From positions 23,385 through 87,384 of IMG/VR virus record IMGVR_UViG_3300009104_000008: a DNA stretch of 64,000 nucleotides; one strand, 5' to 3'. The notes below the pieces were generated by a model. The model made no database searches, was not told the DNA's origin, and saw nothing but the letters and a program-made list of their open reading frames with translations. Below, in pieces: positions 1-64,000 of the stretch; positions within the stretch are counted from its first letter, which is position 1, and each line of letters begins with the position of its first letter. A program made the translations under genes and the position numbers. The stretch is from a virus.

Positions 1-160
1 TAATCCACTAGCGGCACTAAACGGGTTTGATGCGGCATCATGGGGCGTTCCGAATCCACCAACAACACCAGAACTCTTCAATAGAGCATTACCAGCAGGG
101 CCAGTTAATCCGTATGTTGCGGCTTCTAAGTCTTTTAATGTGTTTGTATATCCTGTCATT
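1..160 (-). CDS. N-terminus of probable major capsid protein (runs off left edge)
   Basis: Only the first 53 codons are in the window; the protein begins MTGYTNTLKDLEAATYGLTG and stays open to the edge. The ATG at 160 is preceded by a strong AAGGAGATG ribosome site. The gene directly follows the prohead protease/scaffold gene, which is where HK97-type viruses place the major capsid protein. The identity rests on that position and not on recognised sequence. A small head protein is the alternative. Confidence 0.5.
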
Positions 161-172
161 TAATTCATCTCC

Positions 173-1366
173 TTAAAATTTCCTCGCTAAATTGTGAATA
201 TCTCCCCATGACATATCTGATAAATCATCTATGCTTGTTGGGAAGCCTTCAGGTAGAGAAACTGTTGATTCCTCTTTTACTATTTGCGAATTTTCTGTTG
301 TTAATGATTTGCGTAGGTCTGCGAACTGCTCCTTTAGTTCGGCTACTTCTGAACGAGCGTCATATTCATTTCGCTCTACAGTTGCCTTTCTAACTGATTG
401 CTCTGTAGCAAACCTTTCCTCAAATTGCTTGTTCATACTATCATAAGCAATCTTTTCTAGTTGTTCTGCCTTATACTGTTCGTATGCCTTTTCGACATTC
501 TCTGCAGTTAAGTCAAGCGTGGTGAATTCAGCCGAATCCCATTCTTTTGAAACCTTTAGTGGAGCAGGTGTTGCAGTTGGCGTTCCACCACTTACTACTT
601 CTTCTCCGGCTTCATAATCACGGGTGCTATCTTCATCCAGTGCTTTTTCTGCTTCATCTTCGCCTAAAGACTCGTCAGATAACTCTAACTCCTCTTCGGC
701 ATCACTCTCAGTTTCCATGTATTCCATGTCTGCCTCAAGTGGCGTTTCTTCCTCCTTTTGGAGTTCATTAACCTGCTTCATTAGGTCATTCAACTCCTCA
801 AGGGCTTTTTCCAATTTTTCTGTCATTTTCTTTTCACCTTTGTTTTTTTCTTCTTTTAATATGTCAAATTTTGCTTCGGGGTTTATTCCTTTTTCACATA
901 TTGTGACTTCGTGTAACTCTAACTCGTCAATTTCATTATATTCGCCAAAATCATCTGATTTTCTTTTGCGCTTTGAAATTGCTTGTCCTCCTATACTAAA
1001 TGAGCGTAATGTGCCTTTTCTAATACTTCTTGATATTTCTTTGGCCTTTTCAATATCATCTCTTAATTTAATAACAACATAAAATCCTACATCATCAACA
1101 TGAGATTTATGGACTACTCCGTTCTTATCTCTATAAGAATCTACTACTTCTCCTACTTGAACATTTGAATGATTAGACATTACATTTCTGAATTTCTTTT
1201 CTCCCATGTAATCTTTAACTGCTTTTTGTAATGCTTGTAAAGTAATTAAATCATTTTGCTTGTCTACCATTTCTATTGAAGCATATCCACCTATAATTAA
1301 ATCATCTGACTTTAGTATTGTGAAGCCTTTGGTTTCTTGTTCCATTAGAACTGGTTGCTCTAACAT
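173..1366 (-). CDS. Prohead protease fused to a scaffold-like domain
   Basis: HK97-type prohead serine protease (S78/U35-like), which matures the procapsid. The N-terminal ~170 residues show the family pattern: GGYAS near residue 26, a catalytic His in SNHSN (H66), the serine segment SFSIGG (about S124), and an EVTICEKGINPEA strand. Residues ~180-370 are acidic and coiled-coil-like with a Pro/Thr linker, as in delta-domain scaffolds. The last residues, MSWGDIHNLARKF, resemble the tryptophan tag found at the N-termini of many late proteins and the C-terminus of the gene at 4415-4645. This suggests a shared capsid- or protease-binding helix. The probable capsid gene follows after 12 bases. Confidence 0.85.
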   Translation of the reverse strand: MLEQPVLMEQETKGFTILKSDDLIIGGYASIEMVDKQNDLITLQALQKAVKDYMGEKKFRNVMSNHSNVQVGEVVDSYRDKNGVVHKSHVDDVGFYVVIKLRDDIEKAKEISRSIRKGTLRSFSIGGQAISKRKRKSDDFGEYNEIDELELHEVTICEKGINPEAKFDILKEEKNKGEKKMTEKLEKALEELNDLMKQVNELQKEEETPLEADMEYMETESDAEEELELSDESLGEDEAEKALDEDSTRDYEAGEEVVSGGTPTATPAPLKVSKEWDSAEFTTLDLTAENVEKAYEQYKAEQLEKIAYDSMNKQFEERFATEQSVRKATVERNEYDARSEVAELKEQFADLRKSLTTENSQIVKEESTVSLPEGFPTSIDDLSDMSWGDIHNLARKF

Positions 1367-1395
1367 GAACTACACTTCGACTTTCACTATATGAA

Positions 1396-3942
1396 CTAAG
1401 CGGGGTTGCCTTCGGGCAGGGGTAAATTTTTATACCTATCTTCAGTAATATCCCATAAACCATCGTCTTCTTTTGATTCTAACATAGTTTGTTTTGTTCC
1501 TGTCCAAACAACCCAATGCTTTTTATCATTCAAAGGAACGACCCTAAGATGTAATCTAGTGTCAAATTTATCCCCTTGTATCTTAAATTCATGATAACCG
1601 TGTCTTTGAACGCCAAGAGTAATAATTCCTTTATCTAATATTTTACCTTCTCTAGCATTACCTAAAACAACTTTGGCAGGAAATTTATTAGATTTACCAA
1701 ATAAGTTATAAACATCAGAAGTATCTTCAATATCTATTAACCACGCTAGTCTTTTTTCATTTACAATATAAATTAATAAAAGATTATCATCTTCAGTAGT
1801 TGTAATTGTGAATTTACCTTTTTTTGGGTTAATTTTCTCATCTTTTGCTATTGCAGATGGGTTTGCTGAAAATTTATCATTAGCGCGGTCATAAACAATA
1901 TCTTCTTGTTTAATTAGCCACTTTTTCAATTTCTTAGAATCTCCATCAAACGCTGGCCCTTCAAAATGTTCAATATAATTTTCTAACACAAATTCTTGTA
2001 TTGTATCAAATTCTACTTGGTCATCCCATTCAATTAATTTATTTTTAATGCCCATTCTTAATTCAGAACGCACACTTTTAAGCGCAATTTGTAAATCTTC
2101 TTTCCAAACATCTATATCATATAGTGCTTGTTTCTCCATTAAACTATCACCATTAAAACCGTAAATAGTAAATCCATCTAAATTAGATTTCATAAGAATT
2201 TCTGCTTCCCCATGTATTTCATCAGTAATATACATTTTCTTTACGCCTTTTAATTTATATTGAAATGGCTTATCTAAATCTTCCCAAATTGATTTCTTGG
2301 CTTTGTCTGATAACAACTCTAAAGTCTCTAATTTATCTGATTGAGTTACTTCAGGGATTTCAATAACCTTTGCTGAAAATAAACTAAAACCTTCTTTAGT
2401 TTTCTTTACCTCATCCACCTTAACTCTAACAATACTACCCACCTTAACAGATTGCTTAGTATTTAGTGCTTTACCTACAGAAAGATAGGCTTTATCTTTT
2501 AATTCTACAGTCTTATATGAACGGGCTTGTTCAGCAGTTAATGGGCCTATACCTAAAGTATATGAATGAAGCCCACTTTTTGTTTCTTTACTATCTAAAA
2601 TAATAACATCTAAATCAACAAATTTCTTCCATTTAACCCACTTAGGGTTTTTCTTAGAACCTAACTGGTAAGTAGATTCAATGTCCTTAATTACAACTCC
2701 CTCAGAAGCAGGTAAATTCATTATTTCCTCCGCATAATCACCTACTTCTTTTATAGAATCTGCAATTCTAGTATCTTTCTTTGAAGGATATGCCAATTCT
2801 TCAGATGAATGTTGGGCATATTGATATAGCAGAATATTAATTCTTTCTCTCAAAGGTTCATCTAATAAATCCTTATCATCATGTTCCATAATATCAAATA
2901 CATGAAGCCTTAATTGACCACCCTCAATGGGCTTCTTAAAAATGTGTGAAATTGTGGCGGCTCTATGAAGTGCTTTACCATTTTTAAATAGCATTAACTC
3001 CCCATCTAAAATACAATTGCCTATATGTTTCTTATCTAACCTTTCTATTTGTTCTGAACATTTATCAGAAATATCTTTTTGATTATAAGAAAGGATTTTA
3101 ATTGTTTTACCGTTTTTATGAATTTGCACTCTCATGCCGTCATATTTTTCTTGAATTACATATTCACCAGAAAAACCTTTCAGTTGCTCTAGGTCTTTTA
3201 ATTCAAATATCCTATACATTGGTTTATTAGGAACTAGGAAATTAATCTCTGACTTCTCAGCCTCGCTTTTCTCAGATTTTTTAATATCTATCTCAATTAA
3301 CGCATTCCATTCCTTTTCATTATATTCCTCAAGAAACACCTTTTTTAGTATAGATAAAACACTCTTAAATTTGGTTTTGATGCGCTTAGTATCTTTATCT
3401 TCCCCATAGTGCTCTGAAATGTATAAGGGTATATCTTTCATCTCTAAATCTAATCCATTTGCATTTTGAGTTATTTCATCGGGCTTAAGGCCGTGTTTTT
3501 CCCATGCCGATGCGGGGATTGGTAGGGAATGTTTGCGAAGGGCATAGTGAATAAAGGCGGCGAAGACACTAGAATTACTGAGTAATACATCAATTACTTC
3601 TTCGCCTAACTGATTAGCGAATGGGTCGCCAACTTCTTTAGAATCAAACCTCATTTCTTTGACTGCATCATATAGCCTCTTGGCTTGAGTTGATTCAGGG
3701 TTTTCAGCCCCATCATCAAATAAGTTATCTTCATCAATGTATTTCTTTAATACTCTAGTAAAAGAATCTAAACCATCAAACGACTCACGAATAGACTTAA
3801 CTGTTGCTCTCCATTTTTTACCGTATTTATTTGGGTCTTCTTTTGCAGATAAGTAAGAATAGCGAGTCCTCTCAAAGAAATCTAAAACACGCTTGGATAG
3901 CGCATTTTTTTCTTTTTCAAAGGAAACGCCAGATATAGCCAT
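1396..3942 (-). CDS. Large ATP-dependent DNA ligase with C-terminal phosphoesterase-like domain, in the capsid operon
   Basis: 848 residues. The middle (about 245-535) is a nucleotidyltransferase with an OB-fold: motif I EKYDGMRVQIH carries the adenylated Lys, LDGELM is motif III, EGVVIKD motif IV, and KWVKWK motif V. The N-terminal ~220 residues are helical and unassigned. The C-terminal ~130 residues (GYHEFKIQGDKF, LHLRVV, HWVVW) recall the 3'-phosphoesterase domain of LigD-type ligases, but this match is weak. It lies between scaffold genes and the protease and is separate from the replisome ligase at 42084-43634. Nick sealing during packaging, or injection with the DNA, is possible but inferred. 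Its start lacks a clear Shine-Dalgarno; GTGTAGTTA precedes the ATG. Confidence 0.8.
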   Translation of the reverse strand: MAISGVSFEKEKNALSKRVLDFFERTRYSYLSAKEDPNKYGKKWRATVKSIRESFDGLDSFTRVLKKYIDEDNLFDDGAENPESTQAKRLYDAVKEMRFDSKEVGDPFANQLGEEVIDVLLSNSSVFAAFIHYALRKHSLPIPASAWEKHGLKPDEITQNANGLDLEMKDIPLYISEHYGEDKDTKRIKTKFKSVLSILKKVFLEEYNEKEWNALIEIDIKKSEKSEAEKSEINFLVPNKPMYRIFELKDLEQLKGFSGEYVIQEKYDGMRVQIHKNGKTIKILSYNQKDISDKCSEQIERLDKKHIGNCILDGELMLFKNGKALHRAATISHIFKKPIEGGQLRLHVFDIMEHDDKDLLDEPLRERINILLYQYAQHSSEELAYPSKKDTRIADSIKEVGDYAEEIMNLPASEGVVIKDIESTYQLGSKKNPKWVKWKKFVDLDVIILDSKETKSGLHSYTLGIGPLTAEQARSYKTVELKDKAYLSVGKALNTKQSVKVGSIVRVKVDEVKKTKEGFSLFSAKVIEIPEVTQSDKLETLELLSDKAKKSIWEDLDKPFQYKLKGVKKMYITDEIHGEAEILMKSNLDGFTIYGFNGDSLMEKQALYDIDVWKEDLQIALKSVRSELRMGIKNKLIEWDDQVEFDTIQEFVLENYIEHFEGPAFDGDSKKLKKWLIKQEDIVYDRANDKFSANPSAIAKDEKINPKKGKFTITTTEDDNLLLIYIVNEKRLAWLIDIEDTSDVYNLFGKSNKFPAKVVLGNAREGKILDKGIITLGVQRHGYHEFKIQGDKFDTRLHLRVVPLNDKKHWVVWTGTKQTMLESKEDDGLWDITEDRYKNLPLPEGNPA

Positions 3943-3957
3943 TAACTACACTCTCAA

Positions 3958-4413
3958 TCAATTCTGAGCGTGACCGGATAATCCAGAAACATCTCTTAAT
4001 TCAAATAATTGGTTATTAAGTCGCTTTGCTTCTGCAAAAAATCTATCTTCTGATATTAACTTATTAGTGTATTTATTTACTAATTCACTATATTCTTCAT
4101 GTAACATCGCTACCGTATCTCGTAATTCATCTTCACCTGTATAATCATATTTTGCAAACGCATCAAATACAGCATTTAAAGATTTAATTATGTCATCTGC
4201 TTTACCAACATAACCATATCCTTCATCACCTGTTGGATTTTTTATCTTTTCTTCAGATGGATTTTTCTTAGGTCTTTTTAATTTAATATCTTCACCCATT
4301 GTATCTGCATCATTAGCCACAGTAGTTCCATCTTGGAACTCGGCTAATACTTCCTTCGCTTTCATTATTGCTACTTCAACTAATTTTTCTTCTTTTGTTA
4401 CTTTTTCAGGCAT
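3958..4413 (-). CDS. Unknown late protein, 151 aa
   Basis: Charged, mostly helical protein with a Lys/Pro-rich central linker (around residues 45-65) and a C-terminal helical half (residues 70-145). No family recognised. It sits between a small scaffold-like gene and the ligase, so a head-assembly or internal virion role is plausible from context only. Confidence 0.75.
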   Translation of the reverse strand: MPEKVTKEEKLVEVAIMKAKEVLAEFQDGTTVANDADTMGEDIKLKRPKKNPSEEKIKNPTGDEGYGYVGKADDIIKSLNAVFDAFAKYDYTGEDELRDTVAMLHEEYSELVNKYTNKLISEDRFFAEAKRLNNQLFELRDVSGLSGHAQN

Positions 4414-4414
4414 T

Positions 4415-4645
4415 TCAATTCACCCCTAATTGTTCAACGATTTTATGTATGTCATCCCATTCCATCTTAGAAATAATATCACCTGTTGGGGTTGCATTAT
4501 TACCCATTGCTGGTTTAGGAGTATTAACCTTAACATAACCAGATTTCATTAATAGGTTATCTTGATTATACACCGTTTCTTCTAAACTTTTTACTTTTTC
4601 TACTAACTCTTTTAAGAGCATTAACATTTCATTTTCTTCTGTCAT
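4415..4645 (-). CDS. Small coiled-coil protein with scaffold-type C-terminus
   Basis: 76 residues from the ATG at 4645, preceded by GAGGTGAATAAA. Residues 1-35 form a Leu/Glu/Lys coiled coil. A Gly/Asn/Pro linker leads to a C-terminal KMEWDDIHKIVEQ segment, which aligns with MSWGDIHNLARKF at the end of the prohead protease/scaffold. Two proteins of one head operon sharing only a C-terminal helix suggests both bind the same partner, probably the capsid protein or the protease. That role is inferred. Confidence 0.75.
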   Translation of the reverse strand: MTEENEMLMLLKELVEKVKSLEETVYNQDNLLMKSGYVKVNTPKPAMGNNATPTGDIISKMEWDDIHKIVEQLGVN

Positions 4646-4655
4646 TTTATTCACC

Positions 4656-4976
4656 TCAATATCGTGGGTCTATTCCCAATTCCTTATAATCTCTTTCCAT
4701 CAATTTTTCTAATAAACGAAATTCTTTTGAGTTATCATCAAATGGGTTTTCATTCCAAATTTTTTCAAGTATTACTCTTCCACTATTTTGATATTTATCC
4801 TGCATATCATTTAGTTCTCTAAAATCTGCTTCTCTGCTTTCCATATATTCCTTCACTGATTTTTCTGTAGTTTGTCCTTCTTCAAATTCTGCTTGATTTA
4901 GTTCTAACCAAGTTTGAAACGAATACTCTTTCTTAATTGTTTTATCTTTTTTAACTGTTGTTTTCCAATCATTCAT
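4656..4976 (-). CDS. Tryptophan-tagged late protein, 106 aa
   Basis: The start at 4976 gives MNDWKTTVKKD, a variant of the late-operon tag with one extra residue. It overlaps the upstream stop by 8 bases, and this start is preferred because the tag becomes N-terminal. The rest is helical and strongly charged with no recognised domain. Probably a virion-internal or assembly protein, by the shared tag only. Confidence 0.7.
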   Translation of the reverse strand: MNDWKTTVKKDKTIKKEYSFQTWLELNQAEFEEGQTTEKSVKEYMESREADFRELNDMQDKYQNSGRVILEKIWNENPFDDNSKEFRLLEKLMERDYKELGIDPRY

Positions 4977-5223
4977 GTTCTTCATCTTCCTCATATTCAA
5001 AATCTTCTAACAGCATATCTTCATATTCAGATAATCCTATTCTATATGCTGTGGAATCTACTTGTTCTAAAACCCAAGATGGAGAATAGGATAAACTACC
5101 TATTTTAATTTCACCTTGTTCATCTAACGCTTCATTAAATAAATCTCTAATATCTGATTCACTATATTCCTCACGAAACGCTTTCTCTTTTTTATCTTCT
5201 TTTAATATATCTTTCCAACTCAT
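4969..5223 (-). CDS. Tryptophan-tagged late protein, 84 aa
   Basis: Begins MSWKDILKEDKK. The first 25 bases are identical to the 5' end of the next upstream gene (start 5765), although the remaining sequences are unrelated. The body is acidic and ends in a Glu/Asp-rich tail. Start and stop overlap neighbours by a few bases, suggesting translational coupling. Function unknown. Confidence 0.75.
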   Translation of the reverse strand: MSWKDILKEDKKEKAFREEYSESDIRDLFNEALDEQGEIKIGSLSYSPSWVLEQVDSTAYRIGLSEYEDMLLEDFEYEEDEEHE

Positions 5224-5765
5224 TTCATATCACCTTTACTTTTTGGATATACAATCCCTCTTAATTGATTGTATAGAGTTTCATAATCTTTTCTTAATTC
5301 TGCGGCAGATGCTACAATATCTAAATTAGTTTCTTCAAAACCTTTCATCTTTTTAGATAATTTTTCATCTGACTTAATCAAATCTAACTTTTGCATTTCA
5401 TCTATTAAATTAGATAGTTTAGTTAAATCTTGTCCAAAGTATTCAGTTGGTTGAGCAGACTGTAATACTTTCTTTAATCTCTTTTTCTCCTTACCTTCTA
5501 ATTTAGAAAGAAGACCAATATCTGCCTTTTCAAGTGTTTTCTTTTTATCTGGCATAAATAAGAAAGGGTCAAGGTCTTTAGTCCAATCTTTAGTAGGTAA
5601 ATCTAATTCATTATAACAACTCTCACAAAGGGTTGCGCTTTCTCCTTTCTTGCCCGAATGAAAGTCTTTTGGCATAGACTCGACAGGATGGGATTCTCCA
5701 TCTTCAATTCTATCCCCACATTCATCACAAAATTCATCTGCTTTTAATATATCTTTCCAACTCAT
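5220..5765 (-). CDS. Tryptophan-tagged zinc-finger protein, 181 aa
   Basis: Begins MSWKDILKADEF. Immediately after the tag is a four-Cys zinc-binding element: CDEC near residue 13 and CESC near residue 47. The C-terminal two thirds are helical and Lys-rich. The 5' end is identical over 25 bases to the following gene. A packaged internal protein is suggested by the tag; no family recognised. Confidence 0.75.
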   Translation of the reverse strand: MSWKDILKADEFCDECGDRIEDGESHPVESMPKDFHSGKKGESATLCESCYNELDLPTKDWTKDLDPFLFMPDKKKTLEKADIGLLSKLEGKEKKRLKKVLQSAQPTEYFGQDLTKLSNLIDEMQKLDLIKSDEKLSKKMKGFEETNLDIVASAAELRKDYETLYNQLRGIVYPKSKGDMK

Positions 5766-7114
5766 TCTTTTTCCCCCATTTCTTCAAATGCTTCTTTAAC
5801 ATATTTGAATTTCTCTTCTAATTTATCTTCTGAATAATCATCAGAAATATCATTAACCAATAAAGAACTATCTAATTTTATTCCTCTTAATTTAGCAATA
5901 TAATATATAAAAGCATACTGTTCTGTTGTGGCCTTTATTTCAGATTGATATTGAGGTTTCTGTAAATCTGCTATTCCAATTTCTAATTTTGGTTTCTTCT
6001 TTTCTTCACCAAATAATTCTTCATATTCTTCTGGTTCAATTTCATCAGGAACAACATTGTAATAGTATTCCACTTCTTCTTCATCGTCTAATAAATCAAG
6101 TAGTCTCATTTCAATTGTTTCTCCATAATCTAAAAGTGTATTTTCTTTTATATTAAAGTAAAATTTAATTTCATCAAAACCTGCACTAGGATTTAGTGCC
6201 TTTTCAATATCTTTTAATAATTTAGATAAACTAAGGTTAAAGAAATCATGTATTTTAACTTCTTCTGCAAACTTAAATCGCCTTGTTTTCATACCTACAT
6301 CTTTTAATATAGCCTTAAATATTTCTATTCCTGTTTCACCATCAAATTCATCATTTAAAATAGCAAGAGTTGATTGTGCTAATTTACCATCTTCATAATT
6401 TTTTAAGAAAATATCAATTGTTTTTTGTGAATTAAAACCAGAAGAATTAGACAAGTCTGTATAATGACCATACCAATTTTCTTTTAAATCACTTATTGCA
6501 TATTCTTTAATTACTTTTTCTAACTTATTATTGAAATTAGTAAAGTCTTTCTTTTCAGGTTTTATACTTCTTTTATATCTCTTAATAAATTCCTTCAAAG
6601 TTCCTATGGCTTTATCTATCTCTTTAACAATTTTAGGATTTTCAATTAATAAATCTGCTATATCATCTGATACAAATTCACGAAGAGAATCAGGATTGTC
6701 TAATCTTCCTTCATTTAACACAATCAAATATGTATCTGGAATTTTATTTATCTCATTTAATACAGAAGAAAACACATCTATGTGATTGTTAATAGCAACA
6801 ATAAGAGAATCTTTATCCAAAACCTTTGGTGCAAGTTCTCCTGTTTTTGTATTTATTTTTCGCTCATTAGCATATTTTCCTTTTCTAGAAGGAACAACCA
6901 TTAAATCGCTATCTGTAAATTTTCTTCTAACCTTTCCCATAAAGGAATCTGGAGTATTGTTTATTGTCCTTTCTAAATTGCGAATAAAATGTGGTTCTAT
7001 ATCCAACTCATCTCTTAATATATCTTTAACATTACCACTAAGTTCTTTTAAGATTTCATCTGAAGCAGGTCGGGAAATCTCCCTAAATAGTTCTGCTTTA
7101 GATAAAACTGGCAT
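5762..7114 (-). CDS. Large helical late protein, unknown, 450 aa
   Basis: Start chosen at 7114 (MPVLSKAELF), just after GGTGAAT. In-frame GTG codons lie just upstream. The protein is charged and mainly helical with an acidic stretch (EIEPEEYEELFGEE) at about residues 370-385. No catalytic motif seen. It lies four genes after the portal, so a minor head or connector protein is possible. Confidence 0.75.
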   Translation of the reverse strand: MPVLSKAELFREISRPASDEILKELSGNVKDILRDELDIEPHFIRNLERTINNTPDSFMGKVRRKFTDSDLMVVPSRKGKYANERKINTKTGELAPKVLDKDSLIVAINNHIDVFSSVLNEINKIPDTYLIVLNEGRLDNPDSLREFVSDDIADLLIENPKIVKEIDKAIGTLKEFIKRYKRSIKPEKKDFTNFNNKLEKVIKEYAISDLKENWYGHYTDLSNSSGFNSQKTIDIFLKNYEDGKLAQSTLAILNDEFDGETGIEIFKAILKDVGMKTRRFKFAEEVKIHDFFNLSLSKLLKDIEKALNPSAGFDEIKFYFNIKENTLLDYGETIEMRLLDLLDDEEEVEYYYNVVPDEIEPEEYEELFGEEKKKPKLEIGIADLQKPQYQSEIKATTEQYAFIYYIAKLRGIKLDSSLLVNDISDDYSEDKLEEKFKYVKEAFEEMGEKE

Positions 7115-7116
7115 AT

Positions 7117-7329
7117 TCACCACTTATTTTCAGTTCGCCTTTTTTTCTTAGGCATTAGTATAACATCAGGAATATCATTAGAATCTGGAATCTTTTTCTC
7201 AACAGTTGTAGATATATCAATACCTACTGCGTCTAAATTCCGATTTATTTCTACTCTGTTATTATTGTGCATTTCTGCTCTTGCGTCTGCTAATTGCTTT
7301 TCTAATTCTTTTACTTTTGTTTCATCCAT
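7117..7329 (-). CDS. Short coiled-coil late protein, 70 aa
   Basis: Start at 7329 (MDETKVKELEKQ) is favoured by AGGTGAGATT directly upstream; a longer reading to 7356 has no such site. The N-terminal half is a coiled coil, and the C-terminus is basic (MPKKKRR). Function unknown. Confidence 0.65.
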   Translation of the reverse strand: MDETKVKELEKQLADARAEMHNNNRVEINRNLDAVGIDISTTVEKKIPDSNDIPDVILMPKKKRRTENKW

Positions 7330-7333
7330 AATC

Positions 7334-7594
7334 TCACCTATTTCTTTTTTCTTCATTTAAATTTCTTGTTGCCCTATCAATTAAACTTTGTTTTGGTTTA
7401 GGAAAATTACTAGCATATCTAGCATCAGGCAATGCAGGGCTTAAAGGGTTTTGAGTATACATTAAACAACTCCCATTATCACTAATAGTTACTTCTGACA
7501 AAGAACATTTAAATCCTTTATTATGTTTACATTTAGAAGCATAACAAACTGTTACTCGGCATTCAGCCTTATTTACTATATCTTTCCAACTCAT
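7334..7594 (-). CDS. Tryptophan-tagged cysteine-rich protein (DUF1540-like)
   Basis: Begins MSWKDIVNKAE and shares its first 18 bases with the two MSWKDILK genes. The tag is followed by C-x4-C-x4-C-x6-C and a later Cys (CRVTVC, SKCKHN, FKCSLS, GSCLMY), a spacing like that of DUF1540 metal-binding domains. The C-terminal half is polar. It lies between the portal and the coiled-coil gene. Likely a small virion protein. Confidence 0.7.
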   Translation of the reverse strand: MSWKDIVNKAECRVTVCYASKCKHNKGFKCSLSEVTISDNGSCLMYTQNPLSPALPDARYASNFPKPKQSLIDRATRNLNEEKRNR

Positions 7595-7595
7595 A

Positions 7596-9248
7596 TTAAC
7601 CTACTCTCCTTTCAGTTCTTTTATCCACATTTTCATTTCCAGCGTCTTTAGGTAAACCGCTAAATCTCTTGTCTGGCCCTACATTCATAGAGGGTTTATT
7701 CCTTGTGGCTGGCGGGTTCTCTTGGGGCTTACTTTTATTACCGGATAATGCTTCTTCTTGAAGTTGTCCTAATTGGGATGCATCTACATTAGTTCCTGCA
7801 TAAGGGTCTGTTTCAACTTCTCCCTCTTCTTCTTTTGGCCCTTGCATTTCAGGCTCAGGTTTAGTATAAGAAAATCTACCTTCATCATCCATTTCTATTT
7901 CAAATCCTAAATTTTTAATTGATGCAGCAATATTAACTTGCATTTCTCTTAACCTTAATTTAGCCATTTCATCTTCTTCTTCGGATGGTGGAAGTTTTAA
8001 TTTCCAATCAGTAACTCCAAATTCTTTAGTTACAAAGGGGAATACATAATTATTCCAAATTGTCTGAGCCATTTCTACTGCTCGATTAGTAACAAGTATC
8101 TGCATACCTTCATTATTTAGCCCACCGCTTGCAGAGTTATCGGCCATGAAGATTTTACTTACACCATAAAAACCAGAAACTCTATCCCTTAAGTCATCCT
8201 TCACAGATACATAATCCATTTCTTTTAGGCTATCCATGAATTTAATCCATTCAATAGACCCTTTCCCACCCTCTGATTCTATTCCCATGACAGGGATAAA
8301 GTGAGGGTCTTGTTCCATCTTCTCTTTGACTCCACGCCAAAATGATTTCATAGATTCAATGTTTCTAGTTTGAACTGCTAACAATCCTCTCGGCATTCTT
8401 GCCTTAGTATAAGATGAATTGATATAGTTATCCATAGCAATTAAAGTGGTAACGCTATTCCATAATGTAATTATAGGAGATAGACCATATAAACGGCTTG
8501 GTGTATATTTACTAAAGTGTAATACTTCTCCTTCTAAGAAATATTGTTCTTCCCCGTTTACTCTATTAACATAATGAATAGGATAAAGAACACTTGTATC
8601 GCAATGCTGGCAACGCCCTACCGCATCGTCTGAAATAAAATCACGATGCCTTAAACAAGTAAATCCGTTATTCCCCCGCTCTCCTTTTTCATCAGCATAA
8701 ATATGCATTGTTACGGGGTCGCCTCGATATACTTCATTAATGCGATGCATTGCGATTTCTGAATCGTTATCTAAGAAATATTCCTTTACTAGCACTAAAT
8801 AAGCATCATCCATTATGTTCAAATCATCTTCCATTTCTTTGAGAACATCAATAAACATTTGTTCTGAACTATTTATATATCCATCTAATAATTTTAGAAC
8901 ATATTTAAGTTGTTTAGGGTCGGGTTTACTTAACTTAGTCGAACCACATTCCACACATTCTACAGTAGGGGCTTGGTGTTCTTTACAACAACTATCACAT
9001 TTAACTACGAATTTTTCTTCCCAAAAATAACCTCGCCTAAATACTTCATTCTTAAGTTGAGTTACACAAGTTCTAACAACAACAGATTGATTTGCTATAT
9101 GATAAATAACTGGAGAAGTTAACATATAGGAGTTGTCTTTCTCTTGAATTCCCGGATTAAACACTTTCCTATCTACGGGCGTAGGAGTGCTTCTTCTGAA
9201 TAAGTTAGTAATACTAAACCTACGCTTTTCTTCTACCATAGTTGCCAC
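7596..9248 (-). CDS. Portal protein with embedded zinc ribbons
   Basis: 550-residue HK97/SPP1-like portal, the dodecameric DNA channel of the capsid vertex. Evidence: location two genes after the large terminase, the characteristic region from YMLTSPVIYHIANQSVVVRT to GLSPIITLWNSVTT, and a disordered Pro/Glu/Gln-rich C-terminus. Unusually, the clip/wing region carries two four-ligand zinc candidates: CDSC with CVEC (about residues 84-102) and CLRH with CQHC (about 198-216). The N-terminal 30 residues are basic. The start has a second in-frame ATG three codons later. Confidence 0.8.
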   Translation of the reverse strand: MATMVEEKRRFSITNLFRRSTPTPVDRKVFNPGIQEKDNSYMLTSPVIYHIANQSVVVRTCVTQLKNEVFRRGYFWEEKFVVKCDSCCKEHQAPTVECVECGSTKLSKPDPKQLKYVLKLLDGYINSSEQMFIDVLKEMEDDLNIMDDAYLVLVKEYFLDNDSEIAMHRINEVYRGDPVTMHIYADEKGERGNNGFTCLRHRDFISDDAVGRCQHCDTSVLYPIHYVNRVNGEEQYFLEGEVLHFSKYTPSRLYGLSPIITLWNSVTTLIAMDNYINSSYTKARMPRGLLAVQTRNIESMKSFWRGVKEKMEQDPHFIPVMGIESEGGKGSIEWIKFMDSLKEMDYVSVKDDLRDRVSGFYGVSKIFMADNSASGGLNNEGMQILVTNRAVEMAQTIWNNYVFPFVTKEFGVTDWKLKLPPSEEEDEMAKLRLREMQVNIAASIKNLGFEIEMDDEGRFSYTKPEPEMQGPKEEEGEVETDPYAGTNVDASQLGQLQEEALSGNKSKPQENPPATRNKPSMNVGPDKRFSGLPKDAGNENVDKRTERRVG

Positions 9249-9298
9249 TCTCCCTTATCAAGACGATAACGCAATTCCATATTAATGTTTGGATTCAT
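9233..9298 (-). CDS. Possible 21-codon linker ORF upstream of the portal
   Basis: Reads MNPNINMELRYRLDKGEWQL and ends in W. Its ATG overlaps the upstream stop as ATGA and its end runs into the portal start. This geometry would couple portal translation to the upstream gene. It may be only a leader peptide or chance. Confidence 0.3.
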   Translation of the reverse strand: MNPNINMELRYRLDKGEWQLW

Positions 9299-10656
9299 AT
9301 TTCTTCATCCCTATTTTCCTTAGTAATTACGCCCGACTGTTCTAATTCATCCATAATAGCCATTTTATTATTTTCTTCTAACTTATGAATATTATCAACA
9401 TCAATATCTAATTCACTAAAATCAAATCTAGTATTATCACTATGATTATAGTATTTCATTAATTTATACAATTCTCGTAATCTATTCTTAGACCACTTTT
9501 CCTTTTTAAAATGTTTTTTAATCCTAACTAATTCTAATAGTGCCTGTGCATTTTTAGATTTGAGTTTAAAATGTGGTGCACATTTAGTCAATAAATCATG
9601 TATATCTCCTTGTGAATAAAAATTTAATCTATTAACTGGTCTAGTATCTTGTGGAGATTTTTGGTCTAAATGCAACCTACCCATACCTAATGATTTATGC
9701 ATCTCTAACATAAATGCTTTCCCTCTATCTCCAGTAGCAACTAATCCTACTCTAGGATTAAAATTCTTATCTATAGTAATAAACCCATCTGAATCAATAA
9801 ATGCTGCGGTATATGCCCAAATGTTTTTCTTAATAGAATCATCTAATTTATAATATGCTCCATTTACATTTGTTATGTGTTGTGTCTTTGCTAATTTTGC
9901 AATCATATTAGGAGTGCTTTTAGATTGTAAATTAACAGGTAATGCTTCATGCATTTGTCTTGCAGAAATTCCGGGATTATTACAAACAGATTTTAATATT
10001 GACTCTTTAATCTTAGACTTCATACCAACAGTAGTGCTTTGCTTTCTAATAATTGATTTAAAGTTCTTTTTGCTTTGTGACATTTCTTTATTTAATTTAG
10101 CATATTCACCATTAAAGGGTAAGTCTTTCTGTTCTAATTTAGATTCCCAATATTTACATAGATTATCTATAATTTCTCTTCTTGTAGGCTCATCATAAAT
10201 ATTACCTAGTTTAATTATATCTTTTTCACTACAAACCATTTCTTTAACCAGAGGCTTATATTTATGAAGCCAATAAATACTATCAATGCTTTTATCTAAA
10301 TGGTCAGTATAAGCATCTATTAAATTATCAATAGACTTTGTTATATTTATTTTTGTGTCGCCCTTTAATGTTCTTCTAAACATACGCATATCTTTAATTA
10401 TATCGGGTATATTCTTATCCTCAATTATATATTCCTTTAATGGATTCTTTAATATGTTGTTTGCATTAGTGTAAGATAATTTAAACTCTTTAGCATAGTC
10501 CTTAACAATAGTAGCATGGTCAATAAGAGGTTGCTCTAATAACCATTCTTTACGCTGTAAATCACTTTCAATATCTTTTTGTTCCTCAGTCAATCTCTCG
10601 ACTTCTTCAACCTTATCTGCTAATTCTCTTAATTTTTGAGACTTTTCTCCGACCAT
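9295..10656 (-). CDS. LAGLIDADG-domain protein with coiled coil and winged helix
   Basis: 453 residues from the ATG at 10656, preceded by GAGGTGAATAAG. Residues ~1-50 are a coiled coil. Around residues 225-275 is a winged-helix-like segment (NNPGISARQMHEAL). From about residue 285 comes a homing-endonuclease-like domain: YTAAFIDSDGFITI matches the LAGLIDADG helix with its acidic residue, followed by the usual beta strands. One motif only, so it would act as a dimer or as a DNA-binding domain. Its place between terminase and portal, in frame with operon spacing, suggests either a homing element beside conserved head genes or a domesticated packaging protein. Confidence 0.65.
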   Translation of the reverse strand: MVGEKSQKLRELADKVEEVERLTEEQKDIESDLQRKEWLLEQPLIDHATIVKDYAKEFKLSYTNANNILKNPLKEYIIEDKNIPDIIKDMRMFRRTLKGDTKINITKSIDNLIDAYTDHLDKSIDSIYWLHKYKPLVKEMVCSEKDIIKLGNIYDEPTRREIIDNLCKYWESKLEQKDLPFNGEYAKLNKEMSQSKKNFKSIIRKQSTTVGMKSKIKESILKSVCNNPGISARQMHEALPVNLQSKSTPNMIAKLAKTQHITNVNGAYYKLDDSIKKNIWAYTAAFIDSDGFITIDKNFNPRVGLVATGDRGKAFMLEMHKSLGMGRLHLDQKSPQDTRPVNRLNFYSQGDIHDLLTKCAPHFKLKSKNAQALLELVRIKKHFKKEKWSKNRLRELYKLMKYYNHSDNTRFDFSELDIDVDNIHKLEENNKMAIMDELEQSGVITKENRDEEI

Positions 10657-10673
10657 CTTATTCACCTCATGCT

Positions 10674-12113
10674 TTAAAAATTTAAACCCAATAAACCCGC
10701 ATTTGGGGCAGTTTGTTGGCTAGTTGGGCCATCGAATATCCCTATGTCATCGAGCAGTATGAAGGTATCTGTAGCCACTTGAGAAGCGGCGTTAGCAAGT
10801 GCTAATCCCATCACCAAATCGTCATGCGCACCTACTCCTTCAAACCTTCCAGATTCAGTAATAGAGAACATTGAGAGTTCTTCTATTAATGCGCTTGTCA
10901 TTTTTTTGCTATTATTATCCCCATAAGGGAAGATTAACTTACCATTTTCAATGTTCATTTGTAAGTTGAGAATTATCTCCTGTTTCTTTTTTCTAGTTGT
11001 ATTAAAATCCTTAATATTCAAATCAGATATATTTCGTAATTCTTGAGTAAATGCCTTAGCAAAGGTATTAGTTTCATATAATATTGCTTCGGGTTGATAG
11101 AGTTTCCCAATTAATCTAATTTTTTCTATATTTTCTCTAAACTCTACATTCTTAGACCTATCAACATGAACAATCGCCTTATTCATTTCTTCATCTACTT
11201 CTAGCACCATAATTACATTATAGTCACCATCAGTAGATATAGCAGGGTCTACACCAACATAATATTTATATCCCTTATCCCTTCTATTGCCTAACTTAAG
11301 TATATATTCTTTATTCTTACAAGCATTAACATAGTCAGGGTCGAATAAAGCAGTTCCGGTTGATACAGGAATACACAAGTATTCTCTTGTGAATTTCAAC
11401 GAGCCTATTTCTGACTTTCTTTGCATTAAAGCATCATAAGCCCAACGCTCAGGCCATAGTGGTTCATTAAGGGAATTTAGACAAGGGTATTTCCTTACAG
11501 TATAGGCTTCATTTTCTTCTAATTGTGAGAAAATATCAGTATATGTAAAGGGAGTGCCTATCATTCTTAATGAAGCAGTATGATGAAGAGTAGGAATCAT
11601 ATCTCCAAAGAACCAATCTGTTACTCTTTGAATACCCGACATACTAAACTCCTTCAAGGGGTCGTCAATAATAATCTCTTGAGGGTGAAGACCACGAATC
11701 TGAGAACCGATTGAACGCTCTAATATAGCATTACCATTAGTTAATTGAATATTTCCGATAGCCCATCCTCTTGAAGGTTTATATTTTTTAAGGGCTGGTA
11801 AGTTAAAGTATCTATCAATCTCTCTCATATGAACAAGTGTCTGCTTTTGGTTAGAGGATATGTATAGCATTTGAAATGGGGGCTCTTCAAACACTAATTT
11901 CCAAACTACCCATGAATGCATAAATACTGATTTTCCGTGGTCACGACTACATACAATTACAGTTCTATCAGTTGTTTCCATTAATTCTTTCCACTCTTGC
12001 ATATAGTCAGGATATTGCATTCCTAATACATTTTGAAAGAAATATGGGAATGAATTTTTAGATAACTCCATGTCCATTGCAGACATAAAATCTAATTGCG
12101 CTACTTCAGCCAT
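10674..12113 (-). CDS. terL: Terminase large subunit
   Basis: Genome-packaging motor ATPase and headful nuclease. The Walker A-like motif is CSRDHGKS (about residues 55-62), Walker B is EIIIDDP, and the coupling segment MIGTPFTYTDIF follows. The C-terminal RNase H-like nuclease shows VGVDPAIS, an acidic residue in ILYETN, and AHDDLVMGLALA. 479 residues, normal for the family. A good ribosome site (TAGGAGATGATT) precedes the ATG. No small terminase lies directly upstream; the candidate is at 17375-18031. Confidence 0.95.
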   Translation of the reverse strand: MAEVAQLDFMSAMDMELSKNSFPYFFQNVLGMQYPDYMQEWKELMETTDRTVIVCSRDHGKSVFMHSWVVWKLVFEEPPFQMLYISSNQKQTLVHMREIDRYFNLPALKKYKPSRGWAIGNIQLTNGNAILERSIGSQIRGLHPQEIIIDDPLKEFSMSGIQRVTDWFFGDMIPTLHHTASLRMIGTPFTYTDIFSQLEENEAYTVRKYPCLNSLNEPLWPERWAYDALMQRKSEIGSLKFTREYLCIPVSTGTALFDPDYVNACKNKEYILKLGNRRDKGYKYYVGVDPAISTDGDYNVIMVLEVDEEMNKAIVHVDRSKNVEFRENIEKIRLIGKLYQPEAILYETNTFAKAFTQELRNISDLNIKDFNTTRKKKQEIILNLQMNIENGKLIFPYGDNNSKKMTSALIEELSMFSITESGRFEGVGAHDDLVMGLALANAASQVATDTFILLDDIGIFDGPTSQQTAPNAGLLGLNF

Positions 12114-12117
12114 ATAA

Positions 12118-12669
12118 TCATCTCCTATATATTAATACTTTATTACCATGCTTAAGAGTCATCCACCAATTATTAAGTTTCAACTTTTGTAATGCGCCAA
12201 TAGTGCCGTTTGCCTTTGCTTCTTCTAATTCATCTAAAATATCTTCTGGTAATTTTTCTTCATTGATTTCTTTAAAACCATACTGTCTATATTTTTCCAT
12301 TGCTTTAGGGTGTGAAAAGGCTACCACCATTGTTTTACTTCCTTTTTGTTTTAATAATTCATTAAGAAGCAAATCGAATACTCCATCATATCCATCGCTT
12401 TTTCTATATCCCCTTCTAACATGAACGCCAGAACCCAATAAGAAATTTTGAAACTTAGAAAAACCTACTACGCCAATTGGTTGTTCCGTTTTTGTTAAAA
12501 ACGCAACAAATTGTGTTTCAGGTGAATTAGCAAATATTCCATCAGTAGGTAACTTCTGGTATCTATTTATTCTAGTTTTATATTCATTATACCCATCATC
12601 CTGAAATACCTTAACGGCATTTTCTTCAGACATATCTTCAAAATATATGTCTTCTTGAGTAAGTTTCAT
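12118..12669 (-). CDS. GNAT-family N-acetyltransferase
   Basis: 183 residues. The N-terminal half has a GNAT-like core, with strands FVAFLTKTEQPIGVVGFSKF and GSGVHVRRGYRKSDGYDGVF matching the beta4 / acetyl-CoA pyrophosphate-loop region. SHPKAMEKYRQYGFKEI is the classic C-terminal GNAT signature. It could acetylate a virion or host protein; no substrate is evident. It is four bases upstream of the terminase gene and so is expressed late. Confidence 0.75.
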   Translation of the reverse strand: MKLTQEDIYFEDMSEENAVKVFQDDGYNEYKTRINRYQKLPTDGIFANSPETQFVAFLTKTEQPIGVVGFSKFQNFLLGSGVHVRRGYRKSDGYDGVFDLLLNELLKQKGSKTMVVAFSHPKAMEKYRQYGFKEINEEKLPEDILDELEEAKANGTIGALQKLKLNNWWMTLKHGNKVLIYRR

Positions 12670-12673
12670 TTAA

Positions 12674-15388
12674 TCACCTAAAGTTTGCTTTAATAAAATA
12701 CACCACTTCAGCAGAAACACCGTGTTTTCTACCTATGTCTTTGTATGCACCAAATTCAGAATTAATATTTTCTACATCTAAAGCAGTTAAATTAATATTA
12801 TAATCCTCTTTAGCAACATCAATTGTTTTAGTTATATCATCAAAACTATCAATGTTTCCTAATCCATAATATATAGGTTTATTTATCATCTTTCGTATTG
12901 AATCATGAGCCTCAAGAATTTTATATTCTAAATCACTTTTAATTAATAATTTCTTTCTAATAAGATTATCATAAGCCTGAATAACTCGGCCTATTAAATC
13001 TTCATCTTTTGTTTCTCCTTCTTCGGTTGCTGCACCACGACCTAATCCTTTATCTTGTTTTCTTCCCGATAAATGTTTATCAGTTCTAAATAATGACTCT
13101 TGTTTCTTTATGGTTTTAATTAAAGCCGCAAGCGGATAAATTTGTGCTTCTCTTTTACTTTGATATTTCTTATATAGTTTATTTACATTTACACCATTAA
13201 ATTCTAAATCAACATCAAGGTTATTCTTAGCACGAATCTCATAAAGAGATGCTCCAAATTCTTCAGCAATATCATCTGTATGTTGGAAATCATATATTCT
13301 ATCTAATTGCTTTGCTAGTTGTTCCATTGAAATTTTAATTCCCTGTAAATTTTCTCCAACTTTAATATTTCCTAACTGAGTTAATAAATTTGCTATCTGT
13401 TTTAACGCCTTTTTTGGCAGTATTGCTGTTCCCATATCATTCATTCTATGGGTTAAAGTAGATAAAGCATCACCAGTAGATTCTGCATTTTCTGTTATAA
13501 CTTTTAATTGCTTATTAGTTATAAACGCAAATTCAGTTTCATCAAAAGGCATATATTCGCTTTGTAATGGCCTAACCATAGAAGAATAAAGCACATCAAT
13601 AAGTTCTTTTAATTGTTCTATAAGAGCATCAACGCTTTCATCAGAACTTTGCTGTCTACCCCTATCAAAAATATCTGCTAGGCCTTCTCCCTTTCTTCTA
13701 GCAACAAAAGATTGATACTTGGTTCTTCTTGCGCTTTTTTCTCCCACTTTACCAGAAGAAATATCAGTAGCAAGTTCGCTCCTACTTTTCCCACCCAAAT
13801 CATATAATTGTGTAACTAATTCAAAATAGGTCTTTAATTTCTTTTCAATTTGTTTTTCTCTTGGTATTTTAAATTCAGACATAACCTTATCAGTTAATGG
13901 TAAATAATAATTTGCATCTGCTTCTCCAGAAAATGCTTCTCTACTTAAACCCTCAATATATTTATCTAATTCTTCTAATTCACTTTCATCTAATTCAACA
14001 GTTAATCTTTTACTTGCTGATTTTATTCTCCTGTGTATTTTAGATATATCTTTTTTAAACATCGGAACTCTATCAAATGCTCCTTGTGACCAAGCATAAT
14101 AAAATAGCGGGTCAGTTTCCTTTGTTGTTTTGATATTATTTATCCCATCTAATATTGATTTGACCTTTTCAGTAGTGGGCATTATTTCTGCCCTTTCAGT
14201 TTCAGTTCGGGTTTCTTCTACTCCTTTACCCCTTGCTGTTATAGCACCCTCTTCTGGGTCTTTATCTATATCTTCATCATCAGCAAAAACAAACTCAACA
14301 TCATTAGAATCAATTGATAAAAAGTCTTCTAATAAAATTGCTGCTGTATAATTTAAATTGTCTTTATCTACTTTTTGCTTTGGAACACTAACAATATAAT
14401 TATCTGCTTCTGTTAATTTATTAGCCTCAATTTCTTTAATTAAATCAACAATTATTGTTTCTTCTGCATCTGCTAATATTTTTAATAAACCTTTTAATGC
14501 CCTATTTTGGATATAAATAAAATCATCAAATGATTTATGTTTCTGCCGCCAATATTCATAAATTTTATCTCTCCTATCAAATGACTTTAGAGATAATGAA
14601 CCAACTAATAAATCAACTTCGCTTGTTTTTATTTCATGTTTATTAGCACCAGCAATATATTTTAATTTAGACACGAATGGCTTAAGTCTACTTGCAAGTG
14701 TAGTATATTGATTCATAGTTTCTGTTAATACATCAATGTCTAATTTAATGTTATCGCGGGTTGAATATTCTGTTTTCCCAAATTCATTAAGTGTTATTTC
14801 ATGAACTGATACAGGAGAAACTCGCTTTAGTTTTTCATATGAAATTTTCATTCCTCTCACTTTAAATTTCTTAAGCACATCTTTAATTGCATCTTTTTGA
14901 ACTTGTGATGAAGTAATCGGCCCTATATCCTTATAAGAAGCAGATAATAAATTGTAAAATACAATTTGTAATTCTCTCTTTTTTGATGTAGCCATTAGTG
15001 TTAAATTATAACTATCTAACATATCTCTAACCATAGATTTGTATTTATGTATATCTGCTTCTTGAATACTTGATTTACCTTCTAATATTTTAGCAAGAAC
15101 TTGAGGGGTAATAATTAGTTTATTGCCGCTACTATCAACTTGAATTAAACCCTCTGGTTTTTTAGATTCAACATCTGCAATAGACACACTTAGATACTTA
15201 GCAGATTTATCTTTAAATATAGTGGATAATAATTCTCTTTTATTAGGCCTAAATCTTCCCTCTAATATTTCTGGATAAGTTTGTTTTAAATAATCATTAA
15301 TTCCTCTATCATCTGTAAGATACATCTCTAATATTTTATCAACTGCCTCATGGTCAGTTTTTATTTGGTTATATATTGCTTGTGTCAT
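12674..15388 (-). CDS. Very large helical late protein, 904 aa, unknown
   Basis: No catalytic motif recognised. The sequence is almost entirely helical and charged, with long Lys/Glu/Leu segments. Its N-terminus overlaps the upstream gene (15385) as ATGA. An abundant internal or connector-associated virion protein is plausible from size and operon position. Not obviously a tape measure, because it lies upstream of the terminase and lacks hydrophobic segments. Confidence 0.75.
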   Translation of the reverse strand: MTQAIYNQIKTDHEAVDKILEMYLTDDRGINDYLKQTYPEILEGRFRPNKRELLSTIFKDKSAKYLSVSIADVESKKPEGLIQVDSSGNKLIITPQVLAKILEGKSSIQEADIHKYKSMVRDMLDSYNLTLMATSKKRELQIVFYNLLSASYKDIGPITSSQVQKDAIKDVLKKFKVRGMKISYEKLKRVSPVSVHEITLNEFGKTEYSTRDNIKLDIDVLTETMNQYTTLASRLKPFVSKLKYIAGANKHEIKTSEVDLLVGSLSLKSFDRRDKIYEYWRQKHKSFDDFIYIQNRALKGLLKILADAEETIIVDLIKEIEANKLTEADNYIVSVPKQKVDKDNLNYTAAILLEDFLSIDSNDVEFVFADDEDIDKDPEEGAITARGKGVEETRTETERAEIMPTTEKVKSILDGINNIKTTKETDPLFYYAWSQGAFDRVPMFKKDISKIHRRIKSASKRLTVELDESELEELDKYIEGLSREAFSGEADANYYLPLTDKVMSEFKIPREKQIEKKLKTYFELVTQLYDLGGKSRSELATDISSGKVGEKSARRTKYQSFVARRKGEGLADIFDRGRQQSSDESVDALIEQLKELIDVLYSSMVRPLQSEYMPFDETEFAFITNKQLKVITENAESTGDALSTLTHRMNDMGTAILPKKALKQIANLLTQLGNIKVGENLQGIKISMEQLAKQLDRIYDFQHTDDIAEEFGASLYEIRAKNNLDVDLEFNGVNVNKLYKKYQSKREAQIYPLAALIKTIKKQESLFRTDKHLSGRKQDKGLGRGAATEEGETKDEDLIGRVIQAYDNLIRKKLLIKSDLEYKILEAHDSIRKMINKPIYYGLGNIDSFDDITKTIDVAKEDYNINLTALDVENINSEFGAYKDIGRKHGVSAEVVYFIKANFR

Positions 15389-17184
15389 GTTATCACCTGT
15401 ATTGCCCCTAAACTCTGTAGTTTTACTAGGGGTTCTATTACTCCCTTTTCTTTAATAGAATAATTTGTATCAACTAAATGCCTAATTGAATCATTAACTT
15501 CTTCACGCATATTTTTTCTAATTTTAGCATAGTGATGATTATTAACAAGTTCATACATAATTTTGTCAAATAATTCACCTTTATCATCCCTACTATTTCT
15601 TCGCTTAAATCGTGTCCATAATTTAGAAAATTCTGATTTTTCTTCTTCATCCAAATCATCTAAAGTAATTAATATATCTTTGAATTGTCTAAATGTAGCA
15701 TCAACTGTTTCAGTTGTTTTATTTGGGCCAGCAGAATAAAGTTCTAATAGTGTTTGTTTAATGTCTTTATCAGGAGTGCCAAATAATCTAGATAATAACC
15801 CCTTATGGCTTGTAGTAACTGGCATAACAACTGTTGCTTTTTCACCATCTAATTTCCATTTTTTAAACATAGCATCCCACGCTATTTCTCTTTCGCTATC
15901 TTCTTCTAACCATTTTTCAAAATCTTGGCCATCTTCAAACCCATATTCTATAGCCATAGTATTATCTAATTTATCTAATTTATCATAATCTTCTATTGGG
16001 ATTTTATATATCTTAACATCAAGTTTAGAATTCATAATAGCAAACTGGCGTTTCTCATCAGTATTTAAGGAATCTATAAAACGAAGGTCTATTTTATTTC
16101 TTTTATTCTTTACTTTTTTATCTGAATAATATTTTTGCACCTTAGCCATTTTAGTTTGTAAATTAGAATATTCGGATTCTTGTTTGTTTTCTCTTAATAT
16201 GCGTAGTGCTTTTATTTTAGCAATAGATTCTTTAACAGGTGGATTTTCAAAAGTATTGGTATCATATTTTAATTCAGGTTCTTTTAAGATATAATCTAAT
16301 GCTCTTGGTAATTCTGTATAGTCCTTACCAAATACCCCTCCTAATTCAGGAAGTAAATCCTTTCTATATTTTCTTGGAACATTACCAAACACAACATATT
16401 TAATATATTTATTTAGGTTTTCTGCACTAAGACCCGAACCTCGCATTAAGTATTTGGGTTTAGAAGGGGCTGCAAACCCGTATTTCTCTTGGAGAACTGC
16501 GGATAACTTTTTTCTATCTGTGTCATTTAATTCCTTAAGACCATTTAATATTTTATTCTTATTTTTCTTTACAAGTGATTTTATGAAATCAGTATTTTGC
16601 CTATTAACTTCTTTAGTAAGTAACCCTAACATTTTATCTACTTTACCACTATTCAAATCTTCTATTGCTGCTTTCATGCTAGGTTCATATTTAGCACTAG
16701 TAGTTTCCATCTCTTCCAGCATATCAATAGTTTCTGCAACTCTCTCTTCAAAACCCGGAACTTGAGATAGAGGATATTTGTCTTTATCTTTCATAAACTC
16801 TTCAAGTGCTCTTTTTAGATTTGCTCTTCTTAATGGTTTGATATCTTCAATAAAAGTATCTCTAGCGTTATCAGTAGTCATTTGATTTAAGTAATCTTCG
16901 ACTCCTTTATTAATATCCATCTCCCCTACTTCAAACTCTCTTTCTTCCCCTAAATGATTAAACTTGTAGTTAAAATTAACCATAACAAAACCATGAGCAT
17001 CTTCTACAGAATCATTTATTGCATCTAAAACATCGTCATCATTATCTAAATCAGTAGTGCTTGGAATGTAATAGACTCCAACATCAGGTAAAGGCATTCT
17101 ATCTTTTTCATACTCCGTAGCATCCCATTCAATATCATACACATATATTTCATATGTGGATTTTAGGGTAGCAAACCAAGTCAT
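15385..17184 (-). CDS. Tryptophan-tagged large late protein, 599 aa
   Basis: Begins MTWFATLKSTYE, a member of the late tag family. After the tag is a beta-rich segment (YEIYVYDIEWDATEY, HGFVMVNFNYKF) and then a long helical Lys/Glu-rich body. No family recognised. It is coupled to the 904-residue protein by an ATGA overlap, so the two may act together as internal head proteins. Confidence 0.75.
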   Translation of the reverse strand: MTWFATLKSTYEIYVYDIEWDATEYEKDRMPLPDVGVYYIPSTTDLDNDDDVLDAINDSVEDAHGFVMVNFNYKFNHLGEEREFEVGEMDINKGVEDYLNQMTTDNARDTFIEDIKPLRRANLKRALEEFMKDKDKYPLSQVPGFEERVAETIDMLEEMETTSAKYEPSMKAAIEDLNSGKVDKMLGLLTKEVNRQNTDFIKSLVKKNKNKILNGLKELNDTDRKKLSAVLQEKYGFAAPSKPKYLMRGSGLSAENLNKYIKYVVFGNVPRKYRKDLLPELGGVFGKDYTELPRALDYILKEPELKYDTNTFENPPVKESIAKIKALRILRENKQESEYSNLQTKMAKVQKYYSDKKVKNKRNKIDLRFIDSLNTDEKRQFAIMNSKLDVKIYKIPIEDYDKLDKLDNTMAIEYGFEDGQDFEKWLEEDSEREIAWDAMFKKWKLDGEKATVVMPVTTSHKGLLSRLFGTPDKDIKQTLLELYSAGPNKTTETVDATFRQFKDILITLDDLDEEEKSEFSKLWTRFKRRNSRDDKGELFDKIMYELVNNHHYAKIRKNMREEVNDSIRHLVDTNYSIKEKGVIEPLVKLQSLGAIQVIT

Positions 17185-17186
17185 AA

Positions 17187-17378
17187 TTATTCCTCTGTAT
17201 ATCTATCTAATGATATTTGTTTTGTAGAATCATCTAATTTTTGTGGCTTAGATTTTGAAGGCTTCTTTTTGAACCATTGTTCTATAGGAACTTTTGAAAC
17301 ATGAGCACCTTCAACTAACTCTTTAGGTAACTTACCTTGTTTAGTTTTATCTTCTTTAAGTGTATTAAACCAACTCAT
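17187..17378 (-). CDS. Tryptophan-tagged small basic protein, 63 aa
   Basis: Begins MSWFNTLKEDKTKQG and carries a second tag-like segment, IEQWFKKKPSKSKP, in the middle. The rest is Lys-rich and probably disordered. It overlaps the upstream stop by four bases. Candidate internal DNA-binding or assembly peptide; function unknown. Confidence 0.7.
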   Translation of the reverse strand: MSWFNTLKEDKTKQGKLPKELVEGAHVSKVPIEQWFKKKPSKSKPQKLDDSTKQISLDRYTEE

Positions 17379-18031
17379 TGTAACTTCTCCTCCATCTTAC
17401 TTTTAACATCTAACCATACTTGAGGGTGATTTTGAGCCAATACTTCTTGAACAATTTGCATTTGGGCAACAATAACAGTATCTTGCCTTCGATGCACTAA
17501 TTTACCCTTAAATTCCATAACATATTTTAATGATTCCCTAACTTCTCTTGCTAACTTAGTCAAACTGTCAATATATTTAGGGTCAGTTCCACCTTCATTG
17601 AATAATTCGTCTAATTTTGTGTCTAAACGATTAATACTGTGTTCTAAAGTTGCAATTTCATCAACTTGTTTCTGTGCAATGATATTTGCCGCTGATTTTT
17701 GAACTAAAGGCTGTAAATGTCGGCTTAAATGCCTTAAAATCTGGTCTTCTGAGCATAATAACATTTCTGACACCATTTTCGTGTCTAATCTGCCCTCTTC
17801 TATCTCCTTTTCAAGGTCTATTCGTGCAGGGCTTATGCAAAAAGCGCATCTTGGGTTAGAAGAATTGTGATAATCACCCATATGATTTCTTTGATGCCTA
17901 GATGTAGTGCCACTAGGCCAATTATTGTCAATATCAATACTATCTGCATCTACTTGCATATTTTCAAGCATATCTTCTATGCCCTCTCTATCATCATGGT
18001 TGCATACTACGCATCTTTTTCGTGTTACCAT
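17375..18031 (-). CDS. Zinc-finger / HTH protein, candidate small terminase
   Basis: 218 residues. N-terminal CVVCNHDDREGIE and CAFCISPARIDLE are two CxxC elements, each followed by an I-[DE] helix. An HTH-like segment MLLCSEDQILRHLSRH follows, then a long coiled coil ending LTKLAREVRESLKYVMEFKGKL. DNA-binding N-terminus plus oligomerising helices resembles small terminase subunits that recognise the packaging site. It is far from terL, so the call is tentative. Confidence 0.55.
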   Translation of the reverse strand: MVTRKRCVVCNHDDREGIEDMLENMQVDADSIDIDNNWPSGTTSRHQRNHMGDYHNSSNPRCAFCISPARIDLEKEIEEGRLDTKMVSEMLLCSEDQILRHLSRHLQPLVQKSAANIIAQKQVDEIATLEHSINRLDTKLDELFNEGGTDPKYIDSLTKLAREVRESLKYVMEFKGKLVHRRQDTVIVAQMQIVQEVLAQNHPQVWLDVKSKMEEKLQ

Positions 18032-18059
18032 TTTATCACCTATCTCGCACCGTGTGTCG

Positions 18060-18341
18060 TCAATAACTTGAGTCTGGTGGGCCTTTCCTTTTCATTTCAT
18101 CAATACTATATTGTATTTCTTCTTTTACAGTATTTAGAAAAGACTCAGGAATATCTTCAAACTTAAATCCATGTCTAAATTCATACATGAATTTATCAGT
18201 TAAATCTTCAATAATATAGTCATATACTTCACCTTCATTTAGAGGCATATTACTTTTTTTCCACATTTCTTTCACAACTTCTCTATATTTATTCGCATCT
18301 TCTAATTCATCATACTTTCTTAATGTATTTTTCCAACTCAC
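18060..18341 (-). CDS. Tryptophan-tagged late protein, 93 aa
   Basis: A GTG start at 18341 gives (V/M)SWKNTLRKYDELED, placing the tag at the N-terminus. AAGGTGATTGC lies directly upstream and the start overlaps the previous stop as GTGA. A longer reading from 18368 would bury the tag. The body is acidic and helical. Function unknown. Confidence 0.7.
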   Translation of the reverse strand: MSWKNTLRKYDELEDANKYREVVKEMWKKSNMPLNEGEVYDYIIEDLTDKFMYEFRHGFKFEDIPESFLNTVKEEIQYSIDEMKRKGPPDSSY

Positions 18342-19462
18342 GCAATCACCTTCATTACAGTTCTCCAATCTCTAACATCTCTATTAGCACTTGTTAATTT
18401 CTCACCCTCGTCTTCTTTAGGTTGTTCTTCTTCTTTCTCTTTATTTTTCATATATGCAGATTCAGGGTGAGGTTTCCATCCTGCTAATTTAGCCATATGA
18501 TTGAGTTGTCTTCTTGAGATGTAAATATAAAAGTCCTCTACTTGGCCCGGAGTTCCTTTTGCAGCCAATAATGTTTTAACATTTTCACTTTCTTTATTAT
18601 TTCGGACATTATATGGTATCTTCATTAATCTAGTCCTTGCAGCCTTTGTTGAGAAATTGCCCATTTTAGTTGTATATCTTGGGTCTTTTACCATTCTATC
18701 CATAGCAGTCTTTACTTCGGACAATCCTTCATATGCGAATTTAGCAGCACCTGCACTTTCTATTGCTACAGGGTCACTTTGAATAATATGATGTTTTACA
18801 TTTAATAATCCTTTAACCGCTTCTGTAACAACTGCAGTTAATCCCTGAGTTGAAAAGGGTTCTTTAGTTCCATCTCCATATACTGCTTGCCACATTGGAG
18901 GCTCTGCTGTTCCCTTTTGTTGATTCCACCAAGTATCGTCTACAGCCTCTAATTCATTTTTATCCTTGTAAGTTTCTCTATATTCAACATAATCATCTGT
19001 GCGATAATGCCCGTAGATAGGTTTCTTTATTGGCTTTCCACCCCTAATACGAACAATTCCCTCAAATGCTATATTTCTTGGATTTAAGTCGCTTTGTTCT
19101 CCACCATAATTATTCAGTGTTTGAATAATGCCTTCTAATTGTTTCATCTCTGATGGCTTAAATTTGGGTTTCTTTGCTAAACTCGCTAAGAATTTTAATT
19201 CCTTCCCAATTCCGGGAGTTTCTTTAGGGCCAGAATTACCCATTATTCTTCCTGTTATTCCGTGTTCGGCTAACATTTCATATAAACTCCCCTTAAACTT
19301 ACTAATTCCCATATCAGTTGCTGAAATGCCTCTTGCAGTTGTTTCCCATTCTTTCCATAATTCTACAAATGATTCTCCTTTGTATTCAACGCGAGAAGTT
19401 CCTTTACCCATAGTAATTTTAGGTTGTCTTTTTGTTACACTTTTTGCATCTTTCTTTGCCAC
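18338..19462 (-). CDS. Unknown late protein, 374 aa, with C-terminal tag-like segment
   Basis: GTG start at 19462 preceded by GGGGAGGTGTATTT. Basic N-terminus, mixed alpha/beta middle, acidic Glu/Lys linker near residues 335-355, and an end RDWRTVMKVIA that resembles the late tag (compare MNDWKTTVKK). No known domain. Second large protein of the operon; possibly structural. Confidence 0.75.
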   Translation of the reverse strand: MAKKDAKSVTKRQPKITMGKGTSRVEYKGESFVELWKEWETTARGISATDMGISKFKGSLYEMLAEHGITGRIMGNSGPKETPGIGKELKFLASLAKKPKFKPSEMKQLEGIIQTLNNYGGEQSDLNPRNIAFEGIVRIRGGKPIKKPIYGHYRTDDYVEYRETYKDKNELEAVDDTWWNQQKGTAEPPMWQAVYGDGTKEPFSTQGLTAVVTEAVKGLLNVKHHIIQSDPVAIESAGAAKFAYEGLSEVKTAMDRMVKDPRYTTKMGNFSTKAARTRLMKIPYNVRNNKESENVKTLLAAKGTPGQVEDFYIYISRRQLNHMAKLAGWKPHPESAYMKNKEKEEEQPKEDEGEKLTSANRDVRDWRTVMKVIA

Positions 19463-19565
19463 AAATACACCTCCCCATTACTGATTGATTATTGAATAGA
19501 TTACTTGTTCCTGCGGAAGTTGTTGTTACTGCGCCAGTCATTTTTAATTGGTCAAACCAATTCAT
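19419..19565 (-). CDS. Tryptophan-tagged zinc microprotein, 48 aa
   Basis: Begins MNWFDQLKMTGAVTTT and ends with a Cys cluster CICGKERCKKC. The ATG has a very strong site (AAGGAGGAATAAGAA) and overlaps the upstream stop as ATGA. Its last 44 bases overlap the next gene in another frame. Too short for usual gene calling, but start geometry and tag support it. Confidence 0.6.
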   Translation of the reverse strand: MNWFDQLKMTGAVTTTSAGTSNLFNNQSVMGRCICGKERCKKCNKKTT

Positions 19566-19822
19566 TTCTTATTCCTCCTTTTAGCCCTACGAGCCTCTCG
19601 CTTCTTTCTATTTCTCATTTTCTTAGAAGGTGTTTTTGATGCTCCCATTTTTTTATCGTAATACTTTTGCTGATTAGCAGTAAACGGGCGTTTATGATGT
19701 TCACTACCAAACCCACAATCTTTACAATGGTGAGTATATCGCTCATGTTTTGGCGTTTCTTCAAAATTCTCCCCACGACATAAATCGCATTTTTTATTTT
19801 TTATTACAGTAAACCACTTCAT
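19562..19822 (-). CDS. Tryptophan-tagged zinc-ribbon protein with basic tail
   Basis: Begins MKWFTVIKNKKC. A four-Cys ribbon follows (CDLC, CKDC; residues 12-37). The C-terminal ~30 residues are almost all Arg/Lys (KKMRNRKKREARRAKRR), typical of nucleic-acid-condensing proteins. With the tag, a packaged DNA-binding protein is a reasonable inference. Confidence 0.75.
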   Translation of the reverse strand: MKWFTVIKNKKCDLCRGENFEETPKHERYTHHCKDCGFGSEHHKRPFTANQQKYYDKKMGASKTPSKKMRNRKKREARRAKRRNKK

Positions 19823-19873
19823 TGTCTAAATCTCCCCCAACACCATATTCCATATAGTAAATCCCAAATAAAT

Positions 19874-20137
19874 CTAATCATTATTATTCAATATATTCCT
19901 AGCCGTCTGACAGCAAAATCTAATTTTTTGAGTTGATTGTAATGTCCAAAAAGAATCTTTTTCTAATTTAAATTTATTTTCAATATGATTACATAATTCA
20001 TATCTACTCATTAATTCAAAATCATCATCTATTTTTAATCCTAAAATTGGACCTACTTCATGTTCTATTCTTTTATCCAGCCAAACATAAGTATTACCCA
20101 TAAACGAGATTAACTTTTTAATTAACCATTGTTTCAT
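19874..20137 (-). CDS. Unknown late protein, 87 aa
   Basis: Begins MKQWLIKKLISF, a loose match to the late tag. Includes two Cys (CNH, FCCQ) but no clear metal site. It overlaps the upstream gene by four bases. Function unknown. Confidence 0.65.
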   Translation of the reverse strand: MKQWLIKKLISFMGNTYVWLDKRIEHEVGPILGLKIDDDFELMSRYELCNHIENKFKLEKDSFWTLQSTQKIRFCCQTARNILNNND

Positions 20138-20535
20138 ATTAACCCTGCCTGTCTTTGAATATCTTTATTCTCAATCATTTTTTTGAATATTATTACTTGC
20201 ACATTATACATTGCAATCCTATTAATCATAGTTTCAGTGTTTGCTATTTGATAATATTCTTCTTTGTGTCTGCCCATATATTTATTGTCCGGTAATTCTA
20301 TTACTTGATACGCGTCTGGTAATTTAATGGGTTCTAAAGTGTCCGGTAGATTTTCATTATACTTTTCAACTAATTTAATTAAGTATTTTTTATGATTATC
20401 TAATTGGTCATGAATATGGGCTATTAATTTCTTTTCTGAACTTACTGTATATTGGTTCATCAATTTGCTGCGGGCTATTAATTCCCTAAATGGAAGTGCA
20501 TCAACATCTTCTTTAAAAACATTAAACCACTTCAT
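20134..20535 (-). CDS. Tryptophan-tagged helical late protein, 133 aa
   Basis: The start at 20535 (MKWFNVFKEDVD) follows GGGGGATTAAGT and puts the tag at the N-terminus; an upstream in-frame start is less likely. The rest is helical with an LPDTLEPIKLPDAYQ-like linker. No family recognised. Second gene of the late operon. Confidence 0.75.
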   Translation of the reverse strand: MKWFNVFKEDVDALPFRELIARSKLMNQYTVSSEKKLIAHIHDQLDNHKKYLIKLVEKYNENLPDTLEPIKLPDAYQVIELPDNKYMGRHKEEYYQIANTETMINRIAMYNVQVIIFKKMIENKDIQRQAGLI

Positions 20536-20577
20536 ACTTAATCCCCCATGTAAATGTAAATCCACCAATTTAAATAA

Positions 20578-20742
20578 TCATTCGCCACTATTCCAATACC
20601 ATTCATAAAGCGCATCAATAATTTCTTTAGTTTCATTTCTATAATCACGCCAAATCTTCTTCTTTTTCTTTAATAATTTATATCCTTCTATTTGCGCTTT
20701 CCAATACTCATCCATTTGACTAGTCATTCTTCCCAATTCCAT
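20578..20742 (-). CDS. Small first ORF of the late operon, 54 aa
   Basis: MELGRMTSQMDEYWKAQ..., with a basic helix (KLLKKKKKIW) and aromatic-rich C-terminus (ALYEWYWNSGE). No good ribosome site, as expected for a first gene on a leaderless or short-leader archaeal transcript. Unknown function. Confidence 0.45.
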   Translation of the reverse strand: MELGRMTSQMDEYWKAQIEGYKLLKKKKKIWRDYRNETKEIIDALYEWYWNSGE

Positions 20743-20970
20743 TAATTATCCAAATTATCGGTTTGGGTAACATTAATAGAAATGTCCGACTTATCATAAA
20801 ATACCCCATATAATTTTTACTATTGAATTTAAAGAAAAAGTCTCAAAAAATGGGCTGTAATTTATTTGGCACTTGCGAAATTTTTATTTTTAGTTTAATT
20901 GCATTACCAGAATAAAAATAGTCTTTCAGTTTTATATACATAATAACATCATAATAGAATCATATTAGGC

Positions 20971-20990
20971 GAAAAAAACAAGTTTTTTTC
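20971..20990. terminator. A/T hairpin, possible bidirectional terminator
   Basis: GAAAAAAAC, a two-base loop, then GTTTTTTTC: a perfect 9-base inverted repeat with T-runs on both strands. Oligo-T tracts terminate archaeal transcription. It lies in the intergenic control region. Confidence 0.4.
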
Positions 20991-21243
20991 TTTGGCTTAT
21001 TTATATTTAATTAGAATATTTATGTAGTCTATATGAGCCAATAATACATATCTACAGCCGTCTAATCTTGGGATATATTAGAGGAACATAAAGGTAATCT
21101 TCAAGAGGATTAAATTTTATGCCCACAACACATAAAAAGAAATTAATTTAATTGTTTTAATAAATCAAATAAAAAAAATTTGTTCCCCTGCTACGCACCC
21201 ATTCCCCAGTTACTCCCATATGATAGGATAATTGTATTATCAC

Positions 21244-21253
21244 ACCATATGGT
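21244..21253. promoter_or_regulatory. ACCATATGGT palindrome, site 1
   Basis: Perfect 10-base palindrome. The same decamer recurs at 23867 and 24574, with near copies at 24837 (ATCATATGGT) and 25536 (ACCATATGAT) and a looser CATATG at 21217-21222. All lie between genes. Likely binding sites for a dimeric regulator or initiator. Confidence 0.45.
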
Positions 21254-21411
21254 TGGTGCTTTGCTACCACCCCATTTTAATTAAATGAAAATTCGTGAGC
21301 AGGGGCGATAAGCATACTAAAAGCCTACTAAAGGCCTATTTCGCGCTTGTTTCACTTATCGTCTTACTCAGTCATTTCCGTATGGTGGCAGCCATGCTTC
21401 ATATTGGAATC

Positions 21412-21636
21412 TTATTCTTCTTCTTGTATAGGATGCCCATTTTCATCAACTATTTCTATGGTATCTATCTCAACAACATCACCATACTCACTATCTAACA
21501 CATCTATCCATTCAATATCCATTTCATGTAAATCGTCAATAGTTAATGTAAGAGGGTCTTTATCAGTCTTTAAAACTACAAACCGCTTATTCCATATTAT
21601 TTGCTTTTCCCAGAAAGTTAAATGATATTCTTTCAT
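21412..21636 (-). CDS. Unknown small protein, 74 aa
   Basis: Acidic, beta-rich protein beginning MKEYHLTFWEKQ. Last gene of a minus-strand run whose members overlap by ATGA; its ATG overlaps the upstream stop. No family recognised. Confidence 0.65.
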   Translation of the reverse strand: MKEYHLTFWEKQIIWNKRFVVLKTDKDPLTLTIDDLHEMDIEWIDVLDSEYGDVVEIDTIEIVDENGHPIQEEE

Positions 21637-21773
21637 TCTTCTTCATCTCCAAATATAAATCTATATAATTCATCTACAAATGTGTCATCAAACATATGAA
21701 TTGCAATATGTTGTTGTATTCTATATATTTTCCACTCAGATTCTTCCCATTCTTCATAATTTTCGTCTTTCAT
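21633..21773 (-). CDS. Unknown small protein, 46 aa
   Basis: MKDENYEEWEESEWKIYRI..., acidic, with an amphipathic aromatic helix. ATGA overlaps with both neighbours strongly support it as a translated member of the run. Confidence 0.6.
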   Translation of the reverse strand: MKDENYEEWEESEWKIYRIQQHIAIHMFDDTFVDELYRFIFGDEEE

Positions 21774-22036
21774 TCTTCTTCCTCTTGTAGCATCTCTATC
21801 AATTGGTCGCGTGTAAATTGGGCATTACAAGTTTGACAATAATAACCTGTGATTTCGCCATCAATAGCATCAACAGTTCCAAACTCCCATTCATATTCAA
21901 TATTCCCATCAACTAAATATGAATATGGAAATATCTCTGTATTACAGTATTGAGTTTCTAAAGCCACTATGCGACATATATCACCATCATTCTTATTTTC
22001 TCCACATTCAAACTCTAATGGTTTAACTTTACTCAT
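21770..22036 (-). CDS. Small zinc-binding protein, 88 aa
   Basis: Contains Cys at residue 11 and a CQTC element near residue 67, with an acidic C-terminus (EMLQEEEE). Likely a small metal-stabilised protein. Coupled to neighbours by short overlaps. No known family. Confidence 0.65.
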   Translation of the reverse strand: MSKVKPLEFECGENKNDGDICRIVALETQYCNTEIFPYSYLVDGNIEYEWEFGTVDAIDGEITGYYCQTCNAQFTRDQLIEMLQEEEE

Positions 22037-22220
22037 TATTTCCTCTCCTTTTTATTTGAATAGTTTCTATAAATTTACTTCTATTGTAATTAGGATTAGA
22101 CCCTACTAATAGTTTAGATAAGTTATACACTTGATGATTAGTTAATTCCAAATCAACACACATATCAACTAACCATTCATAATGCCTTCTTGTAAATAAA
22201 TTACTCTTGTATTCTCTCAT
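22029..22220 (-). CDS. Small helical basic protein, 63 aa
   Basis: MREYKSNLFTRRHYEWLVDM...: three predicted helices with an SNPNYNRSKF turn, the size and feel of a small DNA-binding or antirepressor protein, though no family is recognised. ATGA overlap with the upstream gene. Confidence 0.6.
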   Translation of the reverse strand: MREYKSNLFTRRHYEWLVDMCVDLELTNHQVYNLSKLLVGSNPNYNRSKFIETIQIKRRGNNE

Positions 22221-22381
22221 TCTATCACATCATATCCATTTAACTTTAAACAACCTTCACAACATTCAGTTGTATCGGGATGGCAATTATGACCTTCTAT
22301 TGTTTTAAACATCTTTTTATCCTCCAATCTGCATTGTTTTAAATGCTCTCTCCACGCTATTATTTCCAAATGAATGCTCAT
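22217..22381 (-). CDS. Small Cys/His protein, 54 aa
   Basis: Start at 22381 (MSIHLEIIAWRE) is set by GGTGATTATGAA upstream and an ATGA overlap with the 27-residue ORF before it. The C-terminal half HNCHPDTTECCEGCLKL is a likely zinc site. Confidence 0.55.
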   Translation of the reverse strand: MSIHLEIIAWREHLKQCRLEDKKMFKTIEGHNCHPDTTECCEGCLKLNGYDVIE

Positions 22382-22461
22382 TTCATAATCACCCATCTGC
22401 AACAATCTTCGGTTTTAATTCGTAATTCTGTTATTTTCATTCCACAGTTTTCACACTTCAT
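22378..22461 (-). CDS. Zinc microprotein, 27 aa
   Basis: MKCENCGMKITELRIKTEDC... has a CxxC and a CC pair. GAGGTGAATAAT precedes the ATG, and the end overlaps the next ATG. One of many single zinc-knuckle microproteins in this genome. Confidence 0.5.
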   Translation of the reverse strand: MKCENCGMKITELRIKTEDCCRWVIMK

Positions 22462-22462
22462 A

Positions 22463-22579
22463 TTATTCACCTCTTAATTCCACATGATGTGGGTTCTCAT
22501 AATATTGTTTAATTAAATATTTCCAATAACAATTAATGCACATATCTTTATGATAAATTTCTTTATCACACTTGCACAT
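22463..22579 (-). CDS. Zinc microprotein, 38 aa
   Basis: Begins MCKCDKEIYHKDMCINCYW: four Cys in a knuckle. The start at 22579 gives a 14-base overlap with the upstream gene. A longer reading to 22663 would add a hydrophobic stretch but overlap the neighbour by ~98 bases, so it is less likely. Confidence 0.5.
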   Translation of the reverse strand: MCKCDKEIYHKDMCINCYWKYLIKQYYENPHHVELRGE

Positions 22580-22895
22580 CAAATACACGCCCCAAATAAC
22601 CATCACTAAAACAATTATCACATATGGGGGTATCATATTCTGGCCATGCAGGATTAGCCCCATTCCAATTATCTACATAAATCAATTTATTACATTGACC
22701 GCATCTAAATCTAACTCTATCATTCATAATAGTTAGACATTGAGTAATATAAAACTTAGCAGGGGCATAATCTCTAACATCAATTAAAGCATAACCCCGT
22801 TCTGAATTATCGGGAACTTTCAAAAGATACATTCCTATCTTATAACTTCCCACACCATCTTTATCTAATAAATTAAACATACCATATTTAGCCAT
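22566..22895 (-). CDS. Zinc-ribbon protein, 109 aa
   Basis: ATG at 22895 overlaps the upstream stop (TGATG). Beta-rich N-terminus, then a ribbon with CGQC near residue 66 and CDNC near residue 91. Resembles small viral zinc-ribbon proteins; role unknown. Confidence 0.65.
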   Translation of the reverse strand: MAKYGMFNLLDKDGVGSYKIGMYLLKVPDNSERGYALIDVRDYAPAKFYITQCLTIMNDRVRFRCGQCNKLIYVDNWNGANPAWPEYDTPICDNCFSDGYLGRVFDVQV

Positions 22896-23098
22896 CAAAG
22901 CATCTCCGGCAAATTAAGTTGTTTTATGATTGGTTCAATATCACGCATTACAATAAGAGTTGCATCATTTAACTCATCGGTGCAATCTGCTCTTATTTTA
23001 ACGCTCTTAACAATCCAAACATGATAAGAACCAGATTTTGATTGCCCGAATTCAACTGTATATCTAAAATTATCTTCTTTAACTTCTATATTGTTCAT
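22895..23098 (-). CDS. Unknown small protein, 67 aa
   Basis: MNNIEVKEDNFRYTVEFGQ...: beta strands followed by a C-terminal helix. Linked to both neighbours by ATGA/TGATG overlaps. Not recognised. Confidence 0.65.
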   Translation of the reverse strand: MNNIEVKEDNFRYTVEFGQSKSGSYHVWIVKSVKIRADCTDELNDATLIVMRDIEPIIKQLNLPEML

Positions 23099-23817
23099 TC
23101 CATTACCTCCGTTATTCTATGTAATGTAGCATCTGCAATATCTTGAGAACAAGCCTGAGATGTATGATTCATACACTCAAACCTACAATCTAATACAGGC
23201 TCATTAACTATAATATCATATTTTAACAATGAATCAACAAGAACCTGTTGAATATGTGCTATCTCAGAAATAAAATAATCATTCATTCTGCTTTCTATTT
23301 CTTTAGGTGCTCTTTTCTCATCAGTAGTCCATTCAACCTTATAATTAATAGTTAATTCGTTGCGCCAACTATAGGTGGTTAAATATACATTAAGAACCAT
23401 ATCTTCCCCTACAATAGTATAATGTGTAAGTTCATCACTATCTGTAAGATATAATGAAGCCAAAGAAGGAATTTCATTTTCAACTATCTTTGTCTTTTCT
23501 TCAACTCTTTCAACCACTTCATGAATAAAACCGTTGTTAGTTAATTGCTCAGATATATTTCCTGCCTCATATTCATAAGATGTTGAAAACATTTCATCTC
23601 CCTCTTCATTAGTGGATAAAGAGTCTTTTATGAAAAAAACATAATGCGACTTTAATTGCTGTTCTGTAGTAGGCACATAATAATCCTCTTTCTCACAATT
23701 CTTAAATTCACCCAAAAAGAAATCTTGTTTTTGCATTTCAATAAAGAAATCTCTTATTTTCTCTTCTTCTTTTATTGGGAATTCAATGCTTATGCTTCTT
23801 TCATATCTCAAACTCAT
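23095..23817 (-). CDS. Unknown protein, 240 aa, first gene of the minus-strand small-gene run
   Basis: Two similar alpha/beta halves are possible but not proven. The C-terminal part has three Cys (LDCRFECMNHTSQAC). No known motif. The leader reads GTGTAGTAT just before the ATG, like the leaders of the ligase and protease genes. An ACCATATGGT palindrome lies 50 bases upstream, so this run is probably controlled through that site. Confidence 0.7.
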   Translation of the reverse strand: MSLRYERSISIEFPIKEEEKIRDFFIEMQKQDFFLGEFKNCEKEDYYVPTTEQQLKSHYVFFIKDSLSTNEEGDEMFSTSYEYEAGNISEQLTNNGFIHEVVERVEEKTKIVENEIPSLASLYLTDSDELTHYTIVGEDMVLNVYLTTYSWRNELTINYKVEWTTDEKRAPKEIESRMNDYFISEIAHIQQVLVDSLLKYDIIVNEPVLDCRFECMNHTSQACSQDIADATLHRITEVME

Positions 23818-23866
23818 ATACTACACCAACAACGATAGGGGTTATCAAGGGTAATAGCAAAGCATT

Positions 23867-23876
23867 ACCATATGGT
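23867..23876. promoter_or_regulatory. ACCATATGGT palindrome, site 2
   Basis: Perfect copy of site 1, between the 3' end of the gene at 23957-24484 and the start at 23817. A neighbouring ATAGGGGTTAT (23834-23844) also recurs beside site 3 (24542-24552), so the two control regions share more than the palindrome. Confidence 0.45.
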
Positions 23877-23913
23877 TGGATAATGGAACTTTGTGAATGC
23901 TTAAACCCCAATA

Positions 23914-23929
23914 TGGCCCAGAAGGGCCA
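23914..23929. terminator. GC hairpin downstream of the 23957-24484 gene
   Basis: TGGCCC, AGAA loop, GGGCCA: perfect six-base stem with a tetraloop, in the 3' region of the minus-strand gene. Could be an RNA 3'-end structure; no long T-run follows. Confidence 0.35.
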
Positions 23930-23937
23930 ATTGAGGC

Positions 23938-23949
23938 GTAGGCGGGGAA
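23938..23949. repeat. Inverted repeat A, left copy
   Basis: GTAGGCGGGGAA, the exact reverse complement of 24515-24526. The pair brackets one complete gene, 8 bases after its stop and 31 bases before its start. Confidence 0.75.
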
Positions 23950-23956
23950 ATCACGC

Positions 23957-24484
23957 TTATTCGGAATCCTCCGAATCTGCCGATGGTTGGGTTAGAACAA
24001 CGGGTAATTCTCCATCCCACCAATACTCGGCTTCTGTGTCGTTTGCGGCCATAGATGAATAGGCCTTCTTGAGTCTTGCATTTACAGGCTTTGAAACTGC
24101 TTCGCCATATTCGGAAGCATCCTCATAAAGACCGCCACCACTGCGCCCATGTCGGGTCATCAGTGAAGCGACTATCTCATTATCGCTGTATGTTGCGACC
24201 ATTACCGCATTTAGGTCTTGAGTCGCACTGTCTGCATTTGCTACAACTTGTGCTGGTAGGCTTGAAGTCTTGCCCTTTCGGAAGGGTGCGCCCTCAATAC
24301 CAGCGAAACAAGCCCTAATAGCGTCATACATTGACTGTGCTGATTCATCGCTTGTGCGACCAATAGTCAGCAGTTGGCTCAATACCGCCAACTTAGGGTA
24401 TTCTGTCGAGTAGTCTGGATTAACATTCATCCAAGCCTCGATTTCTTCTGCTTTGTTATCAAATTTCACTCTAATATCTGTCAT
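23957..24484 (-). CDS. IR-bracketed paralog A, 175 aa, unknown
   Basis: Paralog of the divergent gene at 24941-25444: both have an HGRS motif followed by a YxDxxxYGxxxSK segment (MTRHGRSGGGLYED / TPHGRSSKQSYSD) and an acidic Asp/Glu/Ser tail. An AFKxGK-like basic motif (FRKGKTSSLPAQ) aligns with WRKGGGGVLPAT. Higher GC than surrounding genes and visibly different codon use suggest recent acquisition. It is flanked by a perfect 12-base inverted repeat. Good ribosome site (AAGGAGAGAAGAA). No known family. Confidence 0.75.
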   Translation of the reverse strand: MTDIRVKFDNKAEEIEAWMNVNPDYSTEYPKLAVLSQLLTIGRTSDESAQSMYDAIRACFAGIEGAPFRKGKTSSLPAQVVANADSATQDLNAVMVATYSDNEIVASLMTRHGRSGGGLYEDASEYGEAVSKPVNARLKKAYSSMAANDTEAEYWWDGELPVVLTQPSADSEDSE

Positions 24485-24514
24485 ATTTCTTCTCTCCTTA
24501 TCTCCCGTAGGTTA

Positions 24515-24526
24515 TTCCCCGCCTAC
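24515..24526. repeat. Inverted repeat A, right copy
   Basis: TTCCCCGCCTAC, reverse complement of 23938-23949. In a transcript it would let the 5' leader pair with the 3' end; in DNA it looks like a terminal repeat of a one-gene cassette. Confidence 0.75.
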
Positions 24527-24573
24527 ATCTAATGGCCGAGTATAGGGGTTATAGGGTGTTACTCAAAGTTCAC

Positions 24574-24583
24574 ACCATATGGT
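24574..24583. promoter_or_regulatory. ACCATATGGT palindrome, site 3
   Basis: Third perfect copy, 90 bases upstream of paralog A, in the divergent gap between the two paralogs. Confidence 0.45.
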
Positions 24584-24655
24584 AGTAATTGGTTTAATTA
24601 GATTAATTTAATTATTATGTCTAACTTTTGCAGTCGGGCAGGAAGCAGATAAGGT

Positions 24656-24700
24656 ATGACAACAGGAGATTACAATGTTGCTATTGGTTATGATGCTGGA
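24656..24700 (+). pseudogene. Fragment of a tail-fibre repeat
   Basis: Translates as MTTGDYNVAIGYDAG, matching the fibre repeat TTGDYNIAIGYEAL encoded near 62.66 kb on the minus strand, with synonymous DNA differences. The reading frame continues into unrelated sequence. It is an isolated fibre fragment about 36 kb from the fibre gene. Confidence 0.55.
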
Positions 24701-24843
24701 ATTGCATATATTTGCAGTGTAGAAATTGCACTAAGAATAATAACTTGGATTTTCAATATGTTAGCGTCATCCGTCAATGAAAAACGCTACTTTCTTTTGA
24801 ATACCACTTTTCCACTTTTCCAATGTTTCCAACCCTATCATAT

Positions 24844-24864
24844 GGTTCGACTTTGTTCCGAACC
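24844..24864. promoter_or_regulatory. Hairpin in the leader of paralog B
   Basis: GGTTCG, nine-base loop, CGAACC. It overlaps a near copy of the CATATG palindrome (24837-24846) and lies about 80 bases before the paralog B start. Possible operator or leader structure. Confidence 0.35.
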
Positions 24865-24893
24865 CTTCATATAGGCTTACTCGATGGGATATA

Positions 24894-24907
24894 TTGCCCC
24901 TACAAGG
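24894..24907. repeat. Inverted repeat B, left copy
   Basis: TTGCCCCTACAAGG, the perfect reverse complement of 25454-25467. Similarity continues imperfectly inward (CGACAG versus TCAACAG). Confidence 0.8.
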
Positions 24908-24940
24908 CGACAGATAACTCAGTTATCAGAGGTAATTATT

Positions 24941-25444
24941 ATGGCAGAAAGTTGGAATGATACACTATTAAAGGCACAACAAATGATTGACGCAGATGAG
25001 GCTGGAAACATCACTAATGATGTTAGACAGGCTTTTGAGATGCTAAGTAATGTTGGTAATCAACAGTATGAAGCAACAGGAGAAACACCTGAATCTATAC
25101 AAAAGGCGATTAAGGAGACATTAAGGAATTATCCCGGATATCCTTGGAGAAAGGGCGGTGGCGGCGTATTGCCAGCAACTGCACTTAGCGTTGTTGATTC
25201 ACTCGGCACAGATGCCGCCAATTCATTTGGTCGCGCATTCGATGAGTGTGGGGAGGGTATTCGTGCTTTCCTTACACCACACGGTCGTAGCAGTAAACAA
25301 TCCTATTCGGATGGTGCTGACTATGGAGCATATATTAGCAAGTCTATCAAAAAGACTGCAACAAGCCTATACAAGGCTGGAACATGGGATGGAACATTAG
25401 ACGGTCTATCCTCCGCTATTATGGAGGATGACGAATCAGAGTGA
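24941..25444 (+). CDS. IR-bracketed paralog B, 167 aa, unknown
   Basis: Start at 24941 (MAESWNDTLLKAQQ) follows GAGGTAATTATT. Paralogous to the divergent gene at 23957-24484 through the HGRS-SYSDGADYGAYISKS region and acidic end (MEDDESE). Its N-terminus SWNDTLLKA resembles the late tryptophan tag SWKDILKA, so the product may be packaged. It is flanked by its own perfect 14-base inverted repeat, 33 bases before the start and 9 bases after the stop. Function unknown. Confidence 0.75.
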   Translation: MAESWNDTLLKAQQMIDADEAGNITNDVRQAFEMLSNVGNQQYEATGETPESIQKAIKETLRNYPGYPWRKGGGGVLPATALSVVDSLGTDAANSFGRAFDECGEGIRAFLTPHGRSSKQSYSDGADYGAYISKSIKKTATSLYKAGTWDGTLDGLSSAIMEDDESE

Positions 25445-25453
25445 TTCTGTTGA

Positions 25454-25467
25454 CCTTGTAGGGGCAA
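25454..25467. repeat. Inverted repeat B, right copy
   Basis: CCTTGTAGGGGCAA, the reverse complement of 24894-24907, nine bases after the paralog B stop. Could also act as half of an mRNA end-pairing structure. Confidence 0.8.
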
Positions 25468-26044
25468 CACACTCTTTTTATTCAATTCATAATATAATCA
25501 AATTATGAGGTGTTTATATTTCAAAGCAATATAACACCATATGATTGTATTTACTTAAAATTAACATTAGGTCGGAGTCGCGGGAGCATCTTTTATAACC
25601 CCCTTCGTGAATCTTGTATTGTTAATCAATACCAACCAATTCCAAGAGAAGGTTTAATCAGAACATATCTTATAAGGTATCTTAATTATGTTTCTAAATT
25701 TCTCTTCCAAATTAACAGGTATTTCTAACACCTTCATTAACAGATGAATATCTATAAGATATTAATATGTATACCAATATCCTATATTGTATATCCTATA
25801 TATTATACTATAAGAACAATCAAATGTGGGTCAATATGCAACACTTCCAGTTTTCCAGTATCGTTGGAAAAGATAAAGTGAAGCAAAATGAACCACATAT
25901 AAAAGATATCTTATACAATATAATCATTATTCTAATTTCCAATTATTACAATACTATATACCCCTCCTTCTCTCTCCCTTCTCTCTCTCCCTATTCTCTA
26001 TGGGGTGGGCTGGAAAAGTCGGAATAGTGGAATAGACGAGAATC
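25468..26044. other. AT-rich non-coding region, candidate replication origin and early promoter
   Basis: No credible gene. Contains an ACCATATGAT site (25536-25545), direct and inverted ATATC/TATAAG elements (25668-25780, 25905-25922), TTCCAG and GTTGGAAAAG sequences near 25846-25870 that loosely recall archaeal origin boxes, a TATA-like ACTATATA at 25953-25960, and a pyrimidine tract. It separates leftward and rightward transcription, as an origin often does. The origin call is inference. Confidence 0.4.
25961..25992. repeat. 32-base homopyrimidine tract
   Basis: Uninterrupted C/T run made of CTCTCCCTT-like units, directly after a TATA-like element and about 50 bases before the first early gene. 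Such mirror-like tracts can form triplex or unwound DNA. Confidence 0.7.
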
Positions 26045-27064
26045 ATGCTCAATATGAATCACATATACCATAATATGTATAACAAAATGAAGTTTCTAAC
26101 CGATTGGAAAGATAGCAGAAAAGTCGAGATGGCTAAAATGACAGACAAAAAATATAAATTAACATTAGAAGAATTTAAGAGTATTCAACAGCGAAAAGCC
26201 AAAGGTAGTTCTTGGGCTGCTATTAGAGATGATATGTTTTACACATATACAGAAGGATATCTGATTACTATTTCAGATTTATCAAGACAATATTATCAAT
26301 TGAAATATAAACAAAATGACCCAGTTAAACCAACAAGAGGTCAATGGTCTATGTCTGAAACTCAAGCACTTATTGGTATGTTCAATACTGGAATACCCCG
26401 AAAACACATGATGGCGGCTCTTAATAGAACTTATGCTCAAGTAGCGTCTAAAATTGCTAATCTTAAGAAGGGTAATAAATTAGTTGGGAATGACATAAGA
26501 GAAAGGAACGCTAAGGAAGTAAGGGCATTACCTGCATCAACAATAGAAAAGAGGGCAATGATGTTTCATGGTCTATATTCAACAGTTCCAATTGGAAATG
26601 TAGATACTTTAAAAGAAAAATCTGAACAGGTTATAGCAGATGTAAAAGAAATGCTTAAAGAAACACCACCTGATGTAAATTTAGATGAAAAGAATAATCC
26701 ATTCCTTTACAATCTAATGAAACCAGAAATTCAAAATACTGAGGTAAAAACATCATTTAAACAAAGTAATCCTACAGTTGTAGATAACGAAGGTAATCAA
26801 TTGAATAAGGTTTCTCAAGATATTGTAGAACAATGTCAATATATTTGCGACCTATTATTATCAAAGAATAAACAATATGGTAATTCAGTATCAGAACCTG
26901 TAAGAATTTTCTCAAAGGCTGATACTAGTGAGCAAATCAAAGTTAGAATTGATGATAAGATTAGCAGGTTAATTAGGGGCGATGATTCCTTAGAACCTGA
27001 TGAAGATATAGTTGATGATTTAATCGGATATTTAATCTTATTAAAGATTCAAATGGATAAGTAA
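26045..27064 (+). CDS. Myb/SANT-like DNA-binding protein fused to a DUF1599-like domain
   Basis: Up to 339 residues; start uncertain (26045, the MKFLTDW ATG, or MAKMTDKK). Residues ~40-150 contain two Trp-centred helical repeats (GSSWAAIRDDM; GQWSMSETQALIGMF followed by NRTYAQVASKIANLKK), typical of Myb-like HTH domains. Residues ~255-339 (ICDLLLSKNKQYGNSV, RIDDKISRLIRGD, DIVDDLIGYLILLK) match the DUF1599 / nucleotide-modification-associated helical fold, which is MazG-like. First early gene, so a regulator with nucleotide sensing is possible. Confidence 0.65.
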   Translation: MLNMNHIYHNMYNKMKFLTDWKDSRKVEMAKMTDKKYKLTLEEFKSIQQRKAKGSSWAAIRDDMFYTYTEGYLITISDLSRQYYQLKYKQNDPVKPTRGQWSMSETQALIGMFNTGIPRKHMMAALNRTYAQVASKIANLKKGNKLVGNDIRERNAKEVRALPASTIEKRAMMFHGLYSTVPIGNVDTLKEKSEQVIADVKEMLKETPPDVNLDEKNNPFLYNLMKPEIQNTEVKTSFKQSNPTVVDNEGNQLNKVSQDIVEQCQYICDLLLSKNKQYGNSVSEPVRIFSKADTSEQIKVRIDDKISRLIRGDDSLEPDEDIVDDLIGYLILLKIQMDK

Positions 27065-27091
27065 CATTCACATGGTCTTAGAGTGGCCAAG

Positions 27092-27110
27092 ACGCAACTA
27101 TGGCGTTTTT
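27092..27110 (+). terminator. Possible terminator after the first early gene
   Basis: ACGC, seven-base loop, GCGT, then a T5 run, 28 bases after the stop. Short stem, so weak evidence. Confidence 0.3.
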
Positions 27111-27142
27111 AAAGAAATTTTTAAACAGATTTAGGGGCAACT

Positions 27143-27280
27143 ATGTGGAATAGTAGGTTTATCAAACATAAAAAGATTCAAAGATATAAAAAAGAGGAAA
27201 AACGAAGGCCAATCGTTCTTAGGCAACTAAGGAGTATGAAGGTGAAGACTTTACTAATCCCTATCAAAGTTCCAATGTAA
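27143..27280 (+). CDS. Possible small basic protein, 45 aa
   Basis: MWNSRFIKHKKIQRYKKEEK...: very Lys/Arg-rich. The ribosome site is poor (GGGGCAACT). The surrounding gap (27065-27623) has no other supported gene. Confidence 0.3.
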   Translation: MWNSRFIKHKKIQRYKKEEKRRPIVLRQLRSMKVKTLLIPIKVPM

Positions 27281-27623
27281 AGCGGTTACTATGGTATGGT
27301 ATGGCGACTCTAGGTTTATTAGAAAATCTCAATCCTCTAACCCAGATACGGGCATAGAACCGGAATCTTCCTACATCACACTTTAGTGGTTTTATCAAGT
27401 AATAAATGCAAACTCCTTCTTTAATTAGATAATTGGGCCTTTCTTCTCCAATGCATTTTTCCACATTACACTCAAAATACCACACGGGATTAATTTCCAC
27501 GCGGGTATACTGGGTAGAGTTTACCAAATAAAAAAGATAAATTACTTCATATTTTGTTAGGCATAATCATATAAATGGTAAGGGGATTACTCAAGTTCCT
27601 ATCTTTCTCTATCCGATTAATAA

Positions 27624-27710
27624 TGCGAGATACCCAAGTTTGGTCAAAGGGGCAGGACTTAAGATTCTGTGCGTAGTGCTTCGGGAGTTCAAATCTCCCT
27701 CTCGCAACCA
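27624..27710 (+). tRNA. tRNA-Leu (TAA) with encoded CCA
   Basis: Acceptor TGCGAGA/TCTCGCA, anticodon stem CAGGA/TTCTG with loop CTTAAGA (anticodon TAA), long variable arm as in class II tRNAs, T arm GGGAG-TTCAAAT-CTCCC, discriminator A, and CCA encoded at 27708-27710. Viral tRNAs often match codons rich in the virus; TTA is a very common Leu codon here. Confidence 0.9.
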
Positions 27711-27955
27711 TTAAACTCCAAAGGCCCGTATAGCAGCCTACTTTCATTTAATAGGGAATGGTGGAGAAAACCTATCAAGTTGGGTGAGAAGCCCACATTA
27801 CCTATTCAAAACAGGCGTTAACCCTGTTCAATAATTAAAAGTTAAAGTAACCTATATAAGGAAACGCAAGTATGTAGTCTTACCTAAGACAAACAATATC
27901 ACTCGTCAAAGTTAAACATAATGAAAAAGAAGGGAATAAAAAATGAGGAAGAAAT
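27711..27955 (+). other. Non-coding stretch with two hairpins
   Basis: No gene seen. TGGG/CCCA (27781-27795) and AACAGG/CCTGTT (27810-27828) form two consecutive hairpins between the tRNA and the next gene. Possibly part of tRNA transcript processing or an unrecognised RNA. Confidence 0.3.
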
Positions 27956-28606
27956 ATGCCAACAAGAGAATGTAATTATCAATTAGAAAACGGATTTAGA
28001 TGTAAAAAAACATTTACTGTTCCGAGTAATACTTGGAAAAAATATAGATGTCCAGAACACGAACATCATAGTGCTAATCGAGGAAACCTTCGTGCGGCAA
28101 GTGCAACTTTAAGTCAACAAAAAATAGACTTAAGAAAATTTGTTCAAGATTTTAAAGATGATACCTTACCTGACATTCAAGTTAAATTGTTAGAGGGCAT
28201 TCACGAAAGAGAAGAACTATCAAAAAGAATAGATGAAATTACTGAAGGAGAATGGCAAGGTTCACTAGCACCAACATCATTAGAAGACCTTATTCGTAGT
28301 GCGCCAGAACTAAGTTTAGATTTTGCTGAGTATAAAGTGCAAGTAGATGAATTTTATGACGAAATGAGTAAAGTTCATAGTGCTTATATTAAGCAAACAA
28401 AAACAGCACATTCTAATTCTATGTCAGACTTTAGGACATTAAAGAAAGAAATTGATGATAAAATAAATGATAAGTTAGATTCATTTTCATTAAAGGCAGA
28501 AGTAATTAATAGATTCGCTAATCAAATAAATATTATTAATAATCGTAATATTGGTTATGAAAAGCGTATTGCTGAATTAGAGAATAAAATTGAAAAATTA
28601 AGTTAA
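27956..28606 (+). CDS. Zinc-finger coiled-coil protein, 216 aa
   Basis: N-terminal zinc site: CNYQ...FRCKKTF...YRCPEHEHH (residues 6-42). The rest is a long coiled coil (residues ~55-215). It ends one base before tRNA-Lys. No known family; the architecture suggests a DNA- or RNA-bound oligomer. Confidence 0.75.
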   Translation: MPTRECNYQLENGFRCKKTFTVPSNTWKKYRCPEHEHHSANRGNLRAASATLSQQKIDLRKFVQDFKDDTLPDIQVKLLEGIHEREELSKRIDEITEGEWQGSLAPTSLEDLIRSAPELSLDFAEYKVQVDEFYDEMSKVHSAYIKQTKTAHSNSMSDFRTLKKEIDDKINDKLDSFSLKAEVINRFANQINIINNRNIGYEKRIAELENKIEKLS

Positions 28607-28683
28607 AGGTCTGTGGCGCAGTCAGGTAGCGCAACGGGCTTTTAACCCGTTGGTCGCGGGTTCAAATCCTGCCAGACCTACCA
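28607..28683 (+). tRNA. tRNA-Lys (TTT) with encoded CCA
   Basis: Acceptor AGGTCTG/CAGACCT, D stem GCGC/GCGC, anticodon stem ACGGG/CCCGT with loop CTTTTAA (anticodon TTT), T stem GCGGG/CCTGC, discriminator A, CCA at 28681-28683. It abuts the stop of the preceding gene, so it is processed from a shared transcript. Confidence 0.95.
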
Positions 28684-28700
28684 ATTCAAGAGGAATAAAT

Positions 28701-28844
28701 ATGATAAAGATATGTGTAATATGTAAAAAGAAATATGAGGGTTATGGAAATAATGCCGCACCATTCACAATAGGAAGATGTTGTGATAATTGTAATTTAG
28801 CAAAAGTTCTCCCTTATAGAATGAAAAAGGAGTTTGGAATATGA
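28701..28844 (+). CDS. Zinc-ribbon microprotein, 47 aa
   Basis: Start at 28701 with GAGGAATAAAT upstream. CVICKKKYEGYG and CCDNC form a four-Cys site. First of three consecutive zinc microproteins joined by ATGA overlaps. Confidence 0.7.
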   Translation: MIKICVICKKKYEGYGNNAAPFTIGRCCDNCNLAKVLPYRMKKEFGI

Positions 28845-28927
28845 AGAATAAAACATTATGTAGATGGTGTGGAGTAAAAGTTCATTGGGGTCATGATAGG
28901 ACAAGAAAATGCGAGGCTTGCAAATGA
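28841..28927 (+). CDS. Zinc microprotein, 28 aa
   Basis: MKNKTLCRWCGVKVHWGHDR... ending CEACK: one Cys4 knuckle and little else. ATGA overlaps on both sides support translation. Confidence 0.6.
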   Translation: MKNKTLCRWCGVKVHWGHDRTRKCEACK

Positions 28928-29043
28928 AATGTAAGAAATGTATTAAAGGAGTAATCATGAAACAAATTTCATTAGGGGAATTTGAACCAATTCCCTGCGA
29001 TTGCTCAATAGAAAAATGGTTCGAAGGATTAAAGAAGAGTTGA
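28924..29043 (+). CDS. Zinc microprotein with tag-like C-terminus, 39 aa
   Basis: MKCKKCIKGVIMK... PCDC, ending EKWFEGLKKS, which resembles the late MKWFxxxK tag but at the C-terminus. ATGA overlap with the previous gene. Confidence 0.55.
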   Translation: MKCKKCIKGVIMKQISLGEFEPIPCDCSIEKWFEGLKKS

Positions 29044-29047
29044 AGAA

Positions 29048-29293
29048 ATGAAAAATACACATTATGAAGTATTTAAGGAGTTATATGATAAAATCATGAA
29101 GAAAGAACTCTCAATATGTGAAACCTGCGATACATTTTTCAAATATACTCCTCAAAAAATATTCTGTGATGAATGTGCGCATGAGAGGAGAAAATCGAGA
29201 AAACTCAAGTATAGCGAAAAGAATCGTGAGAAGAAAGCGGCGTATGACCGCAAGTATTACGCAAAGAAAAAACAAAAGAGGGATAAAAAATGA
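29048..29293 (+). CDS. Zinc-finger basic protein, paralog of 51894-52235
   Basis: CETCDTFFKYTPQKIFCDEC aligns with CETCDEYFEYIPRKRYCDNC in the gene inserted in the polymerase locus. Both continue with ERxKS and a long Lys/Arg helix. Probably a nucleic-acid-binding protein; possible relative of small homing or HNH-like proteins, but no nuclease motif is visible. Confidence 0.7.
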   Translation: MKNTHYEVFKELYDKIMKKELSICETCDTFFKYTPQKIFCDECAHERRKSRKLKYSEKNREKKAAYDRKYYAKKKQKRDKK

Positions 29294-29529
29294 GTTTGAC
29301 AATTTATACGGCTACATGGTGTGGGCCATGTAAACAAATAAAAGCATGGTTAGTTCACACTAATGGCGATTTGGATAAGGTTCATTTTGTAGATATTGAT
29401 AATCCGAATGAAACTATTCCACTAGAGATTAAAAGTGTTCCAACTTTAATTGACACAGAAAGTGAAAAGATTATTTCAGGTGCTAATGCGATTATTGATT
29501 ATTTAAAAGAATGGAGAGATGAAGAATGA
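29290..29529 (+). CDS. Thioredoxin/glutaredoxin-like protein
   Basis: 79 residues with a WCGPCK active site at residues 10-15 and the cis-Pro element VPTLID near residue 50. Probably supplies electrons to the class II ribonucleotide reductase encoded 4 kb downstream, whose C-terminal Cys pair needs such a partner. Confidence 0.85.
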   Translation: MSLTIYTATWCGPCKQIKAWLVHTNGDLDKVHFVDIDNPNETIPLEIKSVPTLIDTESEKIISGANAIIDYLKEWRDEE

Positions 29530-29738
29530 GTGAAGAAACAATTAAGAAATTCGAGGAAGTAAAATTCCATTTTAATAGAATGATAGAAGCATATGAGGAA
29601 TTACCTATGTTAGCAAGTAATGTTCAACGGGTAATTTTAGAAGATGCAATGACTGCAATAGCGGCAGTATTTGAAGGTATTAACCAACAGATATTAGATG
29701 TTATTGAAATTATAGATGTAGAGGTGAAAGAAAAATGA
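29526..29738 (+). CDS. Unknown helical protein, 70 aa
   Basis: All-helical, acidic, without known motifs; ATGA overlaps both sides. Unknown. Confidence 0.65.
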   Translation: MSEETIKKFEEVKFHFNRMIEAYEELPMLASNVQRVILEDAMTAIAAVFEGINQQILDVIEIIDVEVKEK

Positions 29739-30094
29739 ATAAATGTATTAGATGCGGTGAGTCAACAAATATTAATTTATATGAAGATAGAAAAAATATT
29801 TATTACGGTGAGTATTTATGTTACGATTGTAATTCAATAATAACTGCTGAGTGGGGATTGGATAAAGAAACGCAAGAAACCATGATGAGATTTGTGAAAG
29901 AAGATGATATTAGTGTAATGGAATATGTAGCCATCGCAGTGCGAAGGCAAATAAATAGATTGAACAATATGACGAATATTGTTGGTAACACAGAAGAAGC
30001 GTTGGATTTAATAGCGGTGGATGATGAAGCGACCTACAAAGAATACATTAAACTCAAATCATTAGTGGAAAAAATGAAAGGTGAAGAAGAATGA
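29735..30094 (+). CDS. Zinc-ribbon protein with helical tail, 119 aa
   Basis: CIRCGE at residue 4 and CYDCN near residue 30 form a ribbon; the remainder is helical. ATGA coupling on both sides. Function unknown. Confidence 0.7.
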   Translation: MNKCIRCGESTNINLYEDRKNIYYGEYLCYDCNSIITAEWGLDKETQETMMRFVKEDDISVMEYVAIAVRRQINRLNNMTNIVGNTEEALDLIAVDDEATYKEYIKLKSLVEKMKGEEE

Positions 30095-30321
30095 TGAGTA
30101 AAGAATATTATGAAATGAAGACAGACAGTGGCTTAACAACAATTAGATTAAGTGATATATCAGCAGTAACAACAGAAGGTTCTGGTGGTATATTAACAAA
30201 AGAAACTTTTAAGATTGCTATACATTTAGTTAGTGGAACTATATTCACTGGACAAATGAGTAAAGACGATAAAGATTCTTTTATGAAAGCATGGAAAGAG
30301 GCATGGAAATATGCAGTATGA
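30091..30321 (+). CDS. Unknown small beta protein, 76 aa
   Basis: Beta-rich body (TIRLSDISAVTTEG, KIAIHLVSGTIFTG) ending in a Trp-rich helix (MKAWKEAWKYAV). Unrecognised; ATGATG start overlaps the upstream stop. Confidence 0.65.
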   Translation: MMSKEYYEMKTDSGLTTIRLSDISAVTTEGSGGILTKETFKIAIHLVSGTIFTGQMSKDDKDSFMKAWKEAWKYAV

Positions 30322-30565
30322 TATAGCAATAGTATCTGCAATAGTATTATTAGGAATGATTATTGAATATAAACTAGGAATATTATTCAGAATAATATTA
30401 ACTTTTAGAGTCCATAAAATGCTAAAAGAATCAGGCGAATTTACATTTAATGTAAAAGAAAGGTTTGAGTTTCAAGAATCATTAGAAGAGCCAGAAGTAT
30501 TAGATACTTTAGATTCAGATGAAGAAAATAAAACGATAATAGATAATTGGGATAGAGGTGAGTAA
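30311..30565 (+). CDS. Single-pass membrane protein, 84 aa
   Basis: N-terminal hydrophobic segment (residues ~4-30) and a soluble acidic C-terminal half. Overlaps its neighbours. Function unknown. Confidence 0.65.
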   Translation: MQYDIAIVSAIVLLGMIIEYKLGILFRIILTFRVHKMLKESGEFTFNVKERFEFQESLEEPEVLDTLDSDEENKTIIDNWDRGE

Positions 30566-30566
30566 A

Positions 30567-30827
30567 ATGAAAGGCATATTAGATATAAATAATGATGGTC
30601 AAGTAGATTACAAAGACTTTAGACATATGCTTATGAGATATGAATGGATTGTGGTAACTGGTTTAGCACTGACAATTATACCAATGGGTAATGTGTTGGG
30701 CTATACCAATATTGATTCTGATTTCTTTTGGGCTTTGGCCGGATTGTGTTTAACAGTTGAAGGAGTAATCGAATTGTATTACGAGCAGAAATACTGGGAT
30801 AAGCAGAAGAAGGGGGAACAAGAATGA
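30567..30827 (+). CDS. EF-hand membrane protein, 86 aa
   Basis: The start at 30567 is set by GAGGTGAGTAAA. Residues 5-17 (DINNDGQVDYKDF) fit a calcium-binding EF-hand/dockerin loop with Asp, Asn, Asp, Gly, Asp in the ligand positions. Two membrane helices follow (WIVVTGLALTII, FFWALAGLCLTV) and a charged tail. A calcium-sensing or anchoring membrane protein of the infected cell is possible. Confidence 0.7.
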   Translation: MKGILDINNDGQVDYKDFRHMLMRYEWIVVTGLALTIIPMGNVLGYTNIDSDFFWALAGLCLTVEGVIELYYEQKYWDKQKKGEQE

Positions 30828-30928
30828 ACATAAAACCCTATGGTAACTGCAAAAACCCTATTGCTCATGGTAGAGTCAATGGAGAATCTCATTGTAGGAT
30901 ATGTAAAAAAATGGAGGAAGAGGAATGA
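30824..30928 (+). CDS. Zinc microprotein, 34 aa
   Basis: MNIKPYGNCKNPIAHGRVN... HCRICKK: Cys/His knuckle and an acidic end; ATGA overlaps both neighbours. Confidence 0.55.
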   Translation: MNIKPYGNCKNPIAHGRVNGESHCRICKKMEEEE

Positions 30929-31026
30929 ATAAAATAGTATGTAAAACTTGTTTGGAGAAGGTTATAACAATTCGCTCAAAGCGAGGCAATATAATCTGCA
31001 CAAGATGTAATGGAATAGTGATGTAA
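30925..31026 (+). CDS. Zinc-ribbon microprotein, 33 aa
   Basis: MNKIVCKTCLEKVITIRSK... CTRCNG: a complete Cys4 ribbon; AGGAAGAGGA lies just before the ATG. Confidence 0.6.
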   Translation: MNKIVCKTCLEKVITIRSKRGNIICTRCNGIVM

Positions 31027-31269
31027 ATGATGGAACTACCAAAGAAAGAAATTGAATTAAGAATAGTTAGAGATGAAGAATTACCGCCAATTGTAATCAC
31101 AATGGATGAAAATGATGAGATTAAGGTTATGATAAATGAAAACCATAAGACTTGGTTAGCAATTCATAGGAAAACAATCGGTGGATTATCTCCTGTAATT
31201 TATGAGAAAATAGATGAACTTTTATTGGCTACCTTAAAAGAAACAAGAGCATTTGAGAGGTTGGAATAA
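31027..31269 (+). CDS. Unknown small protein, 80 aa
   Basis: Alpha/beta protein with IELRIVRDEELPPIVITMD strands; begins immediately after the previous stop and overlaps the next ATG by one base. No family recognised. Confidence 0.65.
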   Translation: MMELPKKEIELRIVRDEELPPIVITMDENDEIKVMINENHKTWLAIHRKTIGGLSPVIYEKIDELLLATLKETRAFERLE

Positions 31270-31361
31270 TGGCCAAACGAAATTGTAAAGTTTGTGGATA
31301 TGGTTTAGCACGAAATGCTAGGTCATGTTCACAATGTAGAAAGAGGAATAGAAATGGATGA
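31269..31361 (+). CDS. Zinc-ribbon microprotein, 30 aa
   Basis: MAKRNCKVCGYGLARNARSC... CRKRN: Cys4 knuckle with a basic end. Overlaps the next gene's start. Confidence 0.6.
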   Translation: MAKRNCKVCGYGLARNARSCSQCRKRNRNG

Positions 31362-32514
31362 AGAATGGAAAAGAGAATTAGGAAATGGTAGATGGGATAA
31401 AATCCTAAAAAGAAAAATGACAGAATTATCTGTATCAGATGATTACGATGAGGCTAAACATGAATGGGTAGCAACAGGTAATGTTTGGTGGAGAGGTTGT
31501 GGAGAAGAACGCCCACATTGGGCTATGGAACACCCTGACCAATGTTTATGCACACATAATATTGTATATCATTTTGAAATTCATAATACTGAAAATCATA
31601 TTAGAGAGTGTGTGGGTTCAGACCACATAAACTCATATTTGATTATTAGGGCTATTGAAGAAGAGCAGAATATTTCCAGAGAAGCAATCACTGAAGAAAT
31701 GATTGAAGAATGGGTTAAAGTTAATGTTGCCACTATGAAGAAAAATGCTTGGTGGAATAATAACGGCGAGCGATTTGAATCAATGTTTAATGAAATTAAA
31801 GACTTAGATTTGAGAGTTAATGTTAGGACAAAGGGAAATTATTATGACCCTAAAGTTAAAAAATATGTTCCTAAAACAGTAATTAGAAAAACTAGTTCTG
31901 GCCAATATGGGAGTGCGTTATATAAAATGGGTTCAATTGTTTGGAGATGGAATCATCCTGATAACCCTAAAGCACAAATTCATTCAAGAGGTTATCCTAC
32001 TGAGAAACTAATGAATGATTTGAGTTTATTCTTTGCACTTCTTCAACAACATAAAGACAAAACCGAAGCAGAAGATAAGGAATATCAAGATAGAGTCATT
32101 GAGGTTCAAAAGCAGGTTGCTTTACTTAAAGAGCAAAATGTGGCTAACCAAAGAAGAATAGCCGAAAACCGCGTATTGGCTGAAAATATGAGGGCTGATA
32201 CTGAAGATGCTGAATTTACAGAGAATTGTAAAAGGTATGGTTTATTGCCTTTTAGTGAAGAAAGTGCTTCTAATGATTGGGAACGAAAGTTCTTAAGGTC
32301 GGTTCGGAGTTGGATTCTTAGCGACAGAGAGCCTACAACGGCGCAAGTTGCTACCCTTGAGAAAATTATCAATAGCGAAAGAGATTTTGTTAGTGCAACA
32401 GATAAGCAATGTGCATTCTTATTAAAGTTAGGATTTGATGGCGATATATCAAAACTATCTAAAAGACAAGCATCAAATGAAATTGATAATTTATTAAAAG
32501 AAAGGGAGGATTAA
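31354..32514 (+). CDS. Unknown zinc-containing phage-type protein, 386 aa
   Basis: Start at 31354 (MDEEWKREL) after AGAGGAATAGAA. CLCTHNIVYHFEIHN and RECVGSDHI form a probable metal site as in a family of uncharacterised phage proteins. A long helical middle leads to a C-terminal small domain (TDKQCAFLLKLGFDGDISKL) seen at the end of many phage DNA-associated proteins. Role unknown. Confidence 0.7.
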   Translation: MDEEWKRELGNGRWDKILKRKMTELSVSDDYDEAKHEWVATGNVWWRGCGEERPHWAMEHPDQCLCTHNIVYHFEIHNTENHIRECVGSDHINSYLIIRAIEEEQNISREAITEEMIEEWVKVNVATMKKNAWWNNNGERFESMFNEIKDLDLRVNVRTKGNYYDPKVKKYVPKTVIRKTSSGQYGSALYKMGSIVWRWNHPDNPKAQIHSRGYPTEKLMNDLSLFFALLQQHKDKTEAEDKEYQDRVIEVQKQVALLKEQNVANQRRIAENRVLAENMRADTEDAEFTENCKRYGLLPFSEESASNDWERKFLRSVRSWILSDREPTTAQVATLEKIINSERDFVSATDKQCAFLLKLGFDGDISKLSKRQASNEIDNLLKERED

Positions 32515-32515
32515 T

Positions 32516-32605
32516 ATGAGCAAATTAGGAAACTTAGCAAGATTTGCAGTAGGTGTAGTTGTTGTATCAACATTATGGCCTATTGGATTATTTGGAGATG
32601 AGTAA
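32516..32605 (+). CDS. Membrane microprotein, 29 aa
   Basis: MSKLGNLARFAVGVVVVSTL...: one hydrophobic helix. Strong site GGGAGGATTAAT. Confidence 0.55.
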   Translation: MSKLGNLARFAVGVVVVSTLWPIGLFGDE

Positions 32606-32606
32606 A

Positions 32607-32855
32607 ATGGTAAAACAAAAGAAAACAGACAACACTGAAAACGAAAAGCCTAAACTAACTAAGGCCGAACTAGAAGAATTAGTAGCAGAAATGAACGGAC
32701 AGTTGATGAATGCTCAATCTATAGTTAATGATTTGGTTAGTCAAGTAAATGCACATAAAGCATTGTGTGCTCATTATGAGAAAACAATGAATGTGCTAAC
32801 AGGGCGTTTACTTGGATTAGAACAAGAATTACAACAGCAAAACGAGGTGCAATAA
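32607..32855 (+). CDS. Coiled-coil protein, 82 aa
   Basis: Lys/Glu-rich N-terminus then a continuous Leu/Val heptad helix. GGAGATGAGTAAA precedes the chosen start; an in-frame ATG at 32598 is also possible. It directly precedes the ubiquitin-like gene. Confidence 0.65.
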   Translation: MVKQKKTDNTENEKPKLTKAELEELVAEMNGQLMNAQSIVNDLVSQVNAHKALCAHYEKTMNVLTGRLLGLEQELQQQNEVQ

Positions 32856-32856
32856 T

Positions 32857-33057
32857 ATGAAACTAAAAATATTAAATGAAACAGGACACACTGAATTAGA
32901 AGTAACACAGAAAGAAGTCATAGACCAAATTAATGAACACCCTACACATTGGGTATTCTTAGATGGTGAAATGGTTTCTCGTCAAGAAATTACACAAGTT
33001 TCTTGGGATGATGTAGAAGTAGTTACACTAACTCAGGCTATTGTCGGTGGACAATAA
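32857..33057 (+). CDS. ThiS/MoaD-like ubiquitin-fold protein ending in GGQ
   Basis: 66 residues with the beta-grasp pattern of sulfur carriers: MKLKILNE strand, helix KEVIDQINEH, VFLDGEMVSRQEI (compare ThiS AINQQIVPREQW), then DDVEVVTLTQAIVGGQ matching the ThiS DGDQILLFQVIAGG end. Here one residue, Gln, follows the Gly-Gly, so a protease would be needed to expose the diglycine. A JAMM protease (39428-39907) and an E1/ThiF enzyme (38195-38770) are in the same operon. It could serve protein modification or sulfur transfer. Confidence 0.7.
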   Translation: MKLKILNETGHTELEVTQKEVIDQINEHPTHWVFLDGEMVSRQEITQVSWDDVEVVTLTQAIVGGQ

Positions 33058-33517
33058 ACAAATTAAATTGAAAGGTTGGGGGCATAGCCCTATGTTCCCT
33101 CCTTTCTTTTTTGGGGGGATAGCGTTGCTATTAGATAATAATAATTTTATACCAATCAATACAATAGGAGTAGTTTTAAATGCTTTTGGTTGGTCACATT
33201 CAGAATCAAAAAACTATACTACTAATGAAGAATTAGTAACAATAGTTAAACCAGACTTTTATCCTAATGGTCATGTATTGGCCGTTAGTAAAAAAGCAGT
33301 CATTATTTGCGATGGTGAAAGTCAGTTTGAATATCAAGGTAAAGAATATAATGATGTTCAAGAAATAATCGGAGAATACGGAATAAAAATAATAGAAACA
33401 TTCCCAGAATGGAATTTCACCATTGAAAAGGAATGGACAATAATGAGAAATGGACAATATGTTCATTCATTTAGTTCTTTAAAAGAACTAAGACACAGAA
33501 AAAAATTAAGGTGTTAA
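33047..33517 (+). CDS. Unknown protein next to the ubiquitin-like gene, ~156 aa
   Basis: Start uncertain (GTG 33047 or ATG 33092). Hydrophobic N-terminal stretch (MFPPFFFGGIALLL) followed by mixed alpha/beta sequence. It overlaps the ubiquitin-like gene by 11 bases. No E2-like motif is evident, but its position makes it a candidate partner or target. Confidence 0.6.
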   Translation: MDNKQIKLKGWGHSPMFPPFFFGGIALLLDNNNFIPINTIGVVLNAFGWSHSESKNYTTNEELVTIVKPDFYPNGHVLAVSKKAVIICDGESQFEYQGKEYNDVQEIIGEYGIKIIETFPEWNFTIEKEWTIMRNGQYVHSFSSLKELRHRKKLRC

Positions 33518-33520
33518 ATA

Positions 33521-35404
33521 ATGGAGAAAGGAATCAAGGCATTAGGAGATTTAGTCAAATTTACTAAATATTCTAAGTGGATAGAAGAAGAAAATAGAAG
33601 AGAAACATGGGAAGAAATGTGCTTTAGAAACATGGAAATGCATTTAAAGAAATTTAAACATTTAGGAGAGGAATTTTGTAATGAAATTAGAGAGACATAT
33701 GAGAATTTTGTTATACCGATGAAGGTATTGCCTTCAATGCGTTCAATGCAATTTGCAGGTAAGCCAATAGAATTATCTCCTAATAGATTGTATAATTGTG
33801 CTTATTTGCCTATTGATTCAATTGATGCGTTTTCAGAATCAATGTTCTTATCGTTGGGTGGAACAGGCGTAGGTTTTTCTGTTCAAAAACATCATGTTAA
33901 TAATTTACCAGAGATATTAAAACCAAAGTCTACCAAATATAGGAGAATTTTAATTAACGATTCCATCGAAGGGTGGGCAGATGCAGTTAAAGTATTATTC
34001 GAGTCATATACAGGCAAAAGAACATCAACCCCAAGATTTGATTATGGTGATATTAGGCCAAAAGGTTCTAGATTAAAAACTAGTGGTGGTAAAGCACCCG
34101 GACCTGCACCATTAAGGGAGTGTTTAGTTAAAATAGAGAATATGCTTCTAGAAAAGGAAGATGGAGTGCAACTATCTCCAATAGAGTGTCATGATATGAT
34201 GTGTCATATTGGTGATGCTGTTATATCTGGGGGAATTAGAAGGTCTGCAATGATTTCTTTATTTAGTGTAGATGATATGGCAATGGTTACTGCTAAATCT
34301 GGTTCATGGTTTGAAAAAGCACCTTATAGAGCAAGGGCAAATAACTCTGCAGTAATTTTAAGACACCGAATAACAAAACCATTTTTCCATGAATTATGGA
34401 ATAGAATAAAAAAAGGTGGTCAAGGAGAACCCGGAATTTATCTTTCTAATGATAAAGAATGGGGAACAAACCCTTGTTGTGAGATAGGATTACGGGCTTT
34501 TCAGTTTTGTAATTTATGTGAGGTGAATGTTTCTGACATTATTTCTCAAGAGGATTTTGAAGAGAGAGTAAAAGCGGCGAGTTTCTTAGGAACAATGCAA
34601 GCCGCCTACACAGATTTTCATTATTTGCGTGAAATTTGGTCGAAAACCACTGAAAAAGAAGCACTAATTGGTGTGTCAATGACCGGAATAGCGAGTAATA
34701 AGGTAATGATGATGGATATTGAACACGCCGCAGAACAAGTAAAGTTAGAAAATTCTAGAGTGGCTAAATTAATTGGAATAAATGAGGCCGCTAGAACAAC
34801 TTGTATTAAACCATCAGGAACAACAAGTCTGGTTTTAGGAACATCATCAGGAATTCATGCTTGGTGGTCTGAGTATTACATTCGCAGAGTAAGGATTTCT
34901 AAATTAGAACCTGTGTATAAATTCCTATTAAAGAATGCTCCAGAGTTTATTGAAGACGATTACGATAATATCAATGATGCGGTATTTTCAATTCCCGTTA
35001 AATCTCCAAAAGGAGAAGGGGAATTTAAACCAATAACCCGAAGTGAATCTGCATTAGATATTCTAAATAGAGTTAAGAGATTTTCTATTCGTTGGGTTCA
35101 GCGAGGACATAGAAAAGGAACAAATACACATAATGTATCTGCGACAATTAATGTCCGTGATAGTGAATGGGATGGAGTTGGAGAATGGATGTGGATGAAT
35201 CGGCATTATTACAATGGATTATCCGTATTCCCCTTTGACGGGGGTTCATATAGTCAATCACCTCACGAAGCAATTGATAAGGAAACATATTTAGATATGG
35301 AAAATAGATTTCCTGAATTAGATTTTACAGTTATCACTGAAGATGATGACTTCACAGATTTTACAGGCGAAATTGCTTGTGCAGGTGGACAGTGTGAAAT
35401 ATAA
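33521..35404 (+). CDS. nrdJ: Adenosylcobalamin-dependent (class II) ribonucleotide reductase
   Basis: 627 residues, RTPR-like single chain. Family signs: PSMRSMQFAG, GGTGVGFSV, NPCCEIGLRAFQFCNLCEVN (active-site loop), KPSGTTSLVLGTSSGIH near residue 427, and a C-terminal redox pair CAGGQC. It makes deoxynucleotides for viral DNA synthesis and needs no oxygen or second subunit. The thioredoxin-like gene at 29290 could reduce it. Length is a little shorter than bacterial RTPR. Confidence 0.9.
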   Translation: MEKGIKALGDLVKFTKYSKWIEEENRRETWEEMCFRNMEMHLKKFKHLGEEFCNEIRETYENFVIPMKVLPSMRSMQFAGKPIELSPNRLYNCAYLPIDSIDAFSESMFLSLGGTGVGFSVQKHHVNNLPEILKPKSTKYRRILINDSIEGWADAVKVLFESYTGKRTSTPRFDYGDIRPKGSRLKTSGGKAPGPAPLRECLVKIENMLLEKEDGVQLSPIECHDMMCHIGDAVISGGIRRSAMISLFSVDDMAMVTAKSGSWFEKAPYRARANNSAVILRHRITKPFFHELWNRIKKGGQGEPGIYLSNDKEWGTNPCCEIGLRAFQFCNLCEVNVSDIISQEDFEERVKAASFLGTMQAAYTDFHYLREIWSKTTEKEALIGVSMTGIASNKVMMMDIEHAAEQVKLENSRVAKLIGINEAARTTCIKPSGTTSLVLGTSSGIHAWWSEYYIRRVRISKLEPVYKFLLKNAPEFIEDDYDNINDAVFSIPVKSPKGEGEFKPITRSESALDILNRVKRFSIRWVQRGHRKGTNTHNVSATINVRDSEWDGVGEWMWMNRHYYNGLSVFPFDGGSYSQSPHEAIDKETYLDMENRFPELDFTVITEDDDFTDFTGEIACAGGQCEI

Positions 35405-35696
35405 AAAATATACAAAGGCAACCCTATTAAAAATTGAATCAGAGGTTTATGATTCCTTTGATAATATCAAGGTGAAGGCTTCTATTAATAGAAGATATAA
35501 ATTGCTTAAGGAAGATAAAATGTCAAATGCAGTTTTTACTCACTTCTTAGTGAGAAGTTTTATGTCTATACTTGATTTATCAAAAGATAGCGCATTTAAT
35601 TATTTAGACGAGTTAGTAAAATTTAAAGTATACAAAGAAACCAATAATATAGGTGATAAATATGAAAATAAAAATACAAATATCATCTCCAGATGA
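35394..35696 (+). CDS. Unknown protein, 100 aa
   Basis: GTG start at 35394 after AGGTGGACA, overlapping the reductase end by 11 bases. Basic helical protein; MSNAVFTHFLVRSFMSILDLS may be a small helical domain. Not recognised. Confidence 0.6.
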   Translation: MKYKKYTKATLLKIESEVYDSFDNIKVKASINRRYKLLKEDKMSNAVFTHFLVRSFMSILDLSKDSAFNYLDELVKFKVYKETNNIGDKYENKNTNIISR

Positions 35697-37080
35697 TAGT
35701 TCAGACAGTTACGAAACAAGTTTTTTATTCCGCACAAATTCCCCTCCGCGTAAGCGTGGGAATTATGGGCAAATGAATCAATTTGGTGAAGTTGTTTTGC
35801 GTTGTTCTCCGAGAATGACAGATGCAAAATCAATTGACCCAGTTATTCATTCTTTACAGGGAATTATTGAAACTCAACTTCTTATAAAAAGAAGAGGTAG
35901 GAATTATCAACGAGTTAATTATAGATATGCTTACGAAGAACCACCTAAACCTAAAAATATCATAAGCGTATTTACTTGGAAATTTAAAGATGGTAATTTT
36001 ACAATAGTTTATCAAAAGACAAAGTCTCAATTTCATATTAATGGAATTAAATTAAATAAAGCAGACATAATGACAATTATATCAAAATTAATATATAAAA
36101 CCTGCTTTACTAGAAATAGCGCAGATTTGTATAAATACTTAAATCAACTAATTGTTGTTCCTCCCAATGTAATGTATTGTATAGAAAACAGAACGCCCTA
36201 TTCTTTTTGGGATGTTCGCCCAGACCATATGCAAACTAATTCTGTAAGGGGTAAGAAGTATTCTGTCACATTAAACACACAAATCATTTCAGAAACAGAA
36301 TGTGCATTAGAAATTTCTGAAAACATATGGGCAACAATTAAAATTAAGGACTTAAATCAGTTTATCAATTATCATAAGTTTGATAAACAGCGTTCAAAGA
36401 AATGGGCCTTAATGCCTGAAAACTTGTGGTGTGCTTTATTTGGAAGTATGCCTTCATATTCTCAAATGAATCTAATGTATTCTTTCCTCCAACAAAATAG
36501 AACTCAAGATAGGATTGAAGAAAGAGCGCAACAATTACTTGTAGATTTAACTAAGGAACACCCTAATAAAATCTATAAATTTGAGAGCATAGCACAAGGT
36601 AGAAATGGAAAAGTTATATCTTCTAATTCTTTATTCGTTAAAGGAGATTTATGTGATTGGTTATTAATTCCAAATAACAGTCGAACTATGCATCAAAAGG
36701 TAAATGCATATAAGATAGAAAAAGTATTTATTGAAGGGAATAATAATTTAGATTCACCCAACTCATTAGATGGGTGGATAAATACACCTAGAAAATATAC
36801 ACCTTTATCTGTCTTTAAATTAGGAAAAAGAAACCCAATTGTTATTTTTGCTATGACTGGCCCTGTATGTATAGATACTTTACACGGTAATTCGAGTGAA
36901 GGTGACCAAATGGCTTCAAGGGCATTAGCCTTAATGAACGATGAATTAACGGGTAAGTATATTAAAACACTAGCACCCTATTTAAGGGATAGATGTCTAA
37001 GAGTCTCAGACCAAATAATAACAAACTTAGTAAAATATGGTTCAGTATATGATTCAATAAAGCGCCCAATGGAGGGATAG
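35662..37080 (+). CDS. Unknown protein, 472 aa
   Basis: Start at 35662 after AGGTGATAAAT. Basic, alpha/beta, with no recognised catalytic motif; the first ~30 residues are Ser/Arg-rich. It lies between the reductase and TFB, in the expression part of the early operon. Could be a DNA-binding or transcription-associated protein, unproven. Confidence 0.7.
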   Translation: MKIKIQISSPDDSSDSYETSFLFRTNSPPRKRGNYGQMNQFGEVVLRCSPRMTDAKSIDPVIHSLQGIIETQLLIKRRGRNYQRVNYRYAYEEPPKPKNIISVFTWKFKDGNFTIVYQKTKSQFHINGIKLNKADIMTIISKLIYKTCFTRNSADLYKYLNQLIVVPPNVMYCIENRTPYSFWDVRPDHMQTNSVRGKKYSVTLNTQIISETECALEISENIWATIKIKDLNQFINYHKFDKQRSKKWALMPENLWCALFGSMPSYSQMNLMYSFLQQNRTQDRIEERAQQLLVDLTKEHPNKIYKFESIAQGRNGKVISSNSLFVKGDLCDWLLIPNNSRTMHQKVNAYKIEKVFIEGNNNLDSPNSLDGWINTPRKYTPLSVFKLGKRNPIVIFAMTGPVCIDTLHGNSSEGDQMASRALALMNDELTGKYIKTLAPYLRDRCLRVSDQIITNLVKYGSVYDSIKRPMEG

Positions 37081-37083
37081 ATA

Positions 37084-37947
37084 ATGGAAAATTGTTTTGA
37101 ATGTAATAGCAAAGATATAGAATATGAAGAAAGATTAGGAGAAATAGTTTGTAATGCTTGTGGGTTAGTGTTAGTTCATCAGTTGTTAGAAGAAACAACT
37201 TATTCTTTAGACCATGAGATAACGGGGTCGGAATTAGGTAGCACGATAAAATCTTCTGATGCGGCTAAATATGGAAGAAAGGGATTTACTCTTTTTAGAG
37301 CGCAGAAATATGGTCAACAAAATTCTATTTATTATGTTAGAATGGTAAGATTATCAAATGCGTATTTAACTAAATATAGTATAAGCCCAGACATAAGGAA
37401 AAGAATAACTAAATACTATAAATCTTTTGTTGCTAAACAAAAAGTAGCAACTGTTTCTATGGAAATACGGGCGGCAGGATTAACATATTTTATATTAAAA
37501 GAACTAAACCTTGCTGTTTCTCCCCAAGAACACGCAAAATTAACAGGTGTTGAAGTAAAACATATGTTAAGGTTTGCTAAAAGATTAGGTAGTGTCTTAA
37601 AGAAGCCATATGTGTTTAGTAATATAAACACAAATGGCATGGTTGAAAAAGCGGCCTCAAATCTAATTAATCCTTCTCCAGAATATATTGGAGATGTTCA
37701 AACATTTTCTAAATATATGGAACAAAAATATTATTTAGTAAATAAAAGGTTTAGTCGGGCTACATTAGCCGCGTCTTTCTATATAGTATCTCTAGTTAGG
37801 AGAGAACACTATACCCAAGAAAGAATAAGTGAAATTACTAAGGTATCAGAAGTGGGCCTAAGAAATCATGTTAAAATAATATTAGAGTTACTTAACATAA
37901 AGAAGTCTAATTTAGATTATATGACCCTTAATGAGTTAATGAGGTAA
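37084..37947 (+). CDS. tfb: Transcription initiation factor TFB (TFIIB-like)
   Basis: 287 residues. N-terminal zinc ribbon CFECNSKDIEY...VCNACGLVL (Cys 4, 7, 23, 26), a short B-finger region, then two cyclin-like repeats (about residues 95-185 and 195-285). TFB recruits archaeal RNA polymerase to TATA/BRE promoters with TBP. A viral copy can redirect host transcription to viral promoters. Strong site GGAGGGATAGATA before the ATG. Confidence 0.88.
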   Translation: MENCFECNSKDIEYEERLGEIVCNACGLVLVHQLLEETTYSLDHEITGSELGSTIKSSDAAKYGRKGFTLFRAQKYGQQNSIYYVRMVRLSNAYLTKYSISPDIRKRITKYYKSFVAKQKVATVSMEIRAAGLTYFILKELNLAVSPQEHAKLTGVEVKHMLRFAKRLGSVLKKPYVFSNINTNGMVEKAASNLINPSPEYIGDVQTFSKYMEQKYYLVNKRFSRATLAASFYIVSLVRREHYTQERISEITKVSEVGLRNHVKIILELLNIKKSNLDYMTLNELMR

Positions 37948-37952
37948 TTAAA

Positions 37953-38198
37953 ATGAATGAAAAACAAAAGATAGAAATGGTAATAGTGGAAATGTTTGAT
38001 TTAGCAACACAAGCACAACAAGTTAGTAAACTATTTATTATGTCTATTATGGAGATTATAAAAAAGAATACTTCGGTAATACCAACAAATGATGCGATGG
38101 AGTCAATTCGCTTATTAGAAGATTATGGATTAGAAATAGACGAAATAAATAATAGATATAAAAGTTTAGCACAATGGGTAAAGGAGCAATCAAAATGA
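37953..38198 (+). CDS. Unknown helical protein, 81 aa
   Basis: All-helical; overlaps the E1/ThiF gene start as ATGA, so the two are probably co-translated. No family recognised; possibly a partner of the E1-like enzyme. Confidence 0.6.
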   Translation: MNEKQKIEMVIVEMFDLATQAQQVSKLFIMSIMEIIKKNTSVIPTNDAMESIRLLEDYGLEIDEINNRYKSLAQWVKEQSK

Positions 38199-38770
38199 AA
38201 AAGAAAATATTAATAATAGGAGCAGGTGGAATAGGTAGTTATTTAATTCCACTATTAGATAGATTAGAATGCTATAACATTACTGTTTATGATAACGATA
38301 CTGTTGAAAAGAAAAATTTATTATATCAAAATTATAATGAAAATGATATAGGGGGGAATAAGGCAATTACTTTAGAGGATAGGTATAAAAGCGTCAAAGG
38401 AGAACCATATCCTGTATTAACAGTAAATCAGATTCAAGGGTATGATTTGGTTATTTGTTGCGCTGACAATTTAACTGTTAGACGGTTGATTTATATGTCT
38501 AATCATGGTAGGCTTGGTAGGATAGAGTGGTTAGATTTGCGAGCGCAAGGCAGAAACGGCGCATTAATCTCTTTCAAAATAAATAATAAAATGGCAGACA
38601 CATTATTAGAAGGCCCAGATGGTTCTTATTCATGTCAAGCAGGAGATTGGGCAGGAAAAGCAAAGGGTGTTAATTTAACACATACTATTATTGCGGGCAT
38701 GGGAGCGCAATGGACACATAGGCATCTTAATGGGGATAAGGTAACAGAATACATGATGGTGAGCATATGA
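38195..38770 (+). CDS. E1/ThiF-family adenylating enzyme
   Basis: 191 residues. Rossmann P-loop-like IGAGGIGS (residues 8-15), ribose-binding acidic pair YDNDTVE (D33, D35), NLLYQ (N41, Q45; the usual Arg is replaced by Tyr), GGNKA (K56), and DLVICCADNLTVRR, all in family order. A Cys in YSCQAG near residue 151 is the only candidate for a thioester Cys; the usual zinc CxxC pairs are missing, so this is a minimal E1 resembling PRTRC-type ThiF proteins. Likely activates the GGQ ubiquitin-like protein encoded at 32857 after trimming by the JAMM protease at 39428. Confidence 0.82.
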   Translation: MKKKILIIGAGGIGSYLIPLLDRLECYNITVYDNDTVEKKNLLYQNYNENDIGGNKAITLEDRYKSVKGEPYPVLTVNQIQGYDLVICCADNLTVRRLIYMSNHGRLGRIEWLDLRAQGRNGALISFKINNKMADTLLEGPDGSYSCQAGDWAGKAKGVNLTHTIIAGMGAQWTHRHLNGDKVTEYMMVSI

Positions 38771-39054
38771 ATGAAAAAATAAAAATAACAGACAGACAAA
38801 CAGAACATCAGAAAAGACACCCTAATGATAAGAATATAAGAAAACCAGATAAGGGAGTAAGATATTCTAAAAAAGAAATGTCTACTGTAGATGTTGAAAT
38901 GATGAGAAAAATAATGAAAGAACACAACAGGGTAATTTACAAGGATTTAAAACTTGAAGATAATTGTCCTAAGTGTGATGGAAAAGTAATTTGGTTTGGG
39001 TCAACAAAACATAACCCAGACCACTTTAGATGCAACAACGGTTGCATACTATGA
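38767..39054 (+). CDS. Zinc-ribbon protein, 95 aa
   Basis: Basic N-terminus, then CPKCDGKVIWFG and a C-terminal CNNGC site. It lies between the E1-like and JAMM genes, joined by ATGA to the former. A substrate adaptor or ligase-like role is possible but there is no RING signature. Confidence 0.65.
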   Translation: MNEKIKITDRQTEHQKRHPNDKNIRKPDKGVRYSKKEMSTVDVEMMRKIMKEHNRVIYKDLKLEDNCPKCDGKVIWFGSTKHNPDHFRCNNGCIL

Positions 39055-39066
39055 AGGTGATTAAAT

Positions 39067-39423
39067 ATGGCAAAATATAATTTAAGATGGACAGATGATG
39101 AATTAACAATAATGAAAAAATGTGTGGCTGACGGTTGCACATTAAAAGAAACCCTTGAAAGGTTTGAAGGCACAAAAAGAACTAAAGGTGCTATCTCTTC
39201 TAAAAGGCGGCAACTTATTAAAGCAGAGATTTCTGACAGTATACAAGAATATACAAAACCAAAAATGGATGATTTAGATACGGAAGCAGTAGTTGAATAT
39301 TTAAATGCGGCAGATTTACCTATTGAAAAAGAAGGAATAACTTTTAAGTGGCTATTATTAGGAGTCGCATCAGTAGTATTTCTTTGGCTATTAACAGAGG
39401 GGAATTACATTGATTGGAGTTAA
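39067..39423 (+). CDS. HTH protein with C-terminal membrane anchor
   Basis: Residues ~5-55 are a Myb/SANT-like HTH (RWTDDELTIMKKC, KGAISSKRRQLIKA); residues ~97-113 are a membrane helix (FKWLLLGVASVVFLWLL) near the C-terminus. A tail-anchored DNA-binding protein could tether viral DNA to the membrane. Similar Trp-centred HTH units occur in the first early gene. Confidence 0.7.
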   Translation: MAKYNLRWTDDELTIMKKCVADGCTLKETLERFEGTKRTKGAISSKRRQLIKAEISDSIQEYTKPKMDDLDTEAVVEYLNAADLPIEKEGITFKWLLLGVASVVFLWLLTEGNYIDWS

Positions 39424-39427
39424 TCGT

Positions 39428-39907
39428 ATGGAAAATAAATGGAAAGATGAAATTAGAGACTATTGGGATATGGTTAAAGGAGATGCTAAATGGGATTTTC
39501 CCAATGCTGATGCTGAACTATTCCTTGCTTCTATTTGGAAGGCTTCTAGTGAAGATTTAGAAGGTATGGAAGTGCAGGTTGTTATTGATAAAAACGATAA
39601 TATATTTATTAGTAGTGGCACTCCTTCCTTTGTATCGTTTATGAATCATGAAGAAGAATTAAATGAACAAAAAATGTGCTTACCTATTAAGTGCTGGATT
39701 CATACTCATCCTTTTGGTGAAGCATATTTTAGTAGCACCGATTGGGGAACTATTAATACTTGGAATACAGAAATGGAATATGCTGTTGTGTTGGGTAATT
39801 TACAATATTACGCATATAAGATATCTGAGGATATGGGTAAGAAAGTATACTTTGATGAAGATGGGGAAACTAAAGATGTATTGTTCTTTACGGGGGAAGA
39901 AGAATGA
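39428..39907 (+). CDS. JAMM/JAB metalloprotease (deubiquitinase-like)
   Basis: 159 residues from the ATG at 39428 (GGAG upstream). Exact JAMM motif: H92-T-H94, seven residues, then S102-S-T-D105, with a Glu (E46 or E49) upstream in the expected strand. JAMM proteins cleave after Gly-Gly of ubiquitin-like proteins. In this operon it could trim the terminal Gln from the ThiS-like protein or deconjugate it. Confidence 0.8.
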   Translation: MENKWKDEIRDYWDMVKGDAKWDFPNADAELFLASIWKASSEDLEGMEVQVVIDKNDNIFISSGTPSFVSFMNHEEELNEQKMCLPIKCWIHTHPFGEAYFSSTDWGTINTWNTEMEYAVVLGNLQYYAYKISEDMGKKVYFDEDGETKDVLFFTGEEE

Positions 39908-40161
39908 GTATAGAATTAAACAAGAAAAAGATAGAATCTCTAAGAGAAGCACTGATTCTTTTAGGTTATACTGAAGATTTATACATAGTTGATACCCTGA
40001 TAAGCAAAAGCCAGAAAATAAACCCTCCCATGACCGAAGATAGGCTTTGGGAAAAAATATGGTCTGTTTGTCGTAATATCGCAACTGGTTATGATATTAG
40101 GATTGCAAGAAGCACAGGTGAACTTATGGATAGAGAGCGTTATGGGGATGAAGAAGAATGA
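39904..40161 (+). CDS. Unknown helical protein, 85 aa
   Basis: Helical with an acidic end; ATGA overlaps both neighbours. It follows the JAMM gene. Unrecognised. Confidence 0.65.
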   Translation: MSIELNKKKIESLREALILLGYTEDLYIVDTLISKSQKINPPMTEDRLWEKIWSVCRNIATGYDIRIARSTGELMDRERYGDEEE

Positions 40162-40328
40162 ATACAAATGAAACAGTAAGAACAGTAATTAAGAAAAAAG
40201 GCATTGATGAAGGCATGGCTCAAATATTAGAGTTGCTTATGTCTTATAATGTAAATGACGAAGAGTGGTTAAACAATATTATAACCAATCTCTGTTATAA
40301 TTCAATTAGAGAGGATGAGGAAGAATGA
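40158..40328 (+). CDS. Unknown small helical protein, 56 aa
   Basis: MNTNETVRTVIKKKGIDEG...; acidic C-terminus EDEEE. ATGA overlaps with both neighbours. Confidence 0.6.
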   Translation: MNTNETVRTVIKKKGIDEGMAQILELLMSYNVNDEEWLNNIITNLCYNSIREDEEE

Positions 40329-40525
40329 GTATGTATGATGATATGGTAAAAAACAGAGAATCAATGGTTGAATATTTCAAGAAGGCTAAAGCCAACGGAT
40401 TTCTTCCTGCGTTTTATTCTTTTGATGATTATTTAATACTTGAACTTATGCGCTCAAATTATTTTGAGGATGATTTACAAGTAAAATTATTAGATTTCTA
40501 TAAGGAAGAGGAACATCATGAATGA
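40325..40525 (+). CDS. Unknown small protein, 66 aa
   Basis: Aromatic-rich helical protein; ATGA start overlap and an 8-base overlap at its end. Unrecognised. Confidence 0.62.
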   Translation: MSMYDDMVKNRESMVEYFKKAKANGFLPAFYSFDDYLILELMRSNYFEDDLQVKLLDFYKEEEHHE

Positions 40526-40736
40526 TGAAATAGCAATACTTTTAACTCATGAACGCTGGATTGAAATTCAAGAGATGGCCGAAAGTATGGGGCTTGGAGT
40601 TGAAGAGTTTGTTAATGTATTATTTGATATAGGTAAACAAATTAGTGATGCCGGAATGGAAAATGATATAGAAGCAATGCAACAGAAAATAATAGAGTGG
40701 CAACAAAGTATAAAAGAAGGTGGATATGATGAATAA
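40518..40736 (+). CDS. Unknown small helical protein, 72 aa
   Basis: Acidic helical protein ending KEGGYDE. Overlaps the lipoprotein gene start. No recognised family. Confidence 0.62.
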   Translation: MNDEIAILLTHERWIEIQEMAESMGLGVEEFVNVLFDIGKQISDAGMENDIEAMQQKIIEWQQSIKEGGYDE

Positions 40737-41262
40737 AATAAATAAAAAGAAAATGATAGCGTTATTGATAGTATGTAGTTTTATGGCGGGGTGTGCAGAT
40801 GCAATTCCCGAACCAGACGCTTGGTTTGATGATAGTGAAATAACTGAACCTGAGTGGGTAACAGAAGTTGGAGAATTTACAATTATGATTAATGCAACAA
40901 CAACAGTTGAAGTAATTACTGAAGTAGTGGGGGAAAATAATACTACTACTAATGAAACTACTACAATAGAAGTAGCAGTTCCTAATCCTGTAATATGGTT
41001 TGATACTAATTCAACTTATGGTTGGTTAGAAGTGATGAAAGTAAATTATACTGCAACTCATCTTAGTTTTGAGATTATTGATAATACAGTAATATTCAAT
41101 AACTACAGTTTTAATGTTGGCGGTTATTTAGTTCAAGACGGCTTTATGTGGAATACTGGTTATGCGCCTGATTTAGGCAATGCTACCCTATATATTCCGA
41201 CTTTCCCTTTTGATATTAGTGTTAATTATACAGTTACATACAGGGTATGGAATGGGAGATGA
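40729..41262 (+). CDS. Secreted lipoprotein, glycosylation-site rich
   Basis: Start at 40729 after GAAGGTGGAT. Residues 1-22 form a lipoprotein signal peptide: basic MNKINKKK, hydrophobic MIALLIVCSF, lipobox MAGC. The mature part is beta-rich with about nine N-x-S/T sequons (for example NATTT, NNTTTNET, NYT, NYS). Such a surface protein of the infected cell could mask receptors, as superinfection-exclusion lipoproteins do; that role is inferred. Confidence 0.75.
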   Translation: MNKINKKKMIALLIVCSFMAGCADAIPEPDAWFDDSEITEPEWVTEVGEFTIMINATTTVEVITEVVGENNTTTNETTTIEVAVPNPVIWFDTNSTYGWLEVMKVNYTATHLSFEIIDNTVIFNNYSFNVGGYLVQDGFMWNTGYAPDLGNATLYIPTFPFDISVNYTVTYRVWNGR

Positions 41263-41675
41263 AACCTACAGTAACAATAAGATTTCCTGCCCCACTTCCT
41301 GCAGAAGTTCCTTGTCCAATTTGTATGGATGAGCAAACTAATAAAGGAACGGGTTGTCTAGTTTGTAAAAGAACAGGAAAATTACATATTACTGTAGATG
41401 CTAAAGTTCCAATACAAAGGGCTTTAATAATTAAATATGTTGCAGAAAATATGCGTGAGGTTGCTCAGTCTCTTTCTAAGAAGTATGGGTTAATACCAGA
41501 AATAGAAACAGAAGAAGTAGTTGATGTTAGCAACGGTCAATATGAAATTGTTAGAATAAGTAGTATAGGCGGTGTGGTTTGGGTAGTCAATAGAATAGAC
41601 GAATTAGAAAACCCGAGATATTTTAAAGCCTACAAAGAATTACAGATGTTTAGGAGTGGTTGGATTGAAGAATGA
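41259..41675 (+). CDS. Zinc-knuckle protein, 138 aa
   Basis: ATGA overlap with the lipoprotein gene. CPICMDEQTNKGTGCLVCKRTGK resembles one DnaJ-type zinc half-site. The rest is alpha/beta. Possibly RNA- or protein-binding. Confidence 0.65.
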   Translation: MKPTVTIRFPAPLPAEVPCPICMDEQTNKGTGCLVCKRTGKLHITVDAKVPIQRALIIKYVAENMREVAQSLSKKYGLIPEIETEEVVDVSNGQYEIVRISSIGGVVWVVNRIDELENPRYFKAYKELQMFRSGWIEE

Positions 41676-41901
41676 AAGAATTGTATTAAGAATACCAAGA
41701 AACGCTACAACTGAACTAATGGTTGTTGAAGCGGAATTTTGGAACATACCTATAATTGATATTAGATGGTATGAAAATGGAAAGCATACTAGAAAAGGTG
41801 TGCGTTTCAATAAAGAAGAAGGACAGAAAGTCCTTCAAGCGTTAAAGAGGATTTTAAATGATAATATCTATGAGAACATTGAAGAAAGAAATGAAGAATA
41901 A
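41665..41901 (+). CDS. Small PC4-like protein, 78 aa
   Basis: Non-ATG start (TTG 41665 or GTG 41656). The segment IIDIRWYENGKHTRKGVRFNKEE and following helix resemble the PC4/Sub1 single-strand DNA-binding fold (strand, Gly-Lys turn, KGv.f, helix). Together with TFB it would fit a transcription role; tentative. Confidence 0.45.
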   Translation: MKNERIVLRIPRNATTELMVVEAEFWNIPIIDIRWYENGKHTRKGVRFNKEEGQKVLQALKRILNDNIYENIEERNEE

Positions 41902-42106
41902 TCTAGAAAGAGGAACATATGTTAATTCCGATACCTATGTAGAAATAGAAAAGTATATGGCGCATAGATTAGAGGAAGTTATTAATATGACAATCAGAGA
42001 ATTTAAAAATTCTGATGATAAGAAGTTAAAAAAGCATCACGCTCAAAGAGCAATAATTAGTTTATTTTATAATGGTGGTAAAGATGAGTCTTCAACAGAT
42101 TTCTAA
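41891..42106 (+). CDS. Histone-fold protein, archaeal-histone sized
   Basis: 71 residues from the ATG at 41891. TYVNSDTYVEIEKYMAHRLE, a long central helix (INMTIREFKNS), and KKLKKHHAQRAII match the order of helix 1-2, helix 2 and helix 3 of archaeal histones, including the basic DNA-contact loop before the last helix. It would wrap or bend viral DNA. Start uncertain (41858 and 41870 in frame). Confidence 0.55.
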   Translation: MKNNLERGTYVNSDTYVEIEKYMAHRLEEVINMTIREFKNSDDKKLKKHHAQRAIISLFYNGGKDESSTDF

Positions 42107-43634
42107 TATTTGTCAAATCGTTGAAGATAAGACCCCAACAGAAACAGTTAAAATAATTTCAGAGAATCTTTCTTCTTTTGAAGATAAGCCATCTATAATT
42201 AAAATTCTATCTTTAGAATATGCTAACAATAATATGGGTTCTAAGAAATCTGTAAAGTGGGTTTCTGACGCATTGGGTTTATTTGAAGAAGAAATAGAAT
42301 ATGAAATAAATTGTTGGGGAGATATGGGCGAGGCTCTATATGTAATGTATGAAGGTGAAAACGAATCTTCTGGTATTGCTATTTCAGAATTTATATCATT
42401 GCTTGAAATGGATTGCGCATCGCAATCAAGCCAATCCTATGTTAGGTTTAGTGAAGCATTAAATAAAATGAGTGCTTTAGAAAAGAAATGGTTTGTTAGG
42501 TATTGGCTTAGAAAGCCTAGAAATGGTGTCAATAATAAGATACCACTAAAGGTCTTAGCAAAGTATTATAGTGATTCTAAAGTTATGGAATACCATAAAT
42601 ATAATACAGCCAGTAAGATTTGTTCTGATTTAGATGCTGGAAAAGTTCCAGAGTGTAAATTAGTTCACGGACAGTTTGTTAAACCAATGTTGGCTAAAGC
42701 AAAGAAACCAAGAGATAGAGTTAAAAATCCTATAATTGATATTAAGTATGATGGTAATAGATATCAGATACATAAGTCATGGGTTGCTAATGCAGTATCT
42801 GTTATTATCTTTAATCGAAAAGGTAATATTGTAACTAATCAATTTCCAGATATTGTTAATATAGTTAGAGATTTTGAACCTACAAATGTAATTTTAGACA
42901 CAGAAATCTATCCTATTAATTTTGATGGTTCTCCTGCTGAACATAAGTTAATGGCAAAAAGAGTTCATAAATTAAACAAAGAAGAGGCTGTTCAACAATG
43001 CCCTGTAAAATTGGCGGCATTTGATTTATTATCTTTAAATGGTGTATCGTTATTAGAAATGCCACAAAGCGTAAGAATGGAAACTTTACAACAAAATGTT
43101 CCCGAAGAATATCAAACTTATGTGTTTGGTAAAGATGGAGATTTTACTGAAGAAAGTGCATATCAAACTGCAATTAATTTAGGCTTTGAAGGTATAATGA
43201 TTAAAGATGGTAATATGGCCTATCAATCTGGAAAGAGAAGCAAAGGATGGTTAAAACATAAACCTCCTAGAGTATCTCTTGATGTGGTTATTACTTCTGG
43301 AAAATATGGTGAAGGCAAAAGAAGCGGTGTATTTGGAACATTAGGAATTTCTGTATTAGACGGAGATGATTATGTATCGGTAGGTTCTGTCGGAACAGGG
43401 CTATCAGAGGCACAATTGTTTTCATTAACTACTAATCTTAAAAGGAATGTTGATTCATATGAAGGAGATACATTTCATTTCTTACCTAGAATAGTATTAG
43501 AAGTTTCGGCTGATTTGGTAAGTCAAGATGAGCAAGGTAATTACGGGCTAAGATTTCCGAGAGTAAAAAGAGTCCGAGAAGATAAGTTCCCTAAAGAGAT
43601 AGATACCCTAACCTCTGTTATGGAGATGATATAA
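42084..43634 (+). CDS. lig: ATP-dependent DNA ligase (archaeal/eukaryal type I)
   Basis: 516 residues from the ATG at 42084. N-terminal helical DNA-binding domain (to ~205), then motif I IKYDGNRYQIHK with the adenylated Lys, LDTEIYP (III), FEGIMIKDG (IV), KGWLKHK (V), and an OB-fold ending LRFPRVKRVREDK. This is the usual Lig1 domain order and seals Okazaki fragments. It differs in sequence and architecture from the larger ligase at 1396-3942. Confidence 0.92.
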   Translation: MSLQQISNICQIVEDKTPTETVKIISENLSSFEDKPSIIKILSLEYANNNMGSKKSVKWVSDALGLFEEEIEYEINCWGDMGEALYVMYEGENESSGIAISEFISLLEMDCASQSSQSYVRFSEALNKMSALEKKWFVRYWLRKPRNGVNNKIPLKVLAKYYSDSKVMEYHKYNTASKICSDLDAGKVPECKLVHGQFVKPMLAKAKKPRDRVKNPIIDIKYDGNRYQIHKSWVANAVSVIIFNRKGNIVTNQFPDIVNIVRDFEPTNVILDTEIYPINFDGSPAEHKLMAKRVHKLNKEEAVQQCPVKLAAFDLLSLNGVSLLEMPQSVRMETLQQNVPEEYQTYVFGKDGDFTEESAYQTAINLGFEGIMIKDGNMAYQSGKRSKGWLKHKPPRVSLDVVITSGKYGEGKRSGVFGTLGISVLDGDDYVSVGSVGTGLSEAQLFSLTTNLKRNVDSYEGDTFHFLPRIVLEVSADLVSQDEQGNYGLRFPRVKRVREDKFPKEIDTLTSVMEMI

Positions 43635-44101
43635 TGATTGAAGTAGGTAAAATGACGATAATAGAAAATTGGCCGTATCAGTGTATAAAAATCGAAGATG
43701 GCTTCGCACATTTGAAGAAGGTGTCTGAGGAAAGTAGGGGTAGGATGAGAAAGTATCGCGTGGAATTGTGTCCTTATTTTGATGAAAAAGGACAAATTAT
43801 CGTTCCAACCAAGCCAAAGACTCCTAAACGCAGGGTAAAGGTTTTACATATATCTAAGATGATTAAAGAGGAAATAGACGAACTATCAGTGTCTAATGAT
43901 TTAATTTATTGGGCGGCAGATGTTATTGAGGGTCTAGTTAGAACCCTTGCTCAGAATGCCCAACTAAATGCAATCGAAGATGGTAAAAGAAGAGTAATGC
44001 CAAGCCATTGGTATTGGCTTCAACTTTCACCCAATCAAGGCAGGGGCGTATGGCCTGAATATAATGCAGAAGCAAAAGAAATTAAGGAGATGTATGAATA
44101 A
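43634..44101 (+). CDS. Possible histone-fold protein, 155 aa
   Basis: N-terminal beta half (residues 1-65). Residues ~70-135 (ISKMIKEEIDELSVSNDLIY, VIEGLVRTLAQNAQLNAI, RRVMPSHWYWL) have the spacing of a histone fold: short helix, VS loop, long helix, basic loop, final helix. TAATG overlap with the ligase gene. Second such candidate in the region. Confidence 0.5.
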   Translation: MIEVGKMTIIENWPYQCIKIEDGFAHLKKVSEESRGRMRKYRVELCPYFDEKGQIIVPTKPKTPKRRVKVLHISKMIKEEIDELSVSNDLIYWAADVIEGLVRTLAQNAQLNAIEDGKRRVMPSHWYWLQLSPNQGRGVWPEYNAEAKEIKEMYE

Positions 44102-44499
44102 TGTATACAAAAGAACAATTAGAAGGAATATTGATATCGGGTGCTAAATGTGAGATTAATGTCTCTAGAGATTTGACAGCAAGTATAGGCTATCGAGTTA
44201 GATTAAGAGTTAACTTTCGAGGAAAGAAAGAATATTTATTAGCAATAGGAAGAACATTAAAACAACATAATATCATAGCAAAGTTCAAAGAGGAAGAACA
44301 TAAATCAAGACCCAGACCGATTCTTACTGTAACTGGTAAAGCCGCATTATATGGTTTATGTAATCTTGTTCCAGATAATATTCCACATAATAATAATTGG
44401 AATATATTTAAAGAAGCAAGACATATTGTTCATGAAGAAAAAGGCCATCAAGATTCAGAGGGTCTAGATAGAATATTAGAACTTAAAGGTTTAATTTGA
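44101..44499 (+). CDS. LAGLIDADG-like fold without the catalytic motif, 132 aa
   Basis: The pattern SIGYRVRLRVNFRGKKEYLLAI, a helix, then a two-strand repeat and GKAALYGLCNLVP is like one half of a LAGLIDADG homing endonuclease, but no acidic LAGLIDADG helix is present. Perhaps a domesticated DNA-binding protein. Confidence 0.45.
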   Translation: MYTKEQLEGILISGAKCEINVSRDLTASIGYRVRLRVNFRGKKEYLLAIGRTLKQHNIIAKFKEEEHKSRPRPILTVTGKAALYGLCNLVPDNIPHNNNWNIFKEARHIVHEEKGHQDSEGLDRILELKGLI

Positions 44500-44508
44500 G
44501 GTATTTAA

Positions 44509-45360
44509 ATGGGGCTTATTAATAATAATAATGAAAGACCAATAATAATAGTAGGTAAGTCAGAAAAGAAATGTATGGAAAAGGCACTAGAATTTTTACC
44601 TAATAATCCTATTATTAAATATGCTAATGAATATGATATAGAAGATAATTTCAGTCTTCCTATTAGTAGGGGCATTTTAATTAAAGAAGCGAACTACAAA
44701 CCAAAGACTGACTTAATCATAAATACTCTTACTGAGTATAGGGGAAAGGTAGCATTATTATCTTCTAATCAAAAAGATGTTCCTAAGTCTCTATTCAATA
44801 TGTTAAAATTGAAAAGGGCGATTGGTGAAGACTTTTCCACAATAGAAGAAGTTGCGCCTAGAAGCGACCCTCCTATATTATATGATTTAGATATATTTAA
44901 ACTACTAATGGATTATTGTAAGAATTCAAATAGAGAAGAAGTATTAACAAAATTAAAATATAATTTAAAAAGTAACCAACAATCACTATTTTTAACTTGG
45001 CTTTCTAAGAACATCAAAACAGAAGAATTAATTTTTATTGATTCTAAAGTTAAATATCAATGGGATAGTTCTTACTTTAATGAATTATTAGCATTTGCCC
45101 ATGATGGTAAATTAGTCGGAAGACTAAATATGCCTAAAAGAAATGTTAAATCTGAAATACCTACAATTTGTAGGAAATTAAATCTAAGAGCAGAAGAACA
45201 ACATTTGCTAAAATTGTTATTAGAAGATTCAGAATTTCAAGCATACGCAAAAACTAAATTAAACAATAAACAATATCGAATTCTTGGTTTGGGTGAAAGA
45301 ACCAAAAGAAGAGTTATACCTCCTAAAGAAGAAATAGTTACACTAGACAGGTGGTTTTAA
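44509..45360 (+). CDS. Probable clamp-loader partner with C-terminal PIP box
   Basis: 283 residues. IIIVGKSEKKCMEKALEF and ALLSSNQKDVPKSLFNML look like a degenerate AAA+/DNA-polymerase-delta-like fold without an intact P-loop. The last residues (EEIVTLDRWF) fit an archaeal PCNA-interacting PIP box. It lies two genes before the RFC small subunit. It could replace the RFC large subunit; inferred. Confidence 0.5.
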   Translation: MGLINNNNERPIIIVGKSEKKCMEKALEFLPNNPIIKYANEYDIEDNFSLPISRGILIKEANYKPKTDLIINTLTEYRGKVALLSSNQKDVPKSLFNMLKLKRAIGEDFSTIEEVAPRSDPPILYDLDIFKLLMDYCKNSNREEVLTKLKYNLKSNQQSLFLTWLSKNIKTEELIFIDSKVKYQWDSSYFNELLAFAHDGKLVGRLNMPKRNVKSEIPTICRKLNLRAEEQHLLKLLLEDSEFQAYAKTKLNNKQYRILGLGERTKRRVIPPKEEIVTLDRWF

Positions 45361-45408
45361 TGATTAAAGAAAATGATAACAATATATATAGATATAAGAG
45401 GAATAAAA

Positions 45409-45669
45409 ATGAAAAAGGAAAAACATTACCATAAAAGAAGAGCACTTTTAGAGTTTCATAAAATTAAAATTGAGTTCTCTACACAAGAAGCAGTAGATTT
45501 TTTAAATAATTATCGAAGTAAATATGGAGTAGGACTTCATAGATATACTCAAACAACTCAACAACAGTTGGGTGCAATACTATCATCAGATTCAAACTAT
45601 AAACAGATTAATCCAAACGCAGGAAAAAATATTACCTCAACATGGCTCTATATAGGAGAGGAAGAATAA
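45409..45669 (+). CDS. Small helical basic protein, 86 aa
   Basis: Start at 45409 after AGAGGAATAAAA. HTH-like (EAVDFLNNYRSKYGVG; TQQQLGAILSS). Its end overlaps the RFC gene start by one base. Possibly a DNA-binding regulator or recognition protein. Confidence 0.6.
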   Translation: MKKEKHYHKRRALLEFHKIKIEFSTQEAVDFLNNYRSKYGVGLHRYTQTTQQQLGAILSSDSNYKQINPNAGKNITSTWLYIGEEE

Positions 45670-46580
45670 TGCTATGGACAGAAAAATATAGACCTTACTA
45701 TTTAAGTGAAGTAATAGGACAATATGGTTTTATTATGGATGCAGAAAATTGGGTAGAAAATAAAAGTATGCCTAATGTGTTATTATTTGGTGTAGCAGGA
45801 ACAGGTAAAACTGCCGCCGCAGGTGCATTAGCAAATGAAATGTTAGGTGATTTTAAACAGTCTAACTTTATTGAGTTAAATGCATCAGATGATAGAAAAT
45901 TAGAAACTGTTAGAACACAAATTAAAGAAATAGCATCAACATCTAAAATAGGCGATGTGCCGTTTAAGGTTATTCTTTTAGATGAAATGGATGGTATGAC
46001 TAAAGATGCACAAAATGCATTGAAGCGCATTATGGAACGCTATGCAGATAACTGTAGATTTATCTTAACTTGTAATGATAGGTCTAAAATTATCTACCCA
46101 TTGCAGTCAAGGTGTGCTAATTATCAATTTACAAGATTATCCGATGAAAACATCAGGTTAATTTTAGAGAGGATATTAGAGCAGGAAAACCATAAACTAC
46201 CCGATAATGAGAATATCGAGGCATTTATAGGGGGTCTGCATGGTGATATTCGTAGGGGAATTACTGAATTACAAGCGTCAATTTCTAGTAATAGCCCATT
46301 ATCAAAGGTAACAAAACAAAGTCTTGAACCTTATTCAGAAATAATAAAAATGATTTTAGAGAATAAATATGAGAATGCTCTGGATAATTTACACTCAAGA
46401 ATATATCAAGTTACTGATATGAACACAGTATGTATTAATTTGCATGATGCAGTTTTAGATACTAATATGGCGCAAGCAAAAAAATTCCAATTGTTAAAAA
46501 TTATAGGAGAAGCAGAATGGCGTAGTCGTTCAACAACTCCTAAATTATTATGCAGTTGGTTAATTGGAAAAACAATGTAA
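45669..46580 (+). CDS. rfcS: Replication factor C small subunit (clamp loader ATPase)
   Basis: 303 residues from the ATG at 45669. LWTEKYRPYYLSEVIGQ is the RFC box II start; Walker A GVAGTGKT, Walker B LLDEMD, sensor 1 LTCND, and the arginine-finger SRC motif are all present in order, followed by the lid and collar helices. It loads the sliding clamp encoded at 48974. Length is typical of archaeal RFC-S. Confidence 0.95.
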   Translation: MLWTEKYRPYYLSEVIGQYGFIMDAENWVENKSMPNVLLFGVAGTGKTAAAGALANEMLGDFKQSNFIELNASDDRKLETVRTQIKEIASTSKIGDVPFKVILLDEMDGMTKDAQNALKRIMERYADNCRFILTCNDRSKIIYPLQSRCANYQFTRLSDENIRLILERILEQENHKLPDNENIEAFIGGLHGDIRRGITELQASISSNSPLSKVTKQSLEPYSEIIKMILENKYENALDNLHSRIYQVTDMNTVCINLHDAVLDTNMAQAKKFQLLKIIGEAEWRSRSTTPKLLCSWLIGKTM

Positions 46581-46599
46581 AAAACAAAAGGTGAGAAAA

Positions 46600-47850
46600 A
46601 TGGAAAATGAAAATATAGAAAGACTGAATGAAGAAGTAGCCGCTTCTGCTGAAATGCTCGGATTGAGCATGGAGGAAGCAAAAGAGAAGATTGTTGAAAT
46701 ATGCAATCAAAATGGCTTAGATGTATCTAATAATGATGATGCATTGGTCATACTTAATTTGTGGAGACATTACTTCGCAAGCGTAAAAATGGCTCAGAAA
46801 AACACTGACCCAGAAACCCCACAACAAACAACAACTGCTTCATGGTATAAGAAGGCATTTGGAATGTTTATCTATCTTGAAGAATCAAGAGATATGATGG
46901 CTCTACAACGCGACAGACTAAAGAAAGAATTTATGATGGATGCAGAAACAACAGTTAAGTCTGGAAAGGCGGCATTAGCAACAATGAATGATGATGAAAC
47001 ATACACTATCGTTAGATATTTTAATTCAGAAAGGCAGGAAAGGGTTGTTGAAACACTACCAGAAAGCGCAATGGATTCTGAAAGAGAAGATAATCAATGG
47101 ATTATTCCTCTTGATTCAATGGCTAGTTATAGTAGTGGGCCTAATGCTAATTATGGTAAGCCGTTAGCGAAAGAAGAATATAGACGGGGCGGAGTGTTTA
47201 TTGGTGAAGTTGATGGAGTATTCGGAAGATACTTCTTTAATTACAAAGGAACTGCTAGTCAAACATTTGTTCCTAAGACTTTTGAATGGGTGCATTTTGT
47301 ATGTATCATTAATAGTGGAGATTCCTCCAAGATTCATGGTGTTAAAGAAACCACTCTTAATTCATTAGTGTATAATGATACTCTTACTGAAGAAGATGCA
47401 GAGTATAAGGATATGTCAGATGTAAATAAGAAGCAAATATTAATGAAGTATTGTGAAGACCACTATGCTCCTATTGTAGATTTAGAGCGAGTTCATGGTA
47501 TGAATGCATCTAAGCCCTATAACGAGAAGTTCGTATTTGTTGATGGTAATGTTGGTAATATGAATCTTAATGGAGAGCGCAAGAGGCTAAGTATTTCAGA
47601 TTTACACACTGATTTTGACCCAGATGCAAATGAATACTTTGGAACAACTTGTTGGATTCCTCCACATATTGATGTTGATTTTGGTATATCTTCTGATATT
47701 GTTGTAGTCGGCAGAACTTCTCAACAGACTATGGATGATGGAACATTAGGCTCATGTAGCATAAATGTGTTCGGTATCTATGTTGAAAAGAATCGAGGAA
47801 AGATAGTCGAACAGACTATTGAGATTGTTGAGTCAGAAGATTGGTGGTGA
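46600..47850 (+). CDS. Candidate single-stranded DNA-binding protein, 416 aa
   Basis: Start at 46600 after AAGGTGAGAAAA. Helical N-terminal ~110 residues, then beta-rich sequence (PKTFEWVHFVCIIN, CSINVFGIYVEKN) that could be OB folds, and an acidic aromatic end (IVESEDWW) like SSB-type or gp32-type tails. Located between RFC and RadA-like genes. No single decisive motif. Confidence 0.45.
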   Translation: MENENIERLNEEVAASAEMLGLSMEEAKEKIVEICNQNGLDVSNNDDALVILNLWRHYFASVKMAQKNTDPETPQQTTTASWYKKAFGMFIYLEESRDMMALQRDRLKKEFMMDAETTVKSGKAALATMNDDETYTIVRYFNSERQERVVETLPESAMDSEREDNQWIIPLDSMASYSSGPNANYGKPLAKEEYRRGGVFIGEVDGVFGRYFFNYKGTASQTFVPKTFEWVHFVCIINSGDSSKIHGVKETTLNSLVYNDTLTEEDAEYKDMSDVNKKQILMKYCEDHYAPIVDLERVHGMNASKPYNEKFVFVDGNVGNMNLNGERKRLSISDLHTDFDPDANEYFGTTCWIPPHIDVDFGISSDIVVVGRTSQQTMDDGTLGSCSINVFGIYVEKNRGKIVEQTIEIVESEDWW

Positions 47851-48127
47851 TTACATAACATTTAGCATTACTAATTCTGTAATTCACGGTAATAGTTTTG
47901 CGGTAGGTTTTGCGCAGGTGGAGTTCATTACATGGAGAATGAATGATGAAACCGGCCAATACTGGCTTAAATTACATACTGACTCTTCTAAAGAAATTAG
48001 AGTTAAAGTGACTTTAACTAAATTAAATACTATTCTATCGGAATGGTCAAAATATAAATTTGGAGCGATAACAGAAGATAATCCTCCGTATTACAATGGT
48101 GATAAAAATGTCTTGGAATACAAGTGA
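47828..48127 (+). CDS. Unknown small protein, ~99 aa
   Basis: Start uncertain; only TTG codons (47825, 47828) lie near the beginning. Beta-rich (VEFITWRMNDETGQYWLKL). Overlaps both neighbours, so it is probably translationally coupled. May work with the preceding SSB candidate. Confidence 0.5.
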   Translation: MSQKIGGDYITFSITNSVIHGNSFAVGFAQVEFITWRMNDETGQYWLKLHTDSSKEIRVKVTLTKLNTILSEWSKYKFGAITEDNPPYYNGDKNVLEYK

Positions 48128-48977
48128 AAATAAAGATGAAGAAATAACATTTGAACAAAGAAAGCAACTGATATTGAATCAGGTTCAGAAGAGAAATCAA
48201 AGGGATTCTCACTTCTTATGCTGTTCTATTACAGGTAATCCTAAAGTCGGTAAGACTGGATTAGCCTTAGATTGTAGGACAGAAGCAGAAATAGAAGAAG
48301 GCTATAAAATAGCAGTCTTAGATTTCGATAAGGGTGCTGAACCAACATGGAGTTCATGTTGGAATAAAGATGAGAATATAATTATATTTGAACCTGTTGA
48401 ACTTAATCGTGATGGTTCTACTAATTGGGAAGAATCAATGAATAATGCTTTAGCATTTCTAACTTTTGTTGAAGAAATGATTGAATCCGGTGAAAAGGTA
48501 AAGGCCTTTATTCTTGATGGAGTAGATAAATTATATGAGGGTGCAGGTGATTTATTGAGAAGTCATCTAGCAAAATCAAATAAGAGAACAGGACAGATTA
48601 TTCTTGAAACTGATTCTATTAAAGTTAACCCGTTAGATTGGAAAATTAGAAATAGGATTAATGATAGAATTTTAGATATGGCTTGTAATTTAGAAACTAA
48701 TAGATTCTTTATTACGCACATGAAGCCTATTTATGGTGATATCTATAATCCCGTTCCGGTGGGGGAAGTTCCAGATTGGCATAAAAGCACACCCGCAAGA
48801 TTTAATCAAATGTTACATATTGTTAAAATAAAAGATAAAGGTGTAACAACATATAGTGCTACATTAGAAGCAAGCAAAACTAACTCTAAATTAGTTGGAA
48901 CTACTTGGCCTATATTCTCTACTAATGGAGATAATCAATGGTCTGGTATTCCCGAATTACGGGAAGGTAAAATATGA
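48108..48977 (+). CDS. RecA/RadA-superfamily ATPase (Sak4-like)
   Basis: 289 residues. Walker A GNPKVGKTG (about residues 44-52), Walker B VKAFILDGVD, and no N-terminal HhH or HTH domain, the layout of phage Sak4/RadA-core recombinases. It probably promotes strand annealing or loading on SSB-coated DNA. Start at 48108 after GGTGATAAAA. Confidence 0.75.
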   Translation: MSWNTSENKDEEITFEQRKQLILNQVQKRNQRDSHFLCCSITGNPKVGKTGLALDCRTEAEIEEGYKIAVLDFDKGAEPTWSSCWNKDENIIIFEPVELNRDGSTNWEESMNNALAFLTFVEEMIESGEKVKAFILDGVDKLYEGAGDLLRSHLAKSNKRTGQIILETDSIKVNPLDWKIRNRINDRILDMACNLETNRFFITHMKPIYGDIYNPVPVGEVPDWHKSTPARFNQMLHIVKIKDKGVTTYSATLEASKTNSKLVGTTWPIFSTNGDNQWSGIPELREGKI

Positions 48978-49738
48978 AAATATCAATAAATAATAAAACA
49001 TTATTAGACGGATTAACTGCAGTATTATTAAAAGGTAAATATCCTAGCGGCATTTCAACTAAAAACAAAAGCATATCAGATTATGCTTTATTAGAAGTAT
49101 TAGATAATAGAATTGAAATATATAACGCAGACGCTACAACTGGCTGTTGTTATTCTATACCTACTAATAATGATGTTGTGTCAATAGACATGGGGCATTG
49201 TATTCTTGATATCCCTAAAACAGTTAAATATTTAAAAGCATTTAAGGGAAATGTTACAATAGAAGTAGATGATGTGGTAAGGTTTAATTGTAGTGGCAAA
49301 AACGCTACAATACCCCTCACATTACTACACCCCCATCTTGACATGATAAACATGGTTAGGGAAATAAAATTGCCTACTGATGATACTATGCCTACATTTG
49401 GTAAAAAACAAACACCATTTGAATGTAAAGTATTAGTGCAATCTGCTTTATTAGTTGATGCAACTAATACCTGTGATGTAACTAATACAGGATTATATAA
49501 CTTAGATGTTTCTGATGATGGTCTATGTATTACTAGCCCATCAGATAATAATGAATCAGTAACAGTTACTATTGATACTATTCAAGTGGAAGGAGATGAA
49601 GCAGGTGTTTCTATTGCAGGGCCGTTTGCTAACTTTTTGAATTCAATTGTAATTATTTATATGAAAGATGATTTCCCAATACTAATGGTAAGCCCAAATA
49701 GATTATTATTAAAAGCCCCAAGATTTAGCCCAAGATAG
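48974..49738 (+). CDS. Sliding clamp, PCNA-like (divergent)
   Basis: 254 residues, the usual PCNA length. Two similar beta-alpha-beta halves; the C-terminal IVIIYMKDDFPILMVSPNRLLLKAP matches the PCNA end (short acidic strand, then the yLLAPR-like motif). Coupled by ATGA to the RadA-like gene and followed by the polymerase. Sequence is divergent, so the call leans on length, end motif and neighbours. Confidence 0.7.
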   Translation: MKISINNKTLLDGLTAVLLKGKYPSGISTKNKSISDYALLEVLDNRIEIYNADATTGCCYSIPTNNDVVSIDMGHCILDIPKTVKYLKAFKGNVTIEVDDVVRFNCSGKNATIPLTLLHPHLDMINMVREIKLPTDDTMPTFGKKQTPFECKVLVQSALLVDATNTCDVTNTGLYNLDVSDDGLCITSPSDNNESVTVTIDTIQVEGDEAGVSIAGPFANFLNSIVIIYMKDDFPILMVSPNRLLLKAPRFSPR

Positions 49739-49745
49739 TGATTAT

Positions 49746-51440
49746 ATGATAATATCAAATACAAATAAAGGTATATATTTTGCATGGCGAGATGAAAATA
49801 AAGAAAGGAAATCTGAGATAATACCATTCTTAGATAACCCACCTTATTTTTACATCAAAGAGTCTGCATTTAAACCAGACCAAATATTTAAAAATGATAA
49901 ATGGAAAAATAGTAAAGTATATTCTATGCGATATGAAGAAGGCGATTGGTATAACTTAGAAGGTGAAAAACTAACAAAGGTAATTTGTAATCATCCATCT
50001 GAAATAAAAGTTGTTTCTAAAGAAATGTCTGAAAATTATGATACTCAAACATATGAAGCAGATATTCAATATCACTATAGAGCATCAATTGATAAATTCA
50101 AAGATGGTGTTCCTTATCATGAATATGATATGCGTAAGTGGTATTGGGATATGGAATGGCAACAGGGTGGAGAACATGATGGTAAAATTACCTGTATTGT
50201 TTGTTATGATACCCATGATGATGAATACATAATCTATTGTTGGTTTCCATCTGATGACTTGTATGAGAGAGATACCCCAATAATTGATACTGATTCTCAA
50301 ATAACAATGATTACTTCTGCAAATGAAGAAGACTTATTAAGAACATTCATAAATTATTGTGCCGCAAAAGACCCAGATATGTTAATTGCATGGTTTGGTA
50401 ATAGATTCGATTTACCTAAATTATTAGAAAGGTGTGCAATTTACAATATTGATGCGAGAATATTATCTCCTGTATTAGAAGTTTCTAATTATGTATATAA
50501 TGCTAAAGATAGTAAATTCAAAAGAGATTTCTTTGGCCCTAAAGAACAACCAATTAAAGGTAGGATTGTTGTTAGTTTAGATTTAGCATTTGAGCGACAA
50601 TGGATTGATTCTCAAAGAGGAACACTACCAACCTTATCACTTGATTATGTTTCAGAAACAATATTAGGCAATAAGAAACTTGTTAGTGAAAAGTTCCCAG
50701 AGAAAAATGAGTTCTTTAGGAGAGCATGGTTAGAAGATACAGATAACTATTTAGAATATGCTTTGATAGATGTTGATTTAATTAGAAAGATAGATGAAAC
50801 TAATAACTTAACAGAAGCAATGATTTCTTTACAAAGAATATTGAAAGCACCATTTGAAGCGTGTTTTCATGCAACGCACATGGCTAATATTTATTTTACT
50901 CGTAATGCTTCTTGGAAAGTGTTAACAGGGGGAAATAAATATGAAAAAGATTATGAAGGGGCATTAATTTATGACCCAACATCTGAAGGAACAAATGGAT
51001 TACATCTTAATGTGGCGGCATTTGATTTTGCAGGTCTATACCCATCAATGATGATTGCCCGTAATATTTCATGGGAAACTAAATCTATTGAACCTACTGA
51101 ATTTGCTGTGAATATAGCAACACCAAGAGATTTTTCTCCTGTTGAAAAACATGAGATGTTATATTACAAAACAGATAAGTTAGGATTACTTCCTCGTTCT
51201 GTTATGGAATTGAAAACATTAAGGAATCAGTATAAAACTAACATGAAAAATTCTTCCACTAAAGAAGATTACAATAAGTGGAATAATAACCAAATGGCAG
51301 TTAAAAGATTAATGGCCTCTTTCTACGGTATTGTTGGTAATAAAGGGTTTGGTTGGTGTGATATTGATTTAGCCGCTAGTATTACTGCTAGTTCAAGAGA
51401 AGCGATTAGAGAAGCGGCATTCAAGGTGAGAGAATTATGA
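49746..51440 (+). CDS. polB: Family B DNA polymerase, N-terminal piece (exonuclease and palm motifs A, B)
   Basis: 564 residues. Exonuclease motifs YWDMEW (I), WFGNRFDLP (II) and YALIDVDLI (III) appear intact. Palm motif A is AFDFAGLYPSMM and finger motif B KRLMASFYG. It stops at FKVREL, just before motif C would be expected; motif C is in the separate gene at 52365-53270. The stop overlaps the next small gene as ATGA. The two proteins presumably assemble into one enzyme. Confidence 0.93.
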   Translation: MIISNTNKGIYFAWRDENKERKSEIIPFLDNPPYFYIKESAFKPDQIFKNDKWKNSKVYSMRYEEGDWYNLEGEKLTKVICNHPSEIKVVSKEMSENYDTQTYEADIQYHYRASIDKFKDGVPYHEYDMRKWYWDMEWQQGGEHDGKITCIVCYDTHDDEYIIYCWFPSDDLYERDTPIIDTDSQITMITSANEEDLLRTFINYCAAKDPDMLIAWFGNRFDLPKLLERCAIYNIDARILSPVLEVSNYVYNAKDSKFKRDFFGPKEQPIKGRIVVSLDLAFERQWIDSQRGTLPTLSLDYVSETILGNKKLVSEKFPEKNEFFRRAWLEDTDNYLEYALIDVDLIRKIDETNNLTEAMISLQRILKAPFEACFHATHMANIYFTRNASWKVLTGGNKYEKDYEGALIYDPTSEGTNGLHLNVAAFDFAGLYPSMMIARNISWETKSIEPTEFAVNIATPRDFSPVEKHEMLYYKTDKLGLLPRSVMELKTLRNQYKTNMKNSSTKEDYNKWNNNQMAVKRLMASFYGIVGNKGFGWCDIDLAASITASSREAIREAAFKVREL

Positions 51441-51535
51441 GTAAAAAAATAGTAGCGACAAGTTTCCCATATAATCCTATACTCAAATGTATGCAAACAG
51501 GAATGTATATTGCTTATGGAGATGAAGAAGAATGA
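51437..51535 (+). CDS. Microprotein inside the split polymerase locus, 32 aa
   Basis: MSKKIVATSFPYNPILKCMQ...; ATGA overlaps at both ends. First of four small genes separating the polymerase halves. Unrecognised. Confidence 0.5.
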   Translation: MSKKIVATSFPYNPILKCMQTGMYIAYGDEEE

Positions 51536-51897
51536 CGGAATTAATCAATTTAACAAATCATGATATTACATTAGTAAGAACGGTTAAAGGTGAACAAAAA
51601 AAGACTACAATAAAACCCAGTAAAATGTGGGCTAGAATGAATCCACAATCTAGCGTTAAGGTGGATTCTTTAGTTGTAGATGGATTTGAAATAGATATAT
51701 TTGAGCAAAGTGATTATTATACCAATGTTAACTGGCGTTCACGAAAGTTTGGTTTACCTTCTCCCCAGAAAAATACATACTATATTGTTAGTAGGATTGT
51801 TGCTCTTCATAACTTAGAAAGAAGAGATTTACTAATACCGGAAACTAATTCTAATAAAAATATGAAGTATCTTTTTAGGATAGGGAAAGAATTATGA
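51532..51897 (+). CDS. Conserved phage-type protein, 121 aa
   Basis: ELINLTNHDITLV start, SKMWARM, and LPSPQKNTYYIVSRIVALHNLERRDLLIPE ending match a widespread uncharacterised phage/bacterial family with the YIVS-RxDLxxP signature. Beta-rich. Function unknown. Confidence 0.65.
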   Translation: MTELINLTNHDITLVRTVKGEQKKTTIKPSKMWARMNPQSSVKVDSLVVDGFEIDIFEQSDYYTNVNWRSRKFGLPSPQKNTYYIVSRIVALHNLERRDLLIPETNSNKNMKYLFRIGKEL

Positions 51898-52235
51898 GTG
51901 ACTTAGATATAGAAACTAAACTTTTTGTTCAAAAAATATTAGAAGGTCATATAGAAAACAAAGAAATAACTGAATGTGAAACTTGTGATGAATATTTTGA
52001 ATATATACCTCGAAAAAGATATTGTGATAATTGTGCTGAGGAAAGAAAAAAGTCTTATTGGAAAAAATATCACCAAAAACATCAAAATAAAATACTGATG
52101 AATAAGAAAAAACACTACTATGAAAATCAAGAAGCGCAAATAGAACGCAAGCGTAAATACCGTGAAGAGAATAGAGATAAAATTAAAGAAAGTAATCGTA
52201 AACATTACTTAAAAAGAAGGGGTAAAAAAGAATGA
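51894..52235 (+). CDS. Zinc-finger basic protein inside the polymerase locus
   Basis: Paralog of 29048-29293 (CETCDEYFEYIPRKRYCDNC then ERKKS). The C-terminal 65 residues are a Lys/Arg/Glu/Tyr-rich helix with repeated RKYREENRDKIKES units. Similar helices occur in small homing proteins. As an insert between polymerase halves it is a candidate homing factor, though no nuclease motif is seen. Confidence 0.65.
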   Translation: MSDLDIETKLFVQKILEGHIENKEITECETCDEYFEYIPRKRYCDNCAEERKKSYWKKYHQKHQNKILMNKKKHYYENQEAQIERKRKYREENRDKIKESNRKHYLKRRGKKE

Positions 52236-52363
52236 ATGGTGAAGATATAGATAAATGGTCAGAAAAACATGTAGGCAGTTTAGCCTTAACAAGAACTATT
52301 GTTGGTTTTGTTAATGTATTATTAAGCATCATAGTAGTGGCAAAATTATTTGGGTGGATTTAG
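52232..52363 (+). CDS. Membrane microprotein, 43 aa
   Basis: MNGEDIDKWSEKHVGSLALT... with one hydrophobic helix (IVGFVNVLLSIIVVAKLF). Last insert gene; its stop is one base before the C-terminal polymerase ATG. Confidence 0.55.
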   Translation: MNGEDIDKWSEKHVGSLALTRTIVGFVNVLLSIIVVAKLFGWI

Positions 52364-52364
52364 A

Positions 52365-53270
52365 ATGGAAGTAGTTTATGGACATACTGATTCAATTTAC
52401 TGTAAAGTAGATTCTGTTGAACAAGCAGAAGAAATAGTAGTTAAATTAAATGAAGAAGTTAGAAAAATATTCCCTAATGTGTTAGGATTAAAAGAACACC
52501 CTGTAGTGCTTGAATTTGAAAAGTATTTCAGTAGTCTGGGAGTAGGCGCAACTAAAAATAGAAATGCCGGTTTAATTTCTTGGAAAGATGGAAACTATTT
52601 AAAAGAAGAAGAATTCTTTATGACTGGCTTTACTGCAAAAAGAATATCAGAAACTAAATTAGCAAAAGAAATTCAAATAACTACATTAAAGATGTGGGTT
52701 AATGGGTGCACTAAAATAGAAATTCTAGATTATCTTCGTGAAAGATACAATGGTGTATTGAATGGTGATATTGAATTAAATCAAATCATCAAGCGAAGTA
52801 GTTATAAGGAAGAACGCTTCCATGTGTATTGTGAAAATTGTAAGAGGGCATTTCATATATTTGAAGATAAACCTTTATCTGTTGGAGAATTAAAACATGA
52901 ATATACAGGCGCAATGAAGACAGGTAAATATTGGAAATCAAATGGTAAAAGGGTTTCTTTTGGGGCAGGTTTAATGGGGGCTTATTTTTATAACCATGTT
53001 ACAGGGAATGAAATTAAAGATTCTTTCTTGTTTATGAAAATTAACCAAAAGCACAATAAACTATTAGAACATCCATTAACAGGTAATTATATTAAGCCTG
53101 ATTATATATCGGGTATCTTGGAAGAAGATTTTGAAGGTTATACTCCTAATTGGGAACACTATTCAGAAGTAGTAGTAAGAAAGGCCGCACCTATATTTGA
53201 GGCAATGAATTGGGATATTAACGATATTAAGAAAGACTTGAAACAAAGGTCATTAGATGAGTGGTGGTAA
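52365..53270 (+). CDS. polB: Family B DNA polymerase, C-terminal piece (motif C, thumb, PIP box)
   Basis: 301 residues starting MEVVYGHTDSIYCKV, which is palm motif C (usual YxDTDS) with the first Asp replaced by His. KKxK-like TAKRISETK and the thumb helices follow. CENCKRAFHIF may bind a metal. The last residues KQRSLDEWW fit a PCNA-interacting PIP box. It completes the protein encoded at 49746-51440, after an insert of about 0.9 kb. Confidence 0.9.
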   Translation: MEVVYGHTDSIYCKVDSVEQAEEIVVKLNEEVRKIFPNVLGLKEHPVVLEFEKYFSSLGVGATKNRNAGLISWKDGNYLKEEEFFMTGFTAKRISETKLAKEIQITTLKMWVNGCTKIEILDYLRERYNGVLNGDIELNQIIKRSSYKEERFHVYCENCKRAFHIFEDKPLSVGELKHEYTGAMKTGKYWKSNGKRVSFGAGLMGAYFYNHVTGNEIKDSFLFMKINQKHNKLLEHPLTGNYIKPDYISGILEEDFEGYTPNWEHYSEVVVRKAAPIFEAMNWDINDIKKDLKQRSLDEWW

Positions 53271-53271
53271 A

Positions 53272-54144
53272 ATGAAAGAATTTACATACGATTGGGATTA
53301 TACAAAAGACGAACCGATATTAAAAATAAGCAAATCCTCTATGGGGTCATTTAATTGGTGTCCTATGAAATATCAATTCTCATATATTGAAGGAAGGAAA
53401 ACAGACCAAACCGAAGCCATGTTAAAAGGTAGCATTGTTCACAATAGTAGAGAAGATTGGTTTAATCAAGTTGACATTGCTAAGGCAGAAAATATGTCTG
53501 AACAAGAGTTAAAGGTATATTTTATGAGTTTATATCCTATTGATGGATATTCAGATATTTATTCTGTAATGGCTTCTAACTCTGCATCACTATTTTTAAA
53601 TGCAAAATTAGAAGATAAAGTGGATAACTTTTTACCAGTAGTTAATGAAGTTATGTTAGATGCTGAAATACTTATCCCAAAAGACATAAATCCAAAAATT
53701 CCACTACATCAAGATTATACAGTTCATCTTCAAGGTATTATTGATAGAATGTATATTGAAAATAATCAATACATACCAATGGAGTTAAAAACAGGAGCAT
53801 GGAAAGATTATAAGACAACCAATATGAGAAAGGAAATGGCTTTCTATAAATTACTATTTGATAATTGCCCAAATGAATCTTTAGTTGAAAATGGTTTAGA
53901 CCCTAATATAGATATAACACATTGGGGTTGGTATTATCCAGAGTCAAACTATACATATGTTGAACCAATTAAAAAGAGTAGCACAAATGCTGTATTAAGA
54001 GCAATAACTAAATTAATTAAAGCATATGAAGATAAAATTGATGGTGATGCAGATTTCCCTCCTAAGTTTTATGCAAAGACTTGTGTTCAATATTGTGATT
54101 TCTATAGCATATGCCCTGCGGCATTAGATGATGGGTGGACTTAA
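53272..54144 (+). CDS. Cas4/RecB-like PD-(D/E)XK nuclease with Fe-S cysteines
   Basis: 290 residues from the ATG at 53272. Motifs: first Cys in NWCPMKYQFSY (~29), GSIVHNSRE (His), LQGIIDRMY (Asp), MELKTG (Glu-x-Lys), QxxxY-like RKEMAFYKLL, and a terminal Cys trio CVQYCDFYSIC. This is the Cas4/AddB-type four-Cys Fe-S nuclease. Likely processes DNA ends or flaps in replication-recombination. No CRISPR array nearby. Confidence 0.85.
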   Translation: MKEFTYDWDYTKDEPILKISKSSMGSFNWCPMKYQFSYIEGRKTDQTEAMLKGSIVHNSREDWFNQVDIAKAENMSEQELKVYFMSLYPIDGYSDIYSVMASNSASLFLNAKLEDKVDNFLPVVNEVMLDAEILIPKDINPKIPLHQDYTVHLQGIIDRMYIENNQYIPMELKTGAWKDYKTTNMRKEMAFYKLLFDNCPNESLVENGLDPNIDITHWGWYYPESNYTYVEPIKKSSTNAVLRAITKLIKAYEDKIDGDADFPPKFYAKTCVQYCDFYSICPAALDDGWT

Positions 54145-54162
54145 AAGTAAAGGTGAAAAATA

Positions 54163-54546
54163 ATGAATGATAAAATTAAAGAATTAGTAAAACAAGAATT
54201 AAATAAAAAAGTATGGTCTTTTACGGAAATAGCAAATGTATCATCTACGATAGATAATATATCTGAATCAATTTATGAAGATATACCTACAAAAGATAAA
54301 TTAAAAATGGTGTGGAATGTTGATGTTTTTGCAGAAGAATTAACACCATTTGGACAAATATATAGTAATGTAATAAGAAAGACTTTGAAAGAAACAGTTG
54401 CAGAAATTGTGAAGAATGAATTACAAGAAGCAAAGGTATCGTTTAAGGAGGATAATAAAAATGAAGTTTCCGAAGGAAGTTTGGGCAGGAAGTCATCTAA
54501 AACACGCACCCCAAATGAAAAGAGAACTGATGATGAACAAGAATGA
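54163..54546 (+). CDS. Unknown helical protein, 127 aa
   Basis: Helical, with a disordered charged C-terminus (GRKSSKTRTPNEKRTDDEQE). Overlaps the primase start by 86 bases. Could be a primase accessory factor; unrecognised. Confidence 0.6.
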   Translation: MNDKIKELVKQELNKKVWSFTEIANVSSTIDNISESIYEDIPTKDKLKMVWNVDVFAEELTPFGQIYSNVIRKTLKETVAEIVKNELQEAKVSFKEDNKNEVSEGSLGRKSSKTRTPNEKRTDDEQE

Positions 54547-55483
54547 TTTACAGAATTTTGTTAATTTGTATAATGGTAAAATGAATGTTTATTATACGAT
54601 TTATGATTTTGAGGCATTCACTGATAAATTAAAAATAGATTCTTCAGTTATATTAGATAGAGCCTTTTTAGATTTTGATGCACATAATACAATTACAATA
54701 GAAGAAGCCTATGAAGATTTTAAATTAGTTGTGTTAGATTTCTTAGATAAAGATATTAAGTTTGATATGTTTTTTAGCGGTAAAGGTTTTCATGTGATTG
54801 TTTATGGAAAGAAAGCAGATGAAATCCGTGAGATACAATCATGGTTTAGAGGATTAAAAAATACAGGGCTTTCTACATTAGATGATAGCGGCATTCAAAT
54901 TAATAGACTAAGAAGAGTTCCAAATACTGTTAATCTAAGTAGTGAAGATGAAACTGGAGAGCCTTATTTTTGTATTCCTATATTGAAAGAAGATTTATCT
55001 GAATCTATAGATTATATATTAGAATTAGCAAAAGCACCAAGAATGGTATTAAGTAGATACGGTAATAAATTAGTGGAATGGCCTACTGTTAAGCCTATAG
55101 AAATGTCTGATATTGAAGTGGATATTGTTAGGCCTGTTAAATCATTGCCTATATTACCCTGTTTAAATAATTCTATTATGGTTCAAAATCCCGGCCATTA
55201 TGCTAGAGTTTATTTAGTTCATTGGTATAGAGATTTATTGGCTATGGGTCAAAGAAATTTAAACCAAGAGAAAGAAAAGGAAGTAATAGAAATTATTATG
55301 GCCGAATTAAAAGAAATTGCATCAAAACCAGATGTTTGGTTAGATTGGGATGAAAATAAAACAAGACATCATGTTAGTTTTATTGTAAGGGGAGGTTATT
55401 CAGCACCGAGTTGTTATAAGGTATTAATTCCACAGGGATATTGTATTGGTAAGTGTTGGAGGTATCACGATGTTAGTAATTGA
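54461..55483 (+). CDS. Archaeo-eukaryotic primase with fused PriL-like Fe-S domain
   Basis: Start at 54461 after AAGGAGGATAATAAAA. 340 residues. Catalytic AEP core: FLDFDAHNT (DxD) near residue 70 and FFSGKGFHVIVYG (SGxxxH) near 107. The C-terminal part has PCLNNS, HYARVYLVHWYRD, SAPSCYKVL and GYCIGKC: four Cys spaced like the 4Fe-4S domain of PriL. So one chain appears to combine PriS and PriL functions. It makes primers for the split polymerase. Confidence 0.82.
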   Translation: MKFPKEVWAGSHLKHAPQMKRELMMNKNDLQNFVNLYNGKMNVYYTIYDFEAFTDKLKIDSSVILDRAFLDFDAHNTITIEEAYEDFKLVVLDFLDKDIKFDMFFSGKGFHVIVYGKKADEIREIQSWFRGLKNTGLSTLDDSGIQINRLRRVPNTVNLSSEDETGEPYFCIPILKEDLSESIDYILELAKAPRMVLSRYGNKLVEWPTVKPIEMSDIEVDIVRPVKSLPILPCLNNSIMVQNPGHYARVYLVHWYRDLLAMGQRNLNQEKEKEVIEIIMAELKEIASKPDVWLDWDENKTRHHVSFIVRGGYSAPSCYKVLIPQGYCIGKCWRYHDVSN

Positions 55484-56153
55484 TAGTAGAGAGAATTCAG
55501 AATTAGCAAATAGAATCATACATGAGTGTGATAGAATAGGCGTTCCAACAACAAAAGAATGGTTAAATGTTGGCGACTACATTATTGATGATGTTTGTTT
55601 TGAAGCAAAGTCTAGTTTTGATTTCTTACAATCAGTAATGAATAAGAGAATTTGGCAACAAATAGATAATATGGATAGAAACTTCGATAACCATAGTGTA
55701 ATTTTGTATGGGTCAATGGAAGATGCTATTGCAGAATTTAGAAGCAGAGTAAACCCATCATGGGGATATGCTCATTTACATAATCGGTATTTATCTGCAA
55801 TCGGAAAAATTATATTAGATACTGATTGTAAAGTAATACTAACAGATGACGCAAAAAGGGCGGCAAAGGTAGTCAGTGCCGTAGCAAAAATGAAGCCTAT
55901 GGATAGAGCAGTTTATAATCCTAGGCTAATAAAACAAAAGAAAATAAGCACAACTGATTTAAGGGTAGATGTGTTAATGACTATAAAAGGAATAAGTGAG
56001 AAAAAAGCAAAGTCCTTAATTAAGGAGTTTGGTTCTATTATGGAAATTGGGGAGGCAACTTCAACTGAACTGTCTAAGTTAGATGGAATTGGAGCAACTC
56101 TAGCAAAAAGAATAATAGATGTATTAAATTCAGAATCAAAACAGGTGATATAA
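55470..56153 (+). CDS. XPF/ERCC4-type nuclease with HhH domain
   Basis: Start at 55470 after GGAGGTATCACG. ERCC4 fold: VIDSREN, VGDYIIDD, FEAKSSFDFLQS (the usual ERK is EAK), and the SWGYAHLHNRYLS segment. The C-terminus carries two helix-hairpin-helix units (MTIKGISEKKAKSLI; SKLDGIGATLAKRI). Cuts branched or flap DNA like archaeal XPF/Hef nuclease domains. 227 residues, no helicase part. Confidence 0.88.
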   Translation: MLVIDSRENSELANRIIHECDRIGVPTTKEWLNVGDYIIDDVCFEAKSSFDFLQSVMNKRIWQQIDNMDRNFDNHSVILYGSMEDAIAEFRSRVNPSWGYAHLHNRYLSAIGKIILDTDCKVILTDDAKRAAKVVSAVAKMKPMDRAVYNPRLIKQKKISTTDLRVDVLMTIKGISEKKAKSLIKEFGSIMEIGEATSTELSKLDGIGATLAKRIIDVLNSESKQVI

Positions 56154-57584
56154 ATGGCAGTAATAGATGAATATTTTGAGGAATTCCCAGAAATGGCGGG
56201 AGAGTATAAAATGCAATTGCCTAATTTAATTAGGGCATATGTTAAAGATGGAACTGATGTATCTAAATATAATGAAGTTCCTGCAACACTAACATTTTTT
56301 AATTTATTAGGGCAAATAGTAAAAGATAAGGTTGTAATTGTAAGGGGTAAAGGTAGAGAAGATACTAGAGTTCCTATATTATGGTTACAAACTTCAGGAA
56401 CAGGTAAAACTGAATTGTTTAATTTCTATGGACCAATTGCAGAAAAGGTATTTGAAATATTAAATACTAAATATGGGCATGAATATGATATATTTGATAT
56501 CACTGATTTTACTGATGCGGCTTTAATTGGTTCTATGAAACAAGAAAGACAAACATCAGAAGATGAAGATGGAAACCCTATTACTACTTTTGTTGATGTT
56601 CAAACCAAAGGAGCATTAGAAGGTAGTGGGTTAATGGTATTCGATGAGTTTGAGTATTCGGGTGTATTTAAGCAATCACAACATAAAGAAAATGTTATTG
56701 TATATTTGAATAAATTAATGAATACATTACATGGCAATAACTATGTTATTAAGAAGAAATTGAAAGATGGAGATACTCCTATTATTTGCGATTGTCGGCG
56801 TTCACCATATGCTACTTCTTATATTCCTAAAGGGCTTACTACCGTTATTGCAGAAAAAGGTGTCCTACAAAGAATGTTAATTTATATTTATGAAGTTCCT
56901 CAAGAAATTCAAGATGAAATAAGAGAAAAATTGCTAATGGAAGTAGGCCATGAAATAGACCAACAAATGCCCATTACAAGGTATGCAAATGCATTTGTTA
57001 AAATTTATGAAACCTTAGATGAAAGGTATGAAGAAGTTGGGGAAAATCCTAAAAAGGTTATTCAATATAGTGATGGATTCAACGATGCTTTAGTTAGGGA
57101 ATACCATTCTATGCGAGATTATGTTAGCCACAGTAGGCCAGAAGTTTTTGAAGTCGCGGGAAATTTTATCACCAGATTGAACAATCACATGATTAGATTG
57201 GCTGTTCTATGTTGTATCGCAGAATCGCCCGGAATTGAAGATAAAAGTAAGAGATTTATTTGCACCCCTAAACATATTACTCAGGCTTCTTCACTCATTC
57301 GACATTGTTATAAGAGCCTTGTATCTTGGCTTGATGACGCACTCCGAGTTGAAAAACAAGTCGCGCAAGATAACGCCAATATGGGAGCATTTAAGCAAGC
57401 ATATACTGAATTGAAAGATAAAGACGGTTGGGTTAATAAAGCAAGATTAATCAGCAGAGTAAGGGAAATAACAAAGAAGAGTCAATCAACTCTATATAAT
57501 TGGTGGGATATAGTCGGAGTAAACTTTGAAGAGGACACAATTTCTCGAAAGAAATATGTTAAATTAAAAGAGGTTAAAATATGA
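56154..57584 (+). CDS. AAA+ replicative helicase-like ATPase, MCM/SF3-like
   Basis: 476 residues. Walker A QTSGTGKTE (~81-89), Walker B LMVFDEFE, a sensor region PIICDCRRSPY, and a C-terminal winged helix (GAFKQAYTELKDKDGWVNKARLI, RVREITKKSQSTLYNWW). DEFE recalls the MCM DEFDK Walker B. No separate DnaB or MCM is seen in the window, so this is the best candidate replicative helicase. Confidence 0.7.
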   Translation: MAVIDEYFEEFPEMAGEYKMQLPNLIRAYVKDGTDVSKYNEVPATLTFFNLLGQIVKDKVVIVRGKGREDTRVPILWLQTSGTGKTELFNFYGPIAEKVFEILNTKYGHEYDIFDITDFTDAALIGSMKQERQTSEDEDGNPITTFVDVQTKGALEGSGLMVFDEFEYSGVFKQSQHKENVIVYLNKLMNTLHGNNYVIKKKLKDGDTPIICDCRRSPYATSYIPKGLTTVIAEKGVLQRMLIYIYEVPQEIQDEIREKLLMEVGHEIDQQMPITRYANAFVKIYETLDERYEEVGENPKKVIQYSDGFNDALVREYHSMRDYVSHSRPEVFEVAGNFITRLNNHMIRLAVLCCIAESPGIEDKSKRFICTPKHITQASSLIRHCYKSLVSWLDDALRVEKQVAQDNANMGAFKQAYTELKDKDGWVNKARLISRVREITKKSQSTLYNWWDIVGVNFEEDTISRKKYVKLKEVKI

Positions 57585-57871
57585 AAACAACAGAAGAAGT
57601 TAAAGCAATGGAATATGAAGATTTAGAGTTATACTATTTCTTAAGAAGGTCATGGTGGGAACTTGATGAGTTCTTGGCCTTAATTAAAGGTAAGAATAAT
57701 AACCATCAGCACATATTATTTGGAACATTCCATACAATCGCAAACGAGGAAAGGAAAGTTATTAATAGTATGGTATTAAAGGCTAAAAAGGCCAAGCACC
57801 ATGATGATGTTTATGCTTCAATAAAGATAATAACAAATCATTGTAATAAAGATTATTGTGATTGTGAGTGA
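57581..57871 (+). CDS. Unknown helical protein, 96 aa
   Basis: Helical; ends HCNKDYCDCE, a possible metal site. ATGA overlap with the helicase gene. Unrecognised; possibly a helicase accessory protein. Confidence 0.62.
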   Translation: MKTTEEVKAMEYEDLELYYFLRRSWWELDEFLALIKGKNNNHQHILFGTFHTIANEERKVINSMVLKAKKAKHHDDVYASIKIITNHCNKDYCDCE

Positions 57872-57875
57872 TAAT

Positions 57876-58118
57876 ATGGATAAATATGAACATGACTTTA
57901 TGATTTTTAAAGTCACTGATGGGCCAAAGGTTATTACTGAGGCACTTAATACTAAAGGTAAAGATGGTTGGAATATGAGAGGCGTAATTAATATAGGCAA
58001 TCTAAATTTATGTATTTGGATTGTTAGAAACATTACATCTAAAACACCTGACCCAGAGGCGGCAGAAAAAAGTATGCTATCTGAGTTATGGTCAGATATG
58101 AAAGACATTGTAGATTAA
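57876..58118 (+). CDS. Unknown small protein, 80 aa
   Basis: Start at 57876. Alpha/beta protein with GKDGWNMRGVINIGN resembling small DUF4177-type proteins (a Gly-x-x-Gly-Trp turn between strands). No firm family. Confidence 0.55.
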   Translation: MDKYEHDFMIFKVTDGPKVITEALNTKGKDGWNMRGVINIGNLNLCIWIVRNITSKTPDPEAAEKSMLSELWSDMKDIVD

Positions 58119-58130
58119 ATGGTGATTGAA

Positions 58131-58724
58131 ATGAGCGTATTAGCAATAGACTTAGAAACAAAAAACTATTCACATGAAATTGGCGGGTGGGGTAATACTC
58201 ATATGTTTAAAGTTTCAACTGTATGCACTTGGGATGGGGATAAAGGCACAATATATATTGATAAGGCAATAGATGATTTAAAGAAATCTAATGTTGAAGT
58301 GAAACCAATATCAGAATTAAAATATGATTTAGATAACCATAAAGAAGAAGGTGGAGTATTATTAGGACATAATATTGTGGGCTTTGATTTACCTGTATTA
58401 AAAAATGCATTAGATATTTATTGCATAAAAAAATACTTAGATGATAAGTCTTATGTTGATACTAGCCATTACTTAAGTAAAGAACATGGTGAAAGATATA
58501 GTTTGTCTAATCTAGTATTTAACACGCTAGGTTCAGATAAACTAATGAATAGTGAAGATGCCCCTAAAGTATGGAAATCGGGTGGCTATAGTGAAGTTGC
58601 TGAATATTGTTTGAAAGACTGCCAATTAGTATATGATTTATGGCGGCATGGTCAAGATAATGGGGTTGTTAAAGGCCTATCAATAAAAGAAGAAGAAGTG
58701 TTAGATTTAAAAGTGGAGTGGTAA
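58131..58724 (+). CDS. DEDD-type 3'-5' exonuclease (RNase H fold)
   Basis: 197 residues from 58131 (GGTGATTGAA upstream). ExoI LAIDLETKN, ExoII LGHNIVGFDLPVL, and ExoIII VAEYCLKDCQLVYDL (DEDDy). Similar to stand-alone polymerase-type proofreading domains. It could add proofreading, or process primers. Confidence 0.82.
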   Translation: MSVLAIDLETKNYSHEIGGWGNTHMFKVSTVCTWDGDKGTIYIDKAIDDLKKSNVEVKPISELKYDLDNHKEEGGVLLGHNIVGFDLPVLKNALDIYCIKKYLDDKSYVDTSHYLSKEHGERYSLSNLVFNTLGSDKLMNSEDAPKVWKSGGYSEVAEYCLKDCQLVYDLWRHGQDNGVVKGLSIKEEEVLDLKVEW

Positions 58725-58727
58725 AAA

Positions 58728-58883
58728 ATGGATACTATGGAGATAATTATGTGGATTCTCTTTGTCCTTATAATTTCCTTGTTGTTTTTCGCAGCATTTG
58801 GAAATTCTAAGTATAGTGAGAGTTCTATTGAAGAATATATGCAAAAATTGATAGAAGAGGAAAAAGGAAATGGCCCTTCGTGA
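58728..58883 (+). CDS. Membrane microprotein, 51 aa
   Basis: N-terminal membrane helix (MWILFVLIISLLFFAAFG) and an acidic soluble tail. Overlaps the next zinc microprotein by 14 bases. Confidence 0.58.
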   Translation: MDTMEIIMWILFVLIISLLFFAAFGNSKYSESSIEEYMQKLIEEEKGNGPS

Positions 58884-59013
58884 ACAATGTTTTTTATGTG
58901 GCGAGCATACAATTCCAAAAAGAATACATGGAGTTTATATCGGTTCACCTAAAACATTGAAGATTTGGGAATGTAGGGAATGTAAAGCCTTATGGTCAGA
59001 ACACGCTGATTAG
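58870..59013 (+). CDS. Zinc-ribbon microprotein, 47 aa
   Basis: CFLCGEHTIPKRIHG...ECRECKALW: complete Cys4 ribbon, HNH-like in size but lacking the catalytic HNH. A T8 run at 59035-59042 after it may end the transcript. Confidence 0.62.
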   Translation: MALREQCFLCGEHTIPKRIHGVYIGSPKTLKIWECRECKALWSEHAD

Positions 59014-59104
59014 TGTGTTTTGGCTATAGGGTAGTTTTTTTTTAGGTTTTTGAAATGTCAAAAAAATGAATGAAATTCGATTAATTGTAACAAAAGGTGA
59101 TTAA

Positions 59105-59407
59105 ATGGCATTAAAAGTAAATGTAGCAACAGGAATGGGTCTTCTCGCAATAGATGCTCATGTAGTAATAAAAGAGATAGCACTTCAAAAAGAAAAGAAA
59201 GAAGACGGAACTGTTTATAGAGTAATCTATGGCGGTTTAGTTTGGTTAAGTGAAGATACTTACAAAGAAGAAAAGAACCCTATAGAAGGATTCAACTATT
59301 TCTTTGAGTTAAATGTTAATCCTAAAAAGAATCATCATAATATTTGGAAACAATGCTATATGCACCTTAAAAAGCAAAAAGAGTTTGAGCATTGCGTTGA
59401 TGTATAA
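59105..59407 (+). CDS. Tail-associated small protein, paralog of 59668-59967
   Basis: 100 residues, AAAGGTGATTAA before the ATG. MALKVNVATGMGL start and a C-terminal IWKQCYMHLKKQKEFEHCVD that aligns with LLKQCYLHLKEQDGFTDAID in the convergent gene. The family is common beside tail fibres in phages. This copy lies at the end of the early-strand operon, opposite in orientation to the tail genes. Confidence 0.72.
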   Translation: MALKVNVATGMGLLAIDAHVVIKEIALQKEKKEDGTVYRVIYGGLVWLSEDTYKEEKNPIEGFNYFFELNVNPKKNHHNIWKQCYMHLKKQKEFEHCVDV

Positions 59408-59667
59408 TCCTCTTATTTGCGGAGTTTAAATACTCTCAAGTTTTGGATTGAAATGTTAGTCCAAAAGGCTAATAAGTTAATCCAATGAAGTGCTGTTCTC
59501 CGGCATTTTATTACCCACCCCTTAGATGCCCTAGTTTGGGCCTATACTTGTGCCGCATACCCCAGATAGAGATGGATATTGGGCCTGTTTAAGTTCGTTT
59601 TAGGGGGCTAAAAAAACTCAAAATGATAGGCATTTTTTTGTGTTTTTATTTATGCAAATAAATTATA
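59408..59667. other. Convergent intergenic region
   Basis: No gene. Contains a GCCC/GGGC hairpin (59528-59541) and T-runs at 59634-59646, fitting transcription termination between the converging early and late operons. Confidence 0.5.
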
Positions 59668-59967
59668 TTAACTATCTATTGCATCAGTAAATCCGTCTTG
59701 TTCCTTTAAGTGAAGGTAACACTGTTTCAGTAAATTATACTGTGTCTTAGCATTAGCGATATTTAGTGTGGTTGTATAACTCTTACCACCAAAGGGATGT
59801 TCTCCTTCTTCTTTCGCTTCTTCGTTCTTGTAGAGTTTAACTGTGTAACTCACATTAACTCCATCATCATTTTCCATATTATCAAAAGACGCTCTCGCAA
59901 TCTTTGCATATACATTGGGGATTGTTACCCCTAATTCTTCGTGTTCATAGTCTAGTTCTAACGCCAT
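59668..59967 (-). CDS. Tail-associated small protein
   Basis: Start at 59967 (MALELDYEHEEL) after GAAGATGATAAA; an earlier ATG at 60006 is possible but the paralog also begins MAL. 99 residues, beta-rich, ending LLKQCYLHLKEQDGF. Last gene of the late/tail operon. Confidence 0.7.
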   Translation of the reverse strand: MALELDYEHEELGVTIPNVYAKIARASFDNMENDDGVNVSYTVKLYKNEEAKEEGEHPFGGKSYTTTLNIANAKTQYNLLKQCYLHLKEQDGFTDAIDS

Positions 59968-59993
59968 TTTATCATCTTCTTTTTTTCTTTTAT

Positions 59994-60608
59994 CTAATTT
60001 GTCCATTCTAGTTTAATGGTTAGAGTGTCTGTAGTAGAACCGCCTTCATCTTCAACTATTGCATTAAAATTAAAGGTTAAATAATCACCTGCTTCGGGAG
60101 TAACTATTCCTCCTTTACCTGAAGGAAATATCATTCTTAAGTTTATTTCATAACCATCTCCATCTGCTACACCGCTTGTTCCATCTGCTACCTCAATGGG
60201 AGTTCCCGAAGAAGAAGCACTAGTAAAGTAATTCCCTGTTTGGTCCATATTATCAGTATCTATTGCATCTATAGTATATTCATAACTTTGAATAGTTCCT
60301 ACACCAGCAACAGCCCTTGTATAACCACCTAAGTAAATCCTACTAGAACCAGACCCTAAATCATTTTGTGCAGCAAAAAATTCATCTTGGTCTAAAGAGA
60401 AGGTTAAATGCGGAGAACTAGAACTTGCACTACCACCAGTATATGATATATATGGCGGGTCACCCGGTAAATCGGCTATTATTTCTGAATATACTATCAT
60501 ATCATCTGCATAATTACCAGAAGAAGATGTAGATATATTTACAGTTGGCGCACCTCCACCTTGATTCCCTTGTTGGGCTACTACCCCAACTGTGCCTATG
60601 AAACTCAT
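59994..60608 (-). CDS. Beta-rich tail or fibre-associated protein, 204 aa
   Basis: Start at 60608 (MSFIGTVG) after AGGTGGGAGC, overlapping the fibre stop as ATGA. Ser/Gly/Thr-rich with many beta strands (TVNISTSSSGN, LTIKLEWTN). Looks like a fibre tip or accessory adhesin. No family recognised. Confidence 0.7.
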   Translation of the reverse strand: MSFIGTVGVVAQQGNQGGGAPTVNISTSSSGNYADDMIVYSEIIADLPGDPPYISYTGGSASSSSPHLTFSLDQDEFFAAQNDLGSGSSRIYLGGYTRAVAGVGTIQSYEYTIDAIDTDNMDQTGNYFTSASSSGTPIEVADGTSGVADGDGYEINLRMIFPSGKGGIVTPEAGDYLTFNFNAIVEDEGGSTTDTLTIKLEWTN

Positions 60609-63600
60609 GCTCCCACCTGAACCCAATGGCTTGCATTATTTATTGTTGCAACGCAAACATAGGATGTAGCATCATTATCTGCTACTGCTGCATTAGTAGC
60701 CCAATTAGCCACAATACCATCTGAAACATCGCCAACTGCTACTGTTCCACTTGAACCTGTATTATTGAATATGGTAAATTGAGTTCCAACTGCCGCATCT
60801 GTTGGTAATGCTAAATCACCTGCTGTCCAATATACATATGAACCGCTTTGTGCCTGTGTTAATACTGTGCTACTTCCTGATGCTAATACAACATCTGCTA
60901 ATTGATTTAATGATACATTACCGTTTGAATCACCTGTAATCCAAGTTGATGTTGTCGAACCATCATTACCTGCAATAATGAGTTGTCTATCGTCACTATT
61001 ATTCGGAGCATCAACATCATAACCGATGATAACGCATCCATCGCCTGAGAGATTTGGTGTTTGTGCTGATGTGCCAATAGCGATATTCTTGTCACCACTT
61101 ACATACCATCCCGCATTATCTCCAATGAATGTGTTTGACCCACCTGTTGAGTATTGACCTGCTCCATATCCTACATACACAGTATAACTACCATCTCCAC
61201 CTTGACCAGCAAAACTTCCAATTGAAGTAACTCGCCCGCCTTGTTGATTATTCTGAGATGCGCTATATCCTACTGCTACATTGTATGATACTGCTTCTGA
61301 ATCTTTGGCACTATATGTTCCAATAAATGTATTAGAGTGTCCTGTCGTTAATCCCGAACCTGCATCATAACCAACCAAAACATCATTTGAACCACTTGTC
61401 TTATTATCTCCGGCATAGTTTCCAATTGCGACATTCTTCGCTCCGCCTGCAACAGAACCGCCTAAAGCATCGTAACCTATTGCTATGTTATCTGATTCGG
61501 TGTCAAAGCCATCTCCGGCTTTCATACCAATCAAAGTGTTTCTTTCTCCGGTTGTGATATTTTGACCTGCACTTGCCCCAAGCGCAGTATTATCGCTTCC
61601 GGTGCTAATCTCTCTTAGTGAATACCTACCTACTGCGGTATTTTCATCGCCCTCCGTAAGTCCATGCATTGATTGGGCACCAATAGCGATATTTCTCTTT
61701 ATGTTGTTTGTAGCAGAAGCACCAATAGCCAAATAACCAATTGCTATATTCTCAGAACCCGTAGTATGATACCTTAATGCGCCCTGTCCTATTGCGATTT
61801 GGTTGCTTTCAGTAGTAATATCACTTAATGCTTGGTCGCCTAAAGCGATATTATTGCTTCCACCAGTTAATGCTTCAAGAGCCGTTAGCCCGAAACCAAT
61901 GTTATTATCGCCGGAAGTTAATGCTTTGAATACATCTTTACCAATACCTATATTGTTTGTCGCCCCATCCAATGTTCCTGTTGTTGGTGCTGAACCATCA
62001 CTATTAGTCTGTATTAGAATTGAATCGGTAAAGTTAGTATCATCCATTAATACATCTGATAAATCATCTAATGCAGAAGCACCGCCACTTGAAAGAGTGG
62101 CCCAAGTTAATGTTCCACTACCATCGGTCTTGAGGTATTGATTTGCTGAACCATCTGCGGCAGGGAATGTAAATGCGTCATTAAAAGTAATTGCCCCTGC
62201 TGATGTTCCATGAATCCATTTGGTTCTTCCTGTTCCATCAAAGTTCGCTATTGCTAATTCACGACCTGTTGTAGCACCTGTCATACCATCATCATTACCA
62301 ATGACTATTTTTCCATCTCCGGTTGTAACATTTGTTCCGGCATTATTACCTATCATTACATTGTAATTGCCTTCTGTTACCCCTATACCACATTCATAAC
62401 CAAGTATGGTGTTGCTAATTCCAGTTGTAATTGCTTTTCCGTTATCATATCCGAATAGAGAGTTTCTTTGCCCCGAAGTCATTAATGTTCCTGTTCCATA
62501 ACCAACAGCAGTATTGAAATCCCCTGTAAGAGCCGCATCAAGTGAAAAGTTACCAATGGCGATATTCTTTTCTGCACCATCAATAGCACCACCGAGAGCA
62601 CCCCTTCCAATGGCTAAATTATTACTTTCTGTGTCTGCACCATCTAATGCTTCATATCCTATAGCGATGTTATAATCACCTGTTGTATTTGCCGCTAAAG
62701 CACTCTTACCAATGGCTATATTGGAATCTGCGCCTGTTGCCGAGCCAAGTGCAGAACGACCTATTGCTACATTGTAAAATCCCGTCAAAACACCATCAAG
62801 TGTTTCTGTGCCTATACCTATGTTATCCTCTCCGGATGTAGCATTTCTGAATGATTGGAAACCTAACCCGATGTTTCTATGACCCGTTAAAACACCTGTT
62901 TCATTTGCTTCATATCCCATCATAATGTTGTAATCGCCCGATGTTATCGCTTTGAAAACATCTTTACCAATGCCGATATTACCTGTTGCGCTACTTAGAG
63001 TTCCTGTTGTCGGTGCTGAACCATCACTATCTGTTTGAAGTAAAAATCCATCAACCCAATTAGTAGCATCCATCAATACATCGTCTAAACTACCAATAGC
63101 AGAAGCACCGCCACTACTTGCGGCTTCCCAAGCAACACCACTTCCTGTTGAAGTTAGAACATCACCATCAGAACCTTGCGCTCCACCAATAGTTAAGTTA
63201 TCTGTTTCTAATGTTCCATCAACATCAACATCACCGGATATATCAAGACTTGTTGCTTCTACTTCTCCTGATGCTTTCATTTTTATTACAGGAGTTTCAT
63301 TGTTAGTTTTGAAATGAATTTCATTATCTGTAGTAAAATCTATATTGTTATGTGCATCTCTACCAATAACTCTTGCTGTGTTATAATCAGTAGTAATTCC
63401 TGTTTGTGCACCAGAAACAGCAATAGTTCCTGTTGTTGTAATTGTTCCACCTGAAAGGCCTGTTCCTGCAACTATTTGTGTAACAGTTCCAGTTGAACCT
63501 GCACCACTTAATGTCTGCCATGTTCCATCTCCACGCAAATACTTTGCTGCATCACCTGTTTCTGCTATTGGAACTAAACCAGCAGTAGAACCAATAGAAG

Positions 63601-64000
63601 AATCAGCACCTCCAAATTCAGGAATATATGAATCTTCAGCAGTTGAACTAGCATCAGTCTTTGTTATTCTAATAGTTCTATGCGCTTTAGCCTTTAATGC
63701 TGTATTTACAGTATGAGCAGCAGCAGTTGTTCCTCTTGCGGCTCTTGTAACTTTTAATCCATGATTAACATCGTCTCCTGCATTATTAGTTGGTGTGGAT
63801 GCTTCGGTAGAAGCCTTCTTTATTAATCTAACTTCTTCATTATCTATTTTTAATATCTGTCCAAAAAGATGACCAAACTTTGCTTCTTGTGTTGAGGTTA
63901 ATACAATCCAAATATCTTCTTCATCCATTGCTTTTTCTATTTGTTCACTAAGTTCTTCTGTTATTCCTGCATCTGCTATACTACTAATACCAGAATCATA
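60605..64000 (-). CDS. Tail fibre with YadA-head-like repeats (5' end off the window)
   Basis: Open from the right edge to the stop at 60605, at least 1131 codons; the ATG at 63928 is internal to a longer frame. More than 30 copies of a ~14-residue repeat of type TTGDYNIAIGYEAL, as in trimeric YadA/Hep_Hag heads. A block containing SDGSAPTTGTL and NIGIGKDVFKA occurs twice (about 62.9-63.1 and 61.9-62.1 kb), showing internal duplication. A C-terminal beta domain ends ASHWVQVG. Likely the host-adhesion fibre. Confidence 0.85.
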   Translation of the reverse strand, partial: YDSGISSIADAGITEELSEQIEKAMDEEDIWIVLTSTQEAKFGHLFGQILKIDNEEVRLIKKASTEASTPTNNAGDDVNHGLKVTRAARGTTAAAHTVNTALKAKAHRTIRITKTDASSTAEDSYIPEFGGADSSIGSTAGLVPIAETGDAAKYLRGDGTWQTLSGAGSTGTVTQIVAGTGLSGGTITTTGTIAVSGAQTGITTDYNTARVIGRDAHNNIDFTTDNEIHFKTNNETPVIKMKASGEVEATSLDISGDVDVDGTLETDNLTIGGAQGSDGDVLTSTGSGVAWEAASSGGASAIGSLDDVLMDATNWVDGFLLQTDSDGSAPTTGTLSSATGNIGIGKDVFKAITSGDYNIMMGYEANETGVLTGHRNIGLGFQSFRNATSGEDNIGIGTETLDGVLTGFYNVAIGRSALGSATGADSNIAIGKSALAANTTGDYNIAIGYEALDGADTESNNLAIGRGALGGAIDGAEKNIAIGNFSLDAALTGDFNTAVGYGTGTLMTSGQRNSLFGYDNGKAITTGISNTILGYECGIGVTEGNYNVMIGNNAGTNVTTGDGKIVIGNDDGMTGATTGRELAIANFDGTGRTKWIHGTSAGAITFNDAFTFPAADGSANQYLKTDGSGTLTWATLSSGGASALDDLSDVLMDDTNFTDSILIQTNSDGSAPTTGTLDGATNNIGIGKDVFKALTSGDNNIGFGLTALEALTGGSNNIALGDQALSDITTESNQIAIGQGALRYHTTGSENIAIGYLAIGASATNNIKRNIAIGAQSMHGLTEGDENTAVGRYSLREISTGSDNTALGASAGQNITTGERNTLIGMKAGDGFDTESDNIAIGYDALGGSVAGGAKNVAIGNYAGDNKTSGSNDVLVGYDAGSGLTTGHSNTFIGTYSAKDSEAVSYNVAVGYSASQNNQQGGRVTSIGSFAGQGGDGSYTVYVGYGAGQYSTGGSNTFIGDNAGWYVSGDKNIAIGTSAQTPNLSGDGCVIIGYDVDAPNNSDDRQLIIAGNDGSTTSTWITGDSNGNVSLNQLADVVLASGSSTVLTQAQSGSYVYWTAGDLALPTDAAVGTQFTIFNNTGSSGTVAVGDVSDGIVANWATNAAVADNDATSYVCVATINNASHWVQVGA

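What the first reader, a model, noticed from the sequence alone, without database searches (positions are those of the whole stretch)
49746..53270. DNA polymerase B split between motif B and motif C by four inserted genes
The N-terminal piece carries the exonuclease and motifs A and B; the C-terminal piece opens with motif C. In between are about 0.9 kb with four small ORFs, each with its own start and stop, including a zinc-finger/basic protein that has a paralog elsewhere. Split B-family polymerases are known in Methanothermobacter and in some T4-like phages, where homing elements caused the split. Here the break falls directly before the catalytic loop.
Basis: partly seen in the sequence, partly recalled or inferred. 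Interest (0 to 1): 0.75.

Follow-up and report, generated by a model that had tools for sequence, protein, structure and literature searches.

The report
Two-gene viral DNA polymerase with cargo slot
In a large group of ocean viruses that probably infect archaea, the DNA-copying enzyme has been cut once into two genes just before its catalytic loop, and the join between the halves has become a slot where small unrelated genes come and go without harming either half.

Summary
Confirmed. A family B DNA polymerase is encoded as two genes, N (49746-51440: exonuclease, motifs A and B) and C (52365-53270: motif C, thumb, a PIP-like tail), with four small genes between.

It is not peculiar to this genome. 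Of 128 IMG/VR rows with both pieces, 126 are split at the same residue position. They form one clade (bootstrap 100), so one origin is the simplest reading. The residue count across the junction equals that of unsplit relatives to within one residue in 116/118 pairs. At least five lineages have no insert; there N stop and C start overlap as ATGA. No fused gene turned up in the clade. The intervening DNA is an insertion hotspot: 388 ORFs in 96 families, 69 arrangements in 122 loci, mostly chained by ATGA overlaps.

Best reading: a heterodimeric polymerase from a once-only split, made from one operon, whose junction later became a gene-cassette slot. The four genes did not cause the split. A homing-endonuclease or intein origin is neither shown nor excluded.

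The split is already labelled (PolB-NTD/CTD) in the Aoguangviridae report. I found no description of its site, single origin, ATGA junction or cargo turnover in the papers I could read. Two-chain function is inferred.

The parts
49746..51440 (+). PolB N piece, 564 aa: N-terminal and exonuclease domains, motif A (about 51024), motif B (about 51303); ends ...REAAFKVREL*
   Evidence: conserved in 118 complete split pairs
51437..51440 (+). ATGA overlap: N stop with cargo gene 1 start
   Evidence: -4 is the commonest spacing in relatives
51437..51535 (+). cargo gene 1, 32 aa (family F25, 3 loci), no domain hit
51532..51897 (+). cargo gene 2, 121 aa (F22, 4 loci; phrog_21731, unknown function, E 3.5e-13), dN/dS 0.25
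51894..52235 (+). cargo gene 3, 113 aa, CxxC..CxxC zinc-finger plus Lys/Arg-rich repeat (F33, 2 loci); resembles the N-terminal part of some phage HNH proteins (phrog_7091, E 0.004, weak) but lacks a nuclease motif
52232..52363 (+). cargo gene 4, 43 aa, probable single membrane helix (F7, 13 loci; dN/dS 0.14)
   Evidence: helix read by eye
52365..53270 (+). PolB C piece, 301 aa: palm strands with motif C and thumb
52377..52394 (+). motif C, YGHTDS (first Asp of the usual YGDTDS replaced by His)
   Evidence: present in all split loci and, as Y[GS]HTDS, in unsplit marine relatives; haloviruses have YGDTDS
53244..53267 (+). PIP-box-like tail QRSLDEWW, predicted sliding-clamp binding
   Evidence: pattern in 107/118 split C tails, 1/43 unsplit
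48974..49738 (+). sliding-clamp-like gene directly upstream of N (phrog_947 processivity factor, E 9e-5)
45642..46580 (+). clamp loader (RFC small subunit type), same module
   Evidence: phrog_168, E 4e-62
53257..54144 (+). PD-(D/E)XK nuclease; overlaps the end of C
29048..29293 (+). paralog of the zinc-finger cargo gene

Best explanation
The locus encodes a two-chain B-family replicative DNA polymerase. The gene was broken once, in the ancestor of this marine virus clade, exactly at the loop before the motif C strand. Most likely this was a short frame-changing mutation that placed a stop over a Met codon (ATGA), so that ribosomes finishing N re-start on C and the two chains are made together and assemble into one palm domain (motifs A and B on N, motif C on C). 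A PIP-like tail on C would hold the heterodimer on the virus-encoded clamp. The stop/start junction later became a landing slot: small promoterless genes that begin and end in ATGA-type overlaps enter and leave singly or in chains without touching either half. Shown: split, site, one clade, no fused form found, insert-free ATGA lineages, cargo chains with fast turnover, purifying selection on the pieces and on most cargo families tested. Inferred: heterodimer assembly, translational coupling, clamp binding, frameshift origin, cargo exchange by recombination.
For: 126 of 128 rows with both pieces are split at the same place (the window is counted twice). One clade: bootstrap/SH-aLRT 100/100, SH-aLRT 99 in the larger tree. 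Unsplit relatives have 24 residues from the motif B helix to the motif C Tyr in 42/42 measurable; split pairs give 19-21 + 4 in 116/118. Insert-free lineages L062/L242, L130/L131/L235/L238/L240, L236, L237/L239 and L241 all have ATGA, none fused. N-to-C distance is at most 60 nt in 2.4% of loci, against 94% for clamp-to-N and 68% for C-to-nuclease. Cargo: 388 ORFs covering about 92% of insert DNA (calculated), commonest spacing -4 nt; 96 families, 69 arrangements in 122 loci; median dN/dS 0.06-0.65. Insert length falls in all three frames. Predicted models: the isolated N model loses confidence in the palm (395-431, 459-466, 531-564) and the isolated C model at residues 1-8. Precedents: split gp43A/B of phage 25 co-purify and are active (PMC2988022); -4 overlaps couple translation in archaea and are enriched among subunits of complexes (PMC10666635).
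Against: No RNA, protein or read data. Parsimony narrowly favours an insert-bearing ancestor with repeated insert loss (5 changes; about 6 by my count for an insert-free ancestor), so ATGA-first is not established. The nearest unsplit outgroup is only about 30% identical, and scans kept only the 80 best hits, so intermediate unsplit forms may be missed. The fused-junction scan used one Glu codon and strict motif codons. The structure models rest on 10 sequences; low confidence there is weak evidence. Motif C lacks its first Asp, though this is shared with unsplit relatives.
Confidence: 0.8

Rival explanations
1. A homing endonuclease gene inserted into polB and split it, then was lost or replaced by other genes; the present inserts descend from that event.
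For: HNH genes occur in 5 inserts (F26: L016, L025, L086; F37: L090, L094) and a T5orf172 (GIY-YIG-type) gene in L167, each next to the N stop; L011/L016 and L090/L100 differ by just that gene. Phage precedent in PMC2988022.
Against: Endonucleases are rare and patchy; at least five lineages have no insert and a seamless ATGA junction; splitting by insertion alone should often leave extra or missing residues.
Confidence: 0.2
2. The split is the scar of an intein lost imprecisely near motif C, as proposed for Methanobacteriales PolB3 (PMC4104785).
For: Archaeal polB genes carry inteins near motif C (recalled), close to this split.
Against: No intein domain in the inserts by the Pfam scan; the break lies before motif C, which stays intact; length kept to within one residue.
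Confidence: 0.12
3. The intervening DNA is an intron, or the product is rejoined by RNA or protein splicing.
For: Joined, the residues would match the length of the unsplit enzyme.
Against: No Rfam intron in the window or ten relatives; inserts are chains of selected genes in any frame phase with unrelated sequences; insert-free loci still have stop and start in different frames.
Confidence: 0.04
4. The C piece is a decayed remnant or the virus uses another polymerase.
For: Motif C is YGHTDS rather than YGDTDS.
Against: C dN/dS about 0.06-0.18; YGHTDS in every split locus and Y[GS]HTDS in 43 split or unsplit relatives; no second polB in the record; other PolB groups lacking the first Asp include active enzymes (PMC7544198).
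Confidence: 0.03

Closest known systems
PolB-NTD/PolB-CTD of Aoguangviridae (Poseidoniales virus YSH_150918; PMC10768690)
   Same: Marine archaeal tailed virus, GC 31.5% (window 32.9%), replication and morphogenesis modules on opposite strands, PolB labelled as two parts
   Different: The report only labels the two parts; no account of site, origin, junction or cargo. The record itself could not be retrieved.
gp43A/gp43B of Aeromonas phages 25 and 44RR (PMC2988022)
   Same: Split viral PolB with a variable intercistronic element; both halves of the phage 25 enzyme co-purify and polymerise
   Different: gp43A ends between motifs A and B, here between B and C; seg endonuclease or untranslated spacer rather than a chain of accessory genes; bacterial host; separate origin likely
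Split PolB3 of Methanobacteriales and trans-spliced PolB of Nanoarchaeum equitans (PMC4104785)
   Same: Archaeal-type PolB as two polypeptides; both needed for activity in M. thermautotrophicus (recalled)
   Different: Cellular; explained by intein loss or trans-splicing; pieces not adjacent in N. equitans; no cargo slot known to me
Free-standing homing endonuclease cassettes of T4 (mobE, segF and others; PMC2988022)
   Same: Promoterless genes joined to neighbours by overlapping stop/start codons
   Different: Here most cassettes are not endonucleases and many can sit in series within one slot

Membership tests
B-family DNA polymerase | exonuclease and polymerase domains with motifs A, B, C in order | tested here: met
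B-family DNA polymerase | motif C with two Asp (YxDTDS), usual but not universal in the family | tested here: not met
   YGHTDS; second Asp kept; shared with unsplit relatives; other accepted PolB groups also lack the first Asp, so this does not exclude membership
B-family DNA polymerase | polymerase activity of the two chains together | not testable with these tools
   needs protein
T4-like split gp43 (43A/43B) | split between motifs A and B | tested here: not met
   phage 25 splits A/B; here B/C
T4-like split gp43 (43A/43B) | homing endonuclease between halves (phage 25) | tested here: not met
   none in the window; about 6 of 122 related inserts
intein-split PolB (N. equitans type) | intein halves attached to the pieces | tested here: not met
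   N ends and C starts at polymerase residues; no intein Pfam hit
group I/II intron-interrupted gene | Rfam intron between the pieces | tested here: not met
Magrovirales / Aoguangviridae | two-part PolB, own clamp, clamp loader and ligase, tailed-virus head genes, low GC, opposed modules | tested here: met
   clamp match weak
Magrovirales / Aoguangviridae | sequence similarity to the type genome ON649702 | not tested
   record not held

The most novel reading that the evidence does not exclude
The split is kept because it is useful: two essential, highly conserved half-genes flank a neutral stop/start slot, giving homology on both sides so co-infecting viruses can swap accessory genes there by recombination and have them translated with the replicase. 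The replicase gene would be a built-in gene-capture site for the clade.
Probability: 0.25. Interest if true: 0.75.

Novelty: new variant of a known kind. Interest (0 to 1): 0.55.

Why it matters
Split replicative polymerases are known as isolated cases. Here a whole virus clade keeps one, broken directly before the catalytic loop, with dozens of natural variants of the junction. That makes questions directly testable: how a palm domain assembles from two chains, whether stop/start coupling sets subunit ratio in archaeal viruses, and how gene-cassette slots form. It also warns annotators that polB-based trees and counts of these viruses may use half a gene.

Tried and rejected
Assembly or sequencing error: rejected, many independent contigs. 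Intron: no Rfam hit. Intein: no domain hit. In-frame readthrough: insert lengths fall in all three frames. Inserted genes as cause of the split: rejected as stated, cargo is transient. Target-site duplication: N tails such as GAGATGGAAGTATGA resemble C starts ATGGAAGTAGTT in some loci, but the resemblance is absent in others and was not pursued. Insert ancestry: unresolved on the tree. Cellular source: one hit in genome contigs, on a contig in a Maricaulis MAG, probably a misbinned virus. Type magrovirus records and the 2017, 2023 (Environ Microbiol) and 2025 magrovirus papers were not held. The two chains could not be co-folded with the tools here.

Full report
Observation. The window is bases 23385-87384 of an 87.4 kb IMG/VR virus record. 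polB is present as N (49746-51440) and C (52365-53270), with four same-strand ORFs between. The junctions N/1, 1/2, 2/3 and 3/4 are each ATGA overlaps; gene 4 ends (TAG, 52361-52363) one base before the C start. Pfam and PHROGs place N before and C after a gap of about 13 to 26 profile positions. Solved-structure and fold searches match N to the exonuclease, palm and fingers and C to the palm end and thumb of B-family polymerases.

Context. The record looks like a magrovirus (marine archaeal tailed virus): GC 32.9%, opposed modules, clamp-like gene, clamp loader, ligase, ERCC4 and PD-(D/E)XK nucleases, portal, protease and terminase genes. The ICTV report on Aoguangviridae labels PolB as NTD and CTD (PMC10768690), so a two-part PolB is already on record. 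The host is inferred.

Breadth. Profile scans of IMG/VR gave 508 stretches for C and at least 575 for N; the 80 best of each were fetched. Of 128 distinct rows with both pieces, 126 are split at one site and two are unsplit (the window appears twice, as window and L029). A further scan found about 40 more unsplit relatives. Trees put all split rows in one clade with full support against unsplit marine relatives; haloviruses, with YGDTDS and one gene, lie outside. One origin is the simplest reading, but the sister group is far (about 30% identity).

Junction. Unsplit relatives have exactly 24 residues from the IT of the motif B helix to the motif C Tyr (42/42). In split pairs N carries 19, 20 or 21 of these and C four, so the sum is 23-25 in 116 of 118. 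In five lineages (L062/L242; L130/L131/L235/L238/L240; L236; L237/L239; L241) there is no insert, and N stop and C start overlap as ATGA in different frames. No fused gene appeared in a scan of the viral collection for closely juxtaposed halves. For example, in L131 GGGAATTAGAATGAAAGTAGTA reads RELE* in one frame and MKVV in the next. A single-base deletion in an E-L-G-M-K type sequence would give this; that is inference. Parsimony does not settle whether insert-free is ancestral.

Cargo. In 122 loci with inserts, 388 ORFs were called on the polB strand (the tiling asked for that strand only); they cover about 92% of the insert DNA, and for the seven loci printed the reverse strand tiled less well. 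The commonest spacing is -4 nt (196), then -1 nt (37). They fall into 96 families, 54 of them singletons, in 69 arrangements. Even above 97% polymerase identity 29% of pairs differ in arrangement; at 93-97% it is 73%. Against its nearest relatives the window shares gene 1 with L001 and L002 but has different later genes; L031 carries only the zinc-finger gene. Families tested have median dN/dS from 0.06 to 0.65, so most are real genes. Identified functions are few: DUF2061 membrane protein, DNA methylase, HNH, T5orf172. The slot stands out from its neighbours: spacing of 60 nt or less in 94% for clamp-to-N, 68% for C-to-nuclease, 2.4% for N-to-C.

Mechanism. The likeliest product is a heterodimer. 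Structure predictions of the single pieces are least confident where each would need the other: the palm segments of N and the first eight residues of C; with 10-sequence alignments this is weak support. The C piece ends in a PIP-box-like QxxLxxWW/WF in 107 of 118 split loci against 1 of 43 in the comparison set, suggesting clamp binding through C. Coupled translation is supported by analogy: -4 overlaps drive termination-reinitiation in Haloferax and are enriched among subunits of complexes (PMC6728339, PMC10666635). With long cargo, coupling from N to C would have to pass along the chain of overlaps; whether it does is untested.

Comparison. Phage 25 shows that a viral PolB in two chains works (PMC2988022), but its break is between motifs A and B. 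Methanobacteriales and N. equitans splits are attributed to inteins (PMC4104785), for which there is no trace here. The present case therefore works like these but is a separate variant.

Verdict. Known in outline, new in its anatomy. I give 0.8 to a two-chain polymerase from one split with a later cargo slot, and about 0.45 to the specific frameshift origin.

Noticed in passing
window 52377-52394; all split and unsplit marine relatives: Motif C reads YGHTDS: the first Asp is His across the whole marine clade, split or not, while haloviruses keep YGDTDS.
   Followed up: partly
window 53244-53267: A PIP-box-like C-terminal tail is nearly universal in split C pieces and almost absent in unsplit relatives.
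   Followed up: partly
window C piece, about residues 150-195 (alignment A1): Split C pieces carry an extra segment with a CxxC-type zinc-ribbon motif that unsplit relatives lack; the window keeps only the first Cys pair.
   Followed up: no
L016/L011, L090/L100, L002/L001, L083/L080, L135/L132: Among near-identical pairs, extra cassettes are often found directly after the N stop, as if new genes enter at that edge.
   Followed up: partly
L019:4671-5447: A DNA N6/N4 methylase gene sits in the polB slot of this virus.
   Followed up: no
window 9298-10656 (-): The protein beside the terminase has an HNH-like stretch at residues 281-394 (phrog_5046).
   Followed up: no
window 27624-27710 and 28607-28683: Two tRNA genes, Leu(TAA) and Lys(TTT), lie near the zinc-finger paralog.
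   Followed up: no
window 33521-35401: Gene with matches to the B12-dependent (class II) ribonucleotide reductase insertion and barrel domains.
   Followed up: no
L101, L102, L125: The best match to the nuclease gene normally downstream of C lies about 5 kb upstream in these loci, a possible local rearrangement.
   Followed up: no
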